Of a stretch of 64,000 nucleotides of DNA, positions 1 to 64,000 are shown piece by piece (the stretch's first letter is position 1; each line of letters starts with the position of its first letter). The position numbers and the translations under genes were made by a program. The notes below the pieces were generated by a model. That model saw only the letters and a list, made by a program, of their open reading frames with translations, had not been told where the DNA came from and searched no databases. The stretch spans positions 372,001 through 436,000 of the forward strand of contig NZ_VFIY01000004.1 of NCBI RefSeq assembly GCF_006385175.1, read 5' to 3'. This stretch comes from Emcibacter nanhaiensis (lineage in GTDB: Bacteria > Pseudomonadota > Alphaproteobacteria > Sphingomonadales > Emcibacteraceae).

Positions 1-1
1 G

Positions 2-103
2 ACGCTTGGCGTCATGGGCTCGGTAGAGCTGAAATGCCTGCAGACGGTACTGGAGATCGACCGTGAAGCGAGAAGGATTTCAGCCGGGTTCATAGGAAAC
101 TAA
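2..103 (+). CDS. dxr: 1-deoxy-D-xylulose 5-phosphate reductoisomerase, C-terminal end (partial)
   Basis: An open frame runs from the window edge to a TAA, giving the last 33 residues of a protein (ending ...EIDREARRISAGFIGN). The short helical tail with an 'EARR' stretch resembles the C-terminus of DXR, the second enzyme of the MEP isoprenoid pathway. The position directly before rseP and bamA is where dxr lies in alphaproteobacteria. Only ten bases separate its stop from the rseP start, so the two are probably co-transcribed. The fragment is too short to identify by itself; the call rests largely on gene order. Confidence 0.6.
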   Translation, partial: TLGVMGSVELKCLQTVLEIDREARRISAGFIGN

Positions 104-113
104 AAGACGAATT

Positions 114-1490
114 ATGGAAGCTCTGTTTTCTTTTCTATATAACGGCCTCGCCTTTGTTATTGCCTTGTCGTTACTGGTTTTCGTTCACGAATGGGGACAT
201 TATTTTGTCGCCCGCCTGTGCGGTGTGCGGATTGAAGTCTTTTCCATCGGATTTGGCAAGGAAATCTGGGGTCGTACCGATAAAAACGGCACCCGCTGGA
301 AGTTCAGCTATATTCCCCTGGGCGGCTATGTCAAATTCTTCGGGGACGCCGGCGCCGCCAGCAATCCGGATGACGACAGCCTCAAGGGCATGACGCCCGA
401 GGAGAAGGCGGTCGCTTTCCATTTCAAACCGCTGTACCAGCGCGCCGCAATTGTCTTTGCCGGTCCTGCAGTGAATATCCTGTTCGCAGTCTTTATCCTG
501 GCCGGCTTCTTCGGTTTCCTCGGTCAGCCTTACGTGCCGCCGGTGGTGGACAAAGTCGTCGCCGGCAGTGCCGCCGAACGAGCCGGTTTCCTGCCCGGCG
601 ATGAGATTGTTTCGATAGACGGCGATAAGGTGGAAAGTTTCCGGGATGTCCTTCTGAATGAAGTCATGAATGTGGGGTCCGAGATGGAGGTGGAAATCCT
701 CCGGCACGGCCAGTCCATGACCCTCTATGTCACTCCGGAGTTTATCGACGCCAAGGATATATTCGGCGATCCCATCAAACTGCCGCAACTGGGGCTTGGC
801 CACAATATCATCATCGGGTCGGTTTCCCCTGGCAGCCCGGCGGAACGGGCAGGGCTGAAACCGGGTGACCGGTTGGAGACGGTCAATGGGGAGGATATCA
901 GTACCTTCCGCTTCCTGCAGGATACCATTCGCGATAACGAGGGCAGTACAGTCTCCCTGGGTGTGGTGCGCAACGGGCAGAACCTGGCCTTTGATGTGAC
1001 ACCGCATATGGAAACATTCATGGATAACGGGGAGGAACGCACCGCCCCGATTATCGGGATTGTCCGTGCCTATGGTGTGGAGATGAGGGAATTCGGGTTT
1101 TTTGAAGCCATTTGGGGAGGGATTGTCGAAACACGCAATATTGTGGAACGTTCCTTCGTCGGCTTGTGGCAGATCATCAGCGGTGACCGTCCCGCCAGGG
1201 AATTGGGCGGCCCGATCAAGATTGCGCAGATTGTCAGCATCTCCTTTGAAGAGGGAATCCTGTCTTATATCAACATCATTGCCATGATTTCGATAAATTT
1301 GGGCATTATCAATCTGCTGCCGATACCGATGCTGGATGGAGGGCATTTGCTATTTTACGGGTTTGAGGCCGCTTTGGGGCGCAAATTGAGTGAAAGAACG
1401 CAGGAATATGGATTTCGTATTGGATTAGTGATCATTCTTGGGTTAATGATATTTGCGACCATGAACGACTTAATGGGGTTGGCGGGCTGA
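114..1490 (+). CDS. rseP: RIP zinc metalloprotease RseP (site-2 protease)
   Basis: Inner-membrane intramembrane protease that cleaves anti-sigma factors and remnant signal peptides. The first transmembrane helix carries the zinc motif HEWGH (residues 25-29). The C-terminal membrane part has the LDGGH motif near residue 406, which supplies the third metal ligand. Two PDZ domains lie between them (about 140-210 and 230-300), each with an 'AERAG(F/L)xPGD' start, as in E. coli RseP. The length of 458 aa fits the two-PDZ form. The ATG ten bases after the preceding stop gives a membrane-inserted N-terminus with no spare residues. It sits in the dxr-rseP-bamA-skp run and probably shares its transcript. 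Confidence 0.95.
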   Translation: MEALFSFLYNGLAFVIALSLLVFVHEWGHYFVARLCGVRIEVFSIGFGKEIWGRTDKNGTRWKFSYIPLGGYVKFFGDAGAASNPDDDSLKGMTPEEKAVAFHFKPLYQRAAIVFAGPAVNILFAVFILAGFFGFLGQPYVPPVVDKVVAGSAAERAGFLPGDEIVSIDGDKVESFRDVLLNEVMNVGSEMEVEILRHGQSMTLYVTPEFIDAKDIFGDPIKLPQLGLGHNIIIGSVSPGSPAERAGLKPGDRLETVNGEDISTFRFLQDTIRDNEGSTVSLGVVRNGQNLAFDVTPHMETFMDNGEERTAPIIGIVRAYGVEMREFGFFEAIWGGIVETRNIVERSFVGLWQIISGDRPARELGGPIKIAQIVSISFEEGILSYINIIAMISINLGIINLLPIPMLDGGHLLFYGFEAALGRKLSERTQEYGFRIGLVIILGLMIFATMNDLMGLAG

Positions 1491-1526
1491 CCGGCCTGAA
1501 ATAATAATAAACAGGAAAATGTACTA

Positions 1527-3857
1527 GTGTTAAATCGCTTTATTAAAGTCTCATATTTATTTTGTTTATTCTGCTTTGTACCCGGACTGCTGGTTACGGC
1601 TTCGTATGCCCAGCAGAGCGTCTACAGCACCGGGCTGGCTATTTCGGAAATTGTCGTTACCGGCAACCAGAGGATTGAGTCTGAAACCATTAAATCCTAT
1701 CTGATCGTCAACGAGGGTGATGATTATTCCGAGGCCAAGGTGGACGCCTCCCTTAAACGCCTTTTTAATACGGGCCTTTTCTCTGACGTAAAAATTGGCC
1801 GTTCCGGAGACAAGCTGGTCGTGAGTGTGGTGGAAAACCCCATCCTCAACCGGATTGTTTTTGAAGGCAACAAGTCCAAGAAGGACGACAAGCTCTATGA
1901 AGAGATCACCCTGCGTCCGCGTATCGTTTTCTCGCGTGCGAAGGTGAGGGCGGATGTACAGCGCCTGCTGGAGGTTTATCGTCGCGCCGGCCGGTTTGCC
2001 GCGACCATCGAGCCCAAGGTCATTCAGCTGGACCAGAACCGGGTGAACCTGGTTTTTGAAATCAGTGAAGGTCCGAAGAGTAAGATCGGCAAGATCAACT
2101 TCATGGGCAACAAGAAATTCAACAATGATGCGCTGCGCGACGTCATGGCGACCAAGGAAAGCCGCTGGTGGAAGATCCTCACCTCGGAGGATACCTATGA
2201 TCCCGATCGCCTGGCCTATGACAAGCAGCTGCTGCGCGACTATTACCGTTCCCAGGGCTATGCGGATTTCCGCATCACCTCTGCGGTTGCCGAACTGGCC
2301 CACGACAAAGAACATTTCTTCATCAATGTGACTGTCGAGGAAGGCGAGATCTATAACTTCGGCAAGATTGATGTTGAGAGCAAAATCCCGGACATTAAGG
2401 CCGAGGACTTGAAGCCGCTGGTTGTTACCAAAACCGGTGAAACCTATGATTCTACCCAGATTGACAGAACTGTAGAATTCCTCACCGATGTCGCCGGGCT
2501 CAAGGGCTATGCCTTTGTTGACGTCCGTCCGCGTATTCGCCGCAACCGCGAGGAGCGTACGGTTGACATTACCTATGTCGTCAACAAGGCGCCGCGTGTC
2601 TATGTGGAACGGATCAACATTAACGGAAACGTCCGTACCCATGACAAGGTGATCCGCCGTGAAATGAGGATTGTTGAAGGGGACGCCTACAACTCCTCGA
2701 AAGTGAAACGTTCCGAGATCCGCATCAAGAGCCTCGGCTACTTCAAGGAAGCCACGATCGAACAGCTGGAAGGCTCCGCGGAGGATCAGACCGTCCTGGA
2801 GGTTACCGTCGAAGAACAGGCCACCGGTGAGCTTTCGGTCGGGGCCGGTTTCTCAAGCAGTGAAAGCTTCCTGTTTGATTTCAGTGTCGGTGAGCGTAAC
2901 TTCATGGGTAAAGGCCAGAATGTTCGACTGGGGGCCCGTATTTCCTCCTACAGGAAGGAAGTGGATATGAGCTTCACCGAGCCCTATTTCCTGGATCGGG
3001 CTGTTGTTGCCGGTGTTGACCTGTTCCTCAGGGACACCGACTTCATTGAGAGTGACTTCCGCCAGCAGACCTACGGATCTAGCCTGCGCACCGCGTTCCC
3101 GGTAACCGAATATATCGTCATGAGCGGTCGTTATACGATCCGGGTCGATGACGTGGAAACCACCTATGTTTCCAGCAGCCCGTTCCTGGATAATAACGTC
3201 GGCAAGTTTACGACGTCCTCGGTTGGCTACGGCATTTCCTACGATACACTGAACAACCGCCAGCACCCGAGCCGGGGCCAGCGGGTTGTGTTCAACCAGG
3301 ACTTTGCCGGACTGGGAGGAAACGTCTCTTACCTGCGGTCACGTCTGTCCTATGACTTTTATTACCCGCTTTTCGGGAAATGGGTGTTTAATCTTTCTGC
3401 CGAAGGGGGTAATGTGTTCGGCATAAGCGAGGACGTAAGACTGTCTGATCGCTTTTTCCTGGGTAATCCCAAAGTGAGGGGCTTTGAGCAAGGCGGTATT
3501 GGACCGCGTGACGATCTGACCCGGGATGCTCTTGGCGGTAATCTGTACTATACCGGTTCTCTTGAACTGTTTGTACCGCTGGGAGCAGGCGCCCGTGAAA
3601 TGGGTATTGAGGCCAGTGCCTTTGTTGATATGGGGGCCCTGTGGGATATTGATGAGGAGCCTACCCTTGTCAATGATATTACAGGCAACACCCATACAGT
3701 TGTGGCTGATACGGTTTCACCAAGATTGTCTGTCGGCGTTGGATTTTCCTGGATGTCGCCCTTTGGGCCCTTCAGGATTGACTTTGCCAAGGCATTGCTT
3801 AAAGATGATTACGACAAAACGGAATTTTTCCAATTTAACATCGGAACTAGGTTTTAA
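1527..3857 (+). CDS. bamA: Outer membrane protein assembly factor BamA
   Basis: Central subunit of the BAM complex, which folds beta-barrel proteins into the outer membrane. It has an N-terminal signal peptide ending near 'SYAQQ', five POTRA repeats over roughly residues 30-430, and a C-terminal 16-strand barrel to residue 776 that ends in the expected terminal phenylalanine ('NIGTRF'). The start is a GTG at 1527 with an AGGAAA ribosome-binding site 9-14 bases upstream; no better in-frame start precedes the signal peptide. The stop overlaps the skp start (TAATG), so translation is coupled. In related bacteria lpxD follows bamA or skp; it does not here. Confidence 0.97.
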   Translation: MLNRFIKVSYLFCLFCFVPGLLVTASYAQQSVYSTGLAISEIVVTGNQRIESETIKSYLIVNEGDDYSEAKVDASLKRLFNTGLFSDVKIGRSGDKLVVSVVENPILNRIVFEGNKSKKDDKLYEEITLRPRIVFSRAKVRADVQRLLEVYRRAGRFAATIEPKVIQLDQNRVNLVFEISEGPKSKIGKINFMGNKKFNNDALRDVMATKESRWWKILTSEDTYDPDRLAYDKQLLRDYYRSQGYADFRITSAVAELAHDKEHFFINVTVEEGEIYNFGKIDVESKIPDIKAEDLKPLVVTKTGETYDSTQIDRTVEFLTDVAGLKGYAFVDVRPRIRRNREERTVDITYVVNKAPRVYVERININGNVRTHDKVIRREMRIVEGDAYNSSKVKRSEIRIKSLGYFKEATIEQLEGSAEDQTVLEVTVEEQATGELSVGAGFSSSESFLFDFSVGERNFMGKGQNVRLGARISSYRKEVDMSFTEPYFLDRAVVAGVDLFLRDTDFIESDFRQQTYGSSLRTAFPVTEYIVMSGRYTIRVDDVETTYVSSSPFLDNNVGKFTTSSVGYGISYDTLNNRQHPSRGQRVVFNQDFAGLGGNVSYLRSRLSYDFYYPLFGKWVFNLSAEGGNVFGISEDVRLSDRFFLGNPKVRGFEQGGIGPRDDLTRDALGGNLYYTGSLELFVPLGAGAREMGIEASAFVDMGALWDIDEEPTLVNDITGNTHTVVADTVSPRLSVGVGFSWMSPFGPFRIDFAKALLKDDYDKTEFFQFNIGTRF

Positions 3858-4435
3858 TGAAACATTTTACGAAATTCGCCCTGATGGCCGCCATTGTGCT
3901 GGGCATCAACACCTTCTCTTCATTTGAAGAGGCAACTGCCCAGGCATTGCCCAAGGTTGCCATTGCGGTAATTGATAGCCGCAGAATTACAATGGACTCC
4001 GCTGCCGGTAAGGATATTCGCCGTCAGCTCGACGTTATTCGCCAGAAGTTCCAGGCGGAAATCGTGGCCAAGGAAACCGAACTTAAAAAAGAGGAAGAGA
4101 GCCTGTCCAACCAGCGCTCCCTGGTCCCCAAGGAAGTTTACGAACAGAAAGTTGTTGAGTTCCGTGGCAAAGTAGCAGACATGCAGCGTGATGCGCAGGC
4201 CAAAAACCGCCAGTTGGAAGTTGCACTGGTCAACGCCCAGAACAAGCTGCAAAGCGCACTGACCCCGATCTATCAGAAAATCCTCAAAGAGCGCGGCGCG
4301 AATATGATTATCGACAAGAGTCTGGTGATCGAACATAACGCCGCCCTGAATGTGACGGACGAGGTGATCGAACAGCTCGACCAGGTTCTGCCGGCCGTGA
4401 AAGTGGAACTGGTTACGCCGGCTCCCGCGCAGTAA
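3857..4435 (+). CDS. skp: OmpH/Skp family periplasmic chaperone
   Basis: Periplasmic holdase that binds unfolded outer-membrane proteins leaving the Sec channel and passes them to BAM. The 192-residue protein has a signal peptide (cleavage near 'ATAQA'), then a short beta segment and a long charged coiled-coil (about residues 50-130, rich in K, E and Q), as in OmpH/Skp. It overlaps the bamA stop by one base, which supports co-translation with bamA. A strong rho-independent terminator follows about 20 bases after the stop. The tail (VKVELVTPAPAQ) extends slightly past the family core. Confidence 0.88.
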   Translation: MKHFTKFALMAAIVLGINTFSSFEEATAQALPKVAIAVIDSRRITMDSAAGKDIRRQLDVIRQKFQAEIVAKETELKKEEESLSNQRSLVPKEVYEQKVVEFRGKVADMQRDAQAKNRQLEVALVNAQNKLQSALTPIYQKILKERGANMIIDKSLVIEHNAALNVTDEVIEQLDQVLPAVKVELVTPAPAQ

Positions 4436-4452
4436 GCGGTAAAGCTTCTGAG

Positions 4453-4484
4453 AATGCCCCGCTGAAAAGTGGGGCATTTTTATT
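4453..4484 (+). terminator. Rho-independent terminator after skp
   Basis: An 8-bp stem AATGCCCC/GGGGCATT with a 10-base loop is followed by TTTTATTTT. It ends the rseP-bamA-skp transcript, so fabZ needs its own promoter or read-through. Confidence 0.8.
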
Positions 4485-4503
4485 TTCAGGCAGGGGGAAA
4501 CCC

Positions 4504-4528
4504 GGACAATCCCGATCCGGGATTGTCC
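4504..4528 (+). repeat. Perfect hairpin between skp and fabZ
   Basis: An 11-bp perfect stem (GGACAATCCCG / CGGGATTGTCC) with a 3-base loop lies 20 bases after the skp terminator. The downstream bases TTCTTGCC are too poor in T for a classical terminator. It could be a second terminator, a REP-like element or a rearrangement scar. It sits where lpxD is found in relatives. Confidence 0.5.
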
Positions 4529-4605
4529 TTCTTGCCTTTGGAAGAGAAAAGCATTAAGACATCGGCATCAAGATCGATGGTTCAGGAAAAAGGACTGGAT
4601 ACTAA

Positions 4606-5070
4606 ATGAGCGAGGAAACAAAGGATATTCCGACAGCAATTGACGTTCTGCGCATTATGGAACTCATTCCGCACAGATATCCCATGCTGTTGATTGACGG
4701 CCTCAAGGATATTGAAGCAGGCGAGACCGCGGTTGGTGTCAAGAATGTGACCATCAACGAACATTTTTTCCAGGGACATTTTCCCGATCAGCCGGTTATG
4801 CCCGGTGTCCTGATCGTGGAAGCCATGGCCCAGACCGCCGCCGCCATGGTGATGTTGACCCTCGGCCAGGAGGCGGAAGGCAAGATCGTCTACTTTATGT
4901 CCATTGACGGCGCCAAGTTCCGCCGCCCCGTCGTCCCGGGCGACCAGCTCGAACTCCATGTAAAGAAAGAACAGAATCGTCGTAATGTCTGGAAATTCAG
5001 CGGCCAGGGCAAGGTAAACGGCCAGCTGGTGGCGGAAGCGACCTACACGGCGATGATTGTCGAGGACTAA
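4606..5070 (+). CDS. fabZ: 3-hydroxyacyl-[acyl-carrier-protein] dehydratase FabZ
   Basis: Hot-dog fold dehydratase that removes water from 3-hydroxyacyl-ACP in each cycle of fatty acid synthesis. Recognised by 'PHRYPMLLID' near residue 23 and the catalytic stretch with GHFP (active histidine) followed by 'PGVLIVEAMAQ' (catalytic glutamate). At 154 aa it has the usual length. In most alphaproteobacteria fabZ lies between lpxD and lpxA; here it is flanked by skp and a glyoxalase gene, with neither lpx gene. gloA follows after 13 bases and is probably co-transcribed. Confidence 0.96.
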   Translation: MSEETKDIPTAIDVLRIMELIPHRYPMLLIDGLKDIEAGETAVGVKNVTINEHFFQGHFPDQPVMPGVLIVEAMAQTAAAMVMLTLGQEAEGKIVYFMSIDGAKFRRPVVPGDQLELHVKKEQNRRNVWKFSGQGKVNGQLVAEATYTAMIVED

Positions 5071-5083
5071 CAAGGAGGTCTCC

Positions 5084-5476
5084 ATGTCCGAATTCAGCAT
5101 GCTTCATACTATGATCCGGGTCAAGAACCTGGATAAGTCCATCCGCTTTTACTGTGACAATCTGGGGATGAAGCTGCTCAGGAAAAAGGACTTTCCGTCG
5201 GGAGAATTCACCCTGGCTTTTGTCGGTTACGGCGACGAAGACAACAATACAGTGATCGAACTGACCCACAACTGGGGTCGTGAGGAGCCCTATGACCTGG
5301 GCAACGGATTTGGTCACATCGCCTTGGGTGTCAAGGATATTTACGGCGTTTGCGAGAAACTGGAAGCCCAGGGAGTTGACGTTCCCCGTAAACCCGGGCC
5401 GATGAAGCATGGTGGGGCCGTGATCGCCTTCATCAAAGACCCCGACGGCTATATGATTGAGTTGATTGAAAGGTAA
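5084..5476 (+). CDS. gloA: Lactoylglutathione lyase (glyoxalase I)
   Basis: Isomerises the methylglyoxal-glutathione hemithioacetal to S-lactoylglutathione, a detoxification step in the cytosol. The 130-residue protein is one vicinal-oxygen-chelate unit pair with all four expected metal ligands: H in 'MLHTMIRV', E in 'TVIELTHNW', H in 'FGHIALGV' and E in 'YMIELIER'. The short form without the eukaryotic insert suggests the Ni/Co class. The start at 5084 is chosen because AAGGAGG lies six bases upstream; an in-frame ATG 27 bases earlier lies inside fabZ and has no such site. It occupies the slot between fabZ and gltA where lpxA-lpxI-lpxB are normally found. Confidence 0.93.
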   Translation: MSEFSMLHTMIRVKNLDKSIRFYCDNLGMKLLRKKDFPSGEFTLAFVGYGDEDNNTVIELTHNWGREEPYDLGNGFGHIALGVKDIYGVCEKLEAQGVDVPRKPGPMKHGGAVIAFIKDPDGYMIELIER

Positions 5477-5500
5477 TTTTCGACATATGTCAGATACAAA

Positions 5501-5526
5501 AAAAGCCCGGTTATTACCGGGCTTTT
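5501..5526. terminator. Bidirectional terminator between gloA and gltA
   Basis: Perfect 10-bp stem AAAAGCCCGG/CCGGGCTTTT with a 6-base loop and T-rich flanks on both strands, placed between the convergent gloA and gltA stops. It can serve both transcripts. Confidence 0.85.
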
Positions 5527-5546
5527 CTTTTGGTCTGTTGTATGTC

Positions 5547-6863
5547 TTAGCGGTCTTCGACTTTGACGAAAGAGCGTTTCGGTGAGCCGGTAAACAGCTG
5601 ACGCGGGCGACCGATTTTCTGGGTCGGATCCTCGATCATTTCGCCCCACTGTGCAATCCAGCCGACGGTGCGGGCCAGGGCGAACAGCACGGTGAACATT
5701 TCGGTCGGGAAGCCCATGGCTTTCAGGATAATACCGGAATAGAAGTCCACATTGGGATAGAGCTTTTTCTCTACGAAATATTCGTCTTCCAGGGCGATGC
5801 GTTCCAGCTCGCGGGCAACGTCAAGCAGCGGATCGTCATTGATGCCCAGCTCGCTCAGCACCTGGTGGGCAGTTTCCTGCATAACCTTGGCGCGCGGATC
5901 ATAGTTTTTGTAAACCCGGTGGCCAAAGCCCATCAGACGGAACGGGTCGTTCTTGTCTTTGGCGCGTTTGATGAATTCGGGAATATTGTCCACATGACCG
6001 ATTTCGTTGAGCATGTTCAGACAGGCTTCGTTGGCGCCGCCGTGAGCCGGACCCCAGAGAGAGGCAATACCGGCGGCGATACAGGCAAACGGATTGGCGC
6101 CTGAAGAACCGGCCAGACGCACGGTGGAGGTGGAGGCGTTCTGTTCATGGTCCGCATGCAGGGTGAAAATCTTGTCCATGGCTTTGGCCAGAACCGGGCT
6201 CACTTTATAGGGCTCGCAGTTCGGCACGCCGAACGTCATATACAGGAAGTTCTCGGCATAGCTCAGGTCATTGCGCGGATAAACAAACGGCTGGCCGATG
6301 GAATATTTATAAGACATGGCTGCGATTGTCGGCATTTTCGCAATCAGGCGATAGGAAGCGACTTTGCGCTGCACCGGGTCGCTGATGTCGGTGCTGTCAT
6401 GATAGAAGGCGGACATGGCGCCAACCACACCAACCATGACGGCCATCGGGTGGGCGTCGCGGCGGAAACCGGAGAAGAATTTGACCATCTGTTCATGAAT
6501 CATCGTGTGATAGGTGATGTCGTGAGTAAATTTGTCTTTTTCTTCTTTGTTCGGCAGTTCACCGTTCAGAAGCAGGTAGGCAACTTCCATGAAGTCAGCG
6601 TTATCGGCCAGTTCATCGATGGGATATCCGCGATAGAGCAGGACGCCTTCGTCCCCGTCGATATAGGTGATGCTGGATTCGCAGCTTGCCGTGGATGTAA
6701 AGCCGGGATCGTAGGTGAACATACCGGTATCTCTATAAAGTGTCCGGATGTCGATCACATCAGGTCCCACAGAGCCCTGGAAAATCGGCAGTTCAGCGGT
6801 TTTGTCTCCGATCGTCAGCTTTGCCGTTTGACCCGAAACCTTCTTTTCAAATTTATTTGCCAT
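5547..6863 (-). CDS. gltA: Citrate synthase
   Basis: Condenses acetyl-CoA and oxaloacetate to start the TCA cycle. The 438-residue protein matches the type II hexameric bacterial form, with its N-terminal beta domain. The catalytic residues are visible: H in 'GPAHGGANE', H in '[13 protein letters not shown]' and D in 'VDFYSG'. ATG at 6863 has a purine-rich site (GGAAAGGAAG) just upstream. The gene converges on gloA across a shared terminator and has a leader of about 170 bases shared with no other gene. In relatives it follows lpxB. Confidence 0.97.
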
Positions 6864-7037
6864 ATAACCACTTCCTTTCCTTCAAATACTGTTTTCGGGA
6901 ACCGTCGCCTGGGCGACATTTCCTCTTCATTTCATTAGTCATCAAGTATGAACAACGTGTTACATAAAATTATATAAAATTAATGACTAACTGCTTAATA
7001 ATAATCGCAATATATATCGTGTGATACAGGTTTGCGA
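6864..7037 (-). promoter_or_regulatory. gltA upstream region with leader hairpin
   Basis: The gap between gltX and gltA is AT-rich. On the minus strand a TATAAT box lies at 6969-6974 with a poor -35 (TAAGCA) 17 bases upstream. A small hairpin GTCGC-CTGG-GCGAC at 6904-6917 falls in the presumed 5' leader. The promoter call is by eye only; the weak -35 hints at an activator. Confidence 0.35.
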
Positions 7038-8456
7038 TCAGGCAACCTGGTCCCGTATCCGGGCCAGGCTTTCATCTTTTCCAAGCCAAATCAGAACATC
7101 ATATATTCCGGGTGACATATTGCTGCCGGTCAGGGCGGCGCGCAGCGGCTGGGCAATCTTGCCAAGTTTCAAGTCTTGGACCTGGGCAAATGACTGAATT
7201 TCCTCTTCCAGAGCCTCCAGTTCCCAGTTGTCAATGGCTTCAAGCTGCACGACCAGCTTGTCCAGCATGGCCCGCGCATCGTCCGTGAGCAGCTTTTCCG
7301 CCTTAGGGACCAGGGACAGCGGCCGTTTGGCAAACAGGAACAGGGTGCTTTCGGCCAGCTCGTTGAGATTCTTGGCCCTGGGCTTGAATTCATCCATCGT
7401 GGCGACCAGCATGGCCATTTCGTCGTCGGTCAATGGCCGTTCGATGGCGTTTTCAACCCGTCCACGGATATGAGCGGCCAGGGAGTCATTGCTTTCCACT
7501 TCCCGCATATAGTGGCCGTTCAGGTTTTCCAGTTTGGCGAAATCAAACCGGGCAGGGGATTTGCCGATCCCTTCCAGGCTGAACCACTCAATGGCCTGTT
7601 CTTCAGAAATGATTTCGTCGTCCCCGTGGGCCCAGCCAAGCCGCAGAAGATAGTTTTTCAGGGCGCTGGTGAGGTACCCCATGTCACGATAGGCATCAAC
7701 GCCGAGGGCGCCGTGACGTTTTGACAGTTTGGCTCCGTCGCTGCCGTGGATCAGGGGAATATGGGCATATTCCGGCAGATCCCAGCCAATTGCCTTGATC
7801 AGCTGTGCCTGGCGAAACGCGTTGGTCAGGTGGTCGTCGCCGCGGATCACATGGGTGACGCCCATGTCATGGTCATCGACAACCACGGAAAGCATATAGG
7901 TTGGGGAACCGTCAGCGCGTAGCAGGATCATGTCATCCAGCTGTTCATTGGCGACAGTAACCTTGCCCTGGACATGGTCATCAATGACCTGCTCGCCCTC
8001 CTGGGGAGCCTTGAAGCGGACAACCGGGGCAACGCCTTCCGGGGCATCGGAGGCCGGCCGGTCGCGCCAGCGGCCGTCATATTTCAGGGGACGGCCTTCA
8101 GCCCGGGCCTTGTCGCGCATTTCCTGCAATTCTTCCTGGGAGCAATAGCAGTAATAAGCCTTGCCTTCTGCCAGCAGTTGCTCGGCCACTTCCACATGAC
8201 GGTCACGGCGGGCATACTGATGGACAACTTCGCCGTCATGATCCAGGCCAAGCCAGCTCATGCCGTCATAAATGGCGGCGACGGCCTCGTCAGTTGATCT
8301 TTTCCGGTCGGTATCCTCAATACGAAGCAGGAATTCGCCACCATGATGTTTGGCGAAAAGCCAGTTGAACAACGCCGTTCTGGCACCTCCAATATGAAGA
8401 AAGCCCGTGGGAGAGGGCGCGAAACGTGTCACAACTTTTTTGTTCTGAGTTACCAT
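7038..8456 (-). CDS. gltX: Glutamate--tRNA ligase
   Basis: Class I aminoacyl-tRNA synthetase that charges tRNA-Glu. The N-terminus carries '[14 protein letters not shown]' with the HIGH-type motif, and the KMSKS-type motif appears as 'KLSKRHG'. A cysteine/histidine cluster 'CYCSQEEL' lies in the catalytic insertion. The start at 8456 (MVTQNKKVV...) gives 472 aa, the family length; the open frame runs 29 codons further upstream but that stretch is hydrophobic and unlike any GltX. It lies before gltA on the same strand, with comEC divergent, as in many alphaproteobacteria. Confidence 0.96.
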
Positions 8457-8659
8457 ATAACCCCGATTGAGAAAGTGATAAATTAAACGGTATGTGAAGA
8501 TGCTAATGGCTAGCGGAAATGCTATAATGACCTTCACAGCCAACAGGTTGGCCAGTTTCTAGCACATTTCCGAAAAAAAAAGAAATACTGTTGTGTAAAA
8601 AAAACGATATTTTTTCGCATTGCACATAAAATCAGCGATTTAAAGGGGGATAAATCACG

Positions 8660-10741
8660 ATTTTTCAAAATATTGAAGATTTCATCTATTCTGAAAGGCA
8701 CAGGTTTTTTCTCTGGATCCCGGTCCTTCTGGGGACTGGTATCGGGATATACTTCCTTCTTCCGGACGAACCTCCGCTGGTGCCGGCCGGGATTGGCGTG
8801 ATTTTCCTTTTCCTCTCGGGATTTCTGTCCCGAAGGCTGTATCACGGCCTGCCGTTGCTGTTTTGGGGTCTGTTCTGGCTCACGCTCGGCTTTTTTGCTG
8901 CAACTGCTCGCTCGGCCTGGCTGGACACGCCGGTTGTTGTCAAAGAAAGCTGGCCCCTGACGCTGGAGGGACATGTGGACCAGGTGCGCCGGACCGGGAA
9001 ATCCTCCCTCCGGCTGGTTCTGTCTGATGTCAACTTGCCGGACCGGCTGACCTCCCATCCCGGCACACCGCTGGCGGTCCGGATATCGGTCCGGACCTTC
9101 GATAGCATGCCCAGGGCAGGGGATGTTATCAGCATCCCGGCGGTGCTGATGCCGGCGCCTACAACAAGCCTGCCCGAGGGCTATGATTTCGCCCGTCAGC
9201 TCTGGTTTCGCGGGATCGGCGGGGTCGGCTATGCAGTCGGCAAGCCCGTCGTGTTAGAAAGCAAAAAAAGCTGGATGGATTTCGTTGAAGGTTACCGTCA
9301 ATTCCTGAGCCAGGAAATTCGCGCGGCCTACCCGGGAGATGGCGGCGGACTGGCGGCGGCGCTGATTACCGGGATCAGGGACGGCATTTCCGAACAGACA
9401 ACGGAAAACATGCGCGATGCGGGGCTGGCGCACCTGCTGGCCATTTCCGGCCTGCATATGGGGCTGTTTACAGGGGCGATATTTTTCTTTTTCCGCCTGC
9501 TGCTGTCCTGCCTGCCGCGGCTTGCCCTCAAATATCCCATTAAAAAATGGGCGGCCGGACTGGCCGTTTCCGGCGGCGCTGTCTATCTGCTGCTCAGCGG
9601 CGGCAGCATTCCCACGGTGCGGGCTTTCATCATGGTCACGATTGTTTTCCTGGGCGTGATGTTTGACCGGAAGGCCATATCATTGCGGCTGGTGGCGCTG
9701 GCCGCCATAGCCTTGTTGCTGTTTACACCTGAGGTATTGCTGTCCATCAGCTTTCAGATGTCTTTTGCCGCGGTGACCGGGCTGGTATTCTTTTATGAGA
9801 AATACGGCGCTGCACTTACCGGCTGGAGCAACCGGGGCAACGGCCTGATCAGGAAGGTGGCGGGGTATCTGCTGGCGATCCTGTTGACCACCCTCGTGGC
9901 GGAACTGACGATCGGTCCTATCGCCCTGTTTCATTTTAACCGGCTGGTGCATTTCGGCCTGCTGGCCAATCTGGTGGCCATGCCGGTGATGGCCCTGTGG
10001 GTGATGCCCTGGATTGTGGTCTATCTGCTGTTGTTGCCGCTCCAGCTGGAGGTCTACGCCCTGACGCCCATGATCTGGGGCATCGATGTCATCATCTCCA
10101 CCGCGGACTATGTGGCAGGCCTGCCCTGGTCGATCAGCCTGCTGCCGGCCATGGGAACCTGGTCGCTGATCCTGATGGTCCTGGGCGGTCTATGGTATAT
10201 CCTGTGGCGCAGCCGGCTCAGACTGGCAGGCCCGGTCGTATTTCTGGCCGGGGTGGCGCTGGCAATCTCTTATCGGCCGCCGGATATCCTGATCGATAAT
10301 GAGGGCAGCCTGATCGCCGTGCGTGGAGAGGACGGCAATCTCCGGGTTTCCGCCTACAGGGGAAGCCGTATCGTGCGGGAACAATGGGCCCAGTTTTACG
10401 GCCAGGAAAAAGCGGAGAAGTGGCAACCGCTGTCGGATGACCTGGGTTGTGATGGCCTCAGTTGCCTGTATCATCCGCACACCGGGAATAAAAACTGGAC
10501 CATCGCCTTTGTGCGGGATGAACGGGCATTGCCGGAAGATTGCCACACAGCAGACCTGGTGGTCAGCCTGGTCCCGGTCAAGGCGGACTGCAACGGCCCC
10601 AAACTGATCCTGGACCGCTGGGATTTTTACGAAAATGGCGGCCATTTTATCTGGTTGCCGCGCCGATCGGAGGAAATCATCACGGTGGAAAATGTCAGAA
10701 ACCTGCGGGGCGCACGGCCCTGGACCCGGCCACCCAGGTAA
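8660..10741 (+). CDS. comEC: ComEC/Rec2 family DNA uptake channel protein
   Basis: Polytopic inner-membrane protein thought to carry single-stranded DNA into the cytosol during transformation. It has an N-terminal DUF4131 part with an OB-like region (about residues 60-180), the competence domain with 'HLLAISGLHMGLF' and many membrane helices, and a short C-terminal soluble domain without the metallo-beta-lactamase motif, as is common in alphaproteobacteria. A GTG at 8780 is the first standard start, but the frame is open and family-like for about 40 codons upstream (IYSERHRFFLWIPVLLG), back to a stop at 8651. No ATG, GTG or TTG occurs there, so an ATT at 8660 (or ATC at 8654) behind GGGGGA is proposed. 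Confidence 0.85.
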   Translation: MFQNIEDFIYSERHRFFLWIPVLLGTGIGIYFLLPDEPPLVPAGIGVIFLFLSGFLSRRLYHGLPLLFWGLFWLTLGFFAATARSAWLDTPVVVKESWPLTLEGHVDQVRRTGKSSLRLVLSDVNLPDRLTSHPGTPLAVRISVRTFDSMPRAGDVISIPAVLMPAPTTSLPEGYDFARQLWFRGIGGVGYAVGKPVVLESKKSWMDFVEGYRQFLSQEIRAAYPGDGGGLAAALITGIRDGISEQTTENMRDAGLAHLLAISGLHMGLFTGAIFFFFRLLLSCLPRLALKYPIKKWAAGLAVSGGAVYLLLSGGSIPTVRAFIMVTIVFLGVMFDRKAISLRLVALAAIALLLFTPEVLLSISFQMSFAAVTGLVFFYEKYGAALTGWSNRGNGLIRKVAGYLLAILLTTLVAELTIGPIALFHFNRLVHFGLLANLVAMPVMALWVMPWIVVYLLLLPLQLEVYALTPMIWGIDVIISTADYVAGLPWSISLLPAMGTWSLILMVLGGLWYILWRSRLRLAGPVVFLAGVALAISYRPPDILIDNEGSLIAVRGEDGNLRVSAYRGSRIVREQWAQFYGQEKAEKWQPLSDDLGCDGLSCLYHPHTGNKNWTIAFVRDERALPEDCHTADLVVSLVPVKADCNGPKLILDRWDFYENGGHFIWLPRRSEEIITVENVRNLRGARPWTRPPR

Positions 10742-10748
10742 GACTGGA

Positions 10749-11411
10749 CTAATACTGGCGCAGCAGTCCCACCAGGCGGCCCTGGATGCGGACCCGGTTG
10801 GCGGGATAGGTCTGGGTCTGATAGTCCCGGTTGGACGGCACCAGCTCCACATCCGGGCCTTTTTTGCGCAATGTTTTCAGGGTCGCTTCCTGTTCATCCA
10901 CCAGGGCGACGACAATGGCGCCATTCTCGGCGGTATCGCAGCGCTGGATCACCACCGTATCGCCGTCCAGGATTCCGGCTTCGACCATGGAATCACCGTC
11001 AATTTCCAGTGCATAATGGCTGCCGCCGCCGATCATGTTGGCCGGGATGCTGATATTTTCATATTGTTCCAGCGCCTCGATCGGGGTACCGGCGGCAATC
11101 CGGCCATGCAGCGGGATATCCACCGTATTGGGATCGCTGTCGCCGCCGGCCGCGCCGAAGTCCGGGCGAAACAGGTTGTCTTCTTTCGGGCCTTCCTGGT
11201 CGGGCAGACGCAATACTTCCAGCGCCCGGGCCCGATGGGGCAGGCGACGGATAAAACCGCGTTCTTCCAGCGCGCTGATCAGCCGGTGGATACCGGATTT
11301 TGATTTCAGCTCAAGCGCATCCTTCATTTCATCGAAAGACGGGGAGACCCCGTTTTCCTGAATGCGGTCGTTAATGAAGATCAAAAGATCGCGCTGCTTT
11401 TTGGTCAGCAT
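10749..11411 (-). CDS. lexA: LexA repressor
   Basis: SOS regulator: binds operators as a dimer and cuts itself when RecA is activated. It has an N-terminal winged helix ('[15 protein letters not shown]', '[23 protein letters not shown]'), an Ala-Gly cleavage site in 'RIAAGTP', and the catalytic serine in 'GDSMVEAGI' with the lysine in 'EATLKTL'. The start at 11411 is preferred over an in-frame ATG 30 bases upstream because GAGGAG lies seven bases before it and MLTKKQ is the usual N-terminus; this gives 220 aa. It converges tightly on comEC (7-base gap). Operator-like repeats upstream suggest autoregulation. Confidence 0.96.
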
Positions 11412-11445
11412 TACTGGCTCCTCGACAAAGGTGAATTTCACTTTT

Positions 11446-11470
11446 GTTCTTTTATGTTCTATTTTTATTC
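11446..11470 (-). promoter_or_regulatory. Putative LexA operator upstream of lexA
   Basis: On the plus strand three half-sites follow each other: GTTC at 11446, GTTC at 11456 and ATTC at 11467. The last pair has the N7 spacing of the alphaproteobacterial SOS box GTTC-N7-GTTC with one mismatch; the first pair has N6. They lie 35-60 bases before the lexA start, where an autoregulatory site is expected. Confidence 0.55.
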
Positions 11471-11488
11471 TTTTGTCAAGGAGGGCAT

Positions 11489-12697
11489 TCAGGACGGCAG
11501 GATCAGCACCGGCACCATGTCGCCAGGGGCAATTTCCGGGGCATGGGGCGCGCGGATCGCCAGGCAGTTGGCGCCGGACAGGGTGCTGAGCTTGGCGCTG
11601 TCTTGGCTGGTGGCGGTTTTCACAGTCAACCGTCCCTGATCGTCGAACTCCACCCGGGCCCGCATGTAATGCTGTCGCGGGCCGTTTGCCGGCAGCGGGT
11701 TTTTCAGGCGGGCAAGCTGGTGTTCCGCCCCAACCGACTGGCGGCCCATCAGAATGTGCAGCGCCGGCAGCAGGAACACCGCCGCACAGACATAGGCAGA
11801 CGCCGGATTGCCCGGCAGGCCCAGCATGGGAATATCACGGAATTTTCCGAATATGAGCGGCTTGCCCGGGCGCATGGCTACTTTCCAGAAGTCCACTTCC
11901 AGGCCTTCTTCGCCCAACACTTTCTGCACCAGGTCATGGTCGCCGACGGAAGCGCCGCCGATAGTGATGAACAGGTCGACATCCTTGACCTGGTCGGCCA
12001 TGACCCTGAGCGATTCTTCATTATCCCGCGCAATGCCCAAATCAACCACTTCGCCGCCCTGTTCCATGATCAGGGTGCTGAGCAGGACGCTGTTACTGCT
12101 GACAATCTGGTTGGGACCGACGGTGTCGCCGACAGTGACAAGTTCATCACCGGTGGCGAGCAGGGCCACTCGGGGTTTTCGGCTCACCGGCACATAGGCG
12201 ACATTGGCGGCGGCCAGAAGTCCCAGGTGGCGGGAGGTCAGGCGTACACCTTTTTCCACCAACACATCACCTTCGGCGAAGTCATTGCCCTGTTTGCGGA
12301 TATTCTTTCCCAGGGAGGCTGTTTCCAGGACGCGGATCCTCCCATCGGGAAGAATTTCCACATTCTCCTGGATCACCACGGTATCGGTTCCCACAGGCAG
12401 GACGCCACCGGTGAAGATCCGCACCGCTTCGCCGGTCCCGACCGTTTCCCCGAAGCCGCCGCCGGCCGGGGCTTCGCCGATTACCGTCAGTTCGACCGGA
12501 CAGTCTGCAATATCCCTGGCCAGAACCGCATAACCGTCCATGGCGGAGGCATCAAATGGCGGCTGGGTCAGCCGGGCGATGAGCGGTTCGGCTGTGGTCC
12601 GGCCCAGGGCCTGAACCAGGGGAATTACTTCACTCTCCAGAGCGGCAAAGCCCTTGCAGATGCGCTCGAGCGCGTCCTGGACCGGAAGAAGCGCCAT
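11489..12697 (-). CDS. moeA: Molybdopterin molybdotransferase MoeA
   Basis: Inserts molybdate into adenylated molybdopterin in the last step of molybdenum cofactor synthesis. The 402 residues show the MoeA order: N-terminal domain ('[14 protein letters not shown]', '[11 protein letters not shown]'), the MoCF-binding domain with 'TGDELV', '[12 protein letters not shown]' and '[11 protein letters not shown]', and a C-terminal beta domain. It starts three bases after moaC stops and so is translated from the same message. The trpGDC-moaC-moeA-lexA order is usual in alphaproteobacteria. Confidence 0.95.
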
Positions 12698-12699
12698 GA

Positions 12700-13176
12700 T
12701 CAGTCCGCCTCGAACGTGCCCGACTTGCCGCCGGATTTATAGGTGAGGCGGATGTCGCCGATTTTCATATGCTTGTCGACCGCCTTGCACATGTCGTAAA
12801 TGGTCAGCGCCGTGACGGAAACTGCCGTCAGCGCCTCCATTTCCACGCCGGTGCGGCCATAGAGGCTGGCGGAGGCGGTAATTTCCACACACCCTTTGTT
12901 GTGATCCGCCGCCAGGTCCACGTCCACGTCATGCAGCGGCAGCGGATGGCACAGCGGAATCAGGTCGGCGGTTTTCTTGGCGGACATGATGCCGGCGAGG
13001 CGGGCGACGGAAAACACATCGCCCTTGGGCACGCCGCCGTCCTCGATCAGTTTCAGGGTTTCCGGGGCCATATAGATTGCGCCCTTGGCGACGGCGAGGC
13101 GATTGGTTTCCTTCTTGGCGGAAACATCCACCATGCGGGCTTTGCCGTTGCTGTCGATATGGCTCAGTTTACTCAT
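12700..13176 (-). CDS. moaC: Cyclic pyranopterin monophosphate synthase MoaC
   Basis: Works with MoaA in the first step of molybdenum cofactor synthesis, turning 3',8-cyclo-GTP into cPMP. Family motifs are clear: '[11 protein letters not shown]', '[15 protein letters not shown]' and '[23 protein letters not shown]', followed by a terminal 'KSGGKSG'. At 158 aa it has the usual length. Its start overlaps the trpC stop by eight bases, so translation is probably coupled to trpC. Confidence 0.96.
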
Positions 13177-13972
13177 CGGCGGTTCCCATCAGGAGTTGTG
13201 TGGCCCGGGTGACATCTTCCTGCCGCATCAGGGACTCGCCGATCAGGAAGGTGCTGACCCCGGCGGCGTTGCGCAGCATGACCAGGTCGTCATGGGTGAA
13301 AATACCGCTTTCGCTGACCAGCAGCCGGTCCTGTTCCACCATACCGGCAAGCCGGATGGTGGTGTCCAGCGTGGTCTCGAAAGTTTTGAGGTTGCGATTG
13401 TTGATGCCGAGCAGGGGGCTTTGCAGCTTGTGCGCCCGTTCCAGCTCTTCTTCGTCATGCACCTCGATCAGCACATCCAGCCCCATGTCGAAGGCGGTCT
13501 GTTCCAGTTCGGCCGCCAGGGTATCGTCCAGCATGGCCATGATCAGCAGGATACAGTCGGCGCCGATGGCCCGGGCTTCGACGATCTGGTAGGGATCAAT
13601 CATGAAATCCTTGCGCAGCACCGGCAGGGAGACGGCGGCCCGGGCCGCAATCAGATAGTCGTCGGCGCCCTGGAAATAAGGCACGTCGGTCAGGACGGAC
13701 AGGCAGCTTGCGCCACCGGCCTCGTAGGCCCGGGCGAGGGATGGCGGATCAAAGTCGGCCCGGATCAGGCCCTTGCTGGGGCTGGCCTTCTTGACCTCGC
13801 AGATCAGGCCGAAGCGGTCTTCGGCTTTGGCTTTTGCCAGGGCATTATAGAAACCGCGCGTCCGAGAGACTTCGCGGGCCAGGGTTTCCAGATCCTGAAG
13901 GGTGCGTCGCGCCTTGCACTGGTCCACATGGACTCTTTTATCGGCGGCAATTTTATCAAGTATTGTCGTCAT
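13169..13972 (-). CDS. trpC: Indole-3-glycerol phosphate synthase
   Basis: Closes the indole ring in tryptophan synthesis. A TIM barrel with '[15 protein letters not shown]' (phosphate and catalytic lysine), '[12 protein letters not shown]', '[15 protein letters not shown]' and '[11 protein letters not shown]'. It is monofunctional, with no TrpF domain. The start at 13972 ([13 protein letters not shown]) gives the usual 267 aa; the open frame extends 25 codons upstream into trpD but with no family likeness. One base separates it from the trpD stop (TGATATG), so the genes are translated together. Confidence 0.95.
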
Positions 13973-13973
13973 A

Positions 13974-14990
13974 TCAGCTGTTGGACATTTTGATCCACTG
14001 TTGGAGTTTTTCTTCGGCCACACCGCTATCCAGGGCTTGCGCGGCAAGCTCAGCGCCCGCTTTCAGGTCAGTTGCCTTGTCGGCGACCACCAGGGCGGCG
14101 GCACTGTTCAGCAGGACAATGTCCCGGTAGGCATTCTTCTCACCGGCCAGTATCTGCTTCAGGGCAGCGGCATTATATTTTGCATCACCGCCACGGATAC
14201 TCTCTATATTTGAAGTGGATAGACCAATATCTTCAGGTGACACTTCAAATTCGGAAACGGTACCGTTTTTATATTCCGCCACGTAGGACGGTCCGGTGAT
14301 GGTCAGTTCGTCGAGGCCGTCGGAACCATGCACAACCCAGACATGTTCGGAGCCGAGCTGGCCCAGCACTTCGGCCATGGGGCGCAGCCATTTTTTATCG
14401 AATACGCCGATCACCTGCCGTTTGGTGCCGGCCGGATTGGCCAGCGGGCCCAGCAGGTTGAAAATGGTGCGGGTGCCGAGCGAAGCGCGGGCCGGACCAA
14501 CGTGACGCATGGCGCTGTGGTGTCGGGTGGCCATCAGGAAACCGATGCCCAGTTCGCGAATGCATTTTTCCACCACATCTAGTTCGGCCTCGATATTGAT
14601 ACCAAGCGTTTCCAGCACGTCGGCGGAACCGGATTTGGAGGACATGGCCCGGTTGCCGTGCTTGGCCACCGGCACCCCGCAGGCGGCTATGACAATAGCG
14701 GCGGCGGTCGAGATGTTATAGGTGCTGGCGCCATCACCGCCGGTGCCGCAGGTATCGATGGCGCCTTCCGGGGCCTGGATGGCACTGGCCTTGGCGCGCA
14801 TCACTTCGGCGGCGCCGGTGATTTCATCCACCGTTTCGCCGCGCACACGCAGGCCCATCAGAAAGGCGCCGATCTGCGGCCCGGTGGCGTCACCGCTCAT
14901 CATATATTCGAAGCTCTGGCGGGATTCCTCCCGGTTCAGGGTCAGGCCGCGGGCGATCTTATCGATGACTTGCTTGAATTCGAAACTCAT
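13974..14990 (-). CDS. trpD: Anthranilate phosphoribosyltransferase
   Basis: Transfers phosphoribose from PRPP to anthranilate. The glycine-rich PRPP loop '[17 protein letters not shown]' is present, as are '[18 protein letters not shown]', '[12 protein letters not shown]' and the 'LLGPLANP' motif. The 338 aa length is normal. It overlaps trpG by four bases (ATGA) and is followed one base later by trpC. It is a separate protein, not fused to the glutamine amidotransferase. Confidence 0.96.
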
Positions 14991-15592
14991 GCCGCCTGTT
15001 CCCTGTTGAAACTCCGGGCAATCTCAATGAAATTCCGCAGGATGTCATGGCCGTGCTGGCTTTCGATGCTTTCCGGGTGGAACTGTACGCCGTGCACCGG
15101 ATGGCTCTTGTGGCTCAGGCCCATGATCAGGCCGTCTTCGGTCTCGGCGGTAATTTGCAGGCAGTCGGGCAGGCTGTCACGCTCAACAATCAGGCTGTGA
15201 TAGCGGGTGGCGCGGAACGGGTTCTCCAGTCCTTTGAATACGCTTTGGCCCTTATGATGGATCTCGCTGACCTTGCCATGCATCAGGTAAGGGGCGCGGA
15301 TTACCTTGCCGCCGTAAGCCTGGCCAATGGATTGATGGCCGAGGCAGACTCCGAAAATCGGCAGGGTGCCCGCCGCTTTTTGCAGGAGTTCAAGGCAGAT
15401 GCCGGCCTCATCGGGCGTACAGGGGCCGGGGGACAGGATCACCCCTTCGAGGTTGCCGTTTTTCTGCAGGGCGAGTACCTCGTCGGCACTCATGGCGTCA
15501 TTGCGCACCACCTCTACCTCCACACCCAGTTCGCCCAGATAGTGGAAGAGATTGTAGGTAAAACTATCGTAGTTATCGATCAGTAGAAACAT
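14987..15592 (-). CDS. trpG: Anthranilate/aminodeoxychorismate synthase glutaminase subunit
   Basis: Class I glutamine amidotransferase supplying ammonia to the synthase component. The catalytic triad is visible: C in '[12 protein letters not shown]' and H-E in 'VQFHPESIE'. 201 aa. Placed first in trpG-trpD-trpC, it most likely serves TrpE, and may also serve PabB. In many relatives trpE lies directly upstream; here the upstream gene is a divergent symporter, so the partner is encoded elsewhere. A short leader of about 160 bases separates the two divergent starts. Confidence 0.93.
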
Positions 15593-15707
15593 TTACTGCC
15601 CAGTTAATTCTGTTATGATGCGCTACCCTTTTACAAAAGTTGGCCGGAAAGGGCTAATACTAAATGAGGGTCGGACGGCAATTTTATTCTAAAAAACATG
15701 TGGTCGT

Positions 15708-15737
15708 CGTTATAAAAGGTATCTGTACGTTATAAAA
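15708..15737 (+). repeat. Direct repeat CGTTATAAAA upstream of the symporter gene
   Basis: Two exact copies of CGTTATAAAA start at 15708 and 15728, exactly 20 bases apart, ending about 18 bases before the symporter start. The spacing of two helical turns suits a dimeric regulator on one DNA face, but the TATAAAA parts could simply be promoter elements. Confidence 0.4.
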
Positions 15738-15755
15738 AAGAGGGGAAAGAAAAAC

Positions 15756-17030
15756 ATGTCCCATAAACATTCCATGATGATCCTTTATCTGATTGCCGCC
15801 GGTATGGTCCTCGGCCTGCTGGCCGGCTGGTATTTCGGGGAGGATGTACTGGTCATCAAATGGATAGGGGTGCTTTTCATGAATGCCCTGAAAATGACCA
15901 TCATTCCGCTGATCCTGGCCGCGGTGATTTCCGGGGTGGCCTCACTCGGCGACGTGCGCAAGCTGGGCCGGCCCGGTGGTCTGACCATGCTTTATTATCT
16001 CTGCACCACATTGCTGGCGATTGTTGTCGGATTGATCCTGGTGAACCTGATTCAGCCGGGGGTCGGGGTGGAGATGACCGCCCAGGCCCAGTCCGCCGGT
16101 TCTTCGCTGGCTCAGGAAAAGGGCGGCCAGAGTGTGGTGGATATCCTGCTGAGCCTGGTGAGCCCCAACCTTGTGAAGTCGGCCGCGGAGTTGCAGCTTC
16201 TGCCGCTGGTGGTGTTCGCGGTTATTTTTGGCGCCGCCATTACGACCGTTGGCGAGGCCGGGGCGCAGGTTATCCGTTTCTTTGACGGCCTCAATGAAGC
16301 CATGATGAAACTGGTCGGCTGGATCATGTATTTTGCCCCGCTCGGAGTTTTCGCCCTGGTGGCCACGTCCCTGGGCGAAGCCGGCGGCGGAGAAGCCTTT
16401 ATGGCGACCGTGGCAGGCATCGGAAAATATGTGACCACAGTTATGCTGGCGCTGGGCATCCAGGCTGTTCTGCTGTTCCTGATCATGCTGTTCCTGTCGC
16501 GCCGTGGTGCGGTGTACCTGACCGACATGATGCGGGCGCTGCTGACAGCTTTCGGCACCTCAAGTTCCTCGGCAACCCTGCCGATCACCATGGAATGCGC
16601 CAAGGAGCATGGTCTTAGCGAACGGTCGGTGCGCTTTGTCCTGCCGCTCGGCAGTACCGTCAACATGAACGGCACCGCCCTTTATGAAGCCATTGCCGCC
16701 ATGTTCATCGCCCAGATCTACGGCATTGAGCTCGGTATTGTCGAACAGGGCCTGATCGTCATTACCGCGACCTTGGCGGCGATCGGCGCCGCCGGGATTC
16801 CCCAGGCCGGCACCGTGACCATGCTGATCGTGTTGAGCGCCGTGGGCCTGCCGGCGGAAGGAATCGGGATCCTGCTGTCGGTCGACTGGTTCCTGGACCG
16901 CTTCCGTACCGTGGTCAATGTCTGGGGCGATGCCTGTGGCGCCGCGGTGATGAACCGGACCATGATGGCCGACGAGGAAAAAGCCATTGCCGAAGTCTTT
17001 GAAGACAAGATCGAGGAAGCCGAAGCCTGA
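15756..17030 (+). CDS. Dicarboxylate/amino acid:cation symporter (DAACS/SDF family)
   Basis: Inner-membrane secondary transporter that takes up glutamate, aspartate or C4-dicarboxylates with Na+ or H+. Family signs are the serine-rich re-entrant loop 'FGTSSSSATLPITME', the 'NMNGTALYEA' motif of helix 7 and 'AGIPQAGTVTM' in hairpin 2, with D and N in 'VNVWGDACGAAVMNR' of helix 8. 424 aa with about eight membrane helices. AGAGGGGAAAG upstream supports the ATG at 15756. It is a single-gene unit closed by a terminator. The exact substrate cannot be told; it resembles GltP/DctA members equally. Confidence 0.92.
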   Translation: MSHKHSMMILYLIAAGMVLGLLAGWYFGEDVLVIKWIGVLFMNALKMTIIPLILAAVISGVASLGDVRKLGRPGGLTMLYYLCTTLLAIVVGLILVNLIQPGVGVEMTAQAQSAGSSLAQEKGGQSVVDILLSLVSPNLVKSAAELQLLPLVVFAVIFGAAITTVGEAGAQVIRFFDGLNEAMMKLVGWIMYFAPLGVFALVATSLGEAGGGEAFMATVAGIGKYVTTVMLALGIQAVLLFLIMLFLSRRGAVYLTDMMRALLTAFGTSSSSATLPITMECAKEHGLSERSVRFVLPLGSTVNMNGTALYEAIAAMFIAQIYGIELGIVEQGLIVITATLAAIGAAGIPQAGTVTMLIVLSAVGLPAEGIGILLSVDWFLDRFRTVVNVWGDACGAAVMNRTMMADEEKAIAEVFEDKIEEAEA

Positions 17031-17054
17031 TCCAGGCCACATTAGAAATTCCAG

Positions 17055-17083
17055 AGCCCCGGTGTCAAAGCTGGGGCTTTTTT
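17055..17083 (+). terminator. Terminator after the symporter gene
   Basis: Stem AGCCCC/GGGGCT with a 12-base loop followed by seven T, 24 bases after the symporter stop and just before the opposing tRNA gene. Confidence 0.75.
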
Positions 17084-17110
17084 CATGGGAAAATCAATTT
17101 TAGGGAAAAT

Positions 17111-17184
17111 TGGATCCGGGGACTGGATTCGAACCAGTACCGATGGAGTCAGAGTCCATAGTTCTACCATTAAACTACCCCGGA
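17111..17184 (-). tRNA. tRNA-Gln (anticodon CUG)
   Basis: On the minus strand the gene folds into a full cloverleaf: acceptor TCCGGGG/CCCCGGA, a D arm containing 'TTTAATGGTAGAAC', anticodon stem ATGGA/TCCAT around loop CTCTGAC (anticodon CTG), and T arm ACTGG-TTCGAAT-CCAGT. CCA is encoded at the 3' end after a U discriminator. It reads CAG codons. A promoter-like TGGACC-N18-TATAAG lies about 40 bases upstream. It stands alone, between a symporter and ppx, and no integration footprint was seen beside it. Confidence 0.93.
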
Positions 17185-17223
17185 TCAGGGGTGGTGTGGC
17201 GGGCGTTGCCGCCGGATGGAGCC

Positions 17224-17253
17224 CTTATATAAAGATTTTTCAGCCGAGGTCCA
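17224..17253 (-). promoter_or_regulatory. Likely promoter for tRNA-Gln
   Basis: Minus-strand TGGACC (17248-17253) and TATAAG (17224-17229) with an 18-base spacer, followed by a G/C-rich discriminator (GGCTCC), typical of stable RNA promoters under stringent control. Found by eye. Confidence 0.45.
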
Positions 17254-17380
17254 GTGTAAAATGTGCATCGGCTTTAATAAATTTGTCTCTTTTCTCTAGG
17301 AAGGGCGGCCAAGTCACTCTATATAAAATACTATAGATAATTTTTATTGAGATTTTGGAGGGGCCAAAGCCCCGACGGAC

Positions 17381-18559
17381 ATGAATAACCAGGTTAAGAT
17401 CAACGAAAGTGACAAGGCTGCGGCCAAATCTGATAAAAGTCCGGGAAAAAAACAGACAAGGAAAGGCAGCAAAAGCAGGTTTTTCAGGAACAGGAACAAT
17501 ACCCCTGCTTTTGGCGCCATTGATCTTGGAACCAACAACTGCCGCCTTCTGGTGGCCCATCCCACAGCGTCGGGATTCAAGGTTGTTGATGCATTTTCCC
17601 GCATTGTCAGACTGGGCGAGGGGCTGTCCAGCAGTGGCGAGCTGTCCGAGCAGGCCATAGAACGCACGCTGGAAGCGCTGCGAATCTGCGTCGAGAAGAT
17701 GGAGCGCCGGCAGGTCAGGTTCAGCCGCAACGTGGCGACCCAGGCGTGTCGTGAAGCCGGCAACTGCGCCGAATTCATGGAGCGGGTGGAGCGCGAAGTC
17801 CGCATCAAGCTCGATATCATCGACCCCCAGGAGGAAGCCCGGCTTGCGGTTATGGGCTGCAAGGCGCTGCTGGACGAGCGCTATTCCAACGCCATTGTGT
17901 TTGATATCGGCGGCGGCAGTACCGAACTGATCTGGCTCCGCATCGGCGAAAACAAAAATCCGGAAATCATCGGCTGGACCTCGGTGCCGTACGGCGTCGT
18001 CAATCTGTCGGAAAAATACGGCACCAAGCATGCGCTGACCGACGACCAGTATCTGGAAATGAAGAATATGGTGAAGGCCGAGCTTGAGGCCTTTGAGGAG
18101 CAGCACGGCATGCGCGCCCATGTGGAGCGCGGCGAGGTGCAGCTCCTCGGCACCTCCGGCACCATCACCACCTTGACCAGCATGCACCTGGACCTGGAAC
18201 GCTATGACCGCGACCAGGTCGATGGCACCTGGGTCACCAGCGCCCATATGCAGGGTTTGTGCATGGAGCTCAGCCGCATGAGTTACGAGCAGCGCGCCGC
18301 CCGCGGCGGCATCGGCCTCGACCGGGCGGAACTGGTGGTCGCCGGGTGCGCCATCCTGGAGGCCATCATGGATCTCTGGCCGATCGAGCATATCCGGGTT
18401 GCTGACCGGGGAATCAGGGAAGGTGTATTGCTGGACCTGATGGAACAGAACAGGCCGAAACAGAGAAGCCGCAATAACCGGTCCGGCAAGAAGAAATTTT
18501 TCCGCCGCCGGAGAAAGAAAAAAACGCCGGGTAATCCCGCGACGGGGGAAAACACATGA
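17381..18559 (+). CDS. Ppx/GppA phosphatase family protein
   Basis: Actin-like fold enzyme that hydrolyses polyphosphate or converts pppGpp to ppGpp. The phosphate-binding motifs are 'AIDLGTNNCRLLV' (near residue 46) and 'VFDIGGGSTELIW' (about 170). 392 aa, with basic, low-complexity tails at both ends that may bind RNA or polyphosphate. ATG 17381 is the only start in frame after a stop, but its Shine-Dalgarno TGGAG lies 20 bases away with a GGGGC-CAAA-GCCCC hairpin (17360-17373) in between, which could bring them together. It overlaps rlmE by four bases, a common pairing in alphaproteobacteria. Ppx and GppA cannot be separated by sequence alone. Confidence 0.9.
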   Translation: MNNQVKINESDKAAAKSDKSPGKKQTRKGSKSRFFRNRNNTPAFGAIDLGTNNCRLLVAHPTASGFKVVDAFSRIVRLGEGLSSSGELSEQAIERTLEALRICVEKMERRQVRFSRNVATQACREAGNCAEFMERVEREVRIKLDIIDPQEEARLAVMGCKALLDERYSNAIVFDIGGGSTELIWLRIGENKNPEIIGWTSVPYGVVNLSEKYGTKHALTDDQYLEMKNMVKAELEAFEEQHGMRAHVERGEVQLLGTSGTITTLTSMHLDLERYDRDQVDGTWVTSAHMQGLCMELSRMSYEQRAARGGIGLDRAELVVAGCAILEAIMDLWPIEHIRVADRGIREGVLLDLMEQNRPKQRSRNNRSGKKKFFRRRRKKKTPGNPATGENT

Positions 18560-19266
18560 AGCGTCCCAAGCTGACCAGGACCGGCAAGCCCCGGAAGATT
18601 TCCGGCCATGGCATCACCAGCGGCAAGAAAGAGCGGGTGCATACCGCCCGCGGGCGCAAGCTGTCCTCGACCCGCTGGCTGCAGCGGCAATTGAACGATC
18701 CCTATGTGGCGGCGGCCAAACGGGAAGGCTATCGCTCCCGCGCCGCCTACAAGCTGATTGAGCTGGACGAGAAATTCCATTTCCTGAAAAACGCCCATAC
18801 CATCGTCGATCTGGGGGCCGCCCCTGGCGGCTGGACCCAGGTGGTGGCCAAGAAGTGCCCGAAAGACGCGGTCATTGTCGGCATCGATATCCTGCCGATG
18901 GAGCCGGTGGCCGGGGCGACCATCCTGGAGATGGACTTCCTGTCGGAGCAGGCGGAAGCGGAGCTCAGCCGGCTGATCGGCGGTGAGGCGGATCTGGTGA
19001 TCAGCGATATGGCGGCGCCGACCACCGGCCACAAGGAGACCGACCATCTGCGCACTATGGCCCTGGTCGAGGCGGCCTGGTATTTTGCCGAGGATGTGCT
19101 CAAGAAAGGCGGCACTTTTGTCGCCAAGGTATTTGCCGGCGGCACCAACAACGAGCTGCTGGAACGCATGAAGGGCCGGTTCGAGACCATCCGTCACTAT
19201 AAACCGCCGGCCAGCCGCACCGGCTCGCCGGAAACTTACCTGGTGGCCATGGGGTTCCGGGGATAA
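18556..19266 (+). CDS. rlmE: 23S rRNA (uridine-2'-O)-methyltransferase RlmE
   Basis: Methylates U2552 of 23S rRNA during large-subunit maturation. The SAM site 'VDLGAAPGGWTQV' and the K-D-K-E catalytic set are visible: K in 'AAYKLIELD', D in 'ISDMAAPTTGH', K in 'FVAKVFAGG' and E in 'SRTGSPETYLV'. A basic N-terminal extension ('GKPRKISGHGITSGKKERV') fits rRNA binding. 236 aa. It overlaps the ppx/gppA-like gene (ATGA) and is translated with it. Confidence 0.95.
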   Translation: MKRPKLTRTGKPRKISGHGITSGKKERVHTARGRKLSSTRWLQRQLNDPYVAAAKREGYRSRAAYKLIELDEKFHFLKNAHTIVDLGAAPGGWTQVVAKKCPKDAVIVGIDILPMEPVAGATILEMDFLSEQAEAELSRLIGGEADLVISDMAAPTTGHKETDHLRTMALVEAAWYFAEDVLKKGGTFVAKVFAGGTNNELLERMKGRFETIRHYKPPASRTGSPETYLVAMGFRG

Positions 19267-19317
19267 GGCGTGCGAAACAAAATTATCCCGTAAATTTGCT
19301 GTGGGCGCATTTCCTTT

Positions 19318-19346
19318 TTGACCTTTGCGGAAATAGCTGATATTTA
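19318..19346 (+). promoter_or_regulatory. Promoter for the guaB operon
   Basis: TTGACC (19318-19323), 17-base spacer, TATTTA (19341-19346), leaving a leader of about 90 bases before guaB. It is one of the best sigma70-like matches in the window. Confidence 0.6.
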
Positions 19347-19413
19347 CCCAAGGCCAATACCCGAATCCAATTGGCACCGAAACATATTCCTGCCAAGAGG
19401 GGGTTTTTATTAA

Positions 19414-20901
<1,488 letters not shown>

Positions 20902-20913
20902 GGGCACACATAA

Positions 20914-22203
20914 ATGATAGAAGCAGCAAGAATTCAGTCGGTCATCGAACTCGTTGACCGGCTTGGGCAGTCCTTTTCATCCGAAGGGGCTTCTGCCGAC
21001 GTTTTGCTGCGCCAGTATTTCCAGAGCCGGCGCTATGCCGGGTCCAAGGACCGGCGCGCCGTCTCCCGGCTATACTACCAGATCATCCGCCACTGGGGCG
21101 GCCTTGTCCAAGTCTGTGGCGGCCCGGACGCCCGCAGGATGATGCTGGCGGCAATATATTACCTGTTGAATGATGAGAAGGCCTATATTGAAAGCCTTTT
21201 TTCCGGCCAAAAACATGGCCCGGAAGCCTTGTCACCGGAAGAGCAGGAATTTTTGGAAAAAATCACGGCAGAAGGGTTCCGGGAGGTGCTGTATCCGGAC
21301 TGGATGGAAAAAAGCCTCAAGGCCCGGTTTGGCGATGAGCTGGATGACGCCATGAGAGTATTCAATGACCGGGCGCCGGTCGGGTTGCGGGCTAACCTGC
21401 TCAAAGGCGATCGTGCGGCAGCGCAACAGCAGCTTGCGGAGAATCAAATTGAAACGATCCCCGGACAGTGGGCCTCGACTTCCCTGATTCTGGATGAACA
21501 GATACAGTTGCGGGATCTCGGGGTCTATAAACAGGGTCTGATCGAAGTGCAGGATGAGGCCGCCCAACTGGCCGTAGAACTGGCCGATATCCAGCCCGGC
21601 CAGCAGGTGATGGATTATTGTGCCGGGGCAGGGGGCAAAACCCTGGCTGCCGCCGCCTTCATGCAGAACAAAGGCCAGATCTATGCCCTGGATGTCAGCA
21701 AGCCGCGTCTCGGTGAGCTCAAGCCCCGGGCCAAACGGGCCGGGGCCCATGTGGTCCAGACCCTGTTACTGGGCCATAGCGCCGCCAAACGGGAAAAACA
21801 GCTGGAGCAGCACCGGAACCATATGGACCGGGTGCTGCTGGATGTGCCGTGCAGTGGTTCCGGCACCTGGCGACGCAATCCGGAGAGCAAATGGCGGCTG
21901 ACGCCCGATAAACTCTCCGACTACTGCGAAATACAGAAAGAACTTCTGGCCGAGGCCTGGGCGTTTGTGAAGCCCGGCGGACGGCTGGTCTATATGACCT
22001 GTTCAATCTTTATGGAAGAGAACGAGCAGCAGGTCTTTGACTTCGTGACGTCAAATGATGACGTGAACCTGTTGAATTACAAGAATTTTATCAAGGGTGA
22101 CTGCCCCGAATCCCTGTCGCCTGTGGAGGGCGTTCTTCAGCTTTCGCCCCATAAACATAACTGCGACGGTTTCTTCGTCGCCATACTGGAAAAGAGCGCT
22201 TGA
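20914..22203 (+). CDS. rsmB: RsmB/NOP family 16S rRNA (cytosine-5) methyltransferase
   Basis: SAM-dependent RNA m5C methyltransferase of the NOL1/NOP2/Sun family. An N-terminal NusB-like helical part ('[20 protein letters not shown]') precedes the Rossmann domain with '[16 protein letters not shown]', the '[20 protein letters not shown]' loop and the catalytic '[11 protein letters not shown]' cysteine. 429 aa. It lies 12 bases after guaB and 52 before guaA. The NusB-like region suggests RsmB rather than RsmF, but the exact target base is inferred. Confidence 0.88.
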
Positions 22204-22255
22204 GGGCCGGACAATCCGGCTGGACAAGCCAAGGAACAAAGGGTATTTTCCGTTC

Positions 22256-23803
22256 ATGACAGACCGTATTCTTATCATTGATTTTGGCTCCCAGGTGACC
22301 CAGCTGATTGCACGCCGGGTCAGGGAAAGTGGCGTTTATTCAGAAATTGTTCCGTTCAACAATGCGGAAGAAGCGCTGGAGACTTTCAACCCCGCCGGCA
22401 TAATTCTGTCCGGCGGCCCCAACAGCGTCACCGGGATCGAATCCCCGCGCGCGCCGGAAAAAGTCTTTACCATGGGCCTGCCGGTGCTGGGCATCTGCTA
22501 CGGCGAACAGACCATGTGTGAACAGCTTGGCGGCAAGGTGGAAAGCTCCGATGAGCGGGAATTTGGTCGCGCCTTCCTCGACATCACCGATGACTGCAAG
22601 CTGTTTGACGGCATCTGGAACAAGGGTGAGAAACACCAGGTATGGATGAGTCACGGCGACCGGGTCATCGCCCTGCCGGAAGGATTCCGGGTGGTCGGCG
22701 TCAGCGACAATGCGCCCTATGCCGCCATCGCCAATGAAGACAAAAGTTTCTATGCGGTGCAGTTTCATCCGGAAGTGGTACATACCCCGGACGGCGCCAA
22801 ACTGCTGTCCAATTTCGTCCACAACATCTGCGGCTGTGCCGGTGACTGGACCATGGCCTCGTTCAAGGAAACCGCTATTGCTGCGGTGCGCCAGCAGGTC
22901 GGCAGCGGCCGGGTGATCTGCGGCCTGTCCGGCGGGGTCGACAGCTCTGTTGTGGCGGTGCTGCTCCATGAAGCCATCGGCGACCAGCTGACCTGTGTGT
23001 TCGTCGATCACGGCCTGATGCGGGCCAACGAAGCCGATGAAGTGGTGACCCTGTTCCGGGACCACTATAACATCCATCTGGTGCACAAGGACGCCAGCGA
23101 TCTTTTCCACGGCAAACTCGATGGCGTCAATGATCCGGAAAAGAAACGCAAGATCATCGGTGGCCTGTTCATCGATGTGTTCGAGGAAGAAGCCAAGAAA
23201 GTCGGCGGCGCCGATTTCCTGGCCCAGGGCACGCTGTATCCCGATGTGATCGAGAGCGTTTCCTTCACCGGTGGCCCCAGCGTCACCATCAAGTCGCACC
23301 ATAATGTGGGCGGCCTGCCGGAACGCATGAACATGGACCTGGTGGAACCGCTGCGCGAGCTGTTCAAGGACGAGGTGAGGGCGCTCGGCCGCGAGCTCGG
23401 CCTGCCGGAGGCTTTTATCGGCCGTCATCCGTTCCCGGGACCGGGCCTCGCCATCCGTATTCCCGGCGACATCACCCAGGAAAAATGCGACATCCTGCGC
23501 AAGGCCGACAGCATCTACCTGCAGGAAATCAGGAATGCCGGGCTTTATGACGCCATCTGGCAGGCCTTTGCCGTGCTGCTGCCGGTCCGAACCGTCGGCG
23601 TGATGGGGGACGAGCGCACCTATGACTATGTCTGCGCTTTGCGGGCGGTGACCTCCACCGACGGCATGACCGCGGATTATTACCATTTCGACCATGAGTT
23701 CCTGTCCCGGGTGTCGACCCGCATCATCAACGAGGTACGCGGCATCAACCGGGTGGTCTATGACATTACCTCCAAACCCCCGGGAACCATCGAGTGGGAG
23801 TAA
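22256..23803 (+). CDS. guaA: GMP synthase (glutamine-hydrolysing)
   Basis: Converts XMP to GMP using glutamine and ATP. N-terminal amidotransferase with C in '[16 protein letters not shown]' and the H-E pair in '[10 protein letters not shown]'; the ATP pyrophosphatase P-loop '[13 protein letters not shown]' near residue 226; and the C-terminal dimerisation domain ending 'PPGTIEWE'. The ATG at 22256 ([13 protein letters not shown]) gives 515 aa, the usual length; longer readings run into rsmB. It converges on the phosphodiesterase gene with only seven bases between, and no terminator is visible. Confidence 0.97.
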
Positions 23804-23810
23804 TCCCCGG

Positions 23811-25043
23811 CTATTTCAACGTTTTTTGAAGGGCGCTCAGGTTTCCGTCGCCGGGTTCGCCCTCAATGCCGATCAATCTGGCCAGCAACGGGTAAATATC
23901 GACGTTATCAAACGGCTCGAGCTGAATGTTGGATTTGAAGGCGGGGCCGGTGGCAATGAACACCGCCGCCATGTCTTTGAGGGAGGGGTCGTATCCGTGT
24001 GACCCCTTTTCCTTGATATCGGCGGCTATTTCCTTGGTGACGATCAGCCAGCCCGGATCCGCCAGGCAGACGATGGGTTCGATGTTTTCATTGGATCCGT
24101 AGTGGTATCGGGCGGGCATCTCCTCCCTGAGCCAACATTCCATATGGTCATGCCGGCCAACCAGCTTTGCCGCCAGTTCCTTGAGGGGAGTTCCGTTTGC
24201 CGGCCGTATGGTCGCATTTGTGTACAGGCCGACGGCTTCGAACTGGTCCGGGGGAAGCAACTCGTCCAGCAAAACAAGATTTCCCACCGGCGAATCCGTC
24301 ATGCCGTGATCCGAGGTAATGACCAGGTTGGTAGTCTGCCATAAATTGCTCTTCTTGAGACCCTCGACCAGACGGGCGATGGCCGCATCAAGCCGTTTAA
24401 GGGTTTGGTTTACTTCCACCGAGTTAGGGCCGTATTTGTGACCGGCGCTGTCCAGGTCGTAAAAATACAGGGTTGCGAAATCAACAGGTTCGCCAATGGA
24501 GCCGAGGAGATCGATCAGCATCTGCGGTTCATCAAGAACGTCAGTGCCCGGAATGAAGGGCTGGAAATGCTTCGGAGGCTTTTGCGCGGAATCCACGCCG
24601 ATGGCCGGCCAGAACATATGGGCGGTTACTTTGCCCTGTTCCTCTGCACTCGCCCAGATCGGTTTTGCCCCGGTCCAGAAAACCGGATTCCTGGCGCCTG
24701 CCGGATCCATCAGGCTGAAGCGAACGCCATATTCCTTGTTGTCAAACAGATTGGCGACAAGGCCATGCTGGTTGGGGGTTTTTCCGGTGATCAGCGTATA
24801 GTGGTTGGGGAAGGTGACCGACGGATATGAGGGACGGACACTGGCCTTGACGCCGCCTTCCGCCAAAGCTGAGAGAGCAGGGGTTATGCCCCGGTCAAGA
24901 TAGTCCGCGCGGAACCCGTCGATGGATACAAGTATCGTCAGCGTGTGTTTTTGAGTGGCCTCTGCACTGGCTTGAGCAGTGAAACCGGCGATCAGAAGGC
25001 CGGCAAACAGGAACGCGAAAATTTTCCCCCATTTCATAGTCAT
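23811..25043 (-). CDS. Secreted nucleotide pyrophosphatase/phosphodiesterase (alkaline phosphatase superfamily)
   Basis: Predicted periplasmic hydrolase of the NPP type. A signal peptide (MKWGKIFAFLFAGLLIAGF..., cleavage near 'ASAEA') leads into 'LVSIDGFRADYLDRG', the nucleophile region 'PSVTFPNHYTLITGKTPNQHG' (Thr) and metal ligands in 'ITSDHGMTDSP' and 'GSHGYDPSLKDMAAVF'. 410 aa, close to family size. NPP enzymes release nucleotides from phosphodiesters, which would fit purine salvage beside guaA, but the adjacency may be chance. An in-frame ATG two codons before MKW cannot be excluded as the start. Substrate unknown. Confidence 0.82.
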   Translation of the reverse strand: MTMKWGKIFAFLFAGLLIAGFTAQASAEATQKHTLTILVSIDGFRADYLDRGITPALSALAEGGVKASVRPSYPSVTFPNHYTLITGKTPNQHGLVANLFDNKEYGVRFSLMDPAGARNPVFWTGAKPIWASAEEQGKVTAHMFWPAIGVDSAQKPPKHFQPFIPGTDVLDEPQMLIDLLGSIGEPVDFATLYFYDLDSAGHKYGPNSVEVNQTLKRLDAAIARLVEGLKKSNLWQTTNLVITSDHGMTDSPVGNLVLLDELLPPDQFEAVGLYTNATIRPANGTPLKELAAKLVGRHDHMECWLREEMPARYHYGSNENIEPIVCLADPGWLIVTKEIAADIKEKGSHGYDPSLKDMAAVFIATGPAFKSNIQLEPFDNVDIYPLLARLIGIEGEPGDGNLSALQKTLK

Positions 25044-25206
25044 TTCCCCCTTGTTTTATCTGCCTCACGAAATTTGTTTGACTACACTAACAATCCGGTT
25101 GGTGCCAGACCACAAATTTAAAACTCAATATTGTATTTTTTGTGCAAAGTGGCTTTTATGCTGCAAATAAGCAGGGCTTGAGACGGATGTAATGCAGAGG
25201 GAAAAA

Positions 25207-25489
25207 GTGAATAAAGAAGCAGACTTGAAACTGGGGGAACCTGTTGAAAACCGGACGCCGCCGCCGGTGCCGGGCAACGATCTGGTTCTGGATGGTAGTT
25301 ATGTCACGCTGTTACCGCTTTCGGCTGCCGATCATGGCGCCGGGCTTCATGCTGCCAATCTGCATGACCGGGACGGGGCGATCTGGGACTATCTGCCCTA
25401 CGGCCCTTTTGCCACCCTCGATGACTATGACTCAGTGGGTGCAATCGGTTGAGAACAAGGCCGACCCTGTGTTGGGCCCTGCTGAATAA
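25207..25489 (+). pseudogene. GNAT N-acetyltransferase remnant (frameshifted and truncated)
   Basis: A GTG at 25207 behind AGAGGG opens a frame reading like the N-terminus of RimJ/RimL-type acetyltransferases: 'GSYVTLLPLSAADHGAGLH', 'WDYLPYGPFATLDDYD'. The frame then stops at 25452. In the +1-shifted frame the likeness continues ('QWVQSVENKADPV') to a stop at 25489. The acetyl-CoA-binding half is missing. So the gene has one frameshift near 25430 and a lost C-terminus, leaving about 90 of some 220 codons. A short expressed peptide cannot be excluded. Confidence 0.65.
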
Positions 25490-25584
25490 TATTTGGGCAG
25501 AATATTTTTGTGCGACTGCTAAAAGAATGCTAGAACCGTTGCAGCATAAATACGTCTGACGAGGGATATGCAGAGGAGAAGTCC

Positions 25585-26409
25585 ATGTATGCAGACCATA
25601 AAGCACGCCGCAATACGGTACGGGATATTGCCAGGCTCAAGGGCCAGCGCCCGATCGTATCACTGACCGCCTATACCGCGCCCATGGCCAACTGGCTCGA
25701 CGACCATGTGGACTTCCTGCTGGTGGGCGACAGCCTCGATATGGTGCTTTATGGCTTTGAGAGCACCACCGGCATGACCCTCGATATCATGATTGAGCAC
25801 ACCAAGGCGGTCATGCGCGGCGCCAAACAGGCCATGGTGGTCATCGACCTGCCGTTCGGCACCTATGAGGAATCCCCGGAAGTGGCCTTCCACAATGCGG
25901 CGCGCGCCATTAAGGAAACCGGCTGCACCGCGGTCAAGCTCGAAGGCGGCGTAGAGATGGCCGACACCATCCGGTATCTTACCGAGCGCAAGGTGGCGGT
26001 GCTGGCCCACATCGGCCTCAAGCCGCAGGCGGTCAATGTCATGGGCGGCTATGTGGCCCAGGGCCGCACCGAAGACAGCTGGGCGCCGATCCTGGAGGAT
26101 GCCCGGGCGATTCAGGAGGCGGGCGCCTTTGCCGTGGTGATCGAAGGGGTGACCGAGCCGCTGGCACAGAAAATCACCGAGGAACTGGACATCCCGACCA
26201 TCGGTATCGGCGCCGGCAAATATTGCGACGGCCAGATCCTGGTCACCGAGGATATGCTGGGCATGTTCCCGGGCAATCCCAAGTTCGTCAAACGCTATGC
26301 GGAAATGGGCAAGATGATCGATCAGGCGGTCGGGCAGTATGCGGAAGAGGTGAAAAGCCGCGACTTCCCGGGCACCGAACATACCTATGCCATGAAAGAG
26401 AAGAAATAA
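25585..26409 (+). CDS. panB: 3-methyl-2-oxobutanoate hydroxymethyltransferase
   Basis: First committed step to pantothenate: adds a hydroxymethyl group from methylene-THF to ketoisovalerate. TIM barrel with Mg-binding 'LLVGDSLDMVLYG', 'FGTYEESPEVAFHNA', 'VKLEGGVEMADTI', 'LAHIGLKPQAVNVMGGY' and 'IPTIGIGAGKYCDGQILV'. 274 aa, normal length. A good AGAGGAGAAG site precedes the ATG. No panC follows; the next gene is yfgM-like. A small AT-rich hairpin after the stop may end transcription. Confidence 0.96.
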   Translation: MYADHKARRNTVRDIARLKGQRPIVSLTAYTAPMANWLDDHVDFLLVGDSLDMVLYGFESTTGMTLDIMIEHTKAVMRGAKQAMVVIDLPFGTYEESPEVAFHNAARAIKETGCTAVKLEGGVEMADTIRYLTERKVAVLAHIGLKPQAVNVMGGYVAQGRTEDSWAPILEDARAIQEAGAFAVVIEGVTEPLAQKITEELDIPTIGIGAGKYCDGQILVTEDMLGMFPGNPKFVKRYAEMGKMIDQAVGQYAEEVKSRDFPGTEHTYAMKEKK

Positions 26410-26435
26410 CGTCCCAATACCGCCACTTTTTTCCG

Positions 26436-26455
26436 AAAATATCGAGCGATATTTT
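26436..26455 (+). terminator. AT-rich hairpin after panB
   Basis: Stem AAAATATC/GATATTTT with loop GAGC, followed by ATT. Weak by terminator standards because the stem is AT-rich and the T tail is part of the stem. Confidence 0.35.
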
Positions 26456-26542
26456 ATTGCGCGTTGCCTTATAGGGAAAGGCGGGCTATCTTGTCCGCTG
26501 ATCAAATATCTGGGCCAAAATAATATGTACAGGAGAGCCTGA

Positions 26543-27187
26543 TTGTCTGAGGAATTTATTCGCGAGGTAGACGAGGATCTGCGTCACCAGCAGCTTGCAA
26601 CATTCTGGAAGAGCTACGGCAAATATATCATCGCAACCGCCGTCGCCATCGTGCTGTTTGTCGCGGGATCACAGGGATATAAAAAATACACGGAAAGCAA
26701 ATATCTTGAGGTGGCCGATCAATATACCAAGGCCCTCGAGAATATCCAGTCCGGCAACCAGCAGCAGGCGCTTGCCGCGCTCAAGGCCCTGGCTGACCAG
26801 GATGTGGAAGGCTACAAGGTCCTGTCCGCCATGCAACGGGCGGCAATTCACCTGAACAACGGGGAGAAAACCCTGGCGGTCGGTATTCTGGAAAATCTGT
26901 CAAAAAGCAGCGGTGTGAGCGATTTCTACAAGGATCTGGCCAGCCTGCAGGCGGCGACCATCCTGATGGATGAAGCCACATATGAGGAGACAACCGCCCG
27001 TCTCGAGCCGCTTCTGGAGCGGGGCAATGAAATGCGGTACCTGGCCCGGGAGCTGCTGGCCATGTCCGCGATCCAGAACGGCGATACAGAAAAGGCCAAA
27101 GTGCTGCTGCGGGAACTCAGCGAAGACCTCGAGACACCGGAACAGGTTAAGTTCAGGGCGAACCAGCTCCTGACAGTGATTGAATAA
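26543..27187 (+). CDS. YfgM-like tetratricopeptide membrane protein
   Basis: The protein has a short cytoplasmic N-terminus ('EEFIREVDEDLRHQQLATFWKSYG'), one membrane helix (about residues 29-45) and a periplasmic TPR-like helical domain to residue 214, the layout of YfgM, an ancillary subunit of the SecYEG translocon that helps periplasmic chaperones. The start is a TTG at 26543 with AGGAGA seven bases before; no other start fits. bamB follows after eight bases and der after that, the same order as yfgM-bamB-der in E. coli. Confidence 0.85.
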   Translation: MSEEFIREVDEDLRHQQLATFWKSYGKYIIATAVAIVLFVAGSQGYKKYTESKYLEVADQYTKALENIQSGNQQQALAALKALADQDVEGYKVLSAMQRAAIHLNNGEKTLAVGILENLSKSSGVSDFYKDLASLQAATILMDEATYEETTARLEPLLERGNEMRYLARELLAMSAIQNGDTEKAKVLLRELSEDLETPEQVKFRANQLLTVIE

Positions 27188-27195
27188 GGCAGAGA

Positions 27196-28551
27196 ATGGG
27201 ATTTTTAATGGCGAGCAACAATATTTTCGGCCGGGCCGCAGGACGTTTTTCTTTGGTAACCCTGCTGCTTGCAGGCCTGTCTGCCTGTAGCGACGGCGGC
27301 GGCGGCGATAAAAACCGCCTGGAAGGGGAGCGTATTCCCGTTCTCACCTTCGAGCAAAGCCTGAAGATTGATCAGCAGGTCGCCAGTGTGCAGATCACCC
27401 TGCCGGCGCCGACCGTCAGTGCCGACTGGCCGCAGCCGGGACAGAACGCACTTCATTATGTGGGGCATCCGGCGCTGGCCGACAGTCCGCAGAAAATCTG
27501 GTCCACTGATATCGGCCAGGGCTCCAACGGCCGCCATGCCCTTGGCGGCATGCCGGTGATTGCCGGCGGCAAGATGTATATGATTGATTCCCGGGCCAAG
27601 GTCCGTGCTTTCAATGCCGAAACCGGCAAAAAGCTGTGGGAACATGAATTCGAGGAAAAAGGCGAGACCAAAAAGAACGCCTATGGCGGCGGCGTCACCT
27701 TTGGCAACGGCACCCTGTATATCACCGACGGCTATGGCCATATCGCGGCCATGGATCCGTCAAATGGTGATGTGAAGTGGCTGACCAGAACCGGCATTCC
27801 CATGCGCGGGGCACCGACCTACGCCGACGGCCGCCTGTTTGCCCTGACCCATGACAACCAGACCTATGCCGTGGACGCCAACACGGGCGAAGTGCTGTGG
27901 AATGAAATCGGCATTTCCGAAAATGCCGGCCTGGTCGGCACCGCGAGCCCGGCCGTGACCGGAAATACGGTAATTTCCGCCTATAGTTCCGGCGAAGTTT
28001 ACGCCATGCGCGTCGAAAACGGCCGCACCCTGTGGACCGACACCCTGTCGCGCCAGGGCCGGCTGACCGCCATGGCCAGCCTGCGTGACGTGGACGGCGA
28101 CCCGGTGATCTATGACAACAAGGTTTACGCCGTCAGCCATTCCGGCCGCATGGTCGCCATCGATCTCAGGAGCGGCACCCGCATCTGGGAACAGAATGTG
28201 GGCAGCCAGTATACCCCCTGGGTTGCCGGCGACTTCATCTATGTGGTGACCCCGGAAAGCCAGGTGGTCTGCGTGACCCGCCGCGAGGGCAAGGTGCGCT
28301 GGATTACCCAGCTGGAGCGCTATAAAAACCCGGATGACCGCAGTGATCCGGTGTTCTGGTCCGGGCCGCTTTTGGCCGGGGACCGGCTGCTGGTGACCTC
28401 GACCCACGGCTATGCGGTGTCGTTGTCGCCTTATACCGGGGATATCCTCAGCGGTATCGACCTGCCGGACGGCGTGGAATACGGGCCGATTATTGCCAAC
28501 GGCACCCTATATTTCATGACAACCGACGGCGAAGTGGTCGCTTACCGCTGA
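27196..28551 (+). CDS. bamB: Outer membrane protein assembly factor BamB (lipoprotein)
   Basis: BAM accessory lipoprotein with an eight-bladed propeller that aids BamA. The N-terminus carries a lipoprotein signal with lipobox L-S-A-C near residue 31, followed by a glycine-rich linker. PQQ-like repeats follow ('YVGHPALADSPQKIW', 'AFNAETGKKLWEH', 'AMDPSNGDVKWL', 'AVDANTGEVLWNE', 'AIDLRSGTRIWEQ'). 451 aa, longer than the E. coli protein but usual for alphaproteobacteria. Start at 27196; an ATG four codons later is also possible. Between yfgM-like and der, a conserved arrangement. Confidence 0.94.
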   Translation: MGFLMASNNIFGRAAGRFSLVTLLLAGLSACSDGGGGDKNRLEGERIPVLTFEQSLKIDQQVASVQITLPAPTVSADWPQPGQNALHYVGHPALADSPQKIWSTDIGQGSNGRHALGGMPVIAGGKMYMIDSRAKVRAFNAETGKKLWEHEFEEKGETKKNAYGGGVTFGNGTLYITDGYGHIAAMDPSNGDVKWLTRTGIPMRGAPTYADGRLFALTHDNQTYAVDANTGEVLWNEIGISENAGLVGTASPAVTGNTVISAYSSGEVYAMRVENGRTLWTDTLSRQGRLTAMASLRDVDGDPVIYDNKVYAVSHSGRMVAIDLRSGTRIWEQNVGSQYTPWVAGDFIYVVTPESQVVCVTRREGKVRWITQLERYKNPDDRSDPVFWSGPLLAGDRLLVTSTHGYAVSLSPYTGDILSGIDLPDGVEYGPIIANGTLYFMTTDGEVVAYR

Positions 28552-28573
28552 TATTGTCATAATCTCATTGATT

Positions 28574-28605
28574 ATTTGGCCCGTTTTGGTAAAAGCGGGC
28601 CAAAT
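28574..28605 (+). terminator. Strong hairpin between bamB and der
   Basis: ATTTGGCCCG + TTTT pair with AAAA + CGGGCCAAAT around a 3-base loop, with one bulged G. The following AAATTTATTGTT is only moderately T-rich. It is either a terminator/attenuator for bamB or a structure in the der leader, ending 20 bases before the der start. Confidence 0.5.
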
Positions 28606-28625
28606 TTATTGTTAAGGTAGAAACC

Positions 28626-30041
28626 ATGGCTTTGACCATCGCCATCATCGGCCGCCCCAATGTGGGCAAATCCACCTTTTTCAACCGGCTGGTTGGGAAA
28701 CGGCTTGCTATTGTCGATGATACCCCGGGCGTGACCCGCGACCGCAGGGAGGCTATGGGCTCGCTGGGCGACTATAAATTCAAGATCATCGATACCGCCG
28801 GGCTCGAGGAAGGCAAGGGCAAGAGCCTGTCGGCCCGCATGTGGCAGCAGACAGAAAAGGCCATCGAGGAAGCCGACTTCTCGCTGTTTATGATCGATGC
28901 CCGGGCCGGGATTACCCCGCTCGACAAGCATTTCGCCGAGCTGCTGCGCCGCGGCAACCATCCCATGATCCTGGTCGCCAACAAGGCCGAAGGCCGGGCC
29001 GGGGAAGAGGGGCTCTATGACGCCTACAGCCTGGGGCTCGGCGCGCCGGTGGCCATTTCTGCCGAACATGGCGAGGGCCTCGCCGAGCTGATCGAGGCCT
29101 TTGATGAAATGTGCCGGGAGCTGGGTATTGATCCGCTGTCCGAGGAAGAGGAAGAAGTGGTCAGCTTCTCCGTCGCCATCGAGGGCGAAGTCAGCGAGGA
29201 AGAGGAAGCCGAAAGCGAGATCGATCCCGGCCTGCCGCTGCAGATCGCCATTGTCGGCCGTCCCAATGTGGGCAAATCGACCCTGGTCAACCAGATCCTG
29301 GGTGAGGAACGGCAGATCACCGGGCCTGAGGCGGGCCTGACCCGCGACACCATCGGTGTGACCTTCGACTATGAGGGCCGGGAAATCCGCATGTTCGATA
29401 CCGCCGGCCTGCGCCGCAAGGCCAAGGTGCAGGAAAAGCTGGAAAAGCTGTCGGTCGCCGACACCATCCGCGCCTTGAACTTCGCCGAGGTCGTGATCCT
29501 GATGGTCGACGCCACCATGCCGTTCGAGCGCCAGGACCTGAGCATCGCCAGCCTGGCGGTGCAGGAAGGCCGCTCGGTGGTCATCGCCCTTAACAAATAC
29601 GACCTGATTGAAAACCGCCAGGAAGTGCTGAAGGATATTGCCGAGAAGCTGGAACACACCCTGCCGCAGGTCAAGGGCATTCCGGTGGTGCCGATCAGTG
29701 CGCTGACCGGTCGTGGCGTCAACAAGCTGATGCCGGCGGTGTTCGAGGCGTATAGGCAGTGGAACCGGCGCATCTCGACCTCCAAGCTCAACCGCTGGCT
29801 CGCCGAGACCACCGACTATCATCCGGCGCCGTCGGTCAGTGGCCGGCGCGTCAAGATGCGCTATATCACTCAGATCAAAACCCGGCCGCCAACTTTTGCG
29901 ATCTTTTGCAACCGCCCGGCCGCCGTGCCTGACAGCTACCAGCGCTACCTGATGAACGAATTGCGCTGGGACTTCGAACTGCCCGGCGTGCCGATCCGGC
30001 TGCTGCTGCGCAGGGGTGATAATCCCTATCATAAGAAGTAG
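28626..30041 (+). CDS. der: Ribosome biogenesis GTPase Der (EngA)
   Basis: Tandem GTPase required for 50S assembly. Two G domains: GRPNVGKSTF near residue 8 with 'DDTPGVTRDR' and 'NKAEG', and GRPNVGKSTL near residue 212 with 'LTRDTIGV', 'DTAGLRRKAK' and 'NKYD'. A KH-like domain closes the C-terminus. The linker between the G domains is acidic (E-rich, about residues 170-205). 471 aa. Follows yfgM-bamB as in many proteobacteria, though the hairpin upstream may separate expression. Confidence 0.96.
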   Translation: MALTIAIIGRPNVGKSTFFNRLVGKRLAIVDDTPGVTRDRREAMGSLGDYKFKIIDTAGLEEGKGKSLSARMWQQTEKAIEEADFSLFMIDARAGITPLDKHFAELLRRGNHPMILVANKAEGRAGEEGLYDAYSLGLGAPVAISAEHGEGLAELIEAFDEMCRELGIDPLSEEEEEVVSFSVAIEGEVSEEEEAESEIDPGLPLQIAIVGRPNVGKSTLVNQILGEERQITGPEAGLTRDTIGVTFDYEGREIRMFDTAGLRRKAKVQEKLEKLSVADTIRALNFAEVVILMVDATMPFERQDLSIASLAVQEGRSVVIALNKYDLIENRQEVLKDIAEKLEHTLPQVKGIPVVPISALTGRGVNKLMPAVFEAYRQWNRRISTSKLNRWLAETTDYHPAPSVSGRRVKMRYITQIKTRPPTFAIFCNRPAAVPDSYQRYLMNELRWDFELPGVPIRLLLRRGDNPYHKK

Positions 30042-30063
30042 GACATATCCCGCATATTCTGTC

Positions 30064-30150
30064 GTCATCCCCGCGCAGGCGGGGATCCATTTGTAACATG
30101 GTAAGACCGTATCAAGCGGAACCATGGACTCCCGCTTTTGCGGGAGTGAC
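30064..30150. repeat. REP-like inverted pair of 27-base palindromic units
   Basis: Two related units in opposite orientation, 30064-30090 and 30124-30150, separated by 33 bases. Each begins GTCA-Y-CCCGC, folds on itself (CCCCGC...GCGGGG; CCCGC...GCGGG) and ends TCCAT or its complement. This is the known GTCAT(T/C)CCCGC...GCGGG-ATCCA type of dispersed palindrome. It lies between the convergent stops of der and an orphan gene, where it may also end transcription. Confidence 0.75.
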
Positions 30151-30155
30151 GGAAG

Positions 30156-30650
30156 TTATCCGAGAACTTTTCCAAATATCGCCAACTGTTCATCGTTTAA
30201 ATAATGGATTTCTTCGTCTAAGTCGGAATTACAATAAAATCCATTTTCTTTTGAATAAGCGGCATAGATGTTCCCGCTGGCTTCGGTCGGGTTGAAAATA
30301 CTTAGATGTCCGTGACAGGTTTCATCACCGCACCATGATATCATGGCACCATTTTCAGACAAAAATTGAAGTGTTTTTCGAATATTGGTTAGCCACTGGC
30401 TTTGAGGAGGAAAGTCAAAAACCCTCATGTCGATGACAATATGGTTGTAGTCATTTTCTTTTATTTTTTGGGCTTTGAAAGCCACCTTAGCATCGTGCCA
30501 AGCATTTAGCAGCTTTTCTGTTTCCAATTCAGGAAGGAGCGAATTTTTCCAATAGCCATAAAAATAAAGGCCAGGTTCGAACTCCTGACCACTATTTGCC
30601 CCTGCATTTTCAGCATTCCAAACAATATAAATGCTGTCTTTCACATTCAT
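30156..30650 (-). CDS. Orphan protein of unknown function (AT-rich gene)
   Basis: I do not recognise this 164-residue protein. It has no signal peptide or membrane helix, many aromatic and acidic residues, and a 'SWCGDETCHGH' stretch with two Cys and two His that could bind a metal. Start 30650 is chosen because GGGGGAT lies upstream at good spacing; a TTG five codons earlier overlaps that site. The gene is visibly poorer in G+C than its neighbours and uses A/T-ending codons, and a REP-like element abuts its stop, all consistent with recent transfer. Its reading frame is intact. Confidence 0.65.
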   Translation of the reverse strand: MNVKDSIYIVWNAENAGANSGQEFEPGLYFYGYWKNSLLPELETEKLLNAWHDAKVAFKAQKIKENDYNHIVIDMRVFDFPPQSQWLTNIRKTLQFLSENGAMISWCGDETCHGHLSIFNPTEASGNIYAAYSKENGFYCNSDLDEEIHYLNDEQLAIFGKVLG

Positions 30651-30680
30651 TTCTTTATCCCCCAATTGATGTCCTGACGA

Positions 30681-31403
30681 TTACTTCTCTTTCCACTCTT
30701 TGAAATCAAACAGCTGGCCGGTCTCGCTGAACTCCTCCGAGCAGAGCTCCACGAACATGGGCGCGATCTCTTTGGGATGGGGGAGCTTTTCCGGATCCTC
30801 GCCGGGCACGGCCTTGGCGCGCATGGCGGTGCGCATGGGGCCGGGGTTGACCAGGTTGGCCTTGATATTGGTGATTTTCATTTCCTCGGCCCAGGTCCTG
30901 ACCAGCACCTCGAGCGCCGCCTTGCTCATGGCGTAGCCGGCCCAGTAGGCCCGGTTCTTGTGGGCGACGCCGGAGGAGACAAACAGCGCACGGCCGGCGT
31001 CGGACTGCTTGAGCAGTGATTCCATGGAGCGGATCAGGCGGAAATTGGCGGTCAGGTTGATATCGAGCAGGGAATCCCAGTCCTTGGGGGCGATATGGGC
31101 GACCGGGGACAGGATGCCGAGATAGCCGGCATTGCCGACCAGAATGTCGAGCTTGCCGTATTTTTCATAGAGGGCGGCGCCCAACCGGTCGATGCCGTCA
31201 AAGTCCGTGATATCCAGCGGCACCAGCAGCGCTTCCCGGCCGGTTTCCTGCTTGATTTCGTCATCAAGGGCTTCGAGGGCGCCGACGGTACGGGCGACCA
31301 GGATCACGTCGGCGCCTTCGCGGGCGAATTCCAGGGCTACAGCCCGGCCGATGCCGCGGGAGGCGCCGGTGATCAGGGCGATTTTTCCGTCCAATTTACC
31401 CAT
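30681..31403 (-). CDS. SDR family NAD(P)-dependent oxidoreductase
   Basis: Classical short-chain dehydrogenase. Cofactor motif TGASRGIG near residue 14, 'LVGNAGYLG' and the catalytic 'YAMSK' with an upstream serine in 'FVSSGVAHK'. 240 aa. It follows purF by nine bases on the same strand, an arrangement common in alphaproteobacteria, so the two are co-transcribed. The substrate is not known; the 'VNPGPMRTAMRAKA' region is typical of the family and does not narrow it. Confidence 0.88.
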   Translation of the reverse strand: MGKLDGKIALITGASRGIGRAVALEFAREGADVILVARTVGALEALDDEIKQETGREALLVPLDITDFDGIDRLGAALYEKYGKLDILVGNAGYLGILSPVAHIAPKDWDSLLDINLTANFRLIRSMESLLKQSDAGRALFVSSGVAHKNRAYWAGYAMSKAALEVLVRTWAEEMKITNIKANLVNPGPMRTAMRAKAVPGEDPEKLPHPKEIAPMFVELCSEEFSETGQLFDFKEWKEK

Positions 31404-31412
31404 GATATGCCT

Positions 31413-32903
31413 TTAGTCCGTCAGGAAAGAGAATTGTTTGTTGTCTTCGCCCAGGGCTTCATCGGTGAGCGGGGTTGGATAGTCGCCGCTGAAACAGGCG
31501 TCGCAATATTGCGGGCTGTTGCTATCGCGGCTGGTTTCGCCCACGGCGCGGTACAGGCCGTCGATGGAGACAAAGGCGAGGCTGTCGGCATCGATATATT
31601 TGGCCATTTCCTCAACGCTCATGCGCGAGGCCAGCAATTTGTCCTTCTCGGGTGTATCGACGCCGTAAAAGCAGCTGTTGGTGGTCGGCGGGCTGGCGAT
31701 GCGCATATGCACTTCCTTGGCCCCGGCAGCGCGCATCATCTCGACAATCTTGATGGAGGTGGTGCCGCGCACGATACTGTCATCGATCAGGACGATGCTT
31801 TTGCCTTCGATCTCGGCCTTGTTGGCGTTATGTTTCAGCTTCACGCCCAGGTGGCGGATCTGGTCCGACGGTTCAATGAAAGTGCGCCCCACATAATGGT
31901 TGCGGATAATGCCGAGCTCGAACGGAATGCCGGACTGCTGGGCATAGCCGATGGCGGCGGGCACGCCGGAATCCGGCACCGGGATCACCAGGTCGGCCTC
32001 GACGGTGCTTTCCTTGGCCAGTTCCTTGCCGATGTTTTTGCGTACTTCATAGACGCTGCGGTCGTTGGTGATGCTGTCGGGACGGGAGAAATAGACATGT
32101 TCGAAAATGCAGGGGCGGGGCTTTTTGGCCGGGAACGGATGATGACTGGTCAGTCCGTCCGCATCAATGACAATGAGCTCGCCCGGCTCCACATCGCGAA
32201 TATATTCCGCGCCGATAATATCGAGGGCACAGGTCTCGCTGGCGAAAATATAGGTGTCGTCGGACAGTTTGCCGAGCACCAGCGGTCGCACGCCAAGCGG
32301 GTCACGGGCGCCGATCAGTTTCTTCTGGGACAGCGCCACCACGGAATAGGCGCCTTCGATACGGCGCAGCGCATCCACTACCCGGTCGACAAGATTTGTA
32401 TAGGTGCTGGTGGCGACCAGATGGATCATCACTTCCGAATCCGACGTGGACTGGAAAATCGCACCTTTCTCCACCAGAATTTTACGCAGCGTCCAGGCAT
32501 TGGTCAGGTTGCCGTTATGGGCCACGGCAAAGCCACCGGACGACAGGTCGGCAAACAGCGGCTGGATGTTGCGCATGGCCGAGCCGCCGGTGGTGGAATA
32601 GCGCACATGGCCGATGGCGGACATGCCGGGCAGGGACTCGATCACCTTCTGGCTGTTGAAGTTGTCGGCCACATGGCCCATGGATTTATGGGAATGAAAG
32701 TTCCGGCCGTCAAAGGTCACGATCCCGGCGGCTTCCTGGCCGCGGTGCTGCAGGGCATGCAGGCCGAGCACCGTGTGGGCGGCGGATTCCTCATGGTTAT
32801 AGATCCCGAAAACGCCGCATTCTTCATGCAGTTTGTCGTCATCGAAGGGATTGGTGCCAATCAGGTCCTGGGAGCCGGGGCGGGGAGCAGTAAATTCCGT
32901 CAT
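31413..32903 (-). CDS. purF: Amidophosphoribosyltransferase
   Basis: First step of purine synthesis: makes 5-phosphoribosylamine from PRPP and glutamine. A propeptide of about 28 residues precedes the nucleophilic cysteine in '[11 protein letters not shown]'. The glutaminase motifs '[11 protein letters not shown]' and '[10 protein letters not shown]' are present, and the PRTase site is '[12 protein letters not shown]'. 496 aa. Lies between cvpA and the SDR gene. A gap of about 90 bases to cvpA could hold its own promoter. Confidence 0.97.
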
Positions 32904-32995
32904 ATGGTCAACTCGTCACAATGGTTGTTGAGCGTCAATCGTGTGGTGGCCTCTGGGGCGTTATATGTCGAAACGGTTTCTATGTGAACCTTTTT

Positions 32996-33631
32996 TTATT
33001 CGTCCATCTTTTTCTTGAACAGTTCGTCCATCTCGTCGGTGTTCTCTTTGTCATAACCTTCCTCATCCCGGGAGCTGCTGGAGAAGGAGGTAAAGATGTT
33101 TTTCAGCAAACTCATATTTTCCCGGGTTTCTTCCGGATCGATATCGTCTTTGAGGGGGTTCATCGCATTGACCATGCTGGCTCCATATTCCACCAGCGGG
33201 CGTGATTTGGAATCCTGGTACCAGTCCGGGAAGTGTTTCGGTGAGACAAAGGTATTGATCACGAGGAAAATAACGCAGATCAGCAACATGCCGCGCAAAA
33301 TCCCGAACAGCACGCCGAGACTGCGGTCGAGGGCGCCGACATGGCTTTCCTTGATTTTCCTGCCGATAAAAGTGGCGATAAATTTCAGCAGCATCAGGCT
33401 GACCACGCCCAGGAGGGCATAGGAAATGATGCTGGCCATGATATCCGGCTGAATCAGTTCCCTGGCATAGGGGGCGGCAAGGGGCTGCCCCTGCAGGGTA
33501 AGAATCAAGGCCCCGGCCCAGGCCGCGAGGCTCAGCGCCTCGGTGGTAAAGCCCTTACTCCAGGACACAATGCCGGAAATCACCAAAGTGGCGAGGACAA
33601 TGATGTCAAACGGGTTCAGCAAGCCTTCCAT
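32996..33631 (-). CDS. cvpA: CvpA family membrane protein
   Basis: Small inner-membrane protein with about four helices ('LVISGIVSWSKGFTTEALSLAAW', 'SYALLGVVSLMLLKFIA', 'LGVLFGILRGMLLICVIFLV') and a charged cytoplasmic tail. CvpA is linked to colicin V export and envelope homeostasis; its biochemical role is not settled. 211 aa. The start overlaps the radA stop by one base (TGATG), so they are translated together, and purF follows, as in E. coli where cvpA-purF form one operon. Confidence 0.9.
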   Translation of the reverse strand: MEGLLNPFDIIVLATLVISGIVSWSKGFTTEALSLAAWAGALILTLQGQPLAAPYARELIQPDIMASIISYALLGVVSLMLLKFIATFIGRKIKESHVGALDRSLGVLFGILRGMLLICVIFLVINTFVSPKHFPDWYQDSKSRPLVEYGASMVNAMNPLKDDIDPEETRENMSLLKNIFTSFSSSSRDEEGYDKENTDEMDELFKKKMDE

Positions 33632-35010
33632 CAGTTTCCTTCCAGGTCGACGGCAATCAGGTCGACCAGTTTGCGGATTTCATCCAGTTCCACCACGCGC
33701 AGGTCCTTGCCCTTGTGCTTGATATTGGCCGGGATATAGGCCTGCTCGAAGCCGAGCTTGGCGGATTCCTTGAGCCGGGCGTCGGCCTGGCCCACCGGCC
33801 GGAGTTCCCCGGACAGGCTGATTTCCCCGAACAATACCGTGTTTTTGGCGATTGAATAGCCGGACAGCGAGGAAATCAGGGCGGCGGCGACGGCCATATC
33901 GGCGGCCGGTTCCGAGATCCGCAGCCCGCCGGCCACATTGAGATAGATATCAAAAGCGCCAAGGCCGAGGCCACAACGGGCGTCGAGCACGGCGATGATC
34001 ATGGAGAGCCGTCCCGAATCCCAGCCGACCACGGCCCGGCGCGGGGTGCCGAGCGAGGACGGCGCCACCAGGGCCTGGATTTCCACCAGCATGGGGCGGG
34101 AGCCCTCCATGCCGGCAAAGACCGCCGAGCCGGCGACATCGCCGGTATGGTTGCCGAGGAACAGGGTCGAGGGGTTATGCACCTCCTGCAGGCCCATGTC
34201 GCTCATCTCAAACACACCGATCTCGTCGGTGCCGCCGAAGCGGTTCTTGACCGCGCGCAGGATGCGGAACTGGTGGCCGCGGTCGCCTTCGAAATAAAGG
34301 ACGGTATCGACCATATGCTCCAGGACCCGGGGACCGGCGATCTGGCCGTCCTTGGTCACATGGCCGACCAGCACCACAGCCACATTGCGCCGTTTGGCAA
34401 AGCGGATCAGTTCCTGGGCACAGGTGCGGACCTGGGCCACGGTGCCCGGCGCGGATTCGATGGTGTCGGCAAACATGGTCTGGATCGAGTCAATGACCAC
34501 CACCTGCGGCAGGTCACCATGTTCCAGAGTGGCGATGATGTTGCGCAGATTGGTTTCGGAGCCGAGCTTGACCGGATTATCCTCCAGCCCCAGCCGTTTG
34601 GCGCGCATGCGCACCTGGCTGGTGGATTCCTCGCCGGAGATATAGATGGTGCGATGGCCGCTGCCGGCAAGCCGCGCCATGGCCTGCAACAGGATGGTGG
34701 ACTTGCCGATCCCCGGATCGCCGCCGATCAGTGTCGCCGAGCCCGGCACCAGGCCGCCGCCGCAGGCGCGGTCGAATTCGGCCATGCCCGACATCATGCG
34801 GGCGGGCGGGGTTTCCTCGCCCCTGAGGTCGCCGAGGTCGATCACGGTTCCCCTGGCCGGGGACGAGCCCTTGCCAAGCCCGCTGGGCAGACTCTGGTCG
34901 GTTTCCTCGATGATGCTGTTCCATTCGCCGCAGGATTCGCATTGCCCCATCCATTTGGACGTGACGCTGCCGCAGGACTGGCAGACATATGTGCGACGGG
35001 CTTTGGCCAT
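33631..35010 (-). CDS. radA: DNA repair protein RadA
   Basis: RecA-like ATPase that drives branch migration in recombination. Four-cysteine zinc finger at the N-terminus (CQSCG...CESCGEW), Walker A 'GGDPGIGKST' near residue 94, the RadA motif 'KNRFGGTDE' and a C-terminal Lon-like domain ('AGGLRISEPAADMAVAAAL'). 459 aa. Head of a tight radA-cvpA pair; mlaF ends three bases upstream, so it probably belongs to the alr-mlaE-mlaF message. Confidence 0.96.
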   Translation of the reverse strand: MAKARRTYVCQSCGSVTSKWMGQCESCGEWNSIIEETDQSLPSGLGKGSSPARGTVIDLGDLRGEETPPARMMSGMAEFDRACGGGLVPGSATLIGGDPGIGKSTILLQAMARLAGSGHRTIYISGEESTSQVRMRAKRLGLEDNPVKLGSETNLRNIIATLEHGDLPQVVVIDSIQTMFADTIESAPGTVAQVRTCAQELIRFAKRRNVAVVLVGHVTKDGQIAGPRVLEHMVDTVLYFEGDRGHQFRILRAVKNRFGGTDEIGVFEMSDMGLQEVHNPSTLFLGNHTGDVAGSAVFAGMEGSRPMLVEIQALVAPSSLGTPRRAVVGWDSGRLSMIIAVLDARCGLGLGAFDIYLNVAGGLRISEPAADMAVAAALISSLSGYSIAKNTVLFGEISLSGELRPVGQADARLKESAKLGFEQAYIPANIKHKGKDLRVVELDEIRKLVDLIAVDLEGN

Positions 35011-35013
35011 GGG

Positions 35014-35805
35014 TCAGGCTTTCAGAATTTCCATCTTGATCGGCCCTTCGGCCTTGCCGTGGATGAATTGCTCTACATAATCATTGCCACTGTGGTCGAT
35101 ATCGGCCCGCGGGCCGCTCCAGATGATATTGCCCTTATAGATCATGGCGCACTTGTCAGCGATCTTGCGCACGCTGGCCATGTCATGGGTGATGCTGAGC
35201 GCTGTGGCGCCGAGGTCCTTCACGCATTCCACAATCAGGTCGTTGATCACATCCGCCATAATCGGATCAAGACCGGTGGTCGGTTCGTCAAAGAAGATGA
35301 TTTCCGGCTCGTCGGCAATGGCGCGGGCGAGGCCGACGCGCTTCTGCATGCCGCCGGACAGTTCGGCCGGGCTCAGCATGGCCACCTCCGGCTCCAGGCC
35401 GACCCGGCGCAGTTTCTCAATGGCGACTTCCTTGGCGTCCTTGCGCGACATTTTCTTGGTGGCAATCAGCCGGAAGGCCACATTCTCCCACACCGGGAGG
35501 CTGTCGAACAGGGCCGCGCCCTGGAACAGCATGCCAAACTTGCCCATGATCCTTTTGCGGTCTTTGCCGGACATGCCAACGGTTTCCTCGCCGTCGATCT
35601 TGATGCTGCCGGCATCGGGCTCGAGCAGGCCGAGAATACATTTCAGCGTCACCGACTTGCCGGACCCGGAGCCGCCGATGATGACCATGGATTCCCCCGG
35701 CATCACATCCAGATCGATGCTGTCGAGCACGACTTTGCTGCCGAAGGCTTTTCTCACGCCGCGGAGACTGATTTTTGGCACTTCTTTATTCTGGATCTCG
35801 GTCAT
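35014..35805 (-). CDS. mlaF: Phospholipid ABC transporter ATP-binding protein MlaF
   Basis: ATPase of the Mla system that moves phospholipids between the membranes and keeps them out of the outer leaflet. Walker A 'GGSGSGKSVTL', signature 'LSGGMQKR', Walker B 'IIFFDEPTTGLDP' and the H-loop 'SITHDMASVRKI'. 263 aa. Overlaps mlaE by four bases. mlaD and mlaC, usual partners, are not adjacent. Confidence 0.93.
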   Translation of the reverse strand: MTEIQNKEVPKISLRGVRKAFGSKVVLDSIDLDVMPGESMVIIGGSGSGKSVTLKCILGLLEPDAGSIKIDGEETVGMSGKDRKRIMGKFGMLFQGAALFDSLPVWENVAFRLIATKKMSRKDAKEVAIEKLRRVGLEPEVAMLSPAELSGGMQKRVGLARAIADEPEIIFFDEPTTGLDPIMADVINDLIVECVKDLGATALSITHDMASVRKIADKCAMIYKGNIIWSGPRADIDHSGNDYVEQFIHGKAEGPIKMEILKA

Positions 35806-36578
35806 GACGAAAAGAACATCTCTGTTACGATATAGTTGGTCAGCAAAATCAGCATGCAGGCGGAGACCACGGCATTGGTGGTGGAAATGCCCACACCCTG
35901 GGCGCCGCCGCGGCTGTAGAAACCGTGGTAGCAGCCCATCAGCGAGACGACAAAGCCGAACACCGCGCCTTTGGTCAGGCTGGCGCGTACATCAATGGCT
36001 TCAAGGAAGTCCATGGTGGTTTTCATATAGACGCTGGGGTTGAAGCCGAGCTTTGTGGTGGCGATCAGGAAGCCGCCCATCACGCCGATGGTGTCGGCTA
36101 CAATCACCAGCATGAACGGCATCATGATCAGGGTTGCCAGGATGCGCGGGGCAATCAGATATTTAAAGGGATCGGTGGACAGGGTGCTGAGGGCGTCGAT
36201 CTGTTCGGTGACCCGCATGGTGCCAAGCTCCGCCGCCATGGAGGCGCTGACCCGGCCGGCGACGATCAGGCCGCAGAGCACCGGGCCCAGTTCGCGCACG
36301 ATGCCAATCACAACGATTGACGGCAGCACGCTTTCCGCATTGAAGCGGGAGCCGCCTTCATAAATGTTGAGCGCCAGCGCGGCGCCGGTAAACAGCGCGG
36401 TCAGGCCCACCACCGGCAGGCTGTAATAGCCGATAGTCATCATCTGTTTGAACAGCGCCCGCGGATAGAAGGGCGGGGCAAACATATGGGAAACTGCTGA
36501 GGTGGCAAAAACCCCCAAATGGCCGGCCGCCTGCAGAAACATGAAGAACACGCGGCCAATTCTGGCAAGAAAATTCAT
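35802..36578 (-). CDS. mlaE: Phospholipid ABC transporter permease MlaE
   Basis: Membrane subunit of the Mla transporter: about five helices and the conserved MlaE stretch 'ELGTMRVTEQIDALSTLS' with 'PRILATLIMMPFMLV'. 258 aa. Translationally coupled to mlaF (ATGA). It sits between alr and mlaF in the dnaB-alr-mlaEF-radA run, a common alphaproteobacterial order. The substrate-binding MCE protein MlaD must be encoded elsewhere. Confidence 0.93.
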   Translation of the reverse strand: MNFLARIGRVFFMFLQAAGHLGVFATSAVSHMFAPPFYPRALFKQMMTIGYYSLPVVGLTALFTGAALALNIYEGGSRFNAESVLPSIVVIGIVRELGPVLCGLIVAGRVSASMAAELGTMRVTEQIDALSTLSTDPFKYLIAPRILATLIMMPFMLVIVADTIGVMGGFLIATTKLGFNPSVYMKTTMDFLEAIDVRASLTKGAVFGFVVSLMGCYHGFYSRGGAQGVGISTTNAVVSACMLILLTNYIVTEMFFSS

Positions 36579-36596
36579 TACTCCTCCACCCGCTTG

Positions 36597-37715
36597 TTAT
36601 TTTACCGGGATATAAACACGATGATATCGTTCCCGAACACCGGTCAGAATTTCGTATTGGCTTAGGTTAGACAGTTCAGACGCCTTTTCAAGTGTAATAT
36701 GCTGTCCCAGCAATTCAATTTCATCGCCCTCGGAAACAGTGCTGAACCCGGGCCCGGTGATGTCGATGGCCAGCATGTCCATGGAGACCCGGCCGACCAC
36801 CGGAACTTCGCGGCCGGCCAGATACAGGTGCCCCACATTGTTGAAGACCTGCAGGTAACCGTCCGCATAGCCCACGTTGACAATGGCGATGCGGCTGCGA
36901 TGCGGTGCATTCCAGGTGGAGCCGTAACCGACACCCATACCTTCGCGGACTTCACGCACCTGCAGAATCCGCCCGGATATGGTGAAAACCGGGTGGATGT
37001 CGGCGGGCAGGGGCGCGTTAAGCGACGGATTGCCGCCAAACAGCAGCAGGCCCGGGCGCACCATGTCAAAATGATAGTCCGGCCCCAGCAGGATGCCGCC
37101 GGAATTGGCCAGTGACGCCGGGATGCCGGGGAAGGTGGCGCTGATCTTGCGGAAGGTTTCGAGCTGCTGCTTGTTCAGGCTATTGCCTTTGTCGTCGGCA
37201 CAGGCCAGATGGCTCATGACCAGGGCGATATTGACCTCTTTGAGCGGGCTCGCGTGATTGAGCAGCTGCGCGGTCTCATCCGGCGAAAAGCCGAGCCGAT
37301 TGATGCCGGTATCAAAATGTAGGGCGCAGGGCAGGCCCTGGCCGTTGGCTTTCCACAGGGCGAGCTGTTCCGGGCTGTTGATGACCGGGCGCAGCTTATG
37401 GTCGGTGAAATAGGCCTCATGACCGGCAAACAGCCCGTTCAACACATAGATGCAGGCATCGGGGGTATGGTGGCGCAATTCCACGGCCTCGGCCAGGTTG
37501 GCAACAAAGAAGTTCGCACAGCCGGCTTCGTGGAACAGGGCGGGCGCGACCTCGGCGATTCCCATCCCATAAGCATCGGCTTTGACCATGGCGGCGGCAT
37601 CGGCGTTCGCGGCCAGCTTGCGGACAGCACGGTAATTATCGACGATGGCCGGCAGGTCAATGGTCAGTGTCGCCTGGCAATCGACGGGCAGGGAAGTCAT
37701 GGTTTCCCGTGGCAT
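36597..37715 (-). CDS. alr: Alanine racemase
   Basis: PLP enzyme that makes D-alanine for peptidoglycan. The PLP lysine is in 'AMVKADAYGMG' (near residue 45) and the catalytic tyrosine in 'GVGYGSTWNAPHRSR'; 'GRVSMDMLAIDIT' is a further family motif. 372 aa, normal length. The ATG overlaps the dnaB stop by one base; a second ATG five codons in is also possible. MlaE follows after 18 bases. Confidence 0.95.
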   Translation of the reverse strand: MPRETMTSLPVDCQATLTIDLPAIVDNYRAVRKLAANADAAAMVKADAYGMGIAEVAPALFHEAGCANFFVANLAEAVELRHHTPDACIYVLNGLFAGHEAYFTDHKLRPVINSPEQLALWKANGQGLPCALHFDTGINRLGFSPDETAQLLNHASPLKEVNIALVMSHLACADDKGNSLNKQQLETFRKISATFPGIPASLANSGGILLGPDYHFDMVRPGLLLFGGNPSLNAPLPADIHPVFTISGRILQVREVREGMGVGYGSTWNAPHRSRIAIVNVGYADGYLQVFNNVGHLYLAGREVPVVGRVSMDMLAIDITGPGFSTVSEGDEIELLGQHITLEKASELSNLSQYEILTGVRERYHRVYIPVK

Positions 37716-39226
37716 CAGTTAAACTGCTCCGGCAGATGATCATCGGCCACCGGCGGGTCGGTAAATTTGGTGGTTTCGCTGTTGAACATCAGCTCGATAA
37801 TGCCGGTGGGACCGTGACGCTGCTTGCCGATGATGAATTCGGCCTTGCCGTGCATCTTGTCGCATTCCTCAAGCCAGATGGCATGCTCCGGCGTGCCGGG
37901 GTCGGGCTGCTGCTGGTGCAGGTAATATTCCGGCCGGTAGACAAAGGTCACCATATCGGCATCCTGTTCGATAGAGCCGGATTCCCTCAGGTCCGACAGC
38001 AGCGGGCGTTTGTTATCGCGTTGTTCAATGGTACGGCTGAGCTGGGACAGAGCCAAAACCGGAATCTGAAGTTCTTTGGCCAACCCCTTGAGACCACGGG
38101 TGATTTCGGAAATTTCCTGCACCCGGTTTTCGGGGCCGCGACCGCGATCGCTGCCCTTCAATAGTTGCAGGTAATCGACGATGATCAGACCTAGGCCATG
38201 CTGCCGTTTCAGGCGGCGGGCCCGGGTGCGAAGCCCGCCGATGCTGAGCGACGGGGTGTCGTCGATGAACAGCGGCAGTTCCTCCAGTTCCATGCTGGTA
38301 CGGGCCAGGGCAGCGAACTGGTCCTGGTTGATCTGCCCCTTACGCAGGTCCTGAGACGGCAGGTTGGCCTGCTCGGCGAGAATACGGGTGGCCAGCTGGT
38401 CGGCGGACATCTCGAGCGAGAAGAAGGCCGTCACGGCACCGCGGTTTTCCTCGTGCGTGATGCCGGCGCGCAGCTGCTCCAGATAGAATTTGGCCGCATT
38501 GAAGGCGATGTTGGTGGCCAACGCGGTTTTCCCCATCGCCGGGCGTCCGGCCAGAATCATCAGGTCTGACTTGTGCAGGCCGCCGATGTGATTGTTGATG
38601 GAGGTAAAGCCGGTGGTGATGCCGGACAGCTTGCCGGCATTTTTACGGGAGATCTCGATAATGTTGACGGCATCGCCGGCCGCTTTGGCAAAGGATTTAA
38701 AGCCGCCTTCGGAAGCGCCGGTTTCCGCCAGGGAATAAAGCGCCCGTTCCGCCCGTTCGATCTGATCCTGGGCCGATTTGTCCACATCATGATCATAGGC
38801 GTCGTTGACGATTTCCGTACCCACATTGATGAGTTCGCGTTTCAGGGCCATCTGGTGGATGATCTGACCATATTCGGTGGCGTTGATGATGCTGATGGCG
38901 GAAGACGCCAGGGAAGCGAGATATTTGGCGCCGCCGACATCCTCCAGATGTTCTTCACGCTCGAAATAGGGTTTCAGGGTCACCGGGGAGGCCACAAGTC
39001 CTTTCTCAATCAGCTTGCGGGTCGCCTCAAAGATTTTCTGGTGCGCGGGATTGATGAAATGCTCGGCTTCGAGGAAATCCTGGACCTTGGCCAGAGCTTC
39101 ATTATTGGTCAATATCGCGCCGAGCAGGGCCTGTTCGGCTTCCAGGTTATGGGGCGTTTCCCGAAAGGTGGCGTTGACCACATTGTCGTTCTCGTTAATC
39201 TCGGGAATATCAGGAAAATCTGCCAT
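37715..39226 (-). CDS. dnaB: Replicative DNA helicase
   Basis: Hexameric helicase that unwinds DNA ahead of the replication fork. N-terminal DnaB domain ('PHNLEAEQALLGAIL') and RecA-like motor with Walker A 'GRPAMGKTALA', Walker B 'GLIIVDYLQLL' and 'ALSQLSRTIEQRDNKRPLLSDLRESG'. 503 aa with no intein. It is separated from the ribosomal genes upstream by a terminator and read together with alr. Confidence 0.97.
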   Translation of the reverse strand: MADFPDIPEINENDNVVNATFRETPHNLEAEQALLGAILTNNEALAKVQDFLEAEHFINPAHQKIFEATRKLIEKGLVASPVTLKPYFEREEHLEDVGGAKYLASLASSAISIINATEYGQIIHQMALKRELINVGTEIVNDAYDHDVDKSAQDQIERAERALYSLAETGASEGGFKSFAKAAGDAVNIIEISRKNAGKLSGITTGFTSINNHIGGLHKSDLMILAGRPAMGKTALATNIAFNAAKFYLEQLRAGITHEENRGAVTAFFSLEMSADQLATRILAEQANLPSQDLRKGQINQDQFAALARTSMELEELPLFIDDTPSLSIGGLRTRARRLKRQHGLGLIIVDYLQLLKGSDRGRGPENRVQEISEITRGLKGLAKELQIPVLALSQLSRTIEQRDNKRPLLSDLRESGSIEQDADMVTFVYRPEYYLHQQQPDPGTPEHAIWLEECDKMHGKAEFIIGKQRHGPTGIIELMFNSETTKFTDPPVADDHLPEQFN

Positions 39227-39274
39227 ATTTTGAATTTCTGCTCCGACTCTTTACTTGATCATACAAGATAAGAA

Positions 39275-39303
39275 CAAAAAAGGGCAACCGTGAGGCTGCC
39301 CTT
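39275..39303 (-). terminator. Terminator after rplI
   Basis: On the minus strand AAGGGCA/TGCCCTT with a 10-base loop followed by TTTTTTG. It ends the rpsF-rpsR-rplI transcript 26 bases after the rplI stop and before dnaB. Confidence 0.8.
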
Positions 39304-39328
39304 CAGAGAAATTATTTTTGGAAGAAAA

Positions 39329-39997
39329 TTATTCGGATTTTTCTTCTTCAGCTTCCTCGGAAGCTTCTTCGGCTGCAACTTCTTCAGCGGCTTCCTCTTC
39401 GGCAGCAGCTTCAACTTCAACTTCAGCTTCTTCAGCCAGCTCAGCAGCAACTTCTTCAGCAGCTTCGGGCTCAAAGTAATCTTCAACAGAAATTTCTGCA
39501 GCTTCTTCCTCGACAGTGGTATCGATGCCTTTGGCCTGCATTTCAGCTTCAGCTTCGGAACGGGCAACGTTAATCTGAACGGTAACGCTGACTTCCGGGT
39601 GCAGACGGATTTCGATATCTTCGAGGCCCAGGTTCTTGATCGCCCGGTCCAGGACAACCTGGTTGCGGGAAACGGTGTACCCCTGGTCGGCCAGCACGTC
39701 CACGATGTCGCGGGTGGAAACGGAGCCGTACAGCTGTCCGCTTTCACCGGCGGAACGAATGATCACTGCGGATACATCGTTCATTTTACCGGCAACGGCT
39801 TCAGCTTCTTTTTTGGCTTCCAGGTTGCGGGCTTCGATGTCCTTGCGCTGTGCTTCAAAAACCTCAAGGTTCGCTTTGGTGGCGCGAAGGGCTTTGTTCT
39901 GCGGCAGCAGGTAGTTACGGGCAAAGCCGTTTTTCACAGATACCACATCACCGATCTGGCCCAGTTTTGCAACGCGTTCAAGCAGAATGACTTCCAT
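39329..39997 (-). CDS. rplI: 50S ribosomal protein L9 with long acidic C-terminal tail
   Basis: Large-subunit protein L9. The N-terminal domain '[24 protein letters not shown]' and signature '[13 protein letters not shown]' are followed by the long helix and C-terminal domain to about residue 150. The last 70 residues are almost only E, A and V ('[20 protein letters not shown]'), an extension of a type known in alphaproteobacterial L9 that makes the protein 222 aa against about 149 in E. coli. Last gene of rpsF-rpsR-rplI, with a terminator behind it. Confidence 0.95.
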
Positions 39998-40008
39998 GAT
40001 AAATCTCC

Positions 40009-40272
40009 CTACTGAATCACATAAGGCAGCAGAGCCAGGTTCCGGGCGCGTTTGATGGCGCGGGCCAACTCACGCTGTTTCTTGGCGGAAACGGCGGTGA
40101 TGCGGCTGGGAACGATCTTGCCACGTTCGGAAACATATTTGGACAGCAGACGTACGTCTTTATAGTCTATCTTCGGCGCACCTTCACCTGAGAAGGGGCA
40201 GGTTTTGCGACGGCGGAAAAACGGACGACGGGCACCGCCGCCTGACCGTGGAGAATCTTTTCTTTCTGACAT
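40009..40272 (-). CDS. rpsR: 30S ribosomal protein S18
   Basis: Small-subunit protein that pairs with S6 on the platform. 87 residues with a basic N-terminus ('[18 protein letters not shown]'), '[19 protein letters not shown]' and '[22 protein letters not shown]'. The cysteine of 'TCPFSG' is kept from zinc-type S18 but without the full ligand set. Lies between rpsF and rplI, eleven bases before the latter. Confidence 0.97.
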
Positions 40273-40297
40273 TTGGTAATTCCTTTATGAGAATTTC

Positions 40298-40678
40298 TTA
40301 GGAGTCTGACCGTTTGTTGTCGTCACGGTCATAGCGTCCGCCACGTCCTTCACGTTCCTTGGAACGGAGAACAACGGATTCACCATCTTCAAACTCTTCA
40401 ACACGGATGGTCATGTAACGAACCACATCCTCGTGCAGACGGGAGTTGCGCTCCAGCTCCGCAATAGCGTCGGCGCCGGCGTCAACGTTCAGGTGAACAT
40501 AGTGACCTTTTTTGTATTTCTTGATACGATAGGCAAGATTACGCAGACCCCAATATTCTGATTTGGTAACTTTACCGCCATTGTTTTCGATAATGGCTGT
40601 CAGATCATTGGTAATCGCTTCAACCTGTTGAGGTTGGATATCCTGCCGAGCGATATATGTATATTCATAACAAGGCAT
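40298..40678 (-). CDS. rpsF: 30S ribosomal protein S6
   Basis: Small-subunit protein S6. 'MPCYEYTYIARQDI' at the N-terminus, 'YWGLRNLAYRIKKYKKGHYV' and 'LHEDVVRYMTIRVE' are typical. The start at 40678 has AAGGAAT upstream and gives 126 aa; the frame extends 11 codons further but without family likeness. The C-terminal tail is charged (EGRGGRYDRDDNKRSDS). First gene of rpsF-rpsR-rplI, with a leader of about 115 bases that may bind S6:S18 as in other bacteria. Confidence 0.96.
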   Translation of the reverse strand: MPCYEYTYIARQDIQPQQVEAITNDLTAIIENNGGKVTKSEYWGLRNLAYRIKKYKKGHYVHLNVDAGADAIAELERNSRLHEDVVRYMTIRVEEFEDGESVVLRSKEREGRGGRYDRDDNKRSDS

Positions 40679-40800
40679 CGGTATTCCTTTTAACCTTAAG
40701 AGTTTCAACATTCCGGGGTGACCACGAATATCAAATGCGTCACATTACATAATCAACCGGATTGGGTTCCGCTCCCGACAAGCAGGGGCAGAAGGCGCGA

Positions 40801-40828
40801 TATATACATGAACCTCCCGCAAATACAA
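40801..40828 (-). promoter_or_regulatory. Promoter for rpsF-rpsR-rplI
   Basis: Minus-strand TTGTAT (40823-40828), 16-base spacer, TATATA (40801-40806), then a GC-rich discriminator CGCGCC, as expected for a growth-rate-controlled ribosomal promoter. Confidence 0.55.
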
Positions 40829-40939
40829 GCCTTTTCCCGGAAAAAAGAGCGGAATTCGGGAAATAATTTCCCGTCGCGGTCCGGGAGCGGGAAAGCAGGC
40901 CATATTATCGCCTAATTTGGCCCTCTATTTCAAGTTCCC

Positions 40940-40967
40940 TTGACACTGTCCGGGCATGCGTTATGAG
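40940..40967 (+). promoter_or_regulatory. Promoter for the fab cluster
   Basis: A perfect -35 TTGACA (40940-40945) with a 16-base spacer to TATGAG (40962-40967), about 40 bases before the fabD start. Confidence 0.6.
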
Positions 40968-41008
40968 AAAGGGCAGGACATCACAATTAAAAGAGGGATG
41001 ACATATCT

Positions 41009-41956
41009 ATGGCACGTGCATTCACCTTCCCGGGACAGGGAAGCCAGGTTGTGGGAATGGGCAAGGAACTGGCGGAAAGCCGCCCGGTAGCCGCCCAGGT
41101 ATTCGAGGAAATCAACGACGCCCTGGGCGCTGACCTGCGGGCGATTATGTTTGAAGGCCCTCAGGAAGACCTGACCCTGACCCATAATGCCCAGCCGGCC
41201 CTGATGGCGGTCAGTATTGCGGTCATGCGGGTGCTGGAAGATGACTTCGGTGTCAGGCTGCAGGATGCCGCCGCCTATGTGGCCGGTCACTCGCTTGGCG
41301 AATATTCCGCCCTGACAGCCGCCGGGGCACTGTCCCTGACCGATGCCGCCAAACTTCTGCGCCTGCGCGGTGAAGCGATGCAGCGGGCCGTGCCGGTCGG
41401 CGAAGGCGCCATGGCCGCGATCCTCGGCCTCGACATGGACAAGGTTGAGGAAGTCGTCGCGGAAGCCGCAGAAGGCGAAGTCTGCACCGCCGCCAACGAT
41501 AATGCCAACGGTCAGATCGTGATCAGCGGGCATAAAGGCGCCGTTGAACGGGCTATCCCCATTGCCAAGGACAAGGGCGCCATGAAAGGTGTTTTGCTGC
41601 CGGTGAGCGCCCCGTTCCACTGCGCACTGATGCAGCCGGCTGCGGAGGAAATGAAAGCCGCCCTGGCGGAAACCACCATCAACCAGCCGGTGGTGCCGGT
41701 GATTGCCAATGTCACGGCTGCGCCGGAAACAGACCCGGAAAAGATCCGTGAGCTTCTGGTGGAGCAGGTGACCGGCCGGGTCCGCTGGCGTGAATCGGTG
41801 CTGAAGATGGCCGAGCTCGGCGTGGATACCCTGGTGGAAGCCGGCGCCGGCAAGGTTTTGACCGGCATGGTGCGACGGATTGACCGCTCGCTTGCTGGAG
41901 TTTCCCTGCAGACTGCAGAGGATATCGAGGTATTTGCGGCCTCGCTGAAAAGCTAA
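41009..41956 (+). CDS. fabD: Malonyl-CoA:ACP transacylase
   Basis: Loads malonyl groups onto ACP for fatty acid elongation. N-terminal 'FPGQGSQVVGMGKEL', the serine nucleophile in 'GHSLGEYSAL' (near residue 92) and the catalytic histidine in 'SAPFHCALMQPA'. 315 aa, usual length. AGAGGGA precedes the ATG. First gene of fabD-fabG-acpP-fabF-mltG; fabG follows after 22 bases. Confidence 0.97.
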   Translation: MARAFTFPGQGSQVVGMGKELAESRPVAAQVFEEINDALGADLRAIMFEGPQEDLTLTHNAQPALMAVSIAVMRVLEDDFGVRLQDAAAYVAGHSLGEYSALTAAGALSLTDAAKLLRLRGEAMQRAVPVGEGAMAAILGLDMDKVEEVVAEAAEGEVCTAANDNANGQIVISGHKGAVERAIPIAKDKGAMKGVLLPVSAPFHCALMQPAAEEMKAALAETTINQPVVPVIANVTAAPETDPEKIRELLVEQVTGRVRWRESVLKMAELGVDTLVEAGAGKVLTGMVRRIDRSLAGVSLQTAEDIEVFAASLKS

Positions 41957-41978
41957 TTGATACGGGGAGTATGAGACA

Positions 41979-42716
41979 ATGTTTAATCTTGAAGGTAAAT
42001 GTGCGCTGATTACCGGCGCTTCCGGTGGCCTGGGCGCCGCCATCGCCAGATCCCTGCATGCCCAGGGCGCCAAGGTGGCGCTCTCCGGCACCCGCGTTGA
42101 GCCTCTGGAAGAGCTGGCCAGGGAACTGGGCGAGGGCGCCTATGTGGTTCCCGCCAACCTGAGCGATCCGGAAAGCGTTGCCGCCCTGCCGAAAGCTGCG
42201 GAAGAAGCCATGGGTCAGATTGACATTCTGGTCAATAACGCCGGGATCACCCGGGACAACCTGGCCATGCGCCTGAAGGACGAGGACTGGGACCTGGTGC
42301 AGCAGGTTAACCTGAAAGCGGCGTTCAAGCTGAGCCAGGCCATGCTGCGCGGTATGATGAAGCGCCGGTTCGGCCGGATCATCAATATTACGTCCGTCGT
42401 CGGTGTCACCGGCAATCCGGGGCAGGCCAACTATGCCGCCTCCAAGGCCGGACTGATCGGCATGAGCAAGTCCCTGGCGCAGGAAGTCGCGAGCCGCGGT
42501 ATCACCGTGAACTGCCTCGCCCCCGGCTTCATTGAAAGCCCGATGACCGATGTACTCGACGAAGGCCAGAAGGACCGGATTCTCGGCAGTGTGCCCATGG
42601 GACGGCTTGGCCAGGCTGATGAAATTGCGGCCGGCGTGGTCTATCTCGCCAGCGAGGAAGCCGGCTATGTAACCGGGCAGACTCTGCATATTAACGGCGG
42701 CATGGCGATGATTTAA
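41979..42716 (+). CDS. fabG: 3-oxoacyl-[acyl-carrier-protein] reductase
   Basis: NADPH-dependent SDR that reduces 3-oxoacyl-ACP. Cofactor motif TGASGGLG near residue 13, 'LVNNAGITRDNL', catalytic Ser in 'INITSVVG' and 'YAASK'. 245 aa. Position between fabD and acpP makes the FabG assignment firm among the many SDRs. A GGGGAG site precedes the start. Confidence 0.96.
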   Translation: MFNLEGKCALITGASGGLGAAIARSLHAQGAKVALSGTRVEPLEELARELGEGAYVVPANLSDPESVAALPKAAEEAMGQIDILVNNAGITRDNLAMRLKDEDWDLVQQVNLKAAFKLSQAMLRGMMKRRFGRIINITSVVGVTGNPGQANYAASKAGLIGMSKSLAQEVASRGITVNCLAPGFIESPMTDVLDEGQKDRILGSVPMGRLGQADEIAAGVVYLASEEAGYVTGQTLHINGGMAMI

Positions 42717-42822
42717 CCGCCGGGGGCATATAAAGCTTGGCAAGGCGCCGGAATATATGTTAGGTAGCCCTCGAAAATTTGAAATGTTTCAATTAGATGG
42801 CAAAAAATCGCAAGATTGTCTT

Positions 42823-42851
42823 TTGAAAAATCTGATCTTGGGGTATTTAGT
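42823..42851 (+). promoter_or_regulatory. Possible separate promoter for acpP
   Basis: TTGAAA (42823-42828), 17-base spacer, TTTAGT (42846-42851), in the AT-rich 205-base gap between fabG and acpP. A dedicated promoter would fit the very high ACP level cells need. Confidence 0.4.
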
Positions 42852-42921
42852 ACTGGTTCGCCAGACATAGTTTTGTTACTAACTGGATCAGGAAGGTCCA
42901 CAGAACTAAAGGAAATAGAAT

Positions 42922-43155
42922 ATGAGTGACGTAGCTGAGCGCGTTAAAAAAATCGTAGTAGAGCATCTCGGTGTCGAAGAAGACAAAGTTACGGATGCTG
43001 CAAGCTTTATCGATGATCTGGGCGCAGACAGCCTCGATACTGTTGAACTGGTTATGGCATTTGAAGAGGAATTCGGTTGTGAAATCCCGGACGATGCAGC
43101 CGAGAAAATCCTGACCGTCAAGGATGCAATTGATTTCATCGAAGCCAACGCGTAA
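42922..43155 (+). CDS. acpP: Acyl carrier protein
   Basis: Carries growing acyl chains on a phosphopantetheine arm attached to the serine of '[18 protein letters not shown]' (residue about 37). 77 residues, acidic, four-helix type, ending 'AIDFIEANA'. AAGGAAA lies upstream of the ATG. Surrounded by fabG and fabF. The sequence is that of the housekeeping ACP, not a specialised one such as AcpXL. Confidence 0.97.
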
Positions 43156-43290
43156 GTCCGCTGGCCTGCTTGAATCGTCAAATGCCGCGCAATTCTGCTC
43201 ATGCCGTATCCGGTAGCAGTGTTGACGCGGCTTTGTCATATTTGAGGCATATTACCCGATAATAATTTTAAAAGAATAGAGGTTGATATT

Positions 43291-44553
43291 ATGAGACGAG
43301 TGGTAGTTACGGGACTTGGATTGGTCACCCCTCTTGCGACGGGTGTTGATCTGACCTGGGAAAGACTGATTGCCGGGGAATCCGGTGCCGGCCCCATCAC
43401 TAAATTTGACGCATCCGACCTGTCCTCGCAGGTTGCCTGTGAGGTCAAACAGGGCGATGGCTCAAACGGGACATTCAACCCGGATGACTGGATGAGCGCC
43501 AAAGACCGCCGCCGTGTTGACGATTTCATTCTTTACGGGATTGCGGCCAGCGACATGGCTCTGGAAGATTCCGGCTGGAAACCGGAATCCGAGGAAGAGC
43601 GGTGCCGTACCGGCATTCTGGCCGGATCCGGTATCGGCGGTCTTCCGGGCATCCAGGATGAATCCATCAATATGCATGAACGCGGTGTGCGCCGGGTCAG
43701 CCCGCACTTCATTCCGCGCTGTCTGATCAACCTGATTTCCGGCAATGTCTCCATTCGCCACGGCCTCAAGGGACCGAACCACGCGGTTGTTACCGCCTGT
43801 GCGACCGGTACTCACGCGCTGGGCGATGCGGCCCGTATCATCGCCCTTGATGATGCCGATGTCATGGTGGCCGGTGGCGCCGAAGCGGCCATCTGCCGGA
43901 TCGGTGTGGCCGGATTTGCCCAGGCCAAGGCGCTGAGCAGCCACTTCAACGACACCCCGACCAAGGCGTCCCGTCCCTGGGACCAGGACCGTGACGGTTT
44001 CGTGATCGGCGAGGGCGCCGGTATGGTGGTGCTGGAAGAATATGAGCATGCCAGGAAACGTGGCGCCAAAATCTATGCGGAAGTTGTCGGTTACGGCATG
44101 TCCGGCGACGCCTACCATGTGACCGCTCCGGCGCCGGACGGCAACGGCGGTTACCGGGCCATGGAAATGGCTCTGAAACGCTCCGGCCTGACGCCGGACG
44201 ATATCGACTATGTGAATGCTCATGGCACTTCCACGCCGCTCGGCGACGAGCTCGAATTCGGTGCTGTGAAAAGGCTGTTCGGCGACGCCGCCGGCAAGAT
44301 TGCCATGTCCTCCACCAAGTCCGCCATCGGCCACCTGCTGGGTGCCGCCGGCAGTACCGAGGCCATTTTCTCGATCCTGGCCATGAACCATGGTGTGGTT
44401 CCGCCGACCCTGAACCTGGACAACCCGTCCGAAGGCGTCAGCGGCATCAACCTGGTACCGCACACGGCCCAGGACAAGAAAATCAATGCCGTACTGTCCA
44501 ACAGCTTCGGCTTTGGCGGCACCAACGCCTCCCTGATTTTCAAGGCGGTCTGA
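43291..44553 (+). CDS. fabF: 3-oxoacyl-[acyl-carrier-protein] synthase II
   Basis: Condensing enzyme for chain elongation. Thiolase fold with the Cys-His-His triad: C in 'VVTACATGTHALGDA', H in 'NAHGTSTPLGD' and H in 'KSAIGHLLGAAGS'. 420 aa with C-terminal 'NSFGFGGTNASLIF'. mltG follows six bases after the stop, as in many proteobacteria. Confidence 0.96.
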   Translation: MRRVVVTGLGLVTPLATGVDLTWERLIAGESGAGPITKFDASDLSSQVACEVKQGDGSNGTFNPDDWMSAKDRRRVDDFILYGIAASDMALEDSGWKPESEEERCRTGILAGSGIGGLPGIQDESINMHERGVRRVSPHFIPRCLINLISGNVSIRHGLKGPNHAVVTACATGTHALGDAARIIALDDADVMVAGGAEAAICRIGVAGFAQAKALSSHFNDTPTKASRPWDQDRDGFVIGEGAGMVVLEEYEHARKRGAKIYAEVVGYGMSGDAYHVTAPAPDGNGGYRAMEMALKRSGLTPDDIDYVNAHGTSTPLGDELEFGAVKRLFGDAAGKIAMSSTKSAIGHLLGAAGSTEAIFSILAMNHGVVPPTLNLDNPSEGVSGINLVPHTAQDKKINAVLSNSFGFGGTNASLIFKAV

Positions 44554-44559
44554 TACCCC

Positions 44560-45549
44560 ATGCGGGGGATGTGGAAATATATTATTTTGCTGGTTGTGGG
44601 CAGCGTCGCATTTGCGGCGCTGTTTGCCTTTCTGGGCTATCGCGAATTCACCGGCAAGACCATTCTCGAGGAAAATACCGTCTATCTGCTGCCTAAGGGG
44701 CAGGGAGTGGGCAAAACCGCTTTCGACCTCGCTGATAAGGGCATCATCAGCAACGGTGATATTTTCCGTCTCGGCGTGCGCCTGGCGGGCCGGGATACCT
44801 CTTTCAAGGCCGGAGAATATGAGATAGCCGCCGGCTCGACCATGCAGGACATCATGGAGCTGCTATCCAGCGGCAATGTCATTCATCACAAGCTGACCAT
44901 TGTCGAGGGCTGGACCAGCCATCAGATTGTCACCTACCTGAACAGCATCGACAATCTTTCCGGAGACATTTCCGCCCTGCCGGCGGAAGGCAGCATTATG
45001 CCGGAAACCTATCTCTATACCCGGGATGAGTACCGCAACGAGCTGATCAGCCGGATGCAGGCGAGGCAAAAGGAATTCCTGCTGGATCAGTGGTCACTCC
45101 GCGATCCGGACCTGCCGCTGAACAGTCCGGAAGAGGCCCTGGTCCTGGCCAGTATTGTCGAAAAGGAAACCTCGCTGGAGGAAGAACGGGCCCGTATTGC
45201 CGGGGTCTTTCTCAATCGGCTGCGCAAGAAGATGCGCCTGCAGACTGACCCGACTGTTATCTATGGCCTGACCAAAACCGGCGATCTCGGCCGCCCTTTG
45301 TCGAAGAAGGACCTGCGTACCCATACTTGGTATAATACCTATGTGATCCGGGGACTGCCGCCCACTCCCATTGCCCACCCGGGAAAAGCCAGCATCATGG
45401 CCGTCATGCATCCGTTGCCGACAGAGGAACTTTACTTCGTCGCTAACGGAGACGGCGGTCACAGCTTTGCCGTCACCAATGAGGAACACAACCGCAATGT
45501 GCAGAAATTGCGGGGGCTGGAAAAAGAGCGTAGGCTGAACAGCAACTAG
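44560..45549 (+). CDS. mltG: Endolytic murein transglycosylase MltG
   Basis: Inner-membrane lytic transglycosylase thought to end glycan strand growth. One N-terminal membrane helix ('YIILLVVGSVAFAALFAFL'), a LysM-like periplasmic part, then the YceG domain with the catalytic glutamate in 'LASIVEKETSLEEERARIAGVF' and 'LQTDPTVIYGL', 'YNTYVIRGLPPTPIAHPG'. 329 aa. Start at 44560; an in-frame ATG three codons later is also possible. Co-transcribed with fabF. Confidence 0.95.
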   Translation: MRGMWKYIILLVVGSVAFAALFAFLGYREFTGKTILEENTVYLLPKGQGVGKTAFDLADKGIISNGDIFRLGVRLAGRDTSFKAGEYEIAAGSTMQDIMELLSSGNVIHHKLTIVEGWTSHQIVTYLNSIDNLSGDISALPAEGSIMPETYLYTRDEYRNELISRMQARQKEFLLDQWSLRDPDLPLNSPEEALVLASIVEKETSLEEERARIAGVFLNRLRKKMRLQTDPTVIYGLTKTGDLGRPLSKKDLRTHTWYNTYVIRGLPPTPIAHPGKASIMAVMHPLPTEELYFVANGDGGHSFAVTNEEHNRNVQKLRGLEKERRLNSN

Positions 45550-45685
45550 CAGGTCTGCGATCAGTCTGTTGACTGTAATTGCCTAATTCGCGCCCCAATA
45601 GTATATTATTAATACATAATCCTACGCATACCCGAGTTGAGTTTCAGTTCGATTTTATTCCTATAATTTGAACAGGAGCATAGCT

Positions 45686-45976
45686 ATGTGCGCACGTCTC
45701 ATTCGCCTGCCGTTTGTTGTCACTATTATCACCGCATTCTGTCTTTTGCCTGCCGCACTGCAGGCCGGTGAAAAACAGGAAAAAATGGAAAAATCCAAGA
45801 CTGAAATGGAAAAAGCCGCCGAGGAGGTTCAGACTGTTGATCCGGCCGCCGGCCCGGTAGATGAAGCCACTCCGCAAGTCAATGACAGTATGGAGACCAT
45901 GGAAACGCCGGAATCCAAGGCCGTTTACAAAAAATCCGAAGAAGAACTGACGACGGATCAAGACAAGCCGGAGTAG
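45686..45976 (+). CDS. Small secreted charged protein of unknown function
   Basis: 96 residues: a signal peptide (MCARLIRLPFVV..., cleavage near 'ALQAG') followed by about 70 hydrophilic residues rich in E, K, T and P. No lipobox fits the cysteines, so it should be a soluble periplasmic or secreted protein, probably disordered. AGGAG seven bases before the ATG at 45686 supports that start over the earlier in-frame one. It stands alone between mltG and a shared bidirectional terminator. I know no family for it. Confidence 0.6.
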   Translation: MCARLIRLPFVVTIITAFCLLPAALQAGEKQEKMEKSKTEMEKAAEEVQTVDPAAGPVDEATPQVNDSMETMETPESKAVYKKSEEELTTDQDKPE

Positions 45977-45995
45977 TTCAAAGGGAGCACTGGGG

Positions 45996-46020
45996 AAAGG
46001 AACCCTCGAGGTTCCTTTTT
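45996..46020. terminator. Bidirectional terminator between the small secreted gene and the SDR
   Basis: Stem AAAGGAAC/GTTCCTTT with a 7-base loop and TTTTT on the plus side, between two convergent genes. Confidence 0.75.
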
Positions 46021-46784
46021 CATGTTTTGTCCGGAAGGGTGCGCAGGAAGCGATCCATCAGGGAGGCGGGAAGAAGCCGTACGGCACCGCCGAACATCAG
46101 CCTGGTTTGCCAGGGGAAGGTGATGCGTGCTTTGTTTTTCCGGAGTGCCTTGCGGATTATCCTCGCGGCCTTCTCGGCGCTCATGAAAAATGGCATGGGA
46201 AATTTGTTGCGGCGGGTGATCCGGCTCTCGACGAAACCCGGGCAGATGACATTGACTTCAATACCTTCCGACCAATAGGCGCCCCTGAGCGCCTCGCCAT
46301 AGGCCTTGACGCAGGCCTTGCTGGTGGAATAGGCCGGCGAGGAGGGCATGCCGTGGTAGGCTGCCAGTGACGCCATGATGGCGATTTGGCCGCCACCCTG
46401 CTGCCGCATCAGTTCCAGGGCCGGATGAACGGTATGGAATACACCGCTCACATTAGTCGCGAAAATCTCCTCGGTATGCTTTTCCAGATCCACATCCTTG
46501 TGAAAGCCCAAGCCGATCCCGGCGTTGGCAATGACCAGGTCGAGGGGGCGTTGACGGTGGCAGTCGGCGATCCAGCCGGCCATGGCGTCCTTGTTGCTGA
46601 CATCAATGACCCTGCTATCGGCTTCGGCGCCTTTTTCGCGACAGGCCTCGGCCACTGCCGTAGTTCTCTCCGGGTCCCGGCCGGACAGAAACAGGGTGAC
46701 GCCAGGCGCCGCATATTCCAGGGCGAGAGCTTCGCCGATGCCGCTGCTGGCACCGGTAATGAGAATGGATTTAGGATTGTCCAT
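46020..46784 (-). CDS. SDR family NAD(P)-dependent oxidoreductase
   Basis: Short-chain dehydrogenase with cofactor motif TGASSGIG near residue 10, 'VIANAGIGLG', catalytic Ser region 'IMASLAAYHG' and 'YSTSK'. 254 aa. The C-terminal part ('RKALRKNKARITFPWQTRLMFG') with a hydrophobic stretch is typical of SDRs acting on lipids or at the membrane, but the substrate cannot be told. A single gene converging on a small secreted protein gene and divergent from yicC. Confidence 0.86.
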   Translation of the reverse strand: MDNPKSILITGASSGIGEALALEYAAPGVTLFLSGRDPERTTAVAEACREKGAEADSRVIDVSNKDAMAGWIADCHRQRPLDLVIANAGIGLGFHKDVDLEKHTEEIFATNVSGVFHTVHPALELMRQQGGGQIAIMASLAAYHGMPSSPAYSTSKACVKAYGEALRGAYWSEGIEVNVICPGFVESRITRRNKFPMPFFMSAEKAARIIRKALRKNKARITFPWQTRLMFGGAVRLLPASLMDRFLRTLPDKT

Positions 46785-46848
46785 TTGGGCAAGTTCCTGC
46801 TATAGCATTACAAAATGTAAACTATAGTGAACAGACAGGCGGCTGCAA

Positions 46849-47736
46849 ATGACTTTATCGAGCATGACCGGGTTTGCCCGCATCCAGGGCCATTGGGAAA
46901 ACTACAGCTGGGTGTGGGAAATCAGAAGCGTCAATGGGCGAGGACTGGATATCCGGTGCCGTATTCCATCCGGATTTGAAGCGATGGACCAGACCGTGCG
47001 CGGGCTCCTCAAGAAGCATATCGCCCGGGGCAGTGTTAACGTGAACCTGCAACTGCATCGGGAAAGTGAAGAGGTCCAGGTCAAGGTCAACCAGCATGCC
47101 CTGGACCAACTGGTCCAGATTGTGACGGATACCAGCGCCAACAATCACCTGCCGCAGCCGGACATCGCCAACCTGATGAGCGTGCGCGACCTCGTGCAGA
47201 TCATCGAAGGCGAAGAGGACGAGGATTTCCGCAGGGCCAGGGACACGGCCATCGAAGACAGCTTCATGGACGCCATCGCCGCGCTCAAGGAAAACCGCCT
47301 GCAGGAAGGGGCCGCCACCACTTCGATGCTGGAAAAAATTATTGCCGAGATCGAGCGTGGTGTGCAGGAAGCGACAGGCATTGCCGCCGGTCAGCCGGAG
47401 CTGATCCGGACCAGGTTTATGGAAAAAGTCAGCTCCCTGCTGGACGACAAGGCAGGACTTGATCCCGACCGCATCGCCCAGGAAGTCACCATCCTGGCCA
47501 CCAAGGCGGACGTCAAGGAAGAGCTGGACCGGCTTGTGGCGCATATCGAGGCCGCGCGCAAACTGCTGCAAGCGACCGATCCGGTTGGACGCAAACTTGA
47601 TTTCCTGTCCCAGGAATTCAACCGCGAAGCCAATACCCTGTGCAGCAAATCCTCCGACATTAGCCTGACCCAGGTCGGGCTGGCGCTCAAGGCGGCCATC
47701 GATCAATTCAAGGAACAGGTTCAGAATGTCGAGTAA
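46849..47736 (+). CDS. yicC: YicC family endoribonuclease
   Basis: Member of the YicC/YloC family, shown in E. coli to be an endoribonuclease. N-terminal 'LSSMTGFARIQG' and 'WEIRSVNGRGLDIRCRIP', C-terminal DUF1732 with 'VGRKLDFLSQEFNREANTLCSKSSD' and a final helix ending 'FKEQVQNVE'. 295 aa. gmk overlaps its end by 11 bases, the usual yicC-gmk pair, so translation is coupled. Confidence 0.93.
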   Translation: MTLSSMTGFARIQGHWENYSWVWEIRSVNGRGLDIRCRIPSGFEAMDQTVRGLLKKHIARGSVNVNLQLHRESEEVQVKVNQHALDQLVQIVTDTSANNHLPQPDIANLMSVRDLVQIIEGEEDEDFRRARDTAIEDSFMDAIAALKENRLQEGAATTSMLEKIIAEIERGVQEATGIAAGQPELIRTRFMEKVSSLLDDKAGLDPDRIAQEVTILATKADVKEELDRLVAHIEAARKLLQATDPVGRKLDFLSQEFNREANTLCSKSSDISLTQVGLALKAAIDQFKEQVQNVE

Positions 47737-48379
47737 GGCCCTCTCCATGGATATCAAGCGTCGCGGACTTCTGCTGGTTCTGTCGTCCCCGTCTGGCGCC
47801 GGGAAATCCACCCTGAGCCGCCTGCTGCTGGAAAAAGACGACCAGATAACCATGAGTATTTCGACCACCACCCGGGAACCGCGGCCGGGCGAAGCCGATG
47901 GCGTCGACTATAATTTTGTCACTATTCCAGAATTTGAAGACCTCGTGGCGCAGGATGGCTTCCTGGAACATGCCCGGGTGTTTGACAATTACTACGGCAC
48001 GCCTGCCGCACCCGTCGAGAAAGCTCTGCAACAGGGCCGGGACATCCTGTTCGATATTGACTGGCAGGGCACCCAGCAGCTGGCGCAGAAGGCCAAGGGC
48101 GACCTGGTCCGGGTCTTTATCCTGCCGCCCAGCAAGGATGAGCTGGAACGCCGTCTCAGAGCCCGGGCTCAGGATACGGATGAAGTGGTGGCCAAACGCA
48201 TGTCCAAGGCCAACCAGGAAATCAGCCACTGGGCGGAATATGACTATATCATCGTCAATGAAGACCTGGACCAGGCGGAAGAAGAACTCTTTTCCATCCT
48301 CAAGGCGGAACGGCTGAAGCGGGAGCGCCAGACGGGACTGCTTTCCTTCGTCAAGGACCTGATGGGCGAGGAAGATTAG
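47726..48379 (+). CDS. gmk: Guanylate kinase
   Basis: Phosphorylates GMP to GDP. Walker A '[13 protein letters not shown]', GMP-binding '[20 protein letters not shown]' and the lid region '[18 protein letters not shown]'. 217 aa from the ATG at 47726, which overlaps yicC; an ATG at 47747 ([10 protein letters not shown]) is close to the usual N-terminus and equally possible. The stop overlaps the opposing rsmA stop by four bases, with no terminator between. Confidence 0.95.
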
Positions 48380-49224
48380 GATTCATAGTGCCGCGCCAGG
48401 CGGCAGAAATCCTCTACACTGAGTTCCTCGGCCCGGGCAGTTTCCTTTATTCCGGCAGCTTCCAGTTTCGGCAACGGATCCACACCCAGGCTCTTCAGGC
48501 TGGCGCGCAGCATCTTGCGGCGCTGGCCGAAGGCGGCGCTGACCACCCGTTCCAGGACCTTTTGGTTTGGCGTATCGGGTTTCTCTTCATGGGGGGTGAT
48601 CTGGACAATGCAGCTTGTCACCTTGGGCGGCGGCACAAAGGCCCGGGCCGGGACGTCAAATAGTTTGCGTGCCTCGGCCCGATACTGCGCTAGCACTGAC
48701 AGCCGGCCGTAGGCCTTGCTGCCCGGCTGAGCCACAATCCTGTCGCCCACTTCCTTCTGGAACATCAACGTCAAAGACTTGTACCAGGGCAGCCAGTTTT
48801 CTGCGGTCAGCCATTTGATCAGCAGGGCGGTGCCCACGTTATAGGGCAGGTTGGCGACGATGCGGATGTCCTTGTCCCCGGGATCGCCGATCAATTCCCG
48901 TTCATCCACCTGCATGGCGTCGCCGTGGATGACCTCCAGCCGCCCGGGATAGGCGGCCTGAATCTGCTTCTGGGCCTCGATACAGCGTTCATCCATTTCC
49001 ACCGCAACGACCCGGTAGGCGCCGTTCATCAACAGGGCGCGGGTGAGGGCGCCGGGTCCGGGCCCCACTTCATAAATCACACTGTTGCTGAGGTCGCCGG
49101 CGGAACGGGCGATTTTGCCGGTCAGATTGAGGTCGGTGAGGAAATTCTGCCCCAGAGATTTCTTGGCGGCGAGGCCGAAGCTGTTGATGACCTCCCTCAG
49201 CGGCGGCAGTCCGTCGTCGGTCAT
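48376..49224 (-). CDS. rsmA: 16S rRNA (adenine1518-N6/adenine1519-N6)-dimethyltransferase
   Basis: Dimethylates two adjacent adenines near the 3' end of 16S rRNA as a late 30S assembly check. '[10 protein letters not shown]', SAM motif '[15 protein letters not shown]' and the catalytic '[13 protein letters not shown]'; C-terminal helical domain with '[15 protein letters not shown]'. 282 aa. Start overlaps the pdxA stop (ATGA), the conserved lptD-surA-pdxA-rsmA run. Confidence 0.96.
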
Positions 49225-50246
49225 GCAACACCCCTCTGCCGGGCCATGAATTCGGCGGTTTTGAGCGCCTTGATAAAGCTTTTCGGATTGGCCTTGCCCT
49301 GTCCCGCGATATTGAGCGCGGTGCCGTGATCGGGGCTGGTGCGGATCAACGGCAGGCCGAGGGTTATGTTGACCCCGCCGTCAAAATCCAGGGTCTTGAT
49401 CGGGATCAGGGCCTGATCGTGATACATGCAGACCGCCACGTCATAGGTGGTGCGCGCCAGGTCGTGGAACATGGTATCCGCCGACAGGGGACCGAAGATG
49501 GTCAGACCCTCGGCTTGGAGCTTTTTCAGGGCAGGACCGATAACTTCGATTTCTTCACGACCAATGCCGCCCTCTTCTCCGGCATGGGGATTGAGCCCGG
49601 CCACGGCGATGCGCGGCTGGGCAAGGCCGAAATCCTGCCTCAGGGCCCGGTCAACTTTGCGACAGGTTTCAATAATCAGGTCTTCGGTGACAAGCTTTGG
49701 CACCTCCGACAGGGGGACATGAATGGTCAGCGGAATGACCCTCAGCTCGTCGCAGGCCAGCATCATCACCGCCTTTTGCAGCTCGCTGGTTTTATCGGCA
49801 CACTGCTGGGCCAGATATTCCGTGTGACCCGGGCAGTCAAACCCGGCCCGGTAAAGTACCGACTTCTGGATCGGCGCCGTCACCAGTCCGGCAATTTTAT
49901 TTTCAAAGAAAAGCTTAACGGCCTGATCCAGGGCCTGGATCACCATGGCCGCTGTTGCCTGGGAGGGAGAACCGGGAACCGCCTCGGCGGCGCAGGGAAT
50001 ATCCAGCACCGGCAGGGCCTGATCAAACAGATCGGCACAGTCCTCCGGGGCCTGTATCTCCTGAACAGGCGTCGTAGGGGACAGCTTTTCCAGAATGGCG
50101 GTAGAACCGAGCACAAAGAAAGGAGGAAGCTTTTCCTCCTCCCGGGAGTGCCAGGCCTTGCAGATAATTTCCGGACCGATACCGGCCGGTTCGCCGATGG
50201 AGACCGCCAGTGGTTTTGCTGGATTACCTGTAGTCGATAATGGCAT
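49221..50246 (-). CDS. pdxA: 4-hydroxythreonine-4-phosphate dehydrogenase
   Basis: NAD-dependent step of pyridoxal phosphate synthesis. '[13 protein letters not shown]', the metal ligands in '[10 protein letters not shown]' and '[12 protein letters not shown]', and '[16 protein letters not shown]'. 341 aa. The start at 50246 overlaps surA by 23 bases, so it is translated with surA. Its place between surA and rsmA matches E. coli and other proteobacteria. Confidence 0.95.
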
Positions 50247-51516
50247 CGCGGCGCAGGTCCCGCAAATGACGCCGGGCCATCAGGCCAACGCGCTGGTTTG
50301 TGAGGTTGTTTTGCACGGCCTCATATCCGGGGATATTGATCTCGGGCACCTCCCGGTCGCAAATCACCATCAGCCGGAATCCGTCATCTTCCCGCAGTGG
50401 CTTGGTAGCTGACCCGACTTTGGTCTCCAGCAGGGTCTTGTGCATGGCCGGCGGGAGTTCCCCAACGGTCAGCGTGCCCAGGCTGCCGCTGCTGGTGGCT
50501 TCAAAAGCTTTGGCTTTTGCTTCCACATCGTCACAACCCTCAATCTGTTTCCCCATGGAATCGACCGCTTTTTCAAGAGCGGCGACTTCATTTTCCTTGG
50601 CCCCGGCGGCAATTTTGAAGAACAGGTGCTTCAGCGTCACCTGGGTATCATCGGGACTGGGGGTCAGAACTTTTCGCTTATTTTCGAGCTGCAGGACATA
50701 AAAGCCGTCTTCCCGCTCAATGGGACCAATGATATCGCCCTTTTGCGCACCGCTGACTGCGGCGACAAATTCCTTGGGCAGCTCGCTTTTCATGACCCAG
50801 CCCATATCGCCGCCAACGGCAGAAGTTGTGGAGGCAGAAAACTGCCGCGCCATGATGGGGAATTGTGCGGAACCGCTTTTGAGCTGGTCATAGATGCGCT
50901 GAGCCGCCTGTTTGCTTTCATCCCGGCGGGTATTGTCGGTAACCAGCAGGAAAATTTCCCGGATGCGGTATTCATCCTGGCCTTTGTTGTGCTCGAAACG
51001 CTCGATGGTGTTGTAGATCTCATCATCGGTCACACTGACCTGCGGCATCAGCAGGCCGCCGACCACCTGTTCCCAGGCGAGGCTGGCTTCAATCTGCTTG
51101 AGCATGGATTTTTTATCGATACCTGCCTGGGTAAGCTGTTGCTCGAACTGCTCCGGGGACAAATTGAACTGCTGGGCGTAGCCGGCGAAAGCCTGTTCCT
51201 GCTCCTCCTGGGAGATAACCGCCTTGTATTTTTCTGCTTCACCGATTTTCAGTTTATCGTCAATCAGGCTTTGCAGGGACTGTTGCTGAACATATTTTGT
51301 TTCTTCCTGGTTCAGTTGCTGCCGGCCGGAGGACAGCAGGAACAACAACATGCGCTGTTTGAGATCATAAAGAGAGATGACCTCGTCATTCACAATGGCA
51401 ACAATCTCCTGAACATCATCCAGTTTCTGTTGTTGCTGCTGCGCCCGAAGAGGTGAAGCTGAAAAAACGATGCAGCCGAGGAGGCTGTAACAGATCAGCC
51501 TGAACAAATTTTTCAT
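50224..51516 (-). CDS. surA: Periplasmic chaperone/peptidyl-prolyl isomerase SurA
   Basis: Main periplasmic chaperone for outer-membrane proteins. Signal peptide (MKNLFRLICYSLLG..., cleavage near 'PLRAQQ'), an N-terminal SurA domain with 'IVAIVNDEVISLYDLKQRM', a first parvulin domain ('FSASTTSAVGGDMGWVM') and a second, more divergent one ('SGSLGTLTVGELPPAM'). The start at 51516 gives a clean signal peptide and 430 aa; an ATG 33 bases upstream would add a charged stretch. Directly downstream of lptD, whose barrel it helps assemble in E. coli. Confidence 0.93.
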   Translation of the reverse strand: MKNLFRLICYSLLGCIVFSASPLRAQQQQQKLDDVQEIVAIVNDEVISLYDLKQRMLLFLLSSGRQQLNQEETKYVQQQSLQSLIDDKLKIGEAEKYKAVISQEEQEQAFAGYAQQFNLSPEQFEQQLTQAGIDKKSMLKQIEASLAWEQVVGGLLMPQVSVTDDEIYNTIERFEHNKGQDEYRIREIFLLVTDNTRRDESKQAAQRIYDQLKSGSAQFPIMARQFSASTTSAVGGDMGWVMKSELPKEFVAAVSGAQKGDIIGPIEREDGFYVLQLENKRKVLTPSPDDTQVTLKHLFFKIAAGAKENEVAALEKAVDSMGKQIEGCDDVEAKAKAFEATSSGSLGTLTVGELPPAMHKTLLETKVGSATKPLREDDGFRLMVICDREVPEINIPGYEAVQNNLTNQRVGLMARRHLRDLRRDAIIDYR

Positions 51517-51594
51517 TCCTAGTACTCTCTCAATCCCTATGGCCTTCATTGCCCTTTGTCTCTCTTCTAAACTCTTTTATTTTAAAAATCCAGC

Positions 51595-53790
51595 CTAACC
51601 CAGATTCTTCAGGACAAACCTGAAGTGGATGGTTTTCGACGGAGCAATATCGCGGTCTGACGTAAACCTCTGTTCATACCGCAATCCGAATTCAAGACAT
51701 TCGTCCCGATAGATCACCCCGGCATCATATGAAATGGTTTTTTCGTTCAGAAGGTCCTGCACCCAGCTGCCGTGCACGGTCCACTTTTTGTTCACATAGA
51801 CCTCGGCGCCCATGCCCAGCTCCTGCCGGTTGAGAAGCTCGGTTCCGGTAAGGTCCGTGGTATCCCGGTCCAGGTCTAGATAGCGTACATTGGCCCGGAA
51901 CCATTTCCAGCCGCCGGAAACAAGCATTTCATTGCGCCGCAGGGCAAAGCTGTTTTTATCCAGCCGGAAGCGGTGCACATAGTCCAGATGCTCCCCGAGG
52001 CTGACATCCAGGCGGCCGACAAAGTCCGAGAGGTTGCCGTCAAAGCCGGAACCGACCGGATAGGCTTCGCTGTCATCGACGCGGTAGCTTTGCCCCAACG
52101 TGGCCTGCAGGTTGAACAGGTTGGAATGGAGACTGTAACGCACACCGTAATTTACCCGGGTCCCGCCTTCCCACAGGTCATAGCCATTGTATCGGTTGTG
52201 ATTGAACAGGTTGTTTTCGTCGAATTCGAAGTTGCGGCTGTCTTCGTTGGTGATTTCAGGAATATTCTTGTCATTGGGGGCAACAACCACACTGACCAGC
52301 GGTTCAATGATTTGCTGGGTGCTTTCTCCGAGCCGGATGAAGGGCATACGCCAGTCCAGGGCAAGCATCGGCAGGAGGCGTCCGTAAGTACCGTCTTCAC
52401 CGGCATATTGCTCCCGGTCGGGGTCGTCGGTAGCGCGGTTGTAATAGACATCCCCCCGCAGACTGGCTGAAAAGGTATAAAAGTCACCCATCGGTCCCTG
52501 TATGGGAAGGGTCCATTCGCTGCCGAGACTGGCCCGGTGGGTATCCATGCCCTCCGCACGATAGACTGAAGCCGAGTTGAAATTGGTCTTCAGGGTGCTG
52601 TTCCAGAACAGGGGGCGACTGACCAGATTGACATCCATTGCCGGCAGGGCTTGCGGGGTCTTGTTGATATCATCCACTTCGTCCAGGCCCTGGAAACCAT
52701 ATACACCCAGCGTGGCATAATCGTTACCGTTGAACCATTCGAGCCGGGCGTGGCTCTCCAGCACGTCCGACTTGTCGGCATAATAGCGCCGCAGGTAAGT
52801 ATCGTCACTCACCCAGTGCAGGGTATAGTCCCACTGCCAATCGCCGATGTCGAACGGCTGGAAGGTATCCAGGGTGAATTTGCCGTCGGTCAGGAAGTGA
52901 CCGCGGATCTCGTGATCTCCGGTTTTCTCAAAGTTGTCATCCCTGACATTGACGTTGGAAAATGATCCGTTGATGCGGAACTGGCCGTTGCCCGTATGCT
53001 GGCGGAAGGTGCCGCCGGCGACAATTCCCTCGTCAGAGGAGATGATCGGTTCGAAAGTGAAATCCCGGTGCGGATCGATGGCGACATAATAGGGGATATG
53101 GGCAAACAGGCCGAGCTCGCCTGAACTTCCAATGTCCGGGACAAGGAAGCCGGACATATATTTTACCGTGGGATCCGGGTGGGAAAAGATCGGCGTATAG
53201 AATACAGGAATACCGGCCACTTCCAGCACCACATCCTCATAGCGGATGATATGATCTTCCTCGTCATGGGTAACTTTTTTGGCCCTGATCTGCCACAGAG
53301 GATGTTCCGGACCGTCTTTGAGGCAGATGCGGCAGGGCGAGTAGGCGGCATTGCGCACAATGGTCTGGTGGCCGCGGCGTTCGCCCTCGCGCGCCATAAG
53401 ACGGGAATCGTCGGAAAACAGGACGCGCACATTGCGGATAAAACCGTCCCTGAAACTATCCTCCAGTTCGGCATTTTCCACATAGAGGATATTACCGCTT
53501 CTGTCCCGGATCGTGACCTTGCCGTCCGCTTTGACCATGCCGGTCTTTTCATTATAGGTGACGGTATCAGCCCTGAGCACCCGGCCATCCTGATACAGGG
53601 TGACGTCGCCGCTGGCGATGACTTCTCCGCTGTCGGGATCATATGTCACTCTGTCAGCGGCGAAATCGATCGTCTCCCGCTGATAGTCTTCTTTACTGCT
53701 GTCGCCATCAACATCCGCGCCATGGCTGACCGGGGCCACGAGCGTACAAAGGGAGGTTGAAAGCAATAACAATAAAAATGATTTTTTCAT
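51595..53790 (-). CDS. lptD: LPS-assembly protein LptD
   Basis: Outer-membrane beta-barrel that, with LptE, inserts LPS into the outer leaflet. A signal peptide is followed by an OstA/LptA-like jellyroll (about residues 38-140, 'DFAADRVTYDPDSGEVIASG' and 'LRADTVTYNEKTGMVKADG') and the LptD barrel to residue 731. Cysteines of the usual type are present: 'SPCRICLKDGPEHPLWQIRAKK' region and one near the C-terminus ('YRDECLEFGL'). No domain is lost. It leads lptD-surA-pdxA-rsmA. lptF and lptG, normally between lptD and pepA, are absent; only 181 bases separate lptD from pepA. Confidence 0.94.
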   Translation of the reverse strand: MKKSFLLLLLSTSLCTLVAPVSHGADVDGDSSKEDYQRETIDFAADRVTYDPDSGEVIASGDVTLYQDGRVLRADTVTYNEKTGMVKADGKVTIRDRSGNILYVENAELEDSFRDGFIRNVRVLFSDDSRLMAREGERRGHQTIVRNAAYSPCRICLKDGPEHPLWQIRAKKVTHDEEDHIIRYEDVVLEVAGIPVFYTPIFSHPDPTVKYMSGFLVPDIGSSGELGLFAHIPYYVAIDPHRDFTFEPIISSDEGIVAGGTFRQHTGNGQFRINGSFSNVNVRDDNFEKTGDHEIRGHFLTDGKFTLDTFQPFDIGDWQWDYTLHWVSDDTYLRRYYADKSDVLESHARLEWFNGNDYATLGVYGFQGLDEVDDINKTPQALPAMDVNLVSRPLFWNSTLKTNFNSASVYRAEGMDTHRASLGSEWTLPIQGPMGDFYTFSASLRGDVYYNRATDDPDREQYAGEDGTYGRLLPMLALDWRMPFIRLGESTQQIIEPLVSVVVAPNDKNIPEITNEDSRNFEFDENNLFNHNRYNGYDLWEGGTRVNYGVRYSLHSNLFNLQATLGQSYRVDDSEAYPVGSGFDGNLSDFVGRLDVSLGEHLDYVHRFRLDKNSFALRRNEMLVSGGWKWFRANVRYLDLDRDTTDLTGTELLNRQELGMGAEVYVNKKWTVHGSWVQDLLNEKTISYDAGVIYRDECLEFGLRYEQRFTSDRDIAPSKTIHFRFVLKNLG

Positions 53791-53895
53791 GGGGGCTTGT
53801 TTTACAGATTTTTGTTTTTCTTGCCTACTTTAAATTATTGAAATGACTGTTAAAGAAGTTTTTTGCCCTTGCGGGCATTTGTCAGGCGTTTCTTC

Positions 53896-53924
53896 TTGAA
53901 CATCCGCATGCAGGGGGCTATCTC
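53896..53924 (+). promoter_or_regulatory. Possible promoter for pepA-holC
   Basis: TTGAAC (53896-53901), 17-base spacer, TATCTC (53919-53924), about 45 bases before the pepA start. A TGCCC-TTGC-GGGCA hairpin (53863-53876) lies just upstream between the divergent genes. Confidence 0.35.
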
Positions 53925-53971
53925 TTTTATAAGAACATTCTAGATGTGACATAGACGTAATTGAGGCAAAT

Positions 53972-55462
53972 ATGAAAATAAATTTCCTGAAAAATGAAGT
54001 GCCCCAAAAAGGCAACCTTGTGGTATTGGCCTATAGTGATTGCAAATTGTCAACTTTCGCCAGAAAAATTGACAAGGAAACCGACGGTCAGCTCAGTCGG
54101 GCAATGAAGGTGTCGAAATTCAAGGGCAACTTCGGGGAAATTATCTCCATTCCGGCGCCCTGCGGCCTGAAAGTTTCCAATGTCCTGGTGATGGGACTTG
54201 GCAACGCCGAGGACCTCAAGGAACTGAAGCTGCAGCAGGCGGGCGGTAAAATCATGGCCCGTCAGATGACCTGCGGCGAGGAAGAGCTGTCTGTCGCTGT
54301 CGAGGCCGTCAAGAAAGCGGACATGAGCGCCGAAGACGTCGCCGCCAATATCGCCTATGGCGCCAAGCTCCGTCGTTACCGGTTTGACAAATACCGTACC
54401 AAGGAGGCTGATGACAAAAAGCCGTCGGTTATCTCCTTCAATATCCTCTCGACCGCTGCCGCCAAGGCAAAGAGCCTGTTCGAGCCCATGGACAAGGTGG
54501 CTGACGGCGTGCTGTTCGCCCGCGACCTGGTCACCGAGCCGGGCAATGTGATTTATCCCGAAAGCTATGTGGAGCAGATCAGGGAACTCTCCAGCCTCGG
54601 TGTGGATGTGGAAGTCCTCGGCGAAGACGAGATGGAAGAACTGGGCATGGGTGCCCTGCTCGGCGTTGGCCAGGGCAGCGCCAGCGAATCCCATCTGGTG
54701 ATCATGCGCTGGCAAGGCTCCGACAAGAAAAAAGCGCCGCTGGCCTTTGTCGGCAAGGGCGTTACCTTCGATACCGGCGGCATCAGCCTGAAGCCGGGTG
54801 CCGGCATGGAAGACATGAAATTCGACATGGGCGGGTCAGCCTCCGTTGTCGGCCTGATGAAGGCGCTGGCCGGGCGCAAGGCCAAGGTCAATGTTGTCGG
54901 CGTCGTCGGCCTGGTGGAGAACATGCCGTCCGGGACCGCCCAGCGTCCCGGCGATGTGGTGACCAGCATGTCCGGCCAGACCATCGAGGTCATCAACACC
55001 GATGCCGAAGGGCGCCTGGTGCTGTGTGACGCGCTCTGGTACACCCAGGATCGCTTCAAGCCGAAAATGATGATCGACCTCGCGACTCTGACGGGCGCGA
55101 TACTGATCTCGCTTGGCCAGGAATATGCCGGTATCTTCTCCAATGACGACAAAATTTCCGAACAGCTGTTTACGGCCGGCGAGCAAACCGGGGAAGGGGT
55201 CTGGCGCCTGCCGCTGGGGTCTTCCTATGACGAGTTGATCAATTCCGATATTGCCGACATGAAGAATGTGGGCGGCCGCAATGCCGGCAGCATCACCGCC
55301 GCCCAGTTCCTGCAGCGCTTCGTCAATGATGTTCCCTGGGTCCATATCGACATTGCCGGGACGGCCTGGAAGCAAAAGCCGTCTGACCTCGCCGAAAAGG
55401 GGGCGACCGGCTACGGCGTGCGTCTGCTTGATCGCTTCATCCGGGACAATTACGAAGACTGA
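53972..55462 (+). CDS. pepA: Leucyl aminopeptidase
   Basis: Two-metal M17 aminopeptidase. The C-terminal domain shows 'GKGVTFDTGGISLKPG' (metal lysine and aspartates) and the signature 'NTDAEGRLVLCDALWY'. 496 aa. In E. coli PepA also binds DNA. Its last base is the first base of holC (TGATG), so the two are translated together. The divergent neighbour is lptD, where lptF-lptG would be expected. Confidence 0.95.
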   Translation: MKINFLKNEVPQKGNLVVLAYSDCKLSTFARKIDKETDGQLSRAMKVSKFKGNFGEIISIPAPCGLKVSNVLVMGLGNAEDLKELKLQQAGGKIMARQMTCGEEELSVAVEAVKKADMSAEDVAANIAYGAKLRRYRFDKYRTKEADDKKPSVISFNILSTAAAKAKSLFEPMDKVADGVLFARDLVTEPGNVIYPESYVEQIRELSSLGVDVEVLGEDEMEELGMGALLGVGQGSASESHLVIMRWQGSDKKKAPLAFVGKGVTFDTGGISLKPGAGMEDMKFDMGGSASVVGLMKALAGRKAKVNVVGVVGLVENMPSGTAQRPGDVVTSMSGQTIEVINTDAEGRLVLCDALWYTQDRFKPKMMIDLATLTGAILISLGQEYAGIFSNDDKISEQLFTAGEQTGEGVWRLPLGSSYDELINSDIADMKNVGGRNAGSITAAQFLQRFVNDVPWVHIDIAGTAWKQKPSDLAEKGATGYGVRLLDRFIRDNYED

Positions 55463-55914
55463 TGACCGACATCAGCTTCTATCATCTCCAGCGTCAGTCC
55501 CTGAACCAGGCCTTGCCGAAGCTTCTGCAAAAGGTTTTGGAAAGGGGACATCGCGCCGTGGTGATCACCGGCAACAAGGAAATGATGGAGGAGCTTGACC
55601 AGGTGCTATGGTCCTTTGATCCGGCCAGTTTCCTGCCGCACGGCAGCAAAGGGTATAAATGGGCTGACAGCCAGCCGGTTTATATTTCCACGGAAATGGA
55701 AAATCCGAACAAGGCCGATGTCCTGGTGCTGACTGACGGGTGCAAGATGGAAGATTTTGACGGATTTGCCCGGGTGCTGGAAATGTTTGACGGCACAGAC
55801 CCTGAAAAAGTTCAGGCCGCCCGGGAACGCTGGACGGCCTATAAATCCTCCGGTCATACATTGACCTACTGGCAGCAGACCGAGGCAGGGGGATGGAGCC
55901 AGAAGGCCTCCTGA
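55462..55914 (+). CDS. holC: DNA polymerase III subunit chi
   Basis: Chi links the clamp loader to SSB. 150 residues with 'DISFYHLQRQSLNQALPKLLQKVLERGHRAVV', 'LDQVLWSFDPASFLPHG' and 'DGTDPEKVQAARERW', matching the chi family. Starts on the pepA stop, the usual pepA-holC pair. A minus-strand gene ends directly after it with no gap. Confidence 0.92.
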   Translation: MTDISFYHLQRQSLNQALPKLLQKVLERGHRAVVITGNKEMMEELDQVLWSFDPASFLPHGSKGYKWADSQPVYISTEMENPNKADVLVLTDGCKMEDFDGFARVLEMFDGTDPEKVQAARERWTAYKSSGHTLTYWQQTEAGGWSQKAS

Positions 55915-56184
55915 TCAGAACGTCGGCACACCTGCCGGACGAACAAATTCGAATTCCCTGATTTCGATGATATCGCTAATCACAAAACCCTTGCGCGGCG
56001 GATATTTCTTCTCGATCAGTCGAACGACCTCATCTTTGCTCGCGCATTCGAAGGTGAAAAAATTCAGGTCAGCCCAGGAGGAATCAAAGCTCGGATGAAC
56101 ACGACCATCCCTTTCATAATCGCGGACCTGCTGGTTAAAGACCGCAGCCTCAAATCTTTTAATGTCTTCCAAGCCGTCGTGCAT
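55915..56184 (-). CDS. Small conserved-looking protein of unknown function
   Basis: 89 residues from ATG 56184 (two GTG codons 9 and 12 bases upstream are alternatives). No membrane helix or signal. Mixed alpha/beta pattern with 'SSWADLNFFTFECASKDEVVRLIEKKYPPRKGF' region and a hydrophobic 'VISDIIEI' strand, giving a compact cytosolic fold. I do not recognise the family. It ends one base after the holC stop on the other strand and is not in an operon. The frame is clean and codon use resembles neighbours, so it is probably real. Confidence 0.55.
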   Translation of the reverse strand: MHDGLEDIKRFEAAVFNQQVRDYERDGRVHPSFDSSWADLNFFTFECASKDEVVRLIEKKYPPRKGFVISDIIEIREFEFVRPAGVPTF

Positions 56185-56308
56185 ATTCGTCACCACATAA
56201 CAAAAATAGATACTTTAAAGATCCCAACCCTCTTTTTTTCTGGTTGAAAACCTTTATAGGCACGGAAGGTAAAACCGTTCTTAAGAAACAAATAAAACTT
56301 TAACTAGA

Positions 56309-58192
56309 TCACCCCTGTAGCGATTTATTTTCAATTTTCTCGCTGATTTCCAGCCATTCGGCTTCCCGGGCCTCCAGCTTGTCAGACAATTGTTTGCGTT
56401 CCCGGGTGAATTTTTCCAAAGCCACCTGGTTTTTCGGATCCTCACGGTCGTAGAGTTTCGGATTCCGGAGTGCCCGGTCGTATTTTTCGATTTCCGATTC
56501 CAATGATTCGATGTCCTGTTCCAGAACGGTGGCCTGTTTTTTGAGCTTTTCCAGCTCCAAACTATCGGAAGAGGAATCAGCTGGTTTGTTATTAGCTTTT
56601 CTTTCCGCCTTCTCGGGTTTTTCTCCTGAGCGTTGCCGCAGGATGAATTTCCGGTAATCCTCCATGTCGCCGTCATAGCTGCTTACGGTACCGTCATGCA
56701 CCAGCCACAGGCGGTCGGCACAGGCTTCGATCAGGTGCCGGTCATGACTGATCATGATCACGGCACCCTCGTAAGCATTGATGGCATGCACCAGGGCCTC
56801 GCGACTCTCCACATCCAGATGGTTGGTGGGTTCGTCGAGGATCAGGATATGCGGGGCCCTGAGGCTCATGATACAGAAGAGAAGGCGGGCTTTCTCACCG
56901 CCGGACAGGTTTTCGACTACGGTTTCCGCCTTGTCGGCCCCGAAGTTAAAGCTGCCGAGGCGGGCACGAACCTTGCTCTCCGGCACATCCGGCATCAGCG
57001 CCGTCAGATGACTGAGCGGTGTGCCTTTCGGGTTAAGTTCATCCAGCTGATGCTGGGCAAAATATCCGACTTCCAGTTTGGCGGATTTTTTCATTTCCCC
57101 GGCCATGAGATCCAGGCGGCCGGCGACCAGTTTGGCAAAAGTGGATTTGCCGTTGCCGTTCTGGCCGAGCAGGGCGATCCGGTCATCCATATCCATACGC
57201 AGGTTCAGGCGCTTCAACACCGGCTGTCCGGGGCTATAGCCGACTTCGCCTTTTTCCAGGGTGAGCAGGGGCGGCGCCAGCGGCGCCGGGTTGGGAAATT
57301 CAAAAGAGAAGCTTCGCTCTTCAATGACAGCTTCCAGCGGCTCCATTTTCTCCAGCATCTTGACCCGGCTCTGGGCCTGCTTGGCCTTGCTGGCCTTGGC
57401 CTTGAACCGGTCAATGAAACTCTGCAGGTGCTTGCGCGCCGCTTCCTGCTTGGCGATATTGGCCTGCCGCAGGGCCAGCTGTTCCCGGCGCAGCTTTTCG
57501 AAGTCGTCATAGCCGCCGGTGTAGAGTTTCAACTTGCACTGCTCCAGATGCAGGATGGCGGAGACTGAACTGTTCAGCAGGTCCCGGTCATGGCTGACGA
57601 TAATCACCGTATAGGGGTAGGTGCGGATGAAATTTTCCAGCCACATCACCCCTTCAAGATCGAGATAGTTGGTGGGTTCGTCCAGCAACAGAAGATCGGG
57701 GCGGATGAACAGGGTGCAGGCGAGGGCCACCCGCATGCGCCAGCCGCCGGAAAAGGATGAACAGGGACGGGCCTGTGCTTCCTTATCAAAGCCGAGACCG
57801 GCCAGGATGCTGGCGGCACGGGCATGCGCCGTATGGGCGTCGATATCGGCCAGCCTGGTGTGTATTTCGGCAATTTTATGGGGATCGGTTTCGGTCTGTG
57901 CCTGCGTCTCCAGCTCCTGAAGCTCGTGATCTGCGGCCAACACTGTCTCCAGCAGGCTTTCGGGACCTCCCGGGGCTTCCTGGGCCACCTGGCCGAGGCG
58001 TGTACGGTTCTGCAGCTGGATGGCGCCGCTGTCCATCTCAAGCTCTCCGGAGATCAGTTTCAACAGGGTTGACTTTCCGGCGCCGTTCCGGCCGACGATA
58101 CCCACCTTGTGACCGGCCGGAATGCGGGCCGACGCCCCGTCAAGAAGCAATTTGCCGCCGATACGATAACTGATGTCCTGAATTTGTAGCAT
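56309..58192 (-). CDS. ABC-F family ATPase
   Basis: Soluble protein with two fused ABC ATPase domains and no membrane part; ABC-F proteins act on ribosomes at the E site. Walker A 'GRNGAGKSTLLKL' (near residue 34) and 'GQNGNGKSTFAKL' (near 340), signatures 'FSGGWRMRVALA' and 'LSGGEKARLLF', Walker B 'LLLDEPTNYLDL' and 'LILDEPTNHLDV'. A charged linker joins them and a C-terminal coiled coil (about 545-620) follows. 627 aa, close to the YheS/Uup type. Whether it confers antibiotic protection cannot be told. Divergent from ndk. Confidence 0.93.
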   Translation of the reverse strand: MLQIQDISYRIGGKLLLDGASARIPAGHKVGIVGRNGAGKSTLLKLISGELEMDSGAIQLQNRTRLGQVAQEAPGGPESLLETVLAADHELQELETQAQTETDPHKIAEIHTRLADIDAHTAHARAASILAGLGFDKEAQARPCSSFSGGWRMRVALACTLFIRPDLLLLDEPTNYLDLEGVMWLENFIRTYPYTVIIVSHDRDLLNSSVSAILHLEQCKLKLYTGGYDDFEKLRREQLALRQANIAKQEAARKHLQSFIDRFKAKASKAKQAQSRVKMLEKMEPLEAVIEERSFSFEFPNPAPLAPPLLTLEKGEVGYSPGQPVLKRLNLRMDMDDRIALLGQNGNGKSTFAKLVAGRLDLMAGEMKKSAKLEVGYFAQHQLDELNPKGTPLSHLTALMPDVPESKVRARLGSFNFGADKAETVVENLSGGEKARLLFCIMSLRAPHILILDEPTNHLDVESREALVHAINAYEGAVIMISHDRHLIEACADRLWLVHDGTVSSYDGDMEDYRKFILRQRSGEKPEKAERKANNKPADSSSDSLELEKLKKQATVLEQDIESLESEIEKYDRALRNPKLYDREDPKNQVALEKFTRERKQLSDKLEAREAEWLEISEKIENKSLQG

Positions 58193-58265
58193 ATTCTTTT
58201 CCGGTTTCCTGTTGGCTACAGGATTTAACAGGATTTCTTAAAAGTGCAACGGATCATTTCTACTG

Positions 58266-58294
58266 TTGCACAAAGTTGCGGAAGGCACTATAAA
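58266..58294 (+). promoter_or_regulatory. Promoter for ndk
   Basis: TTGCAC (58266-58271), 17-base spacer, TATAAA (58289-58294), about 40 bases before the ndk start. A very good sigma70-like match. Confidence 0.65.
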
Positions 58295-58335
58295 CCGCCG
58301 CAAACTGCTATTTTATTTACAAAAGGATTGAAGAC

Positions 58336-58758
58336 ATGGCTATCCAGCGCACCTTTTCCATCATTAAACCCGACGCCACAAAACGCAACCTGACCGGCGC
58401 CATCACCAAGATGCTCGAAGACGGTGGCCTGCGGGTTGTTGCTTCCAAGCGCATTCACATGACCAAGGAACAGGCTGAAGGTTTCTATGCTGTGCACAAA
58501 GAACGCCCGTTCTTTGGTGAACTGGTAGAGTTCATGATGTCAGAGCCGGTTGTCGTTCAGGTTCTGGAAGGCGAAGATGCTGTGGCCCGCAACCGTGAAA
58601 TCATGGGCGCCACCAACCCGGAAGAAGCTGCTCCCGGCACGATCCGTAAGGAATATGCCCTGTCTATCGGTGAAAACTCCGTGCACGGATCGGATTCCCT
58701 GGAGAACGCGGAAATCGAAATCAAATTCTTCTTCAACGACGACGAAATCGTCGGCTAA
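58336..58758 (+). CDS. ndk: Nucleoside diphosphate kinase
   Basis: Balances NTP and dNTP pools by phosphate transfer through a histidine. '[15 protein letters not shown]' at the N-terminus, '[26 protein letters not shown]' and the active histidine in '[15 protein letters not shown]'. 140 aa, standard length. AAAGGATTG precedes the ATG. Single-gene unit with its own promoter and terminator. Confidence 0.97.
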
Positions 58759-58780
58759 GCTGAAGAACGCCCGTTAAGGA

Positions 58781-58808
58781 AAAGGCTCCGCAGTGCGGAG
58801 CCTTTTTT
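58781..58808 (+). terminator. Terminator after ndk
   Basis: Perfect 11-bp stem AAAGGCTCCGC/GCGGAGCCTTT with a 3-base loop and a T tail, just before the opposing DsbA-like gene stop; the A-rich left side lets it work on both strands. Confidence 0.88.
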
Positions 58809-58812
58809 GTGT

Positions 58813-59562
58813 CTAGTCCTTTTGGGACCGTGTTTCCTCTACCACTTGTCGGAGCGTTGCCAGGCGGTACCCCCCGATCAGAATATTGTCGCCGATGATA
58901 AAGCTGGGGGTTCCGGAGATATTCAATTGTTCGCCAAGCGAGGAATTTTCCCGGAGCGTGCGGTCGATGATGGGATCCAGCATGTCAATGGCCAGCTTTT
59001 GCTCATCGATCCCCACCTCTTTGGCGATTTTGAAAATCAGTTTCTCTGTCAGCGTCTTGGTATTTTGCAGCAGCGCTGTATGCAGCTCCAGATACTTCCC
59101 CTGTTTCTTGGCGGCAAGCACAGCCTTGGCCGCGGTAATGGAACTTTCCTTGAGGATGGGATATTCCTTATAGATAATCCTGATGTTAGGATCCTGTTTT
59201 TTCAAGGCTTCAACGGTGCTGAGGCTGGCCTTGCAGACACCGCAATTATAGTCAAGGAACTCCACGACGGTAACATCACCGTCGGGATTGCCGTCCACAT
59301 AGCTGACATTGTCCTCATAAAGCGGCACATGCAGTTGCTTGAGTACTTCCGCCGTATGACGTTGCTGCAGGATACCGATAACCTCCGGGATGATGTCGGG
59401 ATTATCCAGAAGATATTGACGGATCATCTGGTTGATTTCCATTTTCTCTGCCGGCGTGAAGTTGCTGTCCTCGGCAAACGCCGGGGCAGAGAATATAACG
59501 GTGCCGATTAGAGCCAGCGTGCTGCCGGCCTGACGGCAGGCTTTGGGGAGGTTTGAATACAT
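58813..59562 (-). CDS. DsbA family thioredoxin-like periplasmic protein
   Basis: Predicted periplasmic thiol oxidoreductase. Signal peptide (MYSNLPKACRQAGSTLALIG..., cleavage near 'PAFAED'), an N-terminal Com1-type helical segment, then a thioredoxin fold with the active site CGVC in 'DYNCGVCKASL' and 'ISGTPSFIIGDNILIGG' with the cis-proline. 249 aa from ATG 59562, which has AGGAAA upstream; a longer frame upstream overlaps bepA. It is 22 bases after the bepA stop and likely co-transcribed with it. Confidence 0.87.
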   Translation of the reverse strand: MYSNLPKACRQAGSTLALIGTVIFSAPAFAEDSNFTPAEKMEINQMIRQYLLDNPDIIPEVIGILQQRHTAEVLKQLHVPLYEDNVSYVDGNPDGDVTVVEFLDYNCGVCKASLSTVEALKKQDPNIRIIYKEYPILKESSITAAKAVLAAKKQGKYLELHTALLQNTKTLTEKLIFKIAKEVGIDEQKLAIDMLDPIIDRTLRENSSLGEQLNISGTPSFIIGDNILIGGYRLATLRQVVEETRSQKD

Positions 59563-59584
59563 CGGAATTTCCTGAATAGAGTTT

Positions 59585-61045
59585 TCATCGGTCGGCGAAG
59601 AACAGTGAATGGTCTCCGTTTTGATCATCATTGTCCGGCTTTTTATCCGGCAGGGGTGGCAGTTTTTCCTGGGCGTTCGGGCTCAGGTTGGATTGTGTCG
59701 TAACCAGGATATCCTGGGCCCGGATCCATTCAGTGGAATTTTTCGGCAGGTTATCCATGGCGAACTTGGCATTGACCATGGCGCCACGTACGTCCCCTGC
59801 AAGCAGGAAACGCTCCGCAGAGGCATAACGGGTCATAGCTTCGTTACCCTTGCGATGATAGGCAATGGACGCCTGCAGCCAGGCAAAATAGTTGTTAGGG
59901 TCTTTGGCAAGGGCATACTTAAGGCTATCCAGCGCCTCATCCACCAGCGCATCATCTTCGGTATTCAGCAGCGCCTGGGCGAAGGAAACCCGGATCAGGG
60001 GATTGGACGGCAGATATTTTACCGCCTGGCGATAGGCATCACCTGCTTCCCGCACAAAACCGTTTTCAAACAGGATTTGTCCCTTGGTTTCATAAAAATA
60101 GGGATCCTTCGGCAGTTCCTCGATCAGGGAGTTGATTTCCCTGAGCGCCTCCGGCACCTGGTGCAGCTTGTGATAGGCGAAGGCCCGGGCGTAACGGGCA
60201 TAGACGCTCTGGTCAGATTGCGGATACTTGTTCAGGGTGGTCATGCCCGGCTTTAGATAGCCGAAAAGCTTGGCCTGCATGCGCTTGAATTTATATTCCA
60301 TCACCGGATCCGGCGGGGCCTTGTACCAGGGAGAGGAGGTGACCCGCTGCCGCAGTTTGGATATACGTTCGATACTGACCGGGTGAGTTCGGGCATAGGG
60401 GTCCTGCTGATAGGAACTCAGCAGTTCCTGGTCCCCGAGGTAATCCAGGAAGCTGATCAGGCCTTCACCGCTCTGGTGCGTTTTTTCCAGAATAGTGAGG
60501 CCGGCCTGGTCGGCGGCGGATTCCTGGGTCCGGCTGTATTTCAGATAGCTCCGCGTCCCCAGATGCTGCCCACCTAGCATCAGGGCCATACCGGCATCGC
60601 CCGAGCCTGCGGCTATGGCGGCGGCGCCAAGCAGGGTGCCCAGGATGGTCATGGCGGTGGCGCCTTTCAGGCCGTCAGAGAAACGAGTGATATGACCGCC
60701 GGTGATATGGCCGGTTTCGTGCGCGAGAACACCGACCAGTTCGTTATAGTTTTTGGCCTCGATAATCAGACCGGTATGGATGAAAATATTCTGTCCGCCG
60801 GCTACAAAGGCGTTGAGAGATTTGTCATTGACGATATAGGTATCGACGGAGTCCGGGGTTAAGTCGGCGGCTTCAAACAGCGGCTCAGCAAAGTCCCGGA
60901 TAGTATGCTCTATTTCCGCGTCCCGCAGGATCGACAGCCCGCCGCCGCGTTGCGCCTGGGCAACAGAAGTGAAGATCATACTGAGTGGAAGTATGACCGC
61001 AAGGGTTCTCACTAACCCGTTATTTGCCGCTAGAAAAGACATCAT
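59585..61045 (-). CDS. M48 family metalloprotease, BepA-like, with TPR repeats
   Basis: Periplasmic zinc protease of the BepA type, which in E. coli helps LptD mature and degrades stalled outer-membrane proteins. Signal peptide (cleavage near 'VAQAQ'), peptidase domain with HETGH at residues 109-113 and the downstream glutamate in 'QESAADQAGL', then TPR repeats (about residues 280-450). 486 aa. The start may be the first or second ATG. Its presence beside LptD, SurA and BamA shows an active outer-membrane quality-control set. Confidence 0.9.
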   Translation of the reverse strand: MMSFLAANNGLVRTLAVILPLSMIFTSVAQAQRGGGLSILRDAEIEHTIRDFAEPLFEAADLTPDSVDTYIVNDKSLNAFVAGGQNIFIHTGLIIEAKNYNELVGVLAHETGHITGGHITRFSDGLKGATAMTILGTLLGAAAIAAGSGDAGMALMLGGQHLGTRSYLKYSRTQESAADQAGLTILEKTHQSGEGLISFLDYLGDQELLSSYQQDPYARTHPVSIERISKLRQRVTSSPWYKAPPDPVMEYKFKRMQAKLFGYLKPGMTTLNKYPQSDQSVYARYARAFAYHKLHQVPEALREINSLIEELPKDPYFYETKGQILFENGFVREAGDAYRQAVKYLPSNPLIRVSFAQALLNTEDDALVDEALDSLKYALAKDPNNYFAWLQASIAYHRKGNEAMTRYASAERFLLAGDVRGAMVNAKFAMDNLPKNSTEWIRAQDILVTTQSNLSPNAQEKLPPLPDKKPDNDDQNGDHSLFFADR

Positions 61046-61125
61046 CGATAAGGTATGGTTCCTCCGGAATTACGTCAAATAAAAACGCACCACACCCCCA
61101 TTCACATCCCTGTTATAATTAAGAC

Positions 61126-61161
61126 AAAAAAATAAGGCCCAATCGTGACTGGACCTTATTT
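61126..61161 (-). terminator. Terminator after rne
   Basis: On the minus strand AATAAGG...CCTTATT with inner TCCA/TGGG pairing, followed by a run of seven T. It lies 25 bases after the rne stop and separates rne from bepA. Confidence 0.8.
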
Positions 61162-61185
61162 ATATTGTTACTGCGTCAGCAGAAA

Positions 61186-63777
61186 TCAATCACCGAAAGC
61201 GCGCTGCCACCAGCCTTTTTTGCCGCCTTTGGGCTTGTCTTCGCTTTCCTTGTCCGCGGCTTCCTCGGATTTGCTGCCAACCTCGATAACATTCACAAAC
61301 GGGGAGGGTTCCGGTGCGGCCTTGGTTTCCGGCTTTTTCTCGGGCTCCCGTGCCGGTTTGGCAGCTTCCTCGGCCGGTTTTTCCTCCTGGGCAGGTTCCG
61401 CCTTTTCTTGCGCTGCGGCATCGGCTTTAGGCTTGCGGGTCCGGCGGCGCTTGGGTTTTTCTTCCTTCACGGCCTCTTCCGCAGCGGCTTCCCCTTCAGC
61501 GCCTGTGGTTTCAGCAGCCTCACTGGCTTCTTCAGCCTGGCCTGCATTCTCTTCCTGGGCTTCCGTCTTAGGGGGGCGACGACGACGCGGCCGCTTGGGC
61601 TTTTCTTCGCCTTCGGTCGCCGTTTCGGCTTCAGGGGCTGTTTCGGGCTGTTCTGCGGATTCCGCAGTTACAGACTCCTCAGCGGCCAGGGCTTCACCCT
61701 GTTCTGTCTTGTCCCGCTTGCTGCGGCGGCGAGGACGACGACGGGAGGATTTTTTCTCACCGCCTTCAGCTGTTTCTGCTTCTCCGGCAGATTGCTCTGC
61801 GGGTTCGCCAGTTTCAGCCTGTTCGCCGGCAGCGGTTTCCTCAGTAGCTTCCTGACCCTCGGCGCGATCTTTCTTGTTGCGGCGGCGGGGGCGGCGGCGG
61901 CGCTTGCGTTTCGGTTTTTCCCGCTCTTCTTCGTGATCTTCGGAAACATCGTCCTCCGTCACATCGACAAGTGTAGAAACATCGACACCCAGCTGCAGGC
62001 TGTTTTTCGCTTCAGTTTTCAGCTTCTGCCCTTCGGTCCGCTCCATGCGGTAGCCGTTCTCTGTCAGGCTTTCGTCAATGGAAATGCCGACACTGAAGCC
62101 ATAACGCTGTTCCAGTTCCATCAGCTGCTGGCGCTTCTGGTTCAGAATGTAGATGGCAACATTGGCCGGCAGGTAAAGCACCAGGTTGCTGGACCGTTTG
62201 CGGATCCCTTCTTCCTCGATTACCCGGATAATGTGCAGGGACTGGGATTCCACGGACCGGATAATCCCGGTGCCGTCGCAGTGCGGGCAGGTGCGGGTGC
62301 TGGATTCAAGAACCCCGGCGCGCAGACGCTGGCGGGACATTTCCATCAGGCCAAAGGTGCTGATTTTGCCGACTTGGATGCGGGCCCGGTCGGATTTCAG
62401 GCATTCCTTCATCCTGCGCTCGACAGAACGGATGTTGCCGCGATCTTCCATGTCGATAAAGTCGATCACGATCAGGCCGGCCATATCGCGCAGTTTCAAC
62501 TGCCGGGCAATCTCTTCGGCCGCCTCCAGGTTGGTCTTGTAGGCGGTTTCCTCGATATTATGCTCTTTGGTCGCCTTGCCCGAGTTCACGTCGATGGACA
62601 CCAGCGCTTCGGTCGGGTTGATGACAATATAGCCACCTGAGCGGAGCTGGACCGAGGGGTTGTACATGGAATCGAGATGGCTTTCCACCTGGAACCGCTG
62701 CAGGAGAGGGATGTCATCCTGGTAATTCTGAACCTTCTTGGCGTGGCTCGGCATCAGCAGTTTCATATAGGCCTTGGCCGTCTTATAGCCTTCTTCGCCT
62801 TCAACAAAAATTTCATCGATCTCGCGGGTATAGAGGTCGCGAATACTGCGCTTGATCAGATTGCCTTCCTCATAAATCATGGTCGGGGCAATCGACTTCA
62901 GGGTCAGTTCGCGGATCTTTTCCCACATACGGGTCAGATAGTCATAGTCACGCTTGACTTCGAGCTTGGTGCGGCTGGCGCCGGCGGTGCGGATGATGCA
63001 GGCCATGCCCTGCGGCATGTTAAGGTCGGCCAGGATGGTTTTCAGGCGTTTGCGGTCCTGGCCACTGGCAATCTTGCGGCTGACGCCGCCGCCATGCAGG
63101 GTGTTGGGCATCAGGACGCAGTAGCGGCCGGGCAGGGACAGATAGGTTGTCAGGGCCGCGCCCTTGTTGCCGCGCTCTTCCTTGACCACCTGAACCAGGA
63201 TGATCTGGCGTTTCTTGATGACTTCCTGGATTTTATATTTGTGACGCAGGCGTTTCGCCATGCGCAGGCGAAGTTTTGCTTCTTCCTCTTCGTCGTCGGA
63301 ATGAAGGGATTCAATTTCTTCGTCACTGCTTTCCTCGCCGTTGTCTCCGGCGGCGGCTTCCCCGGCTTTTTCGTCATCGGATGTTTCAGCCACGGCTTCA
63401 GAGGTTTCTTCACCCTGTTCGGCTTCAGCTTCTTCCGGTTTTTCCGAAGGTTCCTCGGCCGGCGCTTCTTCTTCCAGAATGTCGGCGTTGGCAGCGGCTT
63501 CCTGGGCGATCAGGGCTTCCCGGTCGGCGACAGGAATCTGGTAATAGTCGGGATGGATCTCGCTGAAGGCAAGGAAACCGTGCCGGTTGCCGCCGTAATC
63601 AACGAACGCAGCCTGCAAAGAGGGTTCGACCCTGGTTACCTTGGCGAGATAGATGTTTCCTTTAAGGGGTTTACGGGATGTGGACTCATAATCGAATTCC
63701 TCCACACGATTCCCGCGAACGACGGCTACACGAGTCTCTTCCTCGTGCGATGCGTCGATAAGCATGCGAATTGCCAT
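61186..63777 (-). CDS. rne: Ribonuclease E/G
   Basis: Main endonuclease of mRNA decay and rRNA processing and the scaffold of the degradosome. 863 residues. The S1 domain (about 35-200) is split by an acidic insertion (about 95-167), known from alphaproteobacterial RNase E. The DNase I-like catalytic part has the Mg aspartates in 'SIDVNSGK' (about 397) and 'IVIDFIDM' (about 439). Zn-link CPHC at 497-500. After about residue 605 the tail is disordered, with four basic blocks ('KRKRRRRPRRRNKK', 'RRRPRRRSKRDK', 'RPRRRRPPK', 'KRRRTRKPK') set in acidic E/A-rich spacers, likely RNA and partner binding. Confidence 0.96.
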   Translation of the reverse strand: MAIRMLIDASHEEETRVAVVRGNRVEEFDYESTSRKPLKGNIYLAKVTRVEPSLQAAFVDYGGNRHGFLAFSEIHPDYYQIPVADREALIAQEAAANADILEEEAPAEEPSEKPEEAEAEQGEETSEAVAETSDDEKAGEAAAGDNGEESSDEEIESLHSDDEEEEAKLRLRMAKRLRHKYKIQEVIKKRQIILVQVVKEERGNKGAALTTYLSLPGRYCVLMPNTLHGGGVSRKIASGQDRKRLKTILADLNMPQGMACIIRTAGASRTKLEVKRDYDYLTRMWEKIRELTLKSIAPTMIYEEGNLIKRSIRDLYTREIDEIFVEGEEGYKTAKAYMKLLMPSHAKKVQNYQDDIPLLQRFQVESHLDSMYNPSVQLRSGGYIVINPTEALVSIDVNSGKATKEHNIEETAYKTNLEAAEEIARQLKLRDMAGLIVIDFIDMEDRGNIRSVERRMKECLKSDRARIQVGKISTFGLMEMSRQRLRAGVLESSTRTCPHCDGTGIIRSVESQSLHIIRVIEEEGIRKRSSNLVLYLPANVAIYILNQKRQQLMELEQRYGFSVGISIDESLTENGYRMERTEGQKLKTEAKNSLQLGVDVSTLVDVTEDDVSEDHEEEREKPKRKRRRRPRRRNKKDRAEGQEATEETAAGEQAETGEPAEQSAGEAETAEGGEKKSSRRRPRRRSKRDKTEQGEALAAEESVTAESAEQPETAPEAETATEGEEKPKRPRRRRPPKTEAQEENAGQAEEASEAAETTGAEGEAAAEEAVKEEKPKRRRTRKPKADAAAQEKAEPAQEEKPAEEAAKPAREPEKKPETKAAPEPSPFVNVIEVGSKSEEAADKESEDKPKGGKKGWWQRAFGD

Positions 63778-64000
63778 TTAAATAGTCTCCACGACAAAGT
63801 TCGCTCAAACGCGCAGGGGGAGTAGCCTCCTGTGGGCGAGCTGAACTTTGACTTATCATGTTTGGTTGTTTGGATAAGAGGGAGCCCATCGCTTGTTCCA
63901 GCACTGCGGCGTTAAACCGGCTGGAGAGAACATCTTGGCAGTTTACTGCCGGATCTGTCCCTGGGAATTGATGAGCTCTGAATTTCATATTCGGTTACTT
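63778..64000 (-). promoter_or_regulatory. Region upstream of rne (5' leader and window end)
   Basis: No gene is supported here. A GGCAG-TTTA-CTGCC hairpin lies at 63937-63950 and GC-rich inverted words occur around 63815-63845, which would be in a long rne leader. On the plus strand an ATG at 63971 stays open to the window edge and could begin a divergent gene (an amidase gene often lies there in relatives), but ten codons cannot show this. Confidence 0.3.

Follow-up and report, generated by a model that had tools for sequence, protein, structure and literature searches.

How an outer membrane is arranged once lipid A is gone is the question raised by a locus of Emcibacter nanhaiensis in which the lipid A genes are missing from their usual place around fabZ. 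In sphingomonads, which are placed in the same GTDB order (hereafter the order), glycosphingolipids replace lipid A. The window studied here is the whole stretch of 64,000 nucleotides (G000:C4:372001-436000), taken from a genome of 3.96 Mb that is 98.7% complete, and positions refer to this window unless a contig is named. In the left part of the block, rseP (114-1490) lies upstream of bamA (1527..3857, + strand; TIGR03303, E 1.5e-236), the left marker of a first excision site, which is followed by skp, encoding an OmpH-like chaperone (3857..4435, +; PF03938, 2.1e-20; no NCBIfam match). Then come 170 non-coding bases (4436..4605), at the position of lpxD in most of the lipid-A-positive relatives read, the retained fabZ (4606..5070, +; TIGR01750, 5.1e-58) and gloA (5084..5476, +; TIGR00068, 2.1e-50), which by comparison of gene orders occupies the place of lpxA-lpxI-lpxB. 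The right marker of the site is gltA (5547..6863, −; TIGR01798, 7.5e-236), and gltX follows (7038..8543, −; TIGR00464, 1.7e-154). The profile matches therefore confirmed the order given in a preliminary description of this DNA (skp, 170 bases, fabZ, gloA and gltA, with no acyltransferase or disaccharide synthase gene between them). In the lipid-A-positive genome G028 of the same class (locus L122), in which lpxD, fabZ, lpxA, lpxI, lpxB and gltA were identified by NCBIfam, the order is rseP-bamA-skp-lpxD-fabZ-lpxA-lpxI-lpxB-gltA-gltX, as compared to rseP-bamA-skp-fabZ-gloA-gltA-gltX in the window; the upstream run tsf-pyrH-frr-uppS-cdsA-dxr-rseP-bamA is common to both genomes. The further claim that lpxD, lpxA, lpxI and lpxB were cut out around a retained fabZ also held, as no traces are left at the site: when LpxD, LpxA, LpxI and LpxB of a lipid-A-positive relative were used as tblastn queries, the window yielded no remnant of any of them (best E 0.43), while two control loci gave the complete set. 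The 170-base gap contains a strong hairpin followed by T's (4441-4500, −25.5 kcal/mol by RNAfold), which is missing from the output of a consensus terminator scan.

We then compared this site between genomes, each as far as its contig was read (the contig of G012 ends behind fabZ). Neither lpxD nor lpxA nor lpxI was present at the site in any of the 18 genomes read from the order or of the 9 SPT-positive, LpxC-less genomes read from outside it; the exception among the lipid-A-less loci read is G076, in which a divergent LpxB-like gene is retained behind fabZ. Of the 12 lipid-A-positive loci read, 11 have lpxA behind fabZ, and in the remaining one (G142) the contig breaks off. As only 9 of the 12 have a recognisable lpxD ahead of fabZ (G097, G113 and G040 being the others), local absence proves little and the genome-wide searches decide. 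Profile searches gave no match to LpxC in 20 genomes of the order, and none to LpxB or to LpxA in 25, E. nanhaiensis being included each time and the sets spanning eight families; the controls E. coli and Caulobacter vibrioides matched in each of these searches, lipid-A-positive relatives matched as well, and LpxC was found in 117 of the 142 genomes drawn from the class. At least these three genes are therefore lost and not moved, which settles for them the alternative "lost or moved" left by the preliminary description: none of the three turned up elsewhere in the genome, and the ceramide synthesis genes that had been predicted to accompany the loss are present. The order-wide LpxC, LpxB and LpxA searches rule out a local gap or an assembly artefact, as well as relocation of LpxA, LpxB and LpxC within the genome. 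That the lipid A genes are nonetheless present, moved, divergent or outside the assembly is scarcely credible and already nearly refuted: the genome-wide searches covered only LpxA, LpxB and LpxC, and six class genomes without an LpxC match (G037, G077, G080, G105, G145 and G152) have LpxA and LpxB, so that single-gene misses happen, but LpxA and LpxB are jointly absent in 25/25 and LpxC in 20/20 genomes of the order, G001, G002, G004, G015 and G016 are single-contig assemblies (98-100% complete), and controls and lipid-A-positive relatives do match.

The same window holds a second excision and a retained lptD, both of which the preliminary description missed. The lptD gene, for the outer-membrane LPS translocon (51595..53790, −; PF04453, 6.7e-57), is the one LptD match of the genome. 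It is flanked on one side by its conserved neighbours surA (50224..51549, −; PF00639 and PF09312), a marker of this second site, and rsmA and pdxA (48376..50246, −; PF00398 and PF04166), and on the other by a gap of 181 bases (53791..53971) and by the other marker, pepA (53972..55462, +; PF00883, 9.8e-130). The gap is the position of the canonical lptF-lptG in lipid-A-positive relatives, most of which carry the pair between pepA and lptD. In a comparison of gene order at 44 lptD loci, 15 lipid-A-positive and 29 lipid-A-less, canonical LptF and/or LptG was found at lptD in 14 of the 15 former (the exception is G113) and in none of the 29 latter (21 of the order and 8 others). No lptF or lptG remnants were found in the window by tblastn, with queries that had no positive control. 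The adjoining of pepA and lptD suggested a complete loss of LptF/LptG; this was rejected, as a pair was found at C4:35425-37687, beside spt.

This pair belongs to a ceramide cluster with the order aasR-cerR-acpR-spt-[DAGK-like, opposite strand]-lptF-lptG-cerS-DUF502, where aasR encodes a fatty acyl-AMP ligase, cerR an epimerase, acpR a carrier protein and cerS a GNAT protein. The SPT itself matches NF047603 at E 4e-172 with 572 bits, below the curated cut-off of the family (670 bits), which is exceeded by 4 of 40 genomes of the order; Caulobacter also scores below it. An SPT match at E 1e-110 or better was found in 38 of the 40 genomes, and E. coli also matches the model at this threshold: the score alone is therefore unspecific, and the SPT calls rest on gene neighbours. 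In all 16 SPT-positive class genomes read (G089 being outside this reading), spt has a relative of aasR, cerR or acpR as a neighbour, and the same is true of 29 of 30 loci, the thirtieth being that of E. nanhaiensis, where the stretch ends and is continued in L029. Where a genome of the order has both spt and lptF-lptG, the two are at most 4.4 kb apart in 32 of 36 cases; they are separated by 315 kb in G174 and lie on different contigs in G013, G164 and G175. The four best named SPT loci, at 80-81% identity, are records of the same family, and the remaining ones, at 62% or less, come mostly from sphingomonads, erythrobacters and Kordiimonadaceae. In eight further clusters, as judged by length, lptG and cerS are separated by a gene of 505-535 aa, and two of the three such interval genes that were scanned match the flippase-like PF01943 (Polysacc_synt). 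In one scanned cluster a neighbouring gene encodes a fatty acid hydroxylase. The E. nanhaiensis cluster has neither of these two genes.

Is the pair beside spt the canonical one, displaced, or a different one? In a FastTree tree of 98 LptF and LptG proteins, the first split separates F from G, and each half then divides into a canonical clade (support 1.00 and 1.00) and a sphingolipid-type clade (0.99 for F, 0.91 for G). No protein read from a lipid-A-less genome falls into a canonical clade, with 15 such genomes of the order and G055, G057, G076, G094, G111 and G149 represented; the pair of G098 was outside this reading, and the lipid-A-positive label of the tree includes G077, G105 and G145, in which LpxA and LpxB were found without an LpxC match. 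Loci L001-L020 were left out unless their genome was also read over a longer stretch, as were L049, L050, L060, L061, L069 and L073, and a hit had to align over at least 220 residues to be included. Four genomes with both LpxC and SPT (G044, G045, G141 and G142) carry one pair of each kind, the canonical one beside lptD. Within a stretch of at most 10 kb, a sphingolipid-type pair lies downstream of spt on the same strand in 25 of the 80 named SPT loci, and a canonical pair lies downstream in none of the 80. The two types also differ in charge: canonical LptF/LptG have 7/9 conserved basic columns without counterpart in the sphingolipid type, which has 4 and 2 conserved basic columns of its own, and no such group-specific columns arose in 200 random relabellings. 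At the two columns of E. coli LptG K40-K41, 18 and 18 of the 20 canonical proteins have a basic residue, and 16 and 18 of the 25 sphingolipid-type proteins an acidic one. K40 and K41 contact the 4′-phosphate and inner core of bound LPS in a cryo-EM structure (PMC6744409), and growth of E. coli is unaffected by K40E/K41E in LptG (PMC5548808). As this double substitution is tolerated, and as canonical alphaproteobacterial LptG itself has acidic residues where E. coli has the essential K34 and R136, the argument from basic residues is weak, and the missing LPS-binding residues were not retained as proof of a changed cargo. Furthermore, the canonical and sphingolipid-type proteins are old paralogs, between which some residue difference is expected. 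The differences in basic columns are taken as no more than a hint of changed cargo.

Taken together, these data make it probable, at roughly 0.7, that sphingolipids built on ceramide take the place of lipid A in this lineage, and that it has retained the Lpt trans-envelope bridge as their carrier. At the sequence level this is supported by the loss of LpxA, LpxB and LpxC, the ceramide operon, the retention of LptA-D, the loss of the canonical LptF-LptG and the presence of a distinct pair in the operon; the sphingolipid cargo and every transport step are what we infer from these features. The sphingolipid would be made and flipped at the inner membrane, a step with which the flippase-like genes in the clusters of relatives fit. 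LptB2 with the sphingolipid-type LptF/LptG would extract it from the inner membrane and hand it along LptC-LptA, and a little-changed LptD would insert it into the outer leaflet. Where a species makes both lipids, a single LptD may receive them from two permease pairs. Once lipid A was lost, its permease pair would have become useless and been deleted, LptD still being needed.

A search for LptD in 36 genomes of the order, from eight families, found it in every one (these are 36 of the 40 genomes drawn, the less complete G162, G164, G168 and G170 lying outside the search), and LptF/G was found in 37 of 40. LptC was found in 23 of 25 genomes of the order; genomes without an LptC match include G017, G019, G076 and G149. 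E. nanhaiensis has one LptC match, and its lptC-lptA-lptB lie together at G000:C18 (L143), before an rpoN-like gene of 512 aa. The E. nanhaiensis LptD aligns to the solved LptD 5iv9 over residues 57-709 (phmmer), from the N-terminal domain to the end of the barrel. In an alignment of 42 sequences, from 28 lipid-A-less and 14 lipid-A-positive genomes (G046, with a fused reading frame, and G019, with a split gene, were left out), the columns that at least 95% of sequences share include its C153 and C698. The second cysteine (C156) follows at a distance of three residues except in G016, G174 and G076, and a single column is conserved in both groups with a different residue in each. Each genome has one LptD match, except for G127 (two) and for G019, G160 and G171 (two pieces each, which are probably split genes). 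A separate, sphingolipid-specific LptD is not supported, given this single match and an LptD tree that, by eye, broadly follows the species tree.

These observations also bear on the possibility that sphingolipids travel by another route, such as AsmA-like or Mla-type proteins or diffusion, and that the Lpt parts are leftovers in the course of being lost. G084 fits such a route: this genome (one contig, 5.4 Mb, 100% complete) has aasR-cerR-acpR-spt-cerS and no LptF/G, LptD or LptC match, showing that a ceramide operon can exist without Lpt, and LptC was undetected in a few further lipid-A-less genomes. However, leftovers would hardly persist as LptD does throughout the eight families, or keep conserved columns in common with the LptD of lipid-A-positive genomes, and decay is unlikely to have spared lptD while the adjoining lptF-lptG was removed at 21/21 loci of the order. 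We therefore regard this possibility as distinctly improbable. In G097, lipid A genes and a ceramide operon occur together, yet its one LptF/G pair is canonical; this genome and G084 count against sphingolipid transport by Lpt and indicate that Lpt with a sphingolipid-type pair is not the sole way to live with a ceramide operon.

A more serious alternative is that the bridge now serves a different glycolipid of the envelope, or a polysaccharide anchor, and that lptF-lptG adjoins spt through inherited co-regulation of envelope genes. LptF/G matches in Thermus composti, Deinobacterium chartae and Thermotoga maritima, in which LpxC is without a match, indicate that these permeases occur outside LPS makers, and the ceramide genes of G084 without Lpt point the same way. 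What counts against it is the behaviour of LptF/G, the marker compared, over the class. A strong SPT match (E <=1e-110) was found in 17 of the 142 class genomes, 11 without LpxC and 6 with it, a count that SPTs distant from the NF047603 model would escape; the LpxC-less status of G121, G129, G145, G149 and G152 was derived by elimination. The six genomes with LpxC and SPT have 4, 5, 2, 4, 4 and 4 LptF/G matches and one LptD each, so that at least four LptF/G matches occur in 5/6 of them as compared to 1/111 of those with LpxC and no SPT (Fisher p 2e-7, a test which, like those below, ignores kinship). A second LptF/G set thus tracks SPT even where lipid A is made, and the pairs beside spt form a clade of their own. 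The 11 SPT-positive LpxC-less genomes have two LptF/G matches in nine cases and none in G084 and G089. Transport of another cargo is therefore unlikely, yet of the alternatives to sphingolipid transport by Lpt it survives best.

The fate of the bridge was also followed in the 16 class genomes without LpxA, LpxB and LpxC, 10 of which have SPT and 6 do not; outside this set are the incomplete G041 and G092 (LpxC-matchless, the LpxA/LpxB search not having been extended to them) and G076, with its weak LpxB match. LptD was found in 9/10 genomes with SPT and in 0/6 without (p 0.0009), LptF/G in 8/10 and 0/6 (p 0.007), and LptC in 0/6 of those without SPT; the six SPT-less genomes are small (0.6-1.7 Mb), so that genome reduction confounds the contrast between LptD and SPT. 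In a species tree of nine concatenated proteins from 39 genomes (FastTree, midpoint root), lipid-A-less genomes are nested several times among lipid-A-positive ones: G098, without lipid A, groups with G113, which has it (support 1.00); G089, G055 and G094, without lipid A genes, group with G046, which has them (1.00); and the order groups with G057 (1.00). Provided that lipid A is never regained, these groupings imply at least three losses, and the tree as drawn has eight, some of them on weak nodes. A broader proposal, to which we give even odds, is that LptB, LptC, LptA and LptD form a cargo-neutral lift in which only LptF/LptG picks the cargo: alphaproteobacteria would have gained a second, sphingolipid-choosing pair, run both pairs into one LptD, and then repeatedly and independently dropped lipid A together with its pair, so that the outer-leaflet lipid changed and the exit pore did not.

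Part of this is already in print, namely the loss of LPS in sphingomonads and the idea of LptF2/LptG2 transport for Caulobacter. A literature search, with few subscription papers and neither bioRxiv nor supplements in its scope, gave no account of LPS-less alphaproteobacteria that retain LptD alongside a substituted LptF/LptG pair. Lineages that lack lipid A and keep LptD amount to a natural knock-out, in which the cargo of LptD should not be LPS, and they make the question of sphingolipid transport directly testable. They also bear on how an outer leaflet, thought to require LPS, can be rebuilt from another lipid.

Compared to the canonical Lpt system (LptB2FGC-A-DE), E. nanhaiensis has the same LptA, LptB, LptC and LptD, with lptD before surA-pdxA-rsmA, whereas the canonical LptF/LptG pair and LpxA, LpxB and LpxC are gone; judged by these genes, LPS would not be the cargo of Lpt here. 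The closest described cluster is that of Caulobacter crescentus. In PMC11324152 (2024), the sphingolipid cluster CC_1168-CC_1152 includes LptC2, LptF2 (CC_1156) and LptG2 (CC_1155), for which phosphosphingolipid transport is proposed and put to no test there, the route of sphingolipids to the outer membrane being stated as unknown; orthologs of the cluster are also listed in Sphingomonas wittichii and Zymomonas mobilis. The order aasR-cerR-acpR-spt ... lptF-lptG-cerS of E. nanhaiensis corresponds to CC_1165-CC_1162 ... CC_1156-CC_1155-CC_1154, and the likeness of the two pairs is based on this published gene order. Caulobacter differs in having lipid A genes (the LpxC, LpxB and LpxA matches of the control), whereas E. 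nanhaiensis has no LptF/LptG other than the sphingolipid-type pair, which would need to work with the single retained LptD. As for LPS-free envelopes, PMC11324152 mentions that of Sphingomonas, with glycosphingolipids for lipid A, and a survey of lipid A genes (PMC3087551) counts Wolbachia and its family as alphaproteobacteria that lack such genes; Sphingomonas is not mentioned in the main text of that survey. E. nanhaiensis resembles the sphingomonad envelope in that LpxA, LpxB and LpxC are absent and ceramide synthesis genes are present; it differs in that here the loss can be followed at two excision sites within one window, is found in genomes from eight families of the order, and has also occurred in other orders of the class.

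The ceramide genes aasR-cerR-acpR-spt-cerS, of which spt encodes serine palmitoyltransferase (SPT), were present in the alphaproteobacterial genome G084 (C1, loci L164 and L108), which consists of one contig of 5.4 Mb. Searches of this genome yielded zero matches to LpxA, LpxB and LpxC and, likewise, zero matches to LptC, LptD, LptF and LptG. The envelope of G084 is apparently of the sphingolipid type, with no Lpt bridge.

The spt-side LptF and LptG of G141 (C19, L159) are placed within the clade of the order to which E. nanhaiensis belongs, despite the assignment of G141 to a different order; the sphingolipid cluster possibly underwent horizontal transfer. G097 carries both lipid A genes and the ceramide operon (L163 and L274), and its only LptF/LptG pair is the canonical one. 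G014 (C3, L034) has two extra LptF-like genes distant from spt, which sit on a long branch within the sphingolipid-type clade. Finally, G040 (L144), with LpxC and no strong SPT match, is the sole genome with four LptF/LptG matches among the 111 of this description. As for LptD, two matches on separate contigs (C65 and C9) were found in G127, the only such genome in the class draw.

The ceramide clusters also contain additional genes. In the E. nanhaiensis cluster (L028), spt and lptF are separated by a gene of opposite orientation (17910-18869), which encodes a protein with a weak DAGK_cat match, possibly a lipid kinase; a relative was found in 20 of the 30 spt loci read. In the clusters of relatives (L035, L036 and L146), a gene of 507-523 aa lies between lptG and cerS; two of the three scanned matched PF01943, and the one in L036 is adjoined by a fatty acid hydroxylase gene. 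The E. nanhaiensis cluster has neither. An SPT gene with 58% identity to that of E. nanhaiensis was also observed in RPSH01000019.1 (L198), a record titled Bacillus sp., in which the label or the assembly is probably wrong.

Downstream of skp, at 4441-4500 of the window, lies a strong hairpin followed by T residues, which is absent from the list of the consensus scan. This hairpin may terminate the bamA transcript and may have left fabZ on a promoter of its own since the excision. In G076, which has no LpxA or LpxC match, a divergent LpxB-like gene sits behind fabZ (C16, L107:12120-13235; PF02684, 2e-30) and may have switched to a different glycosyl transfer role.
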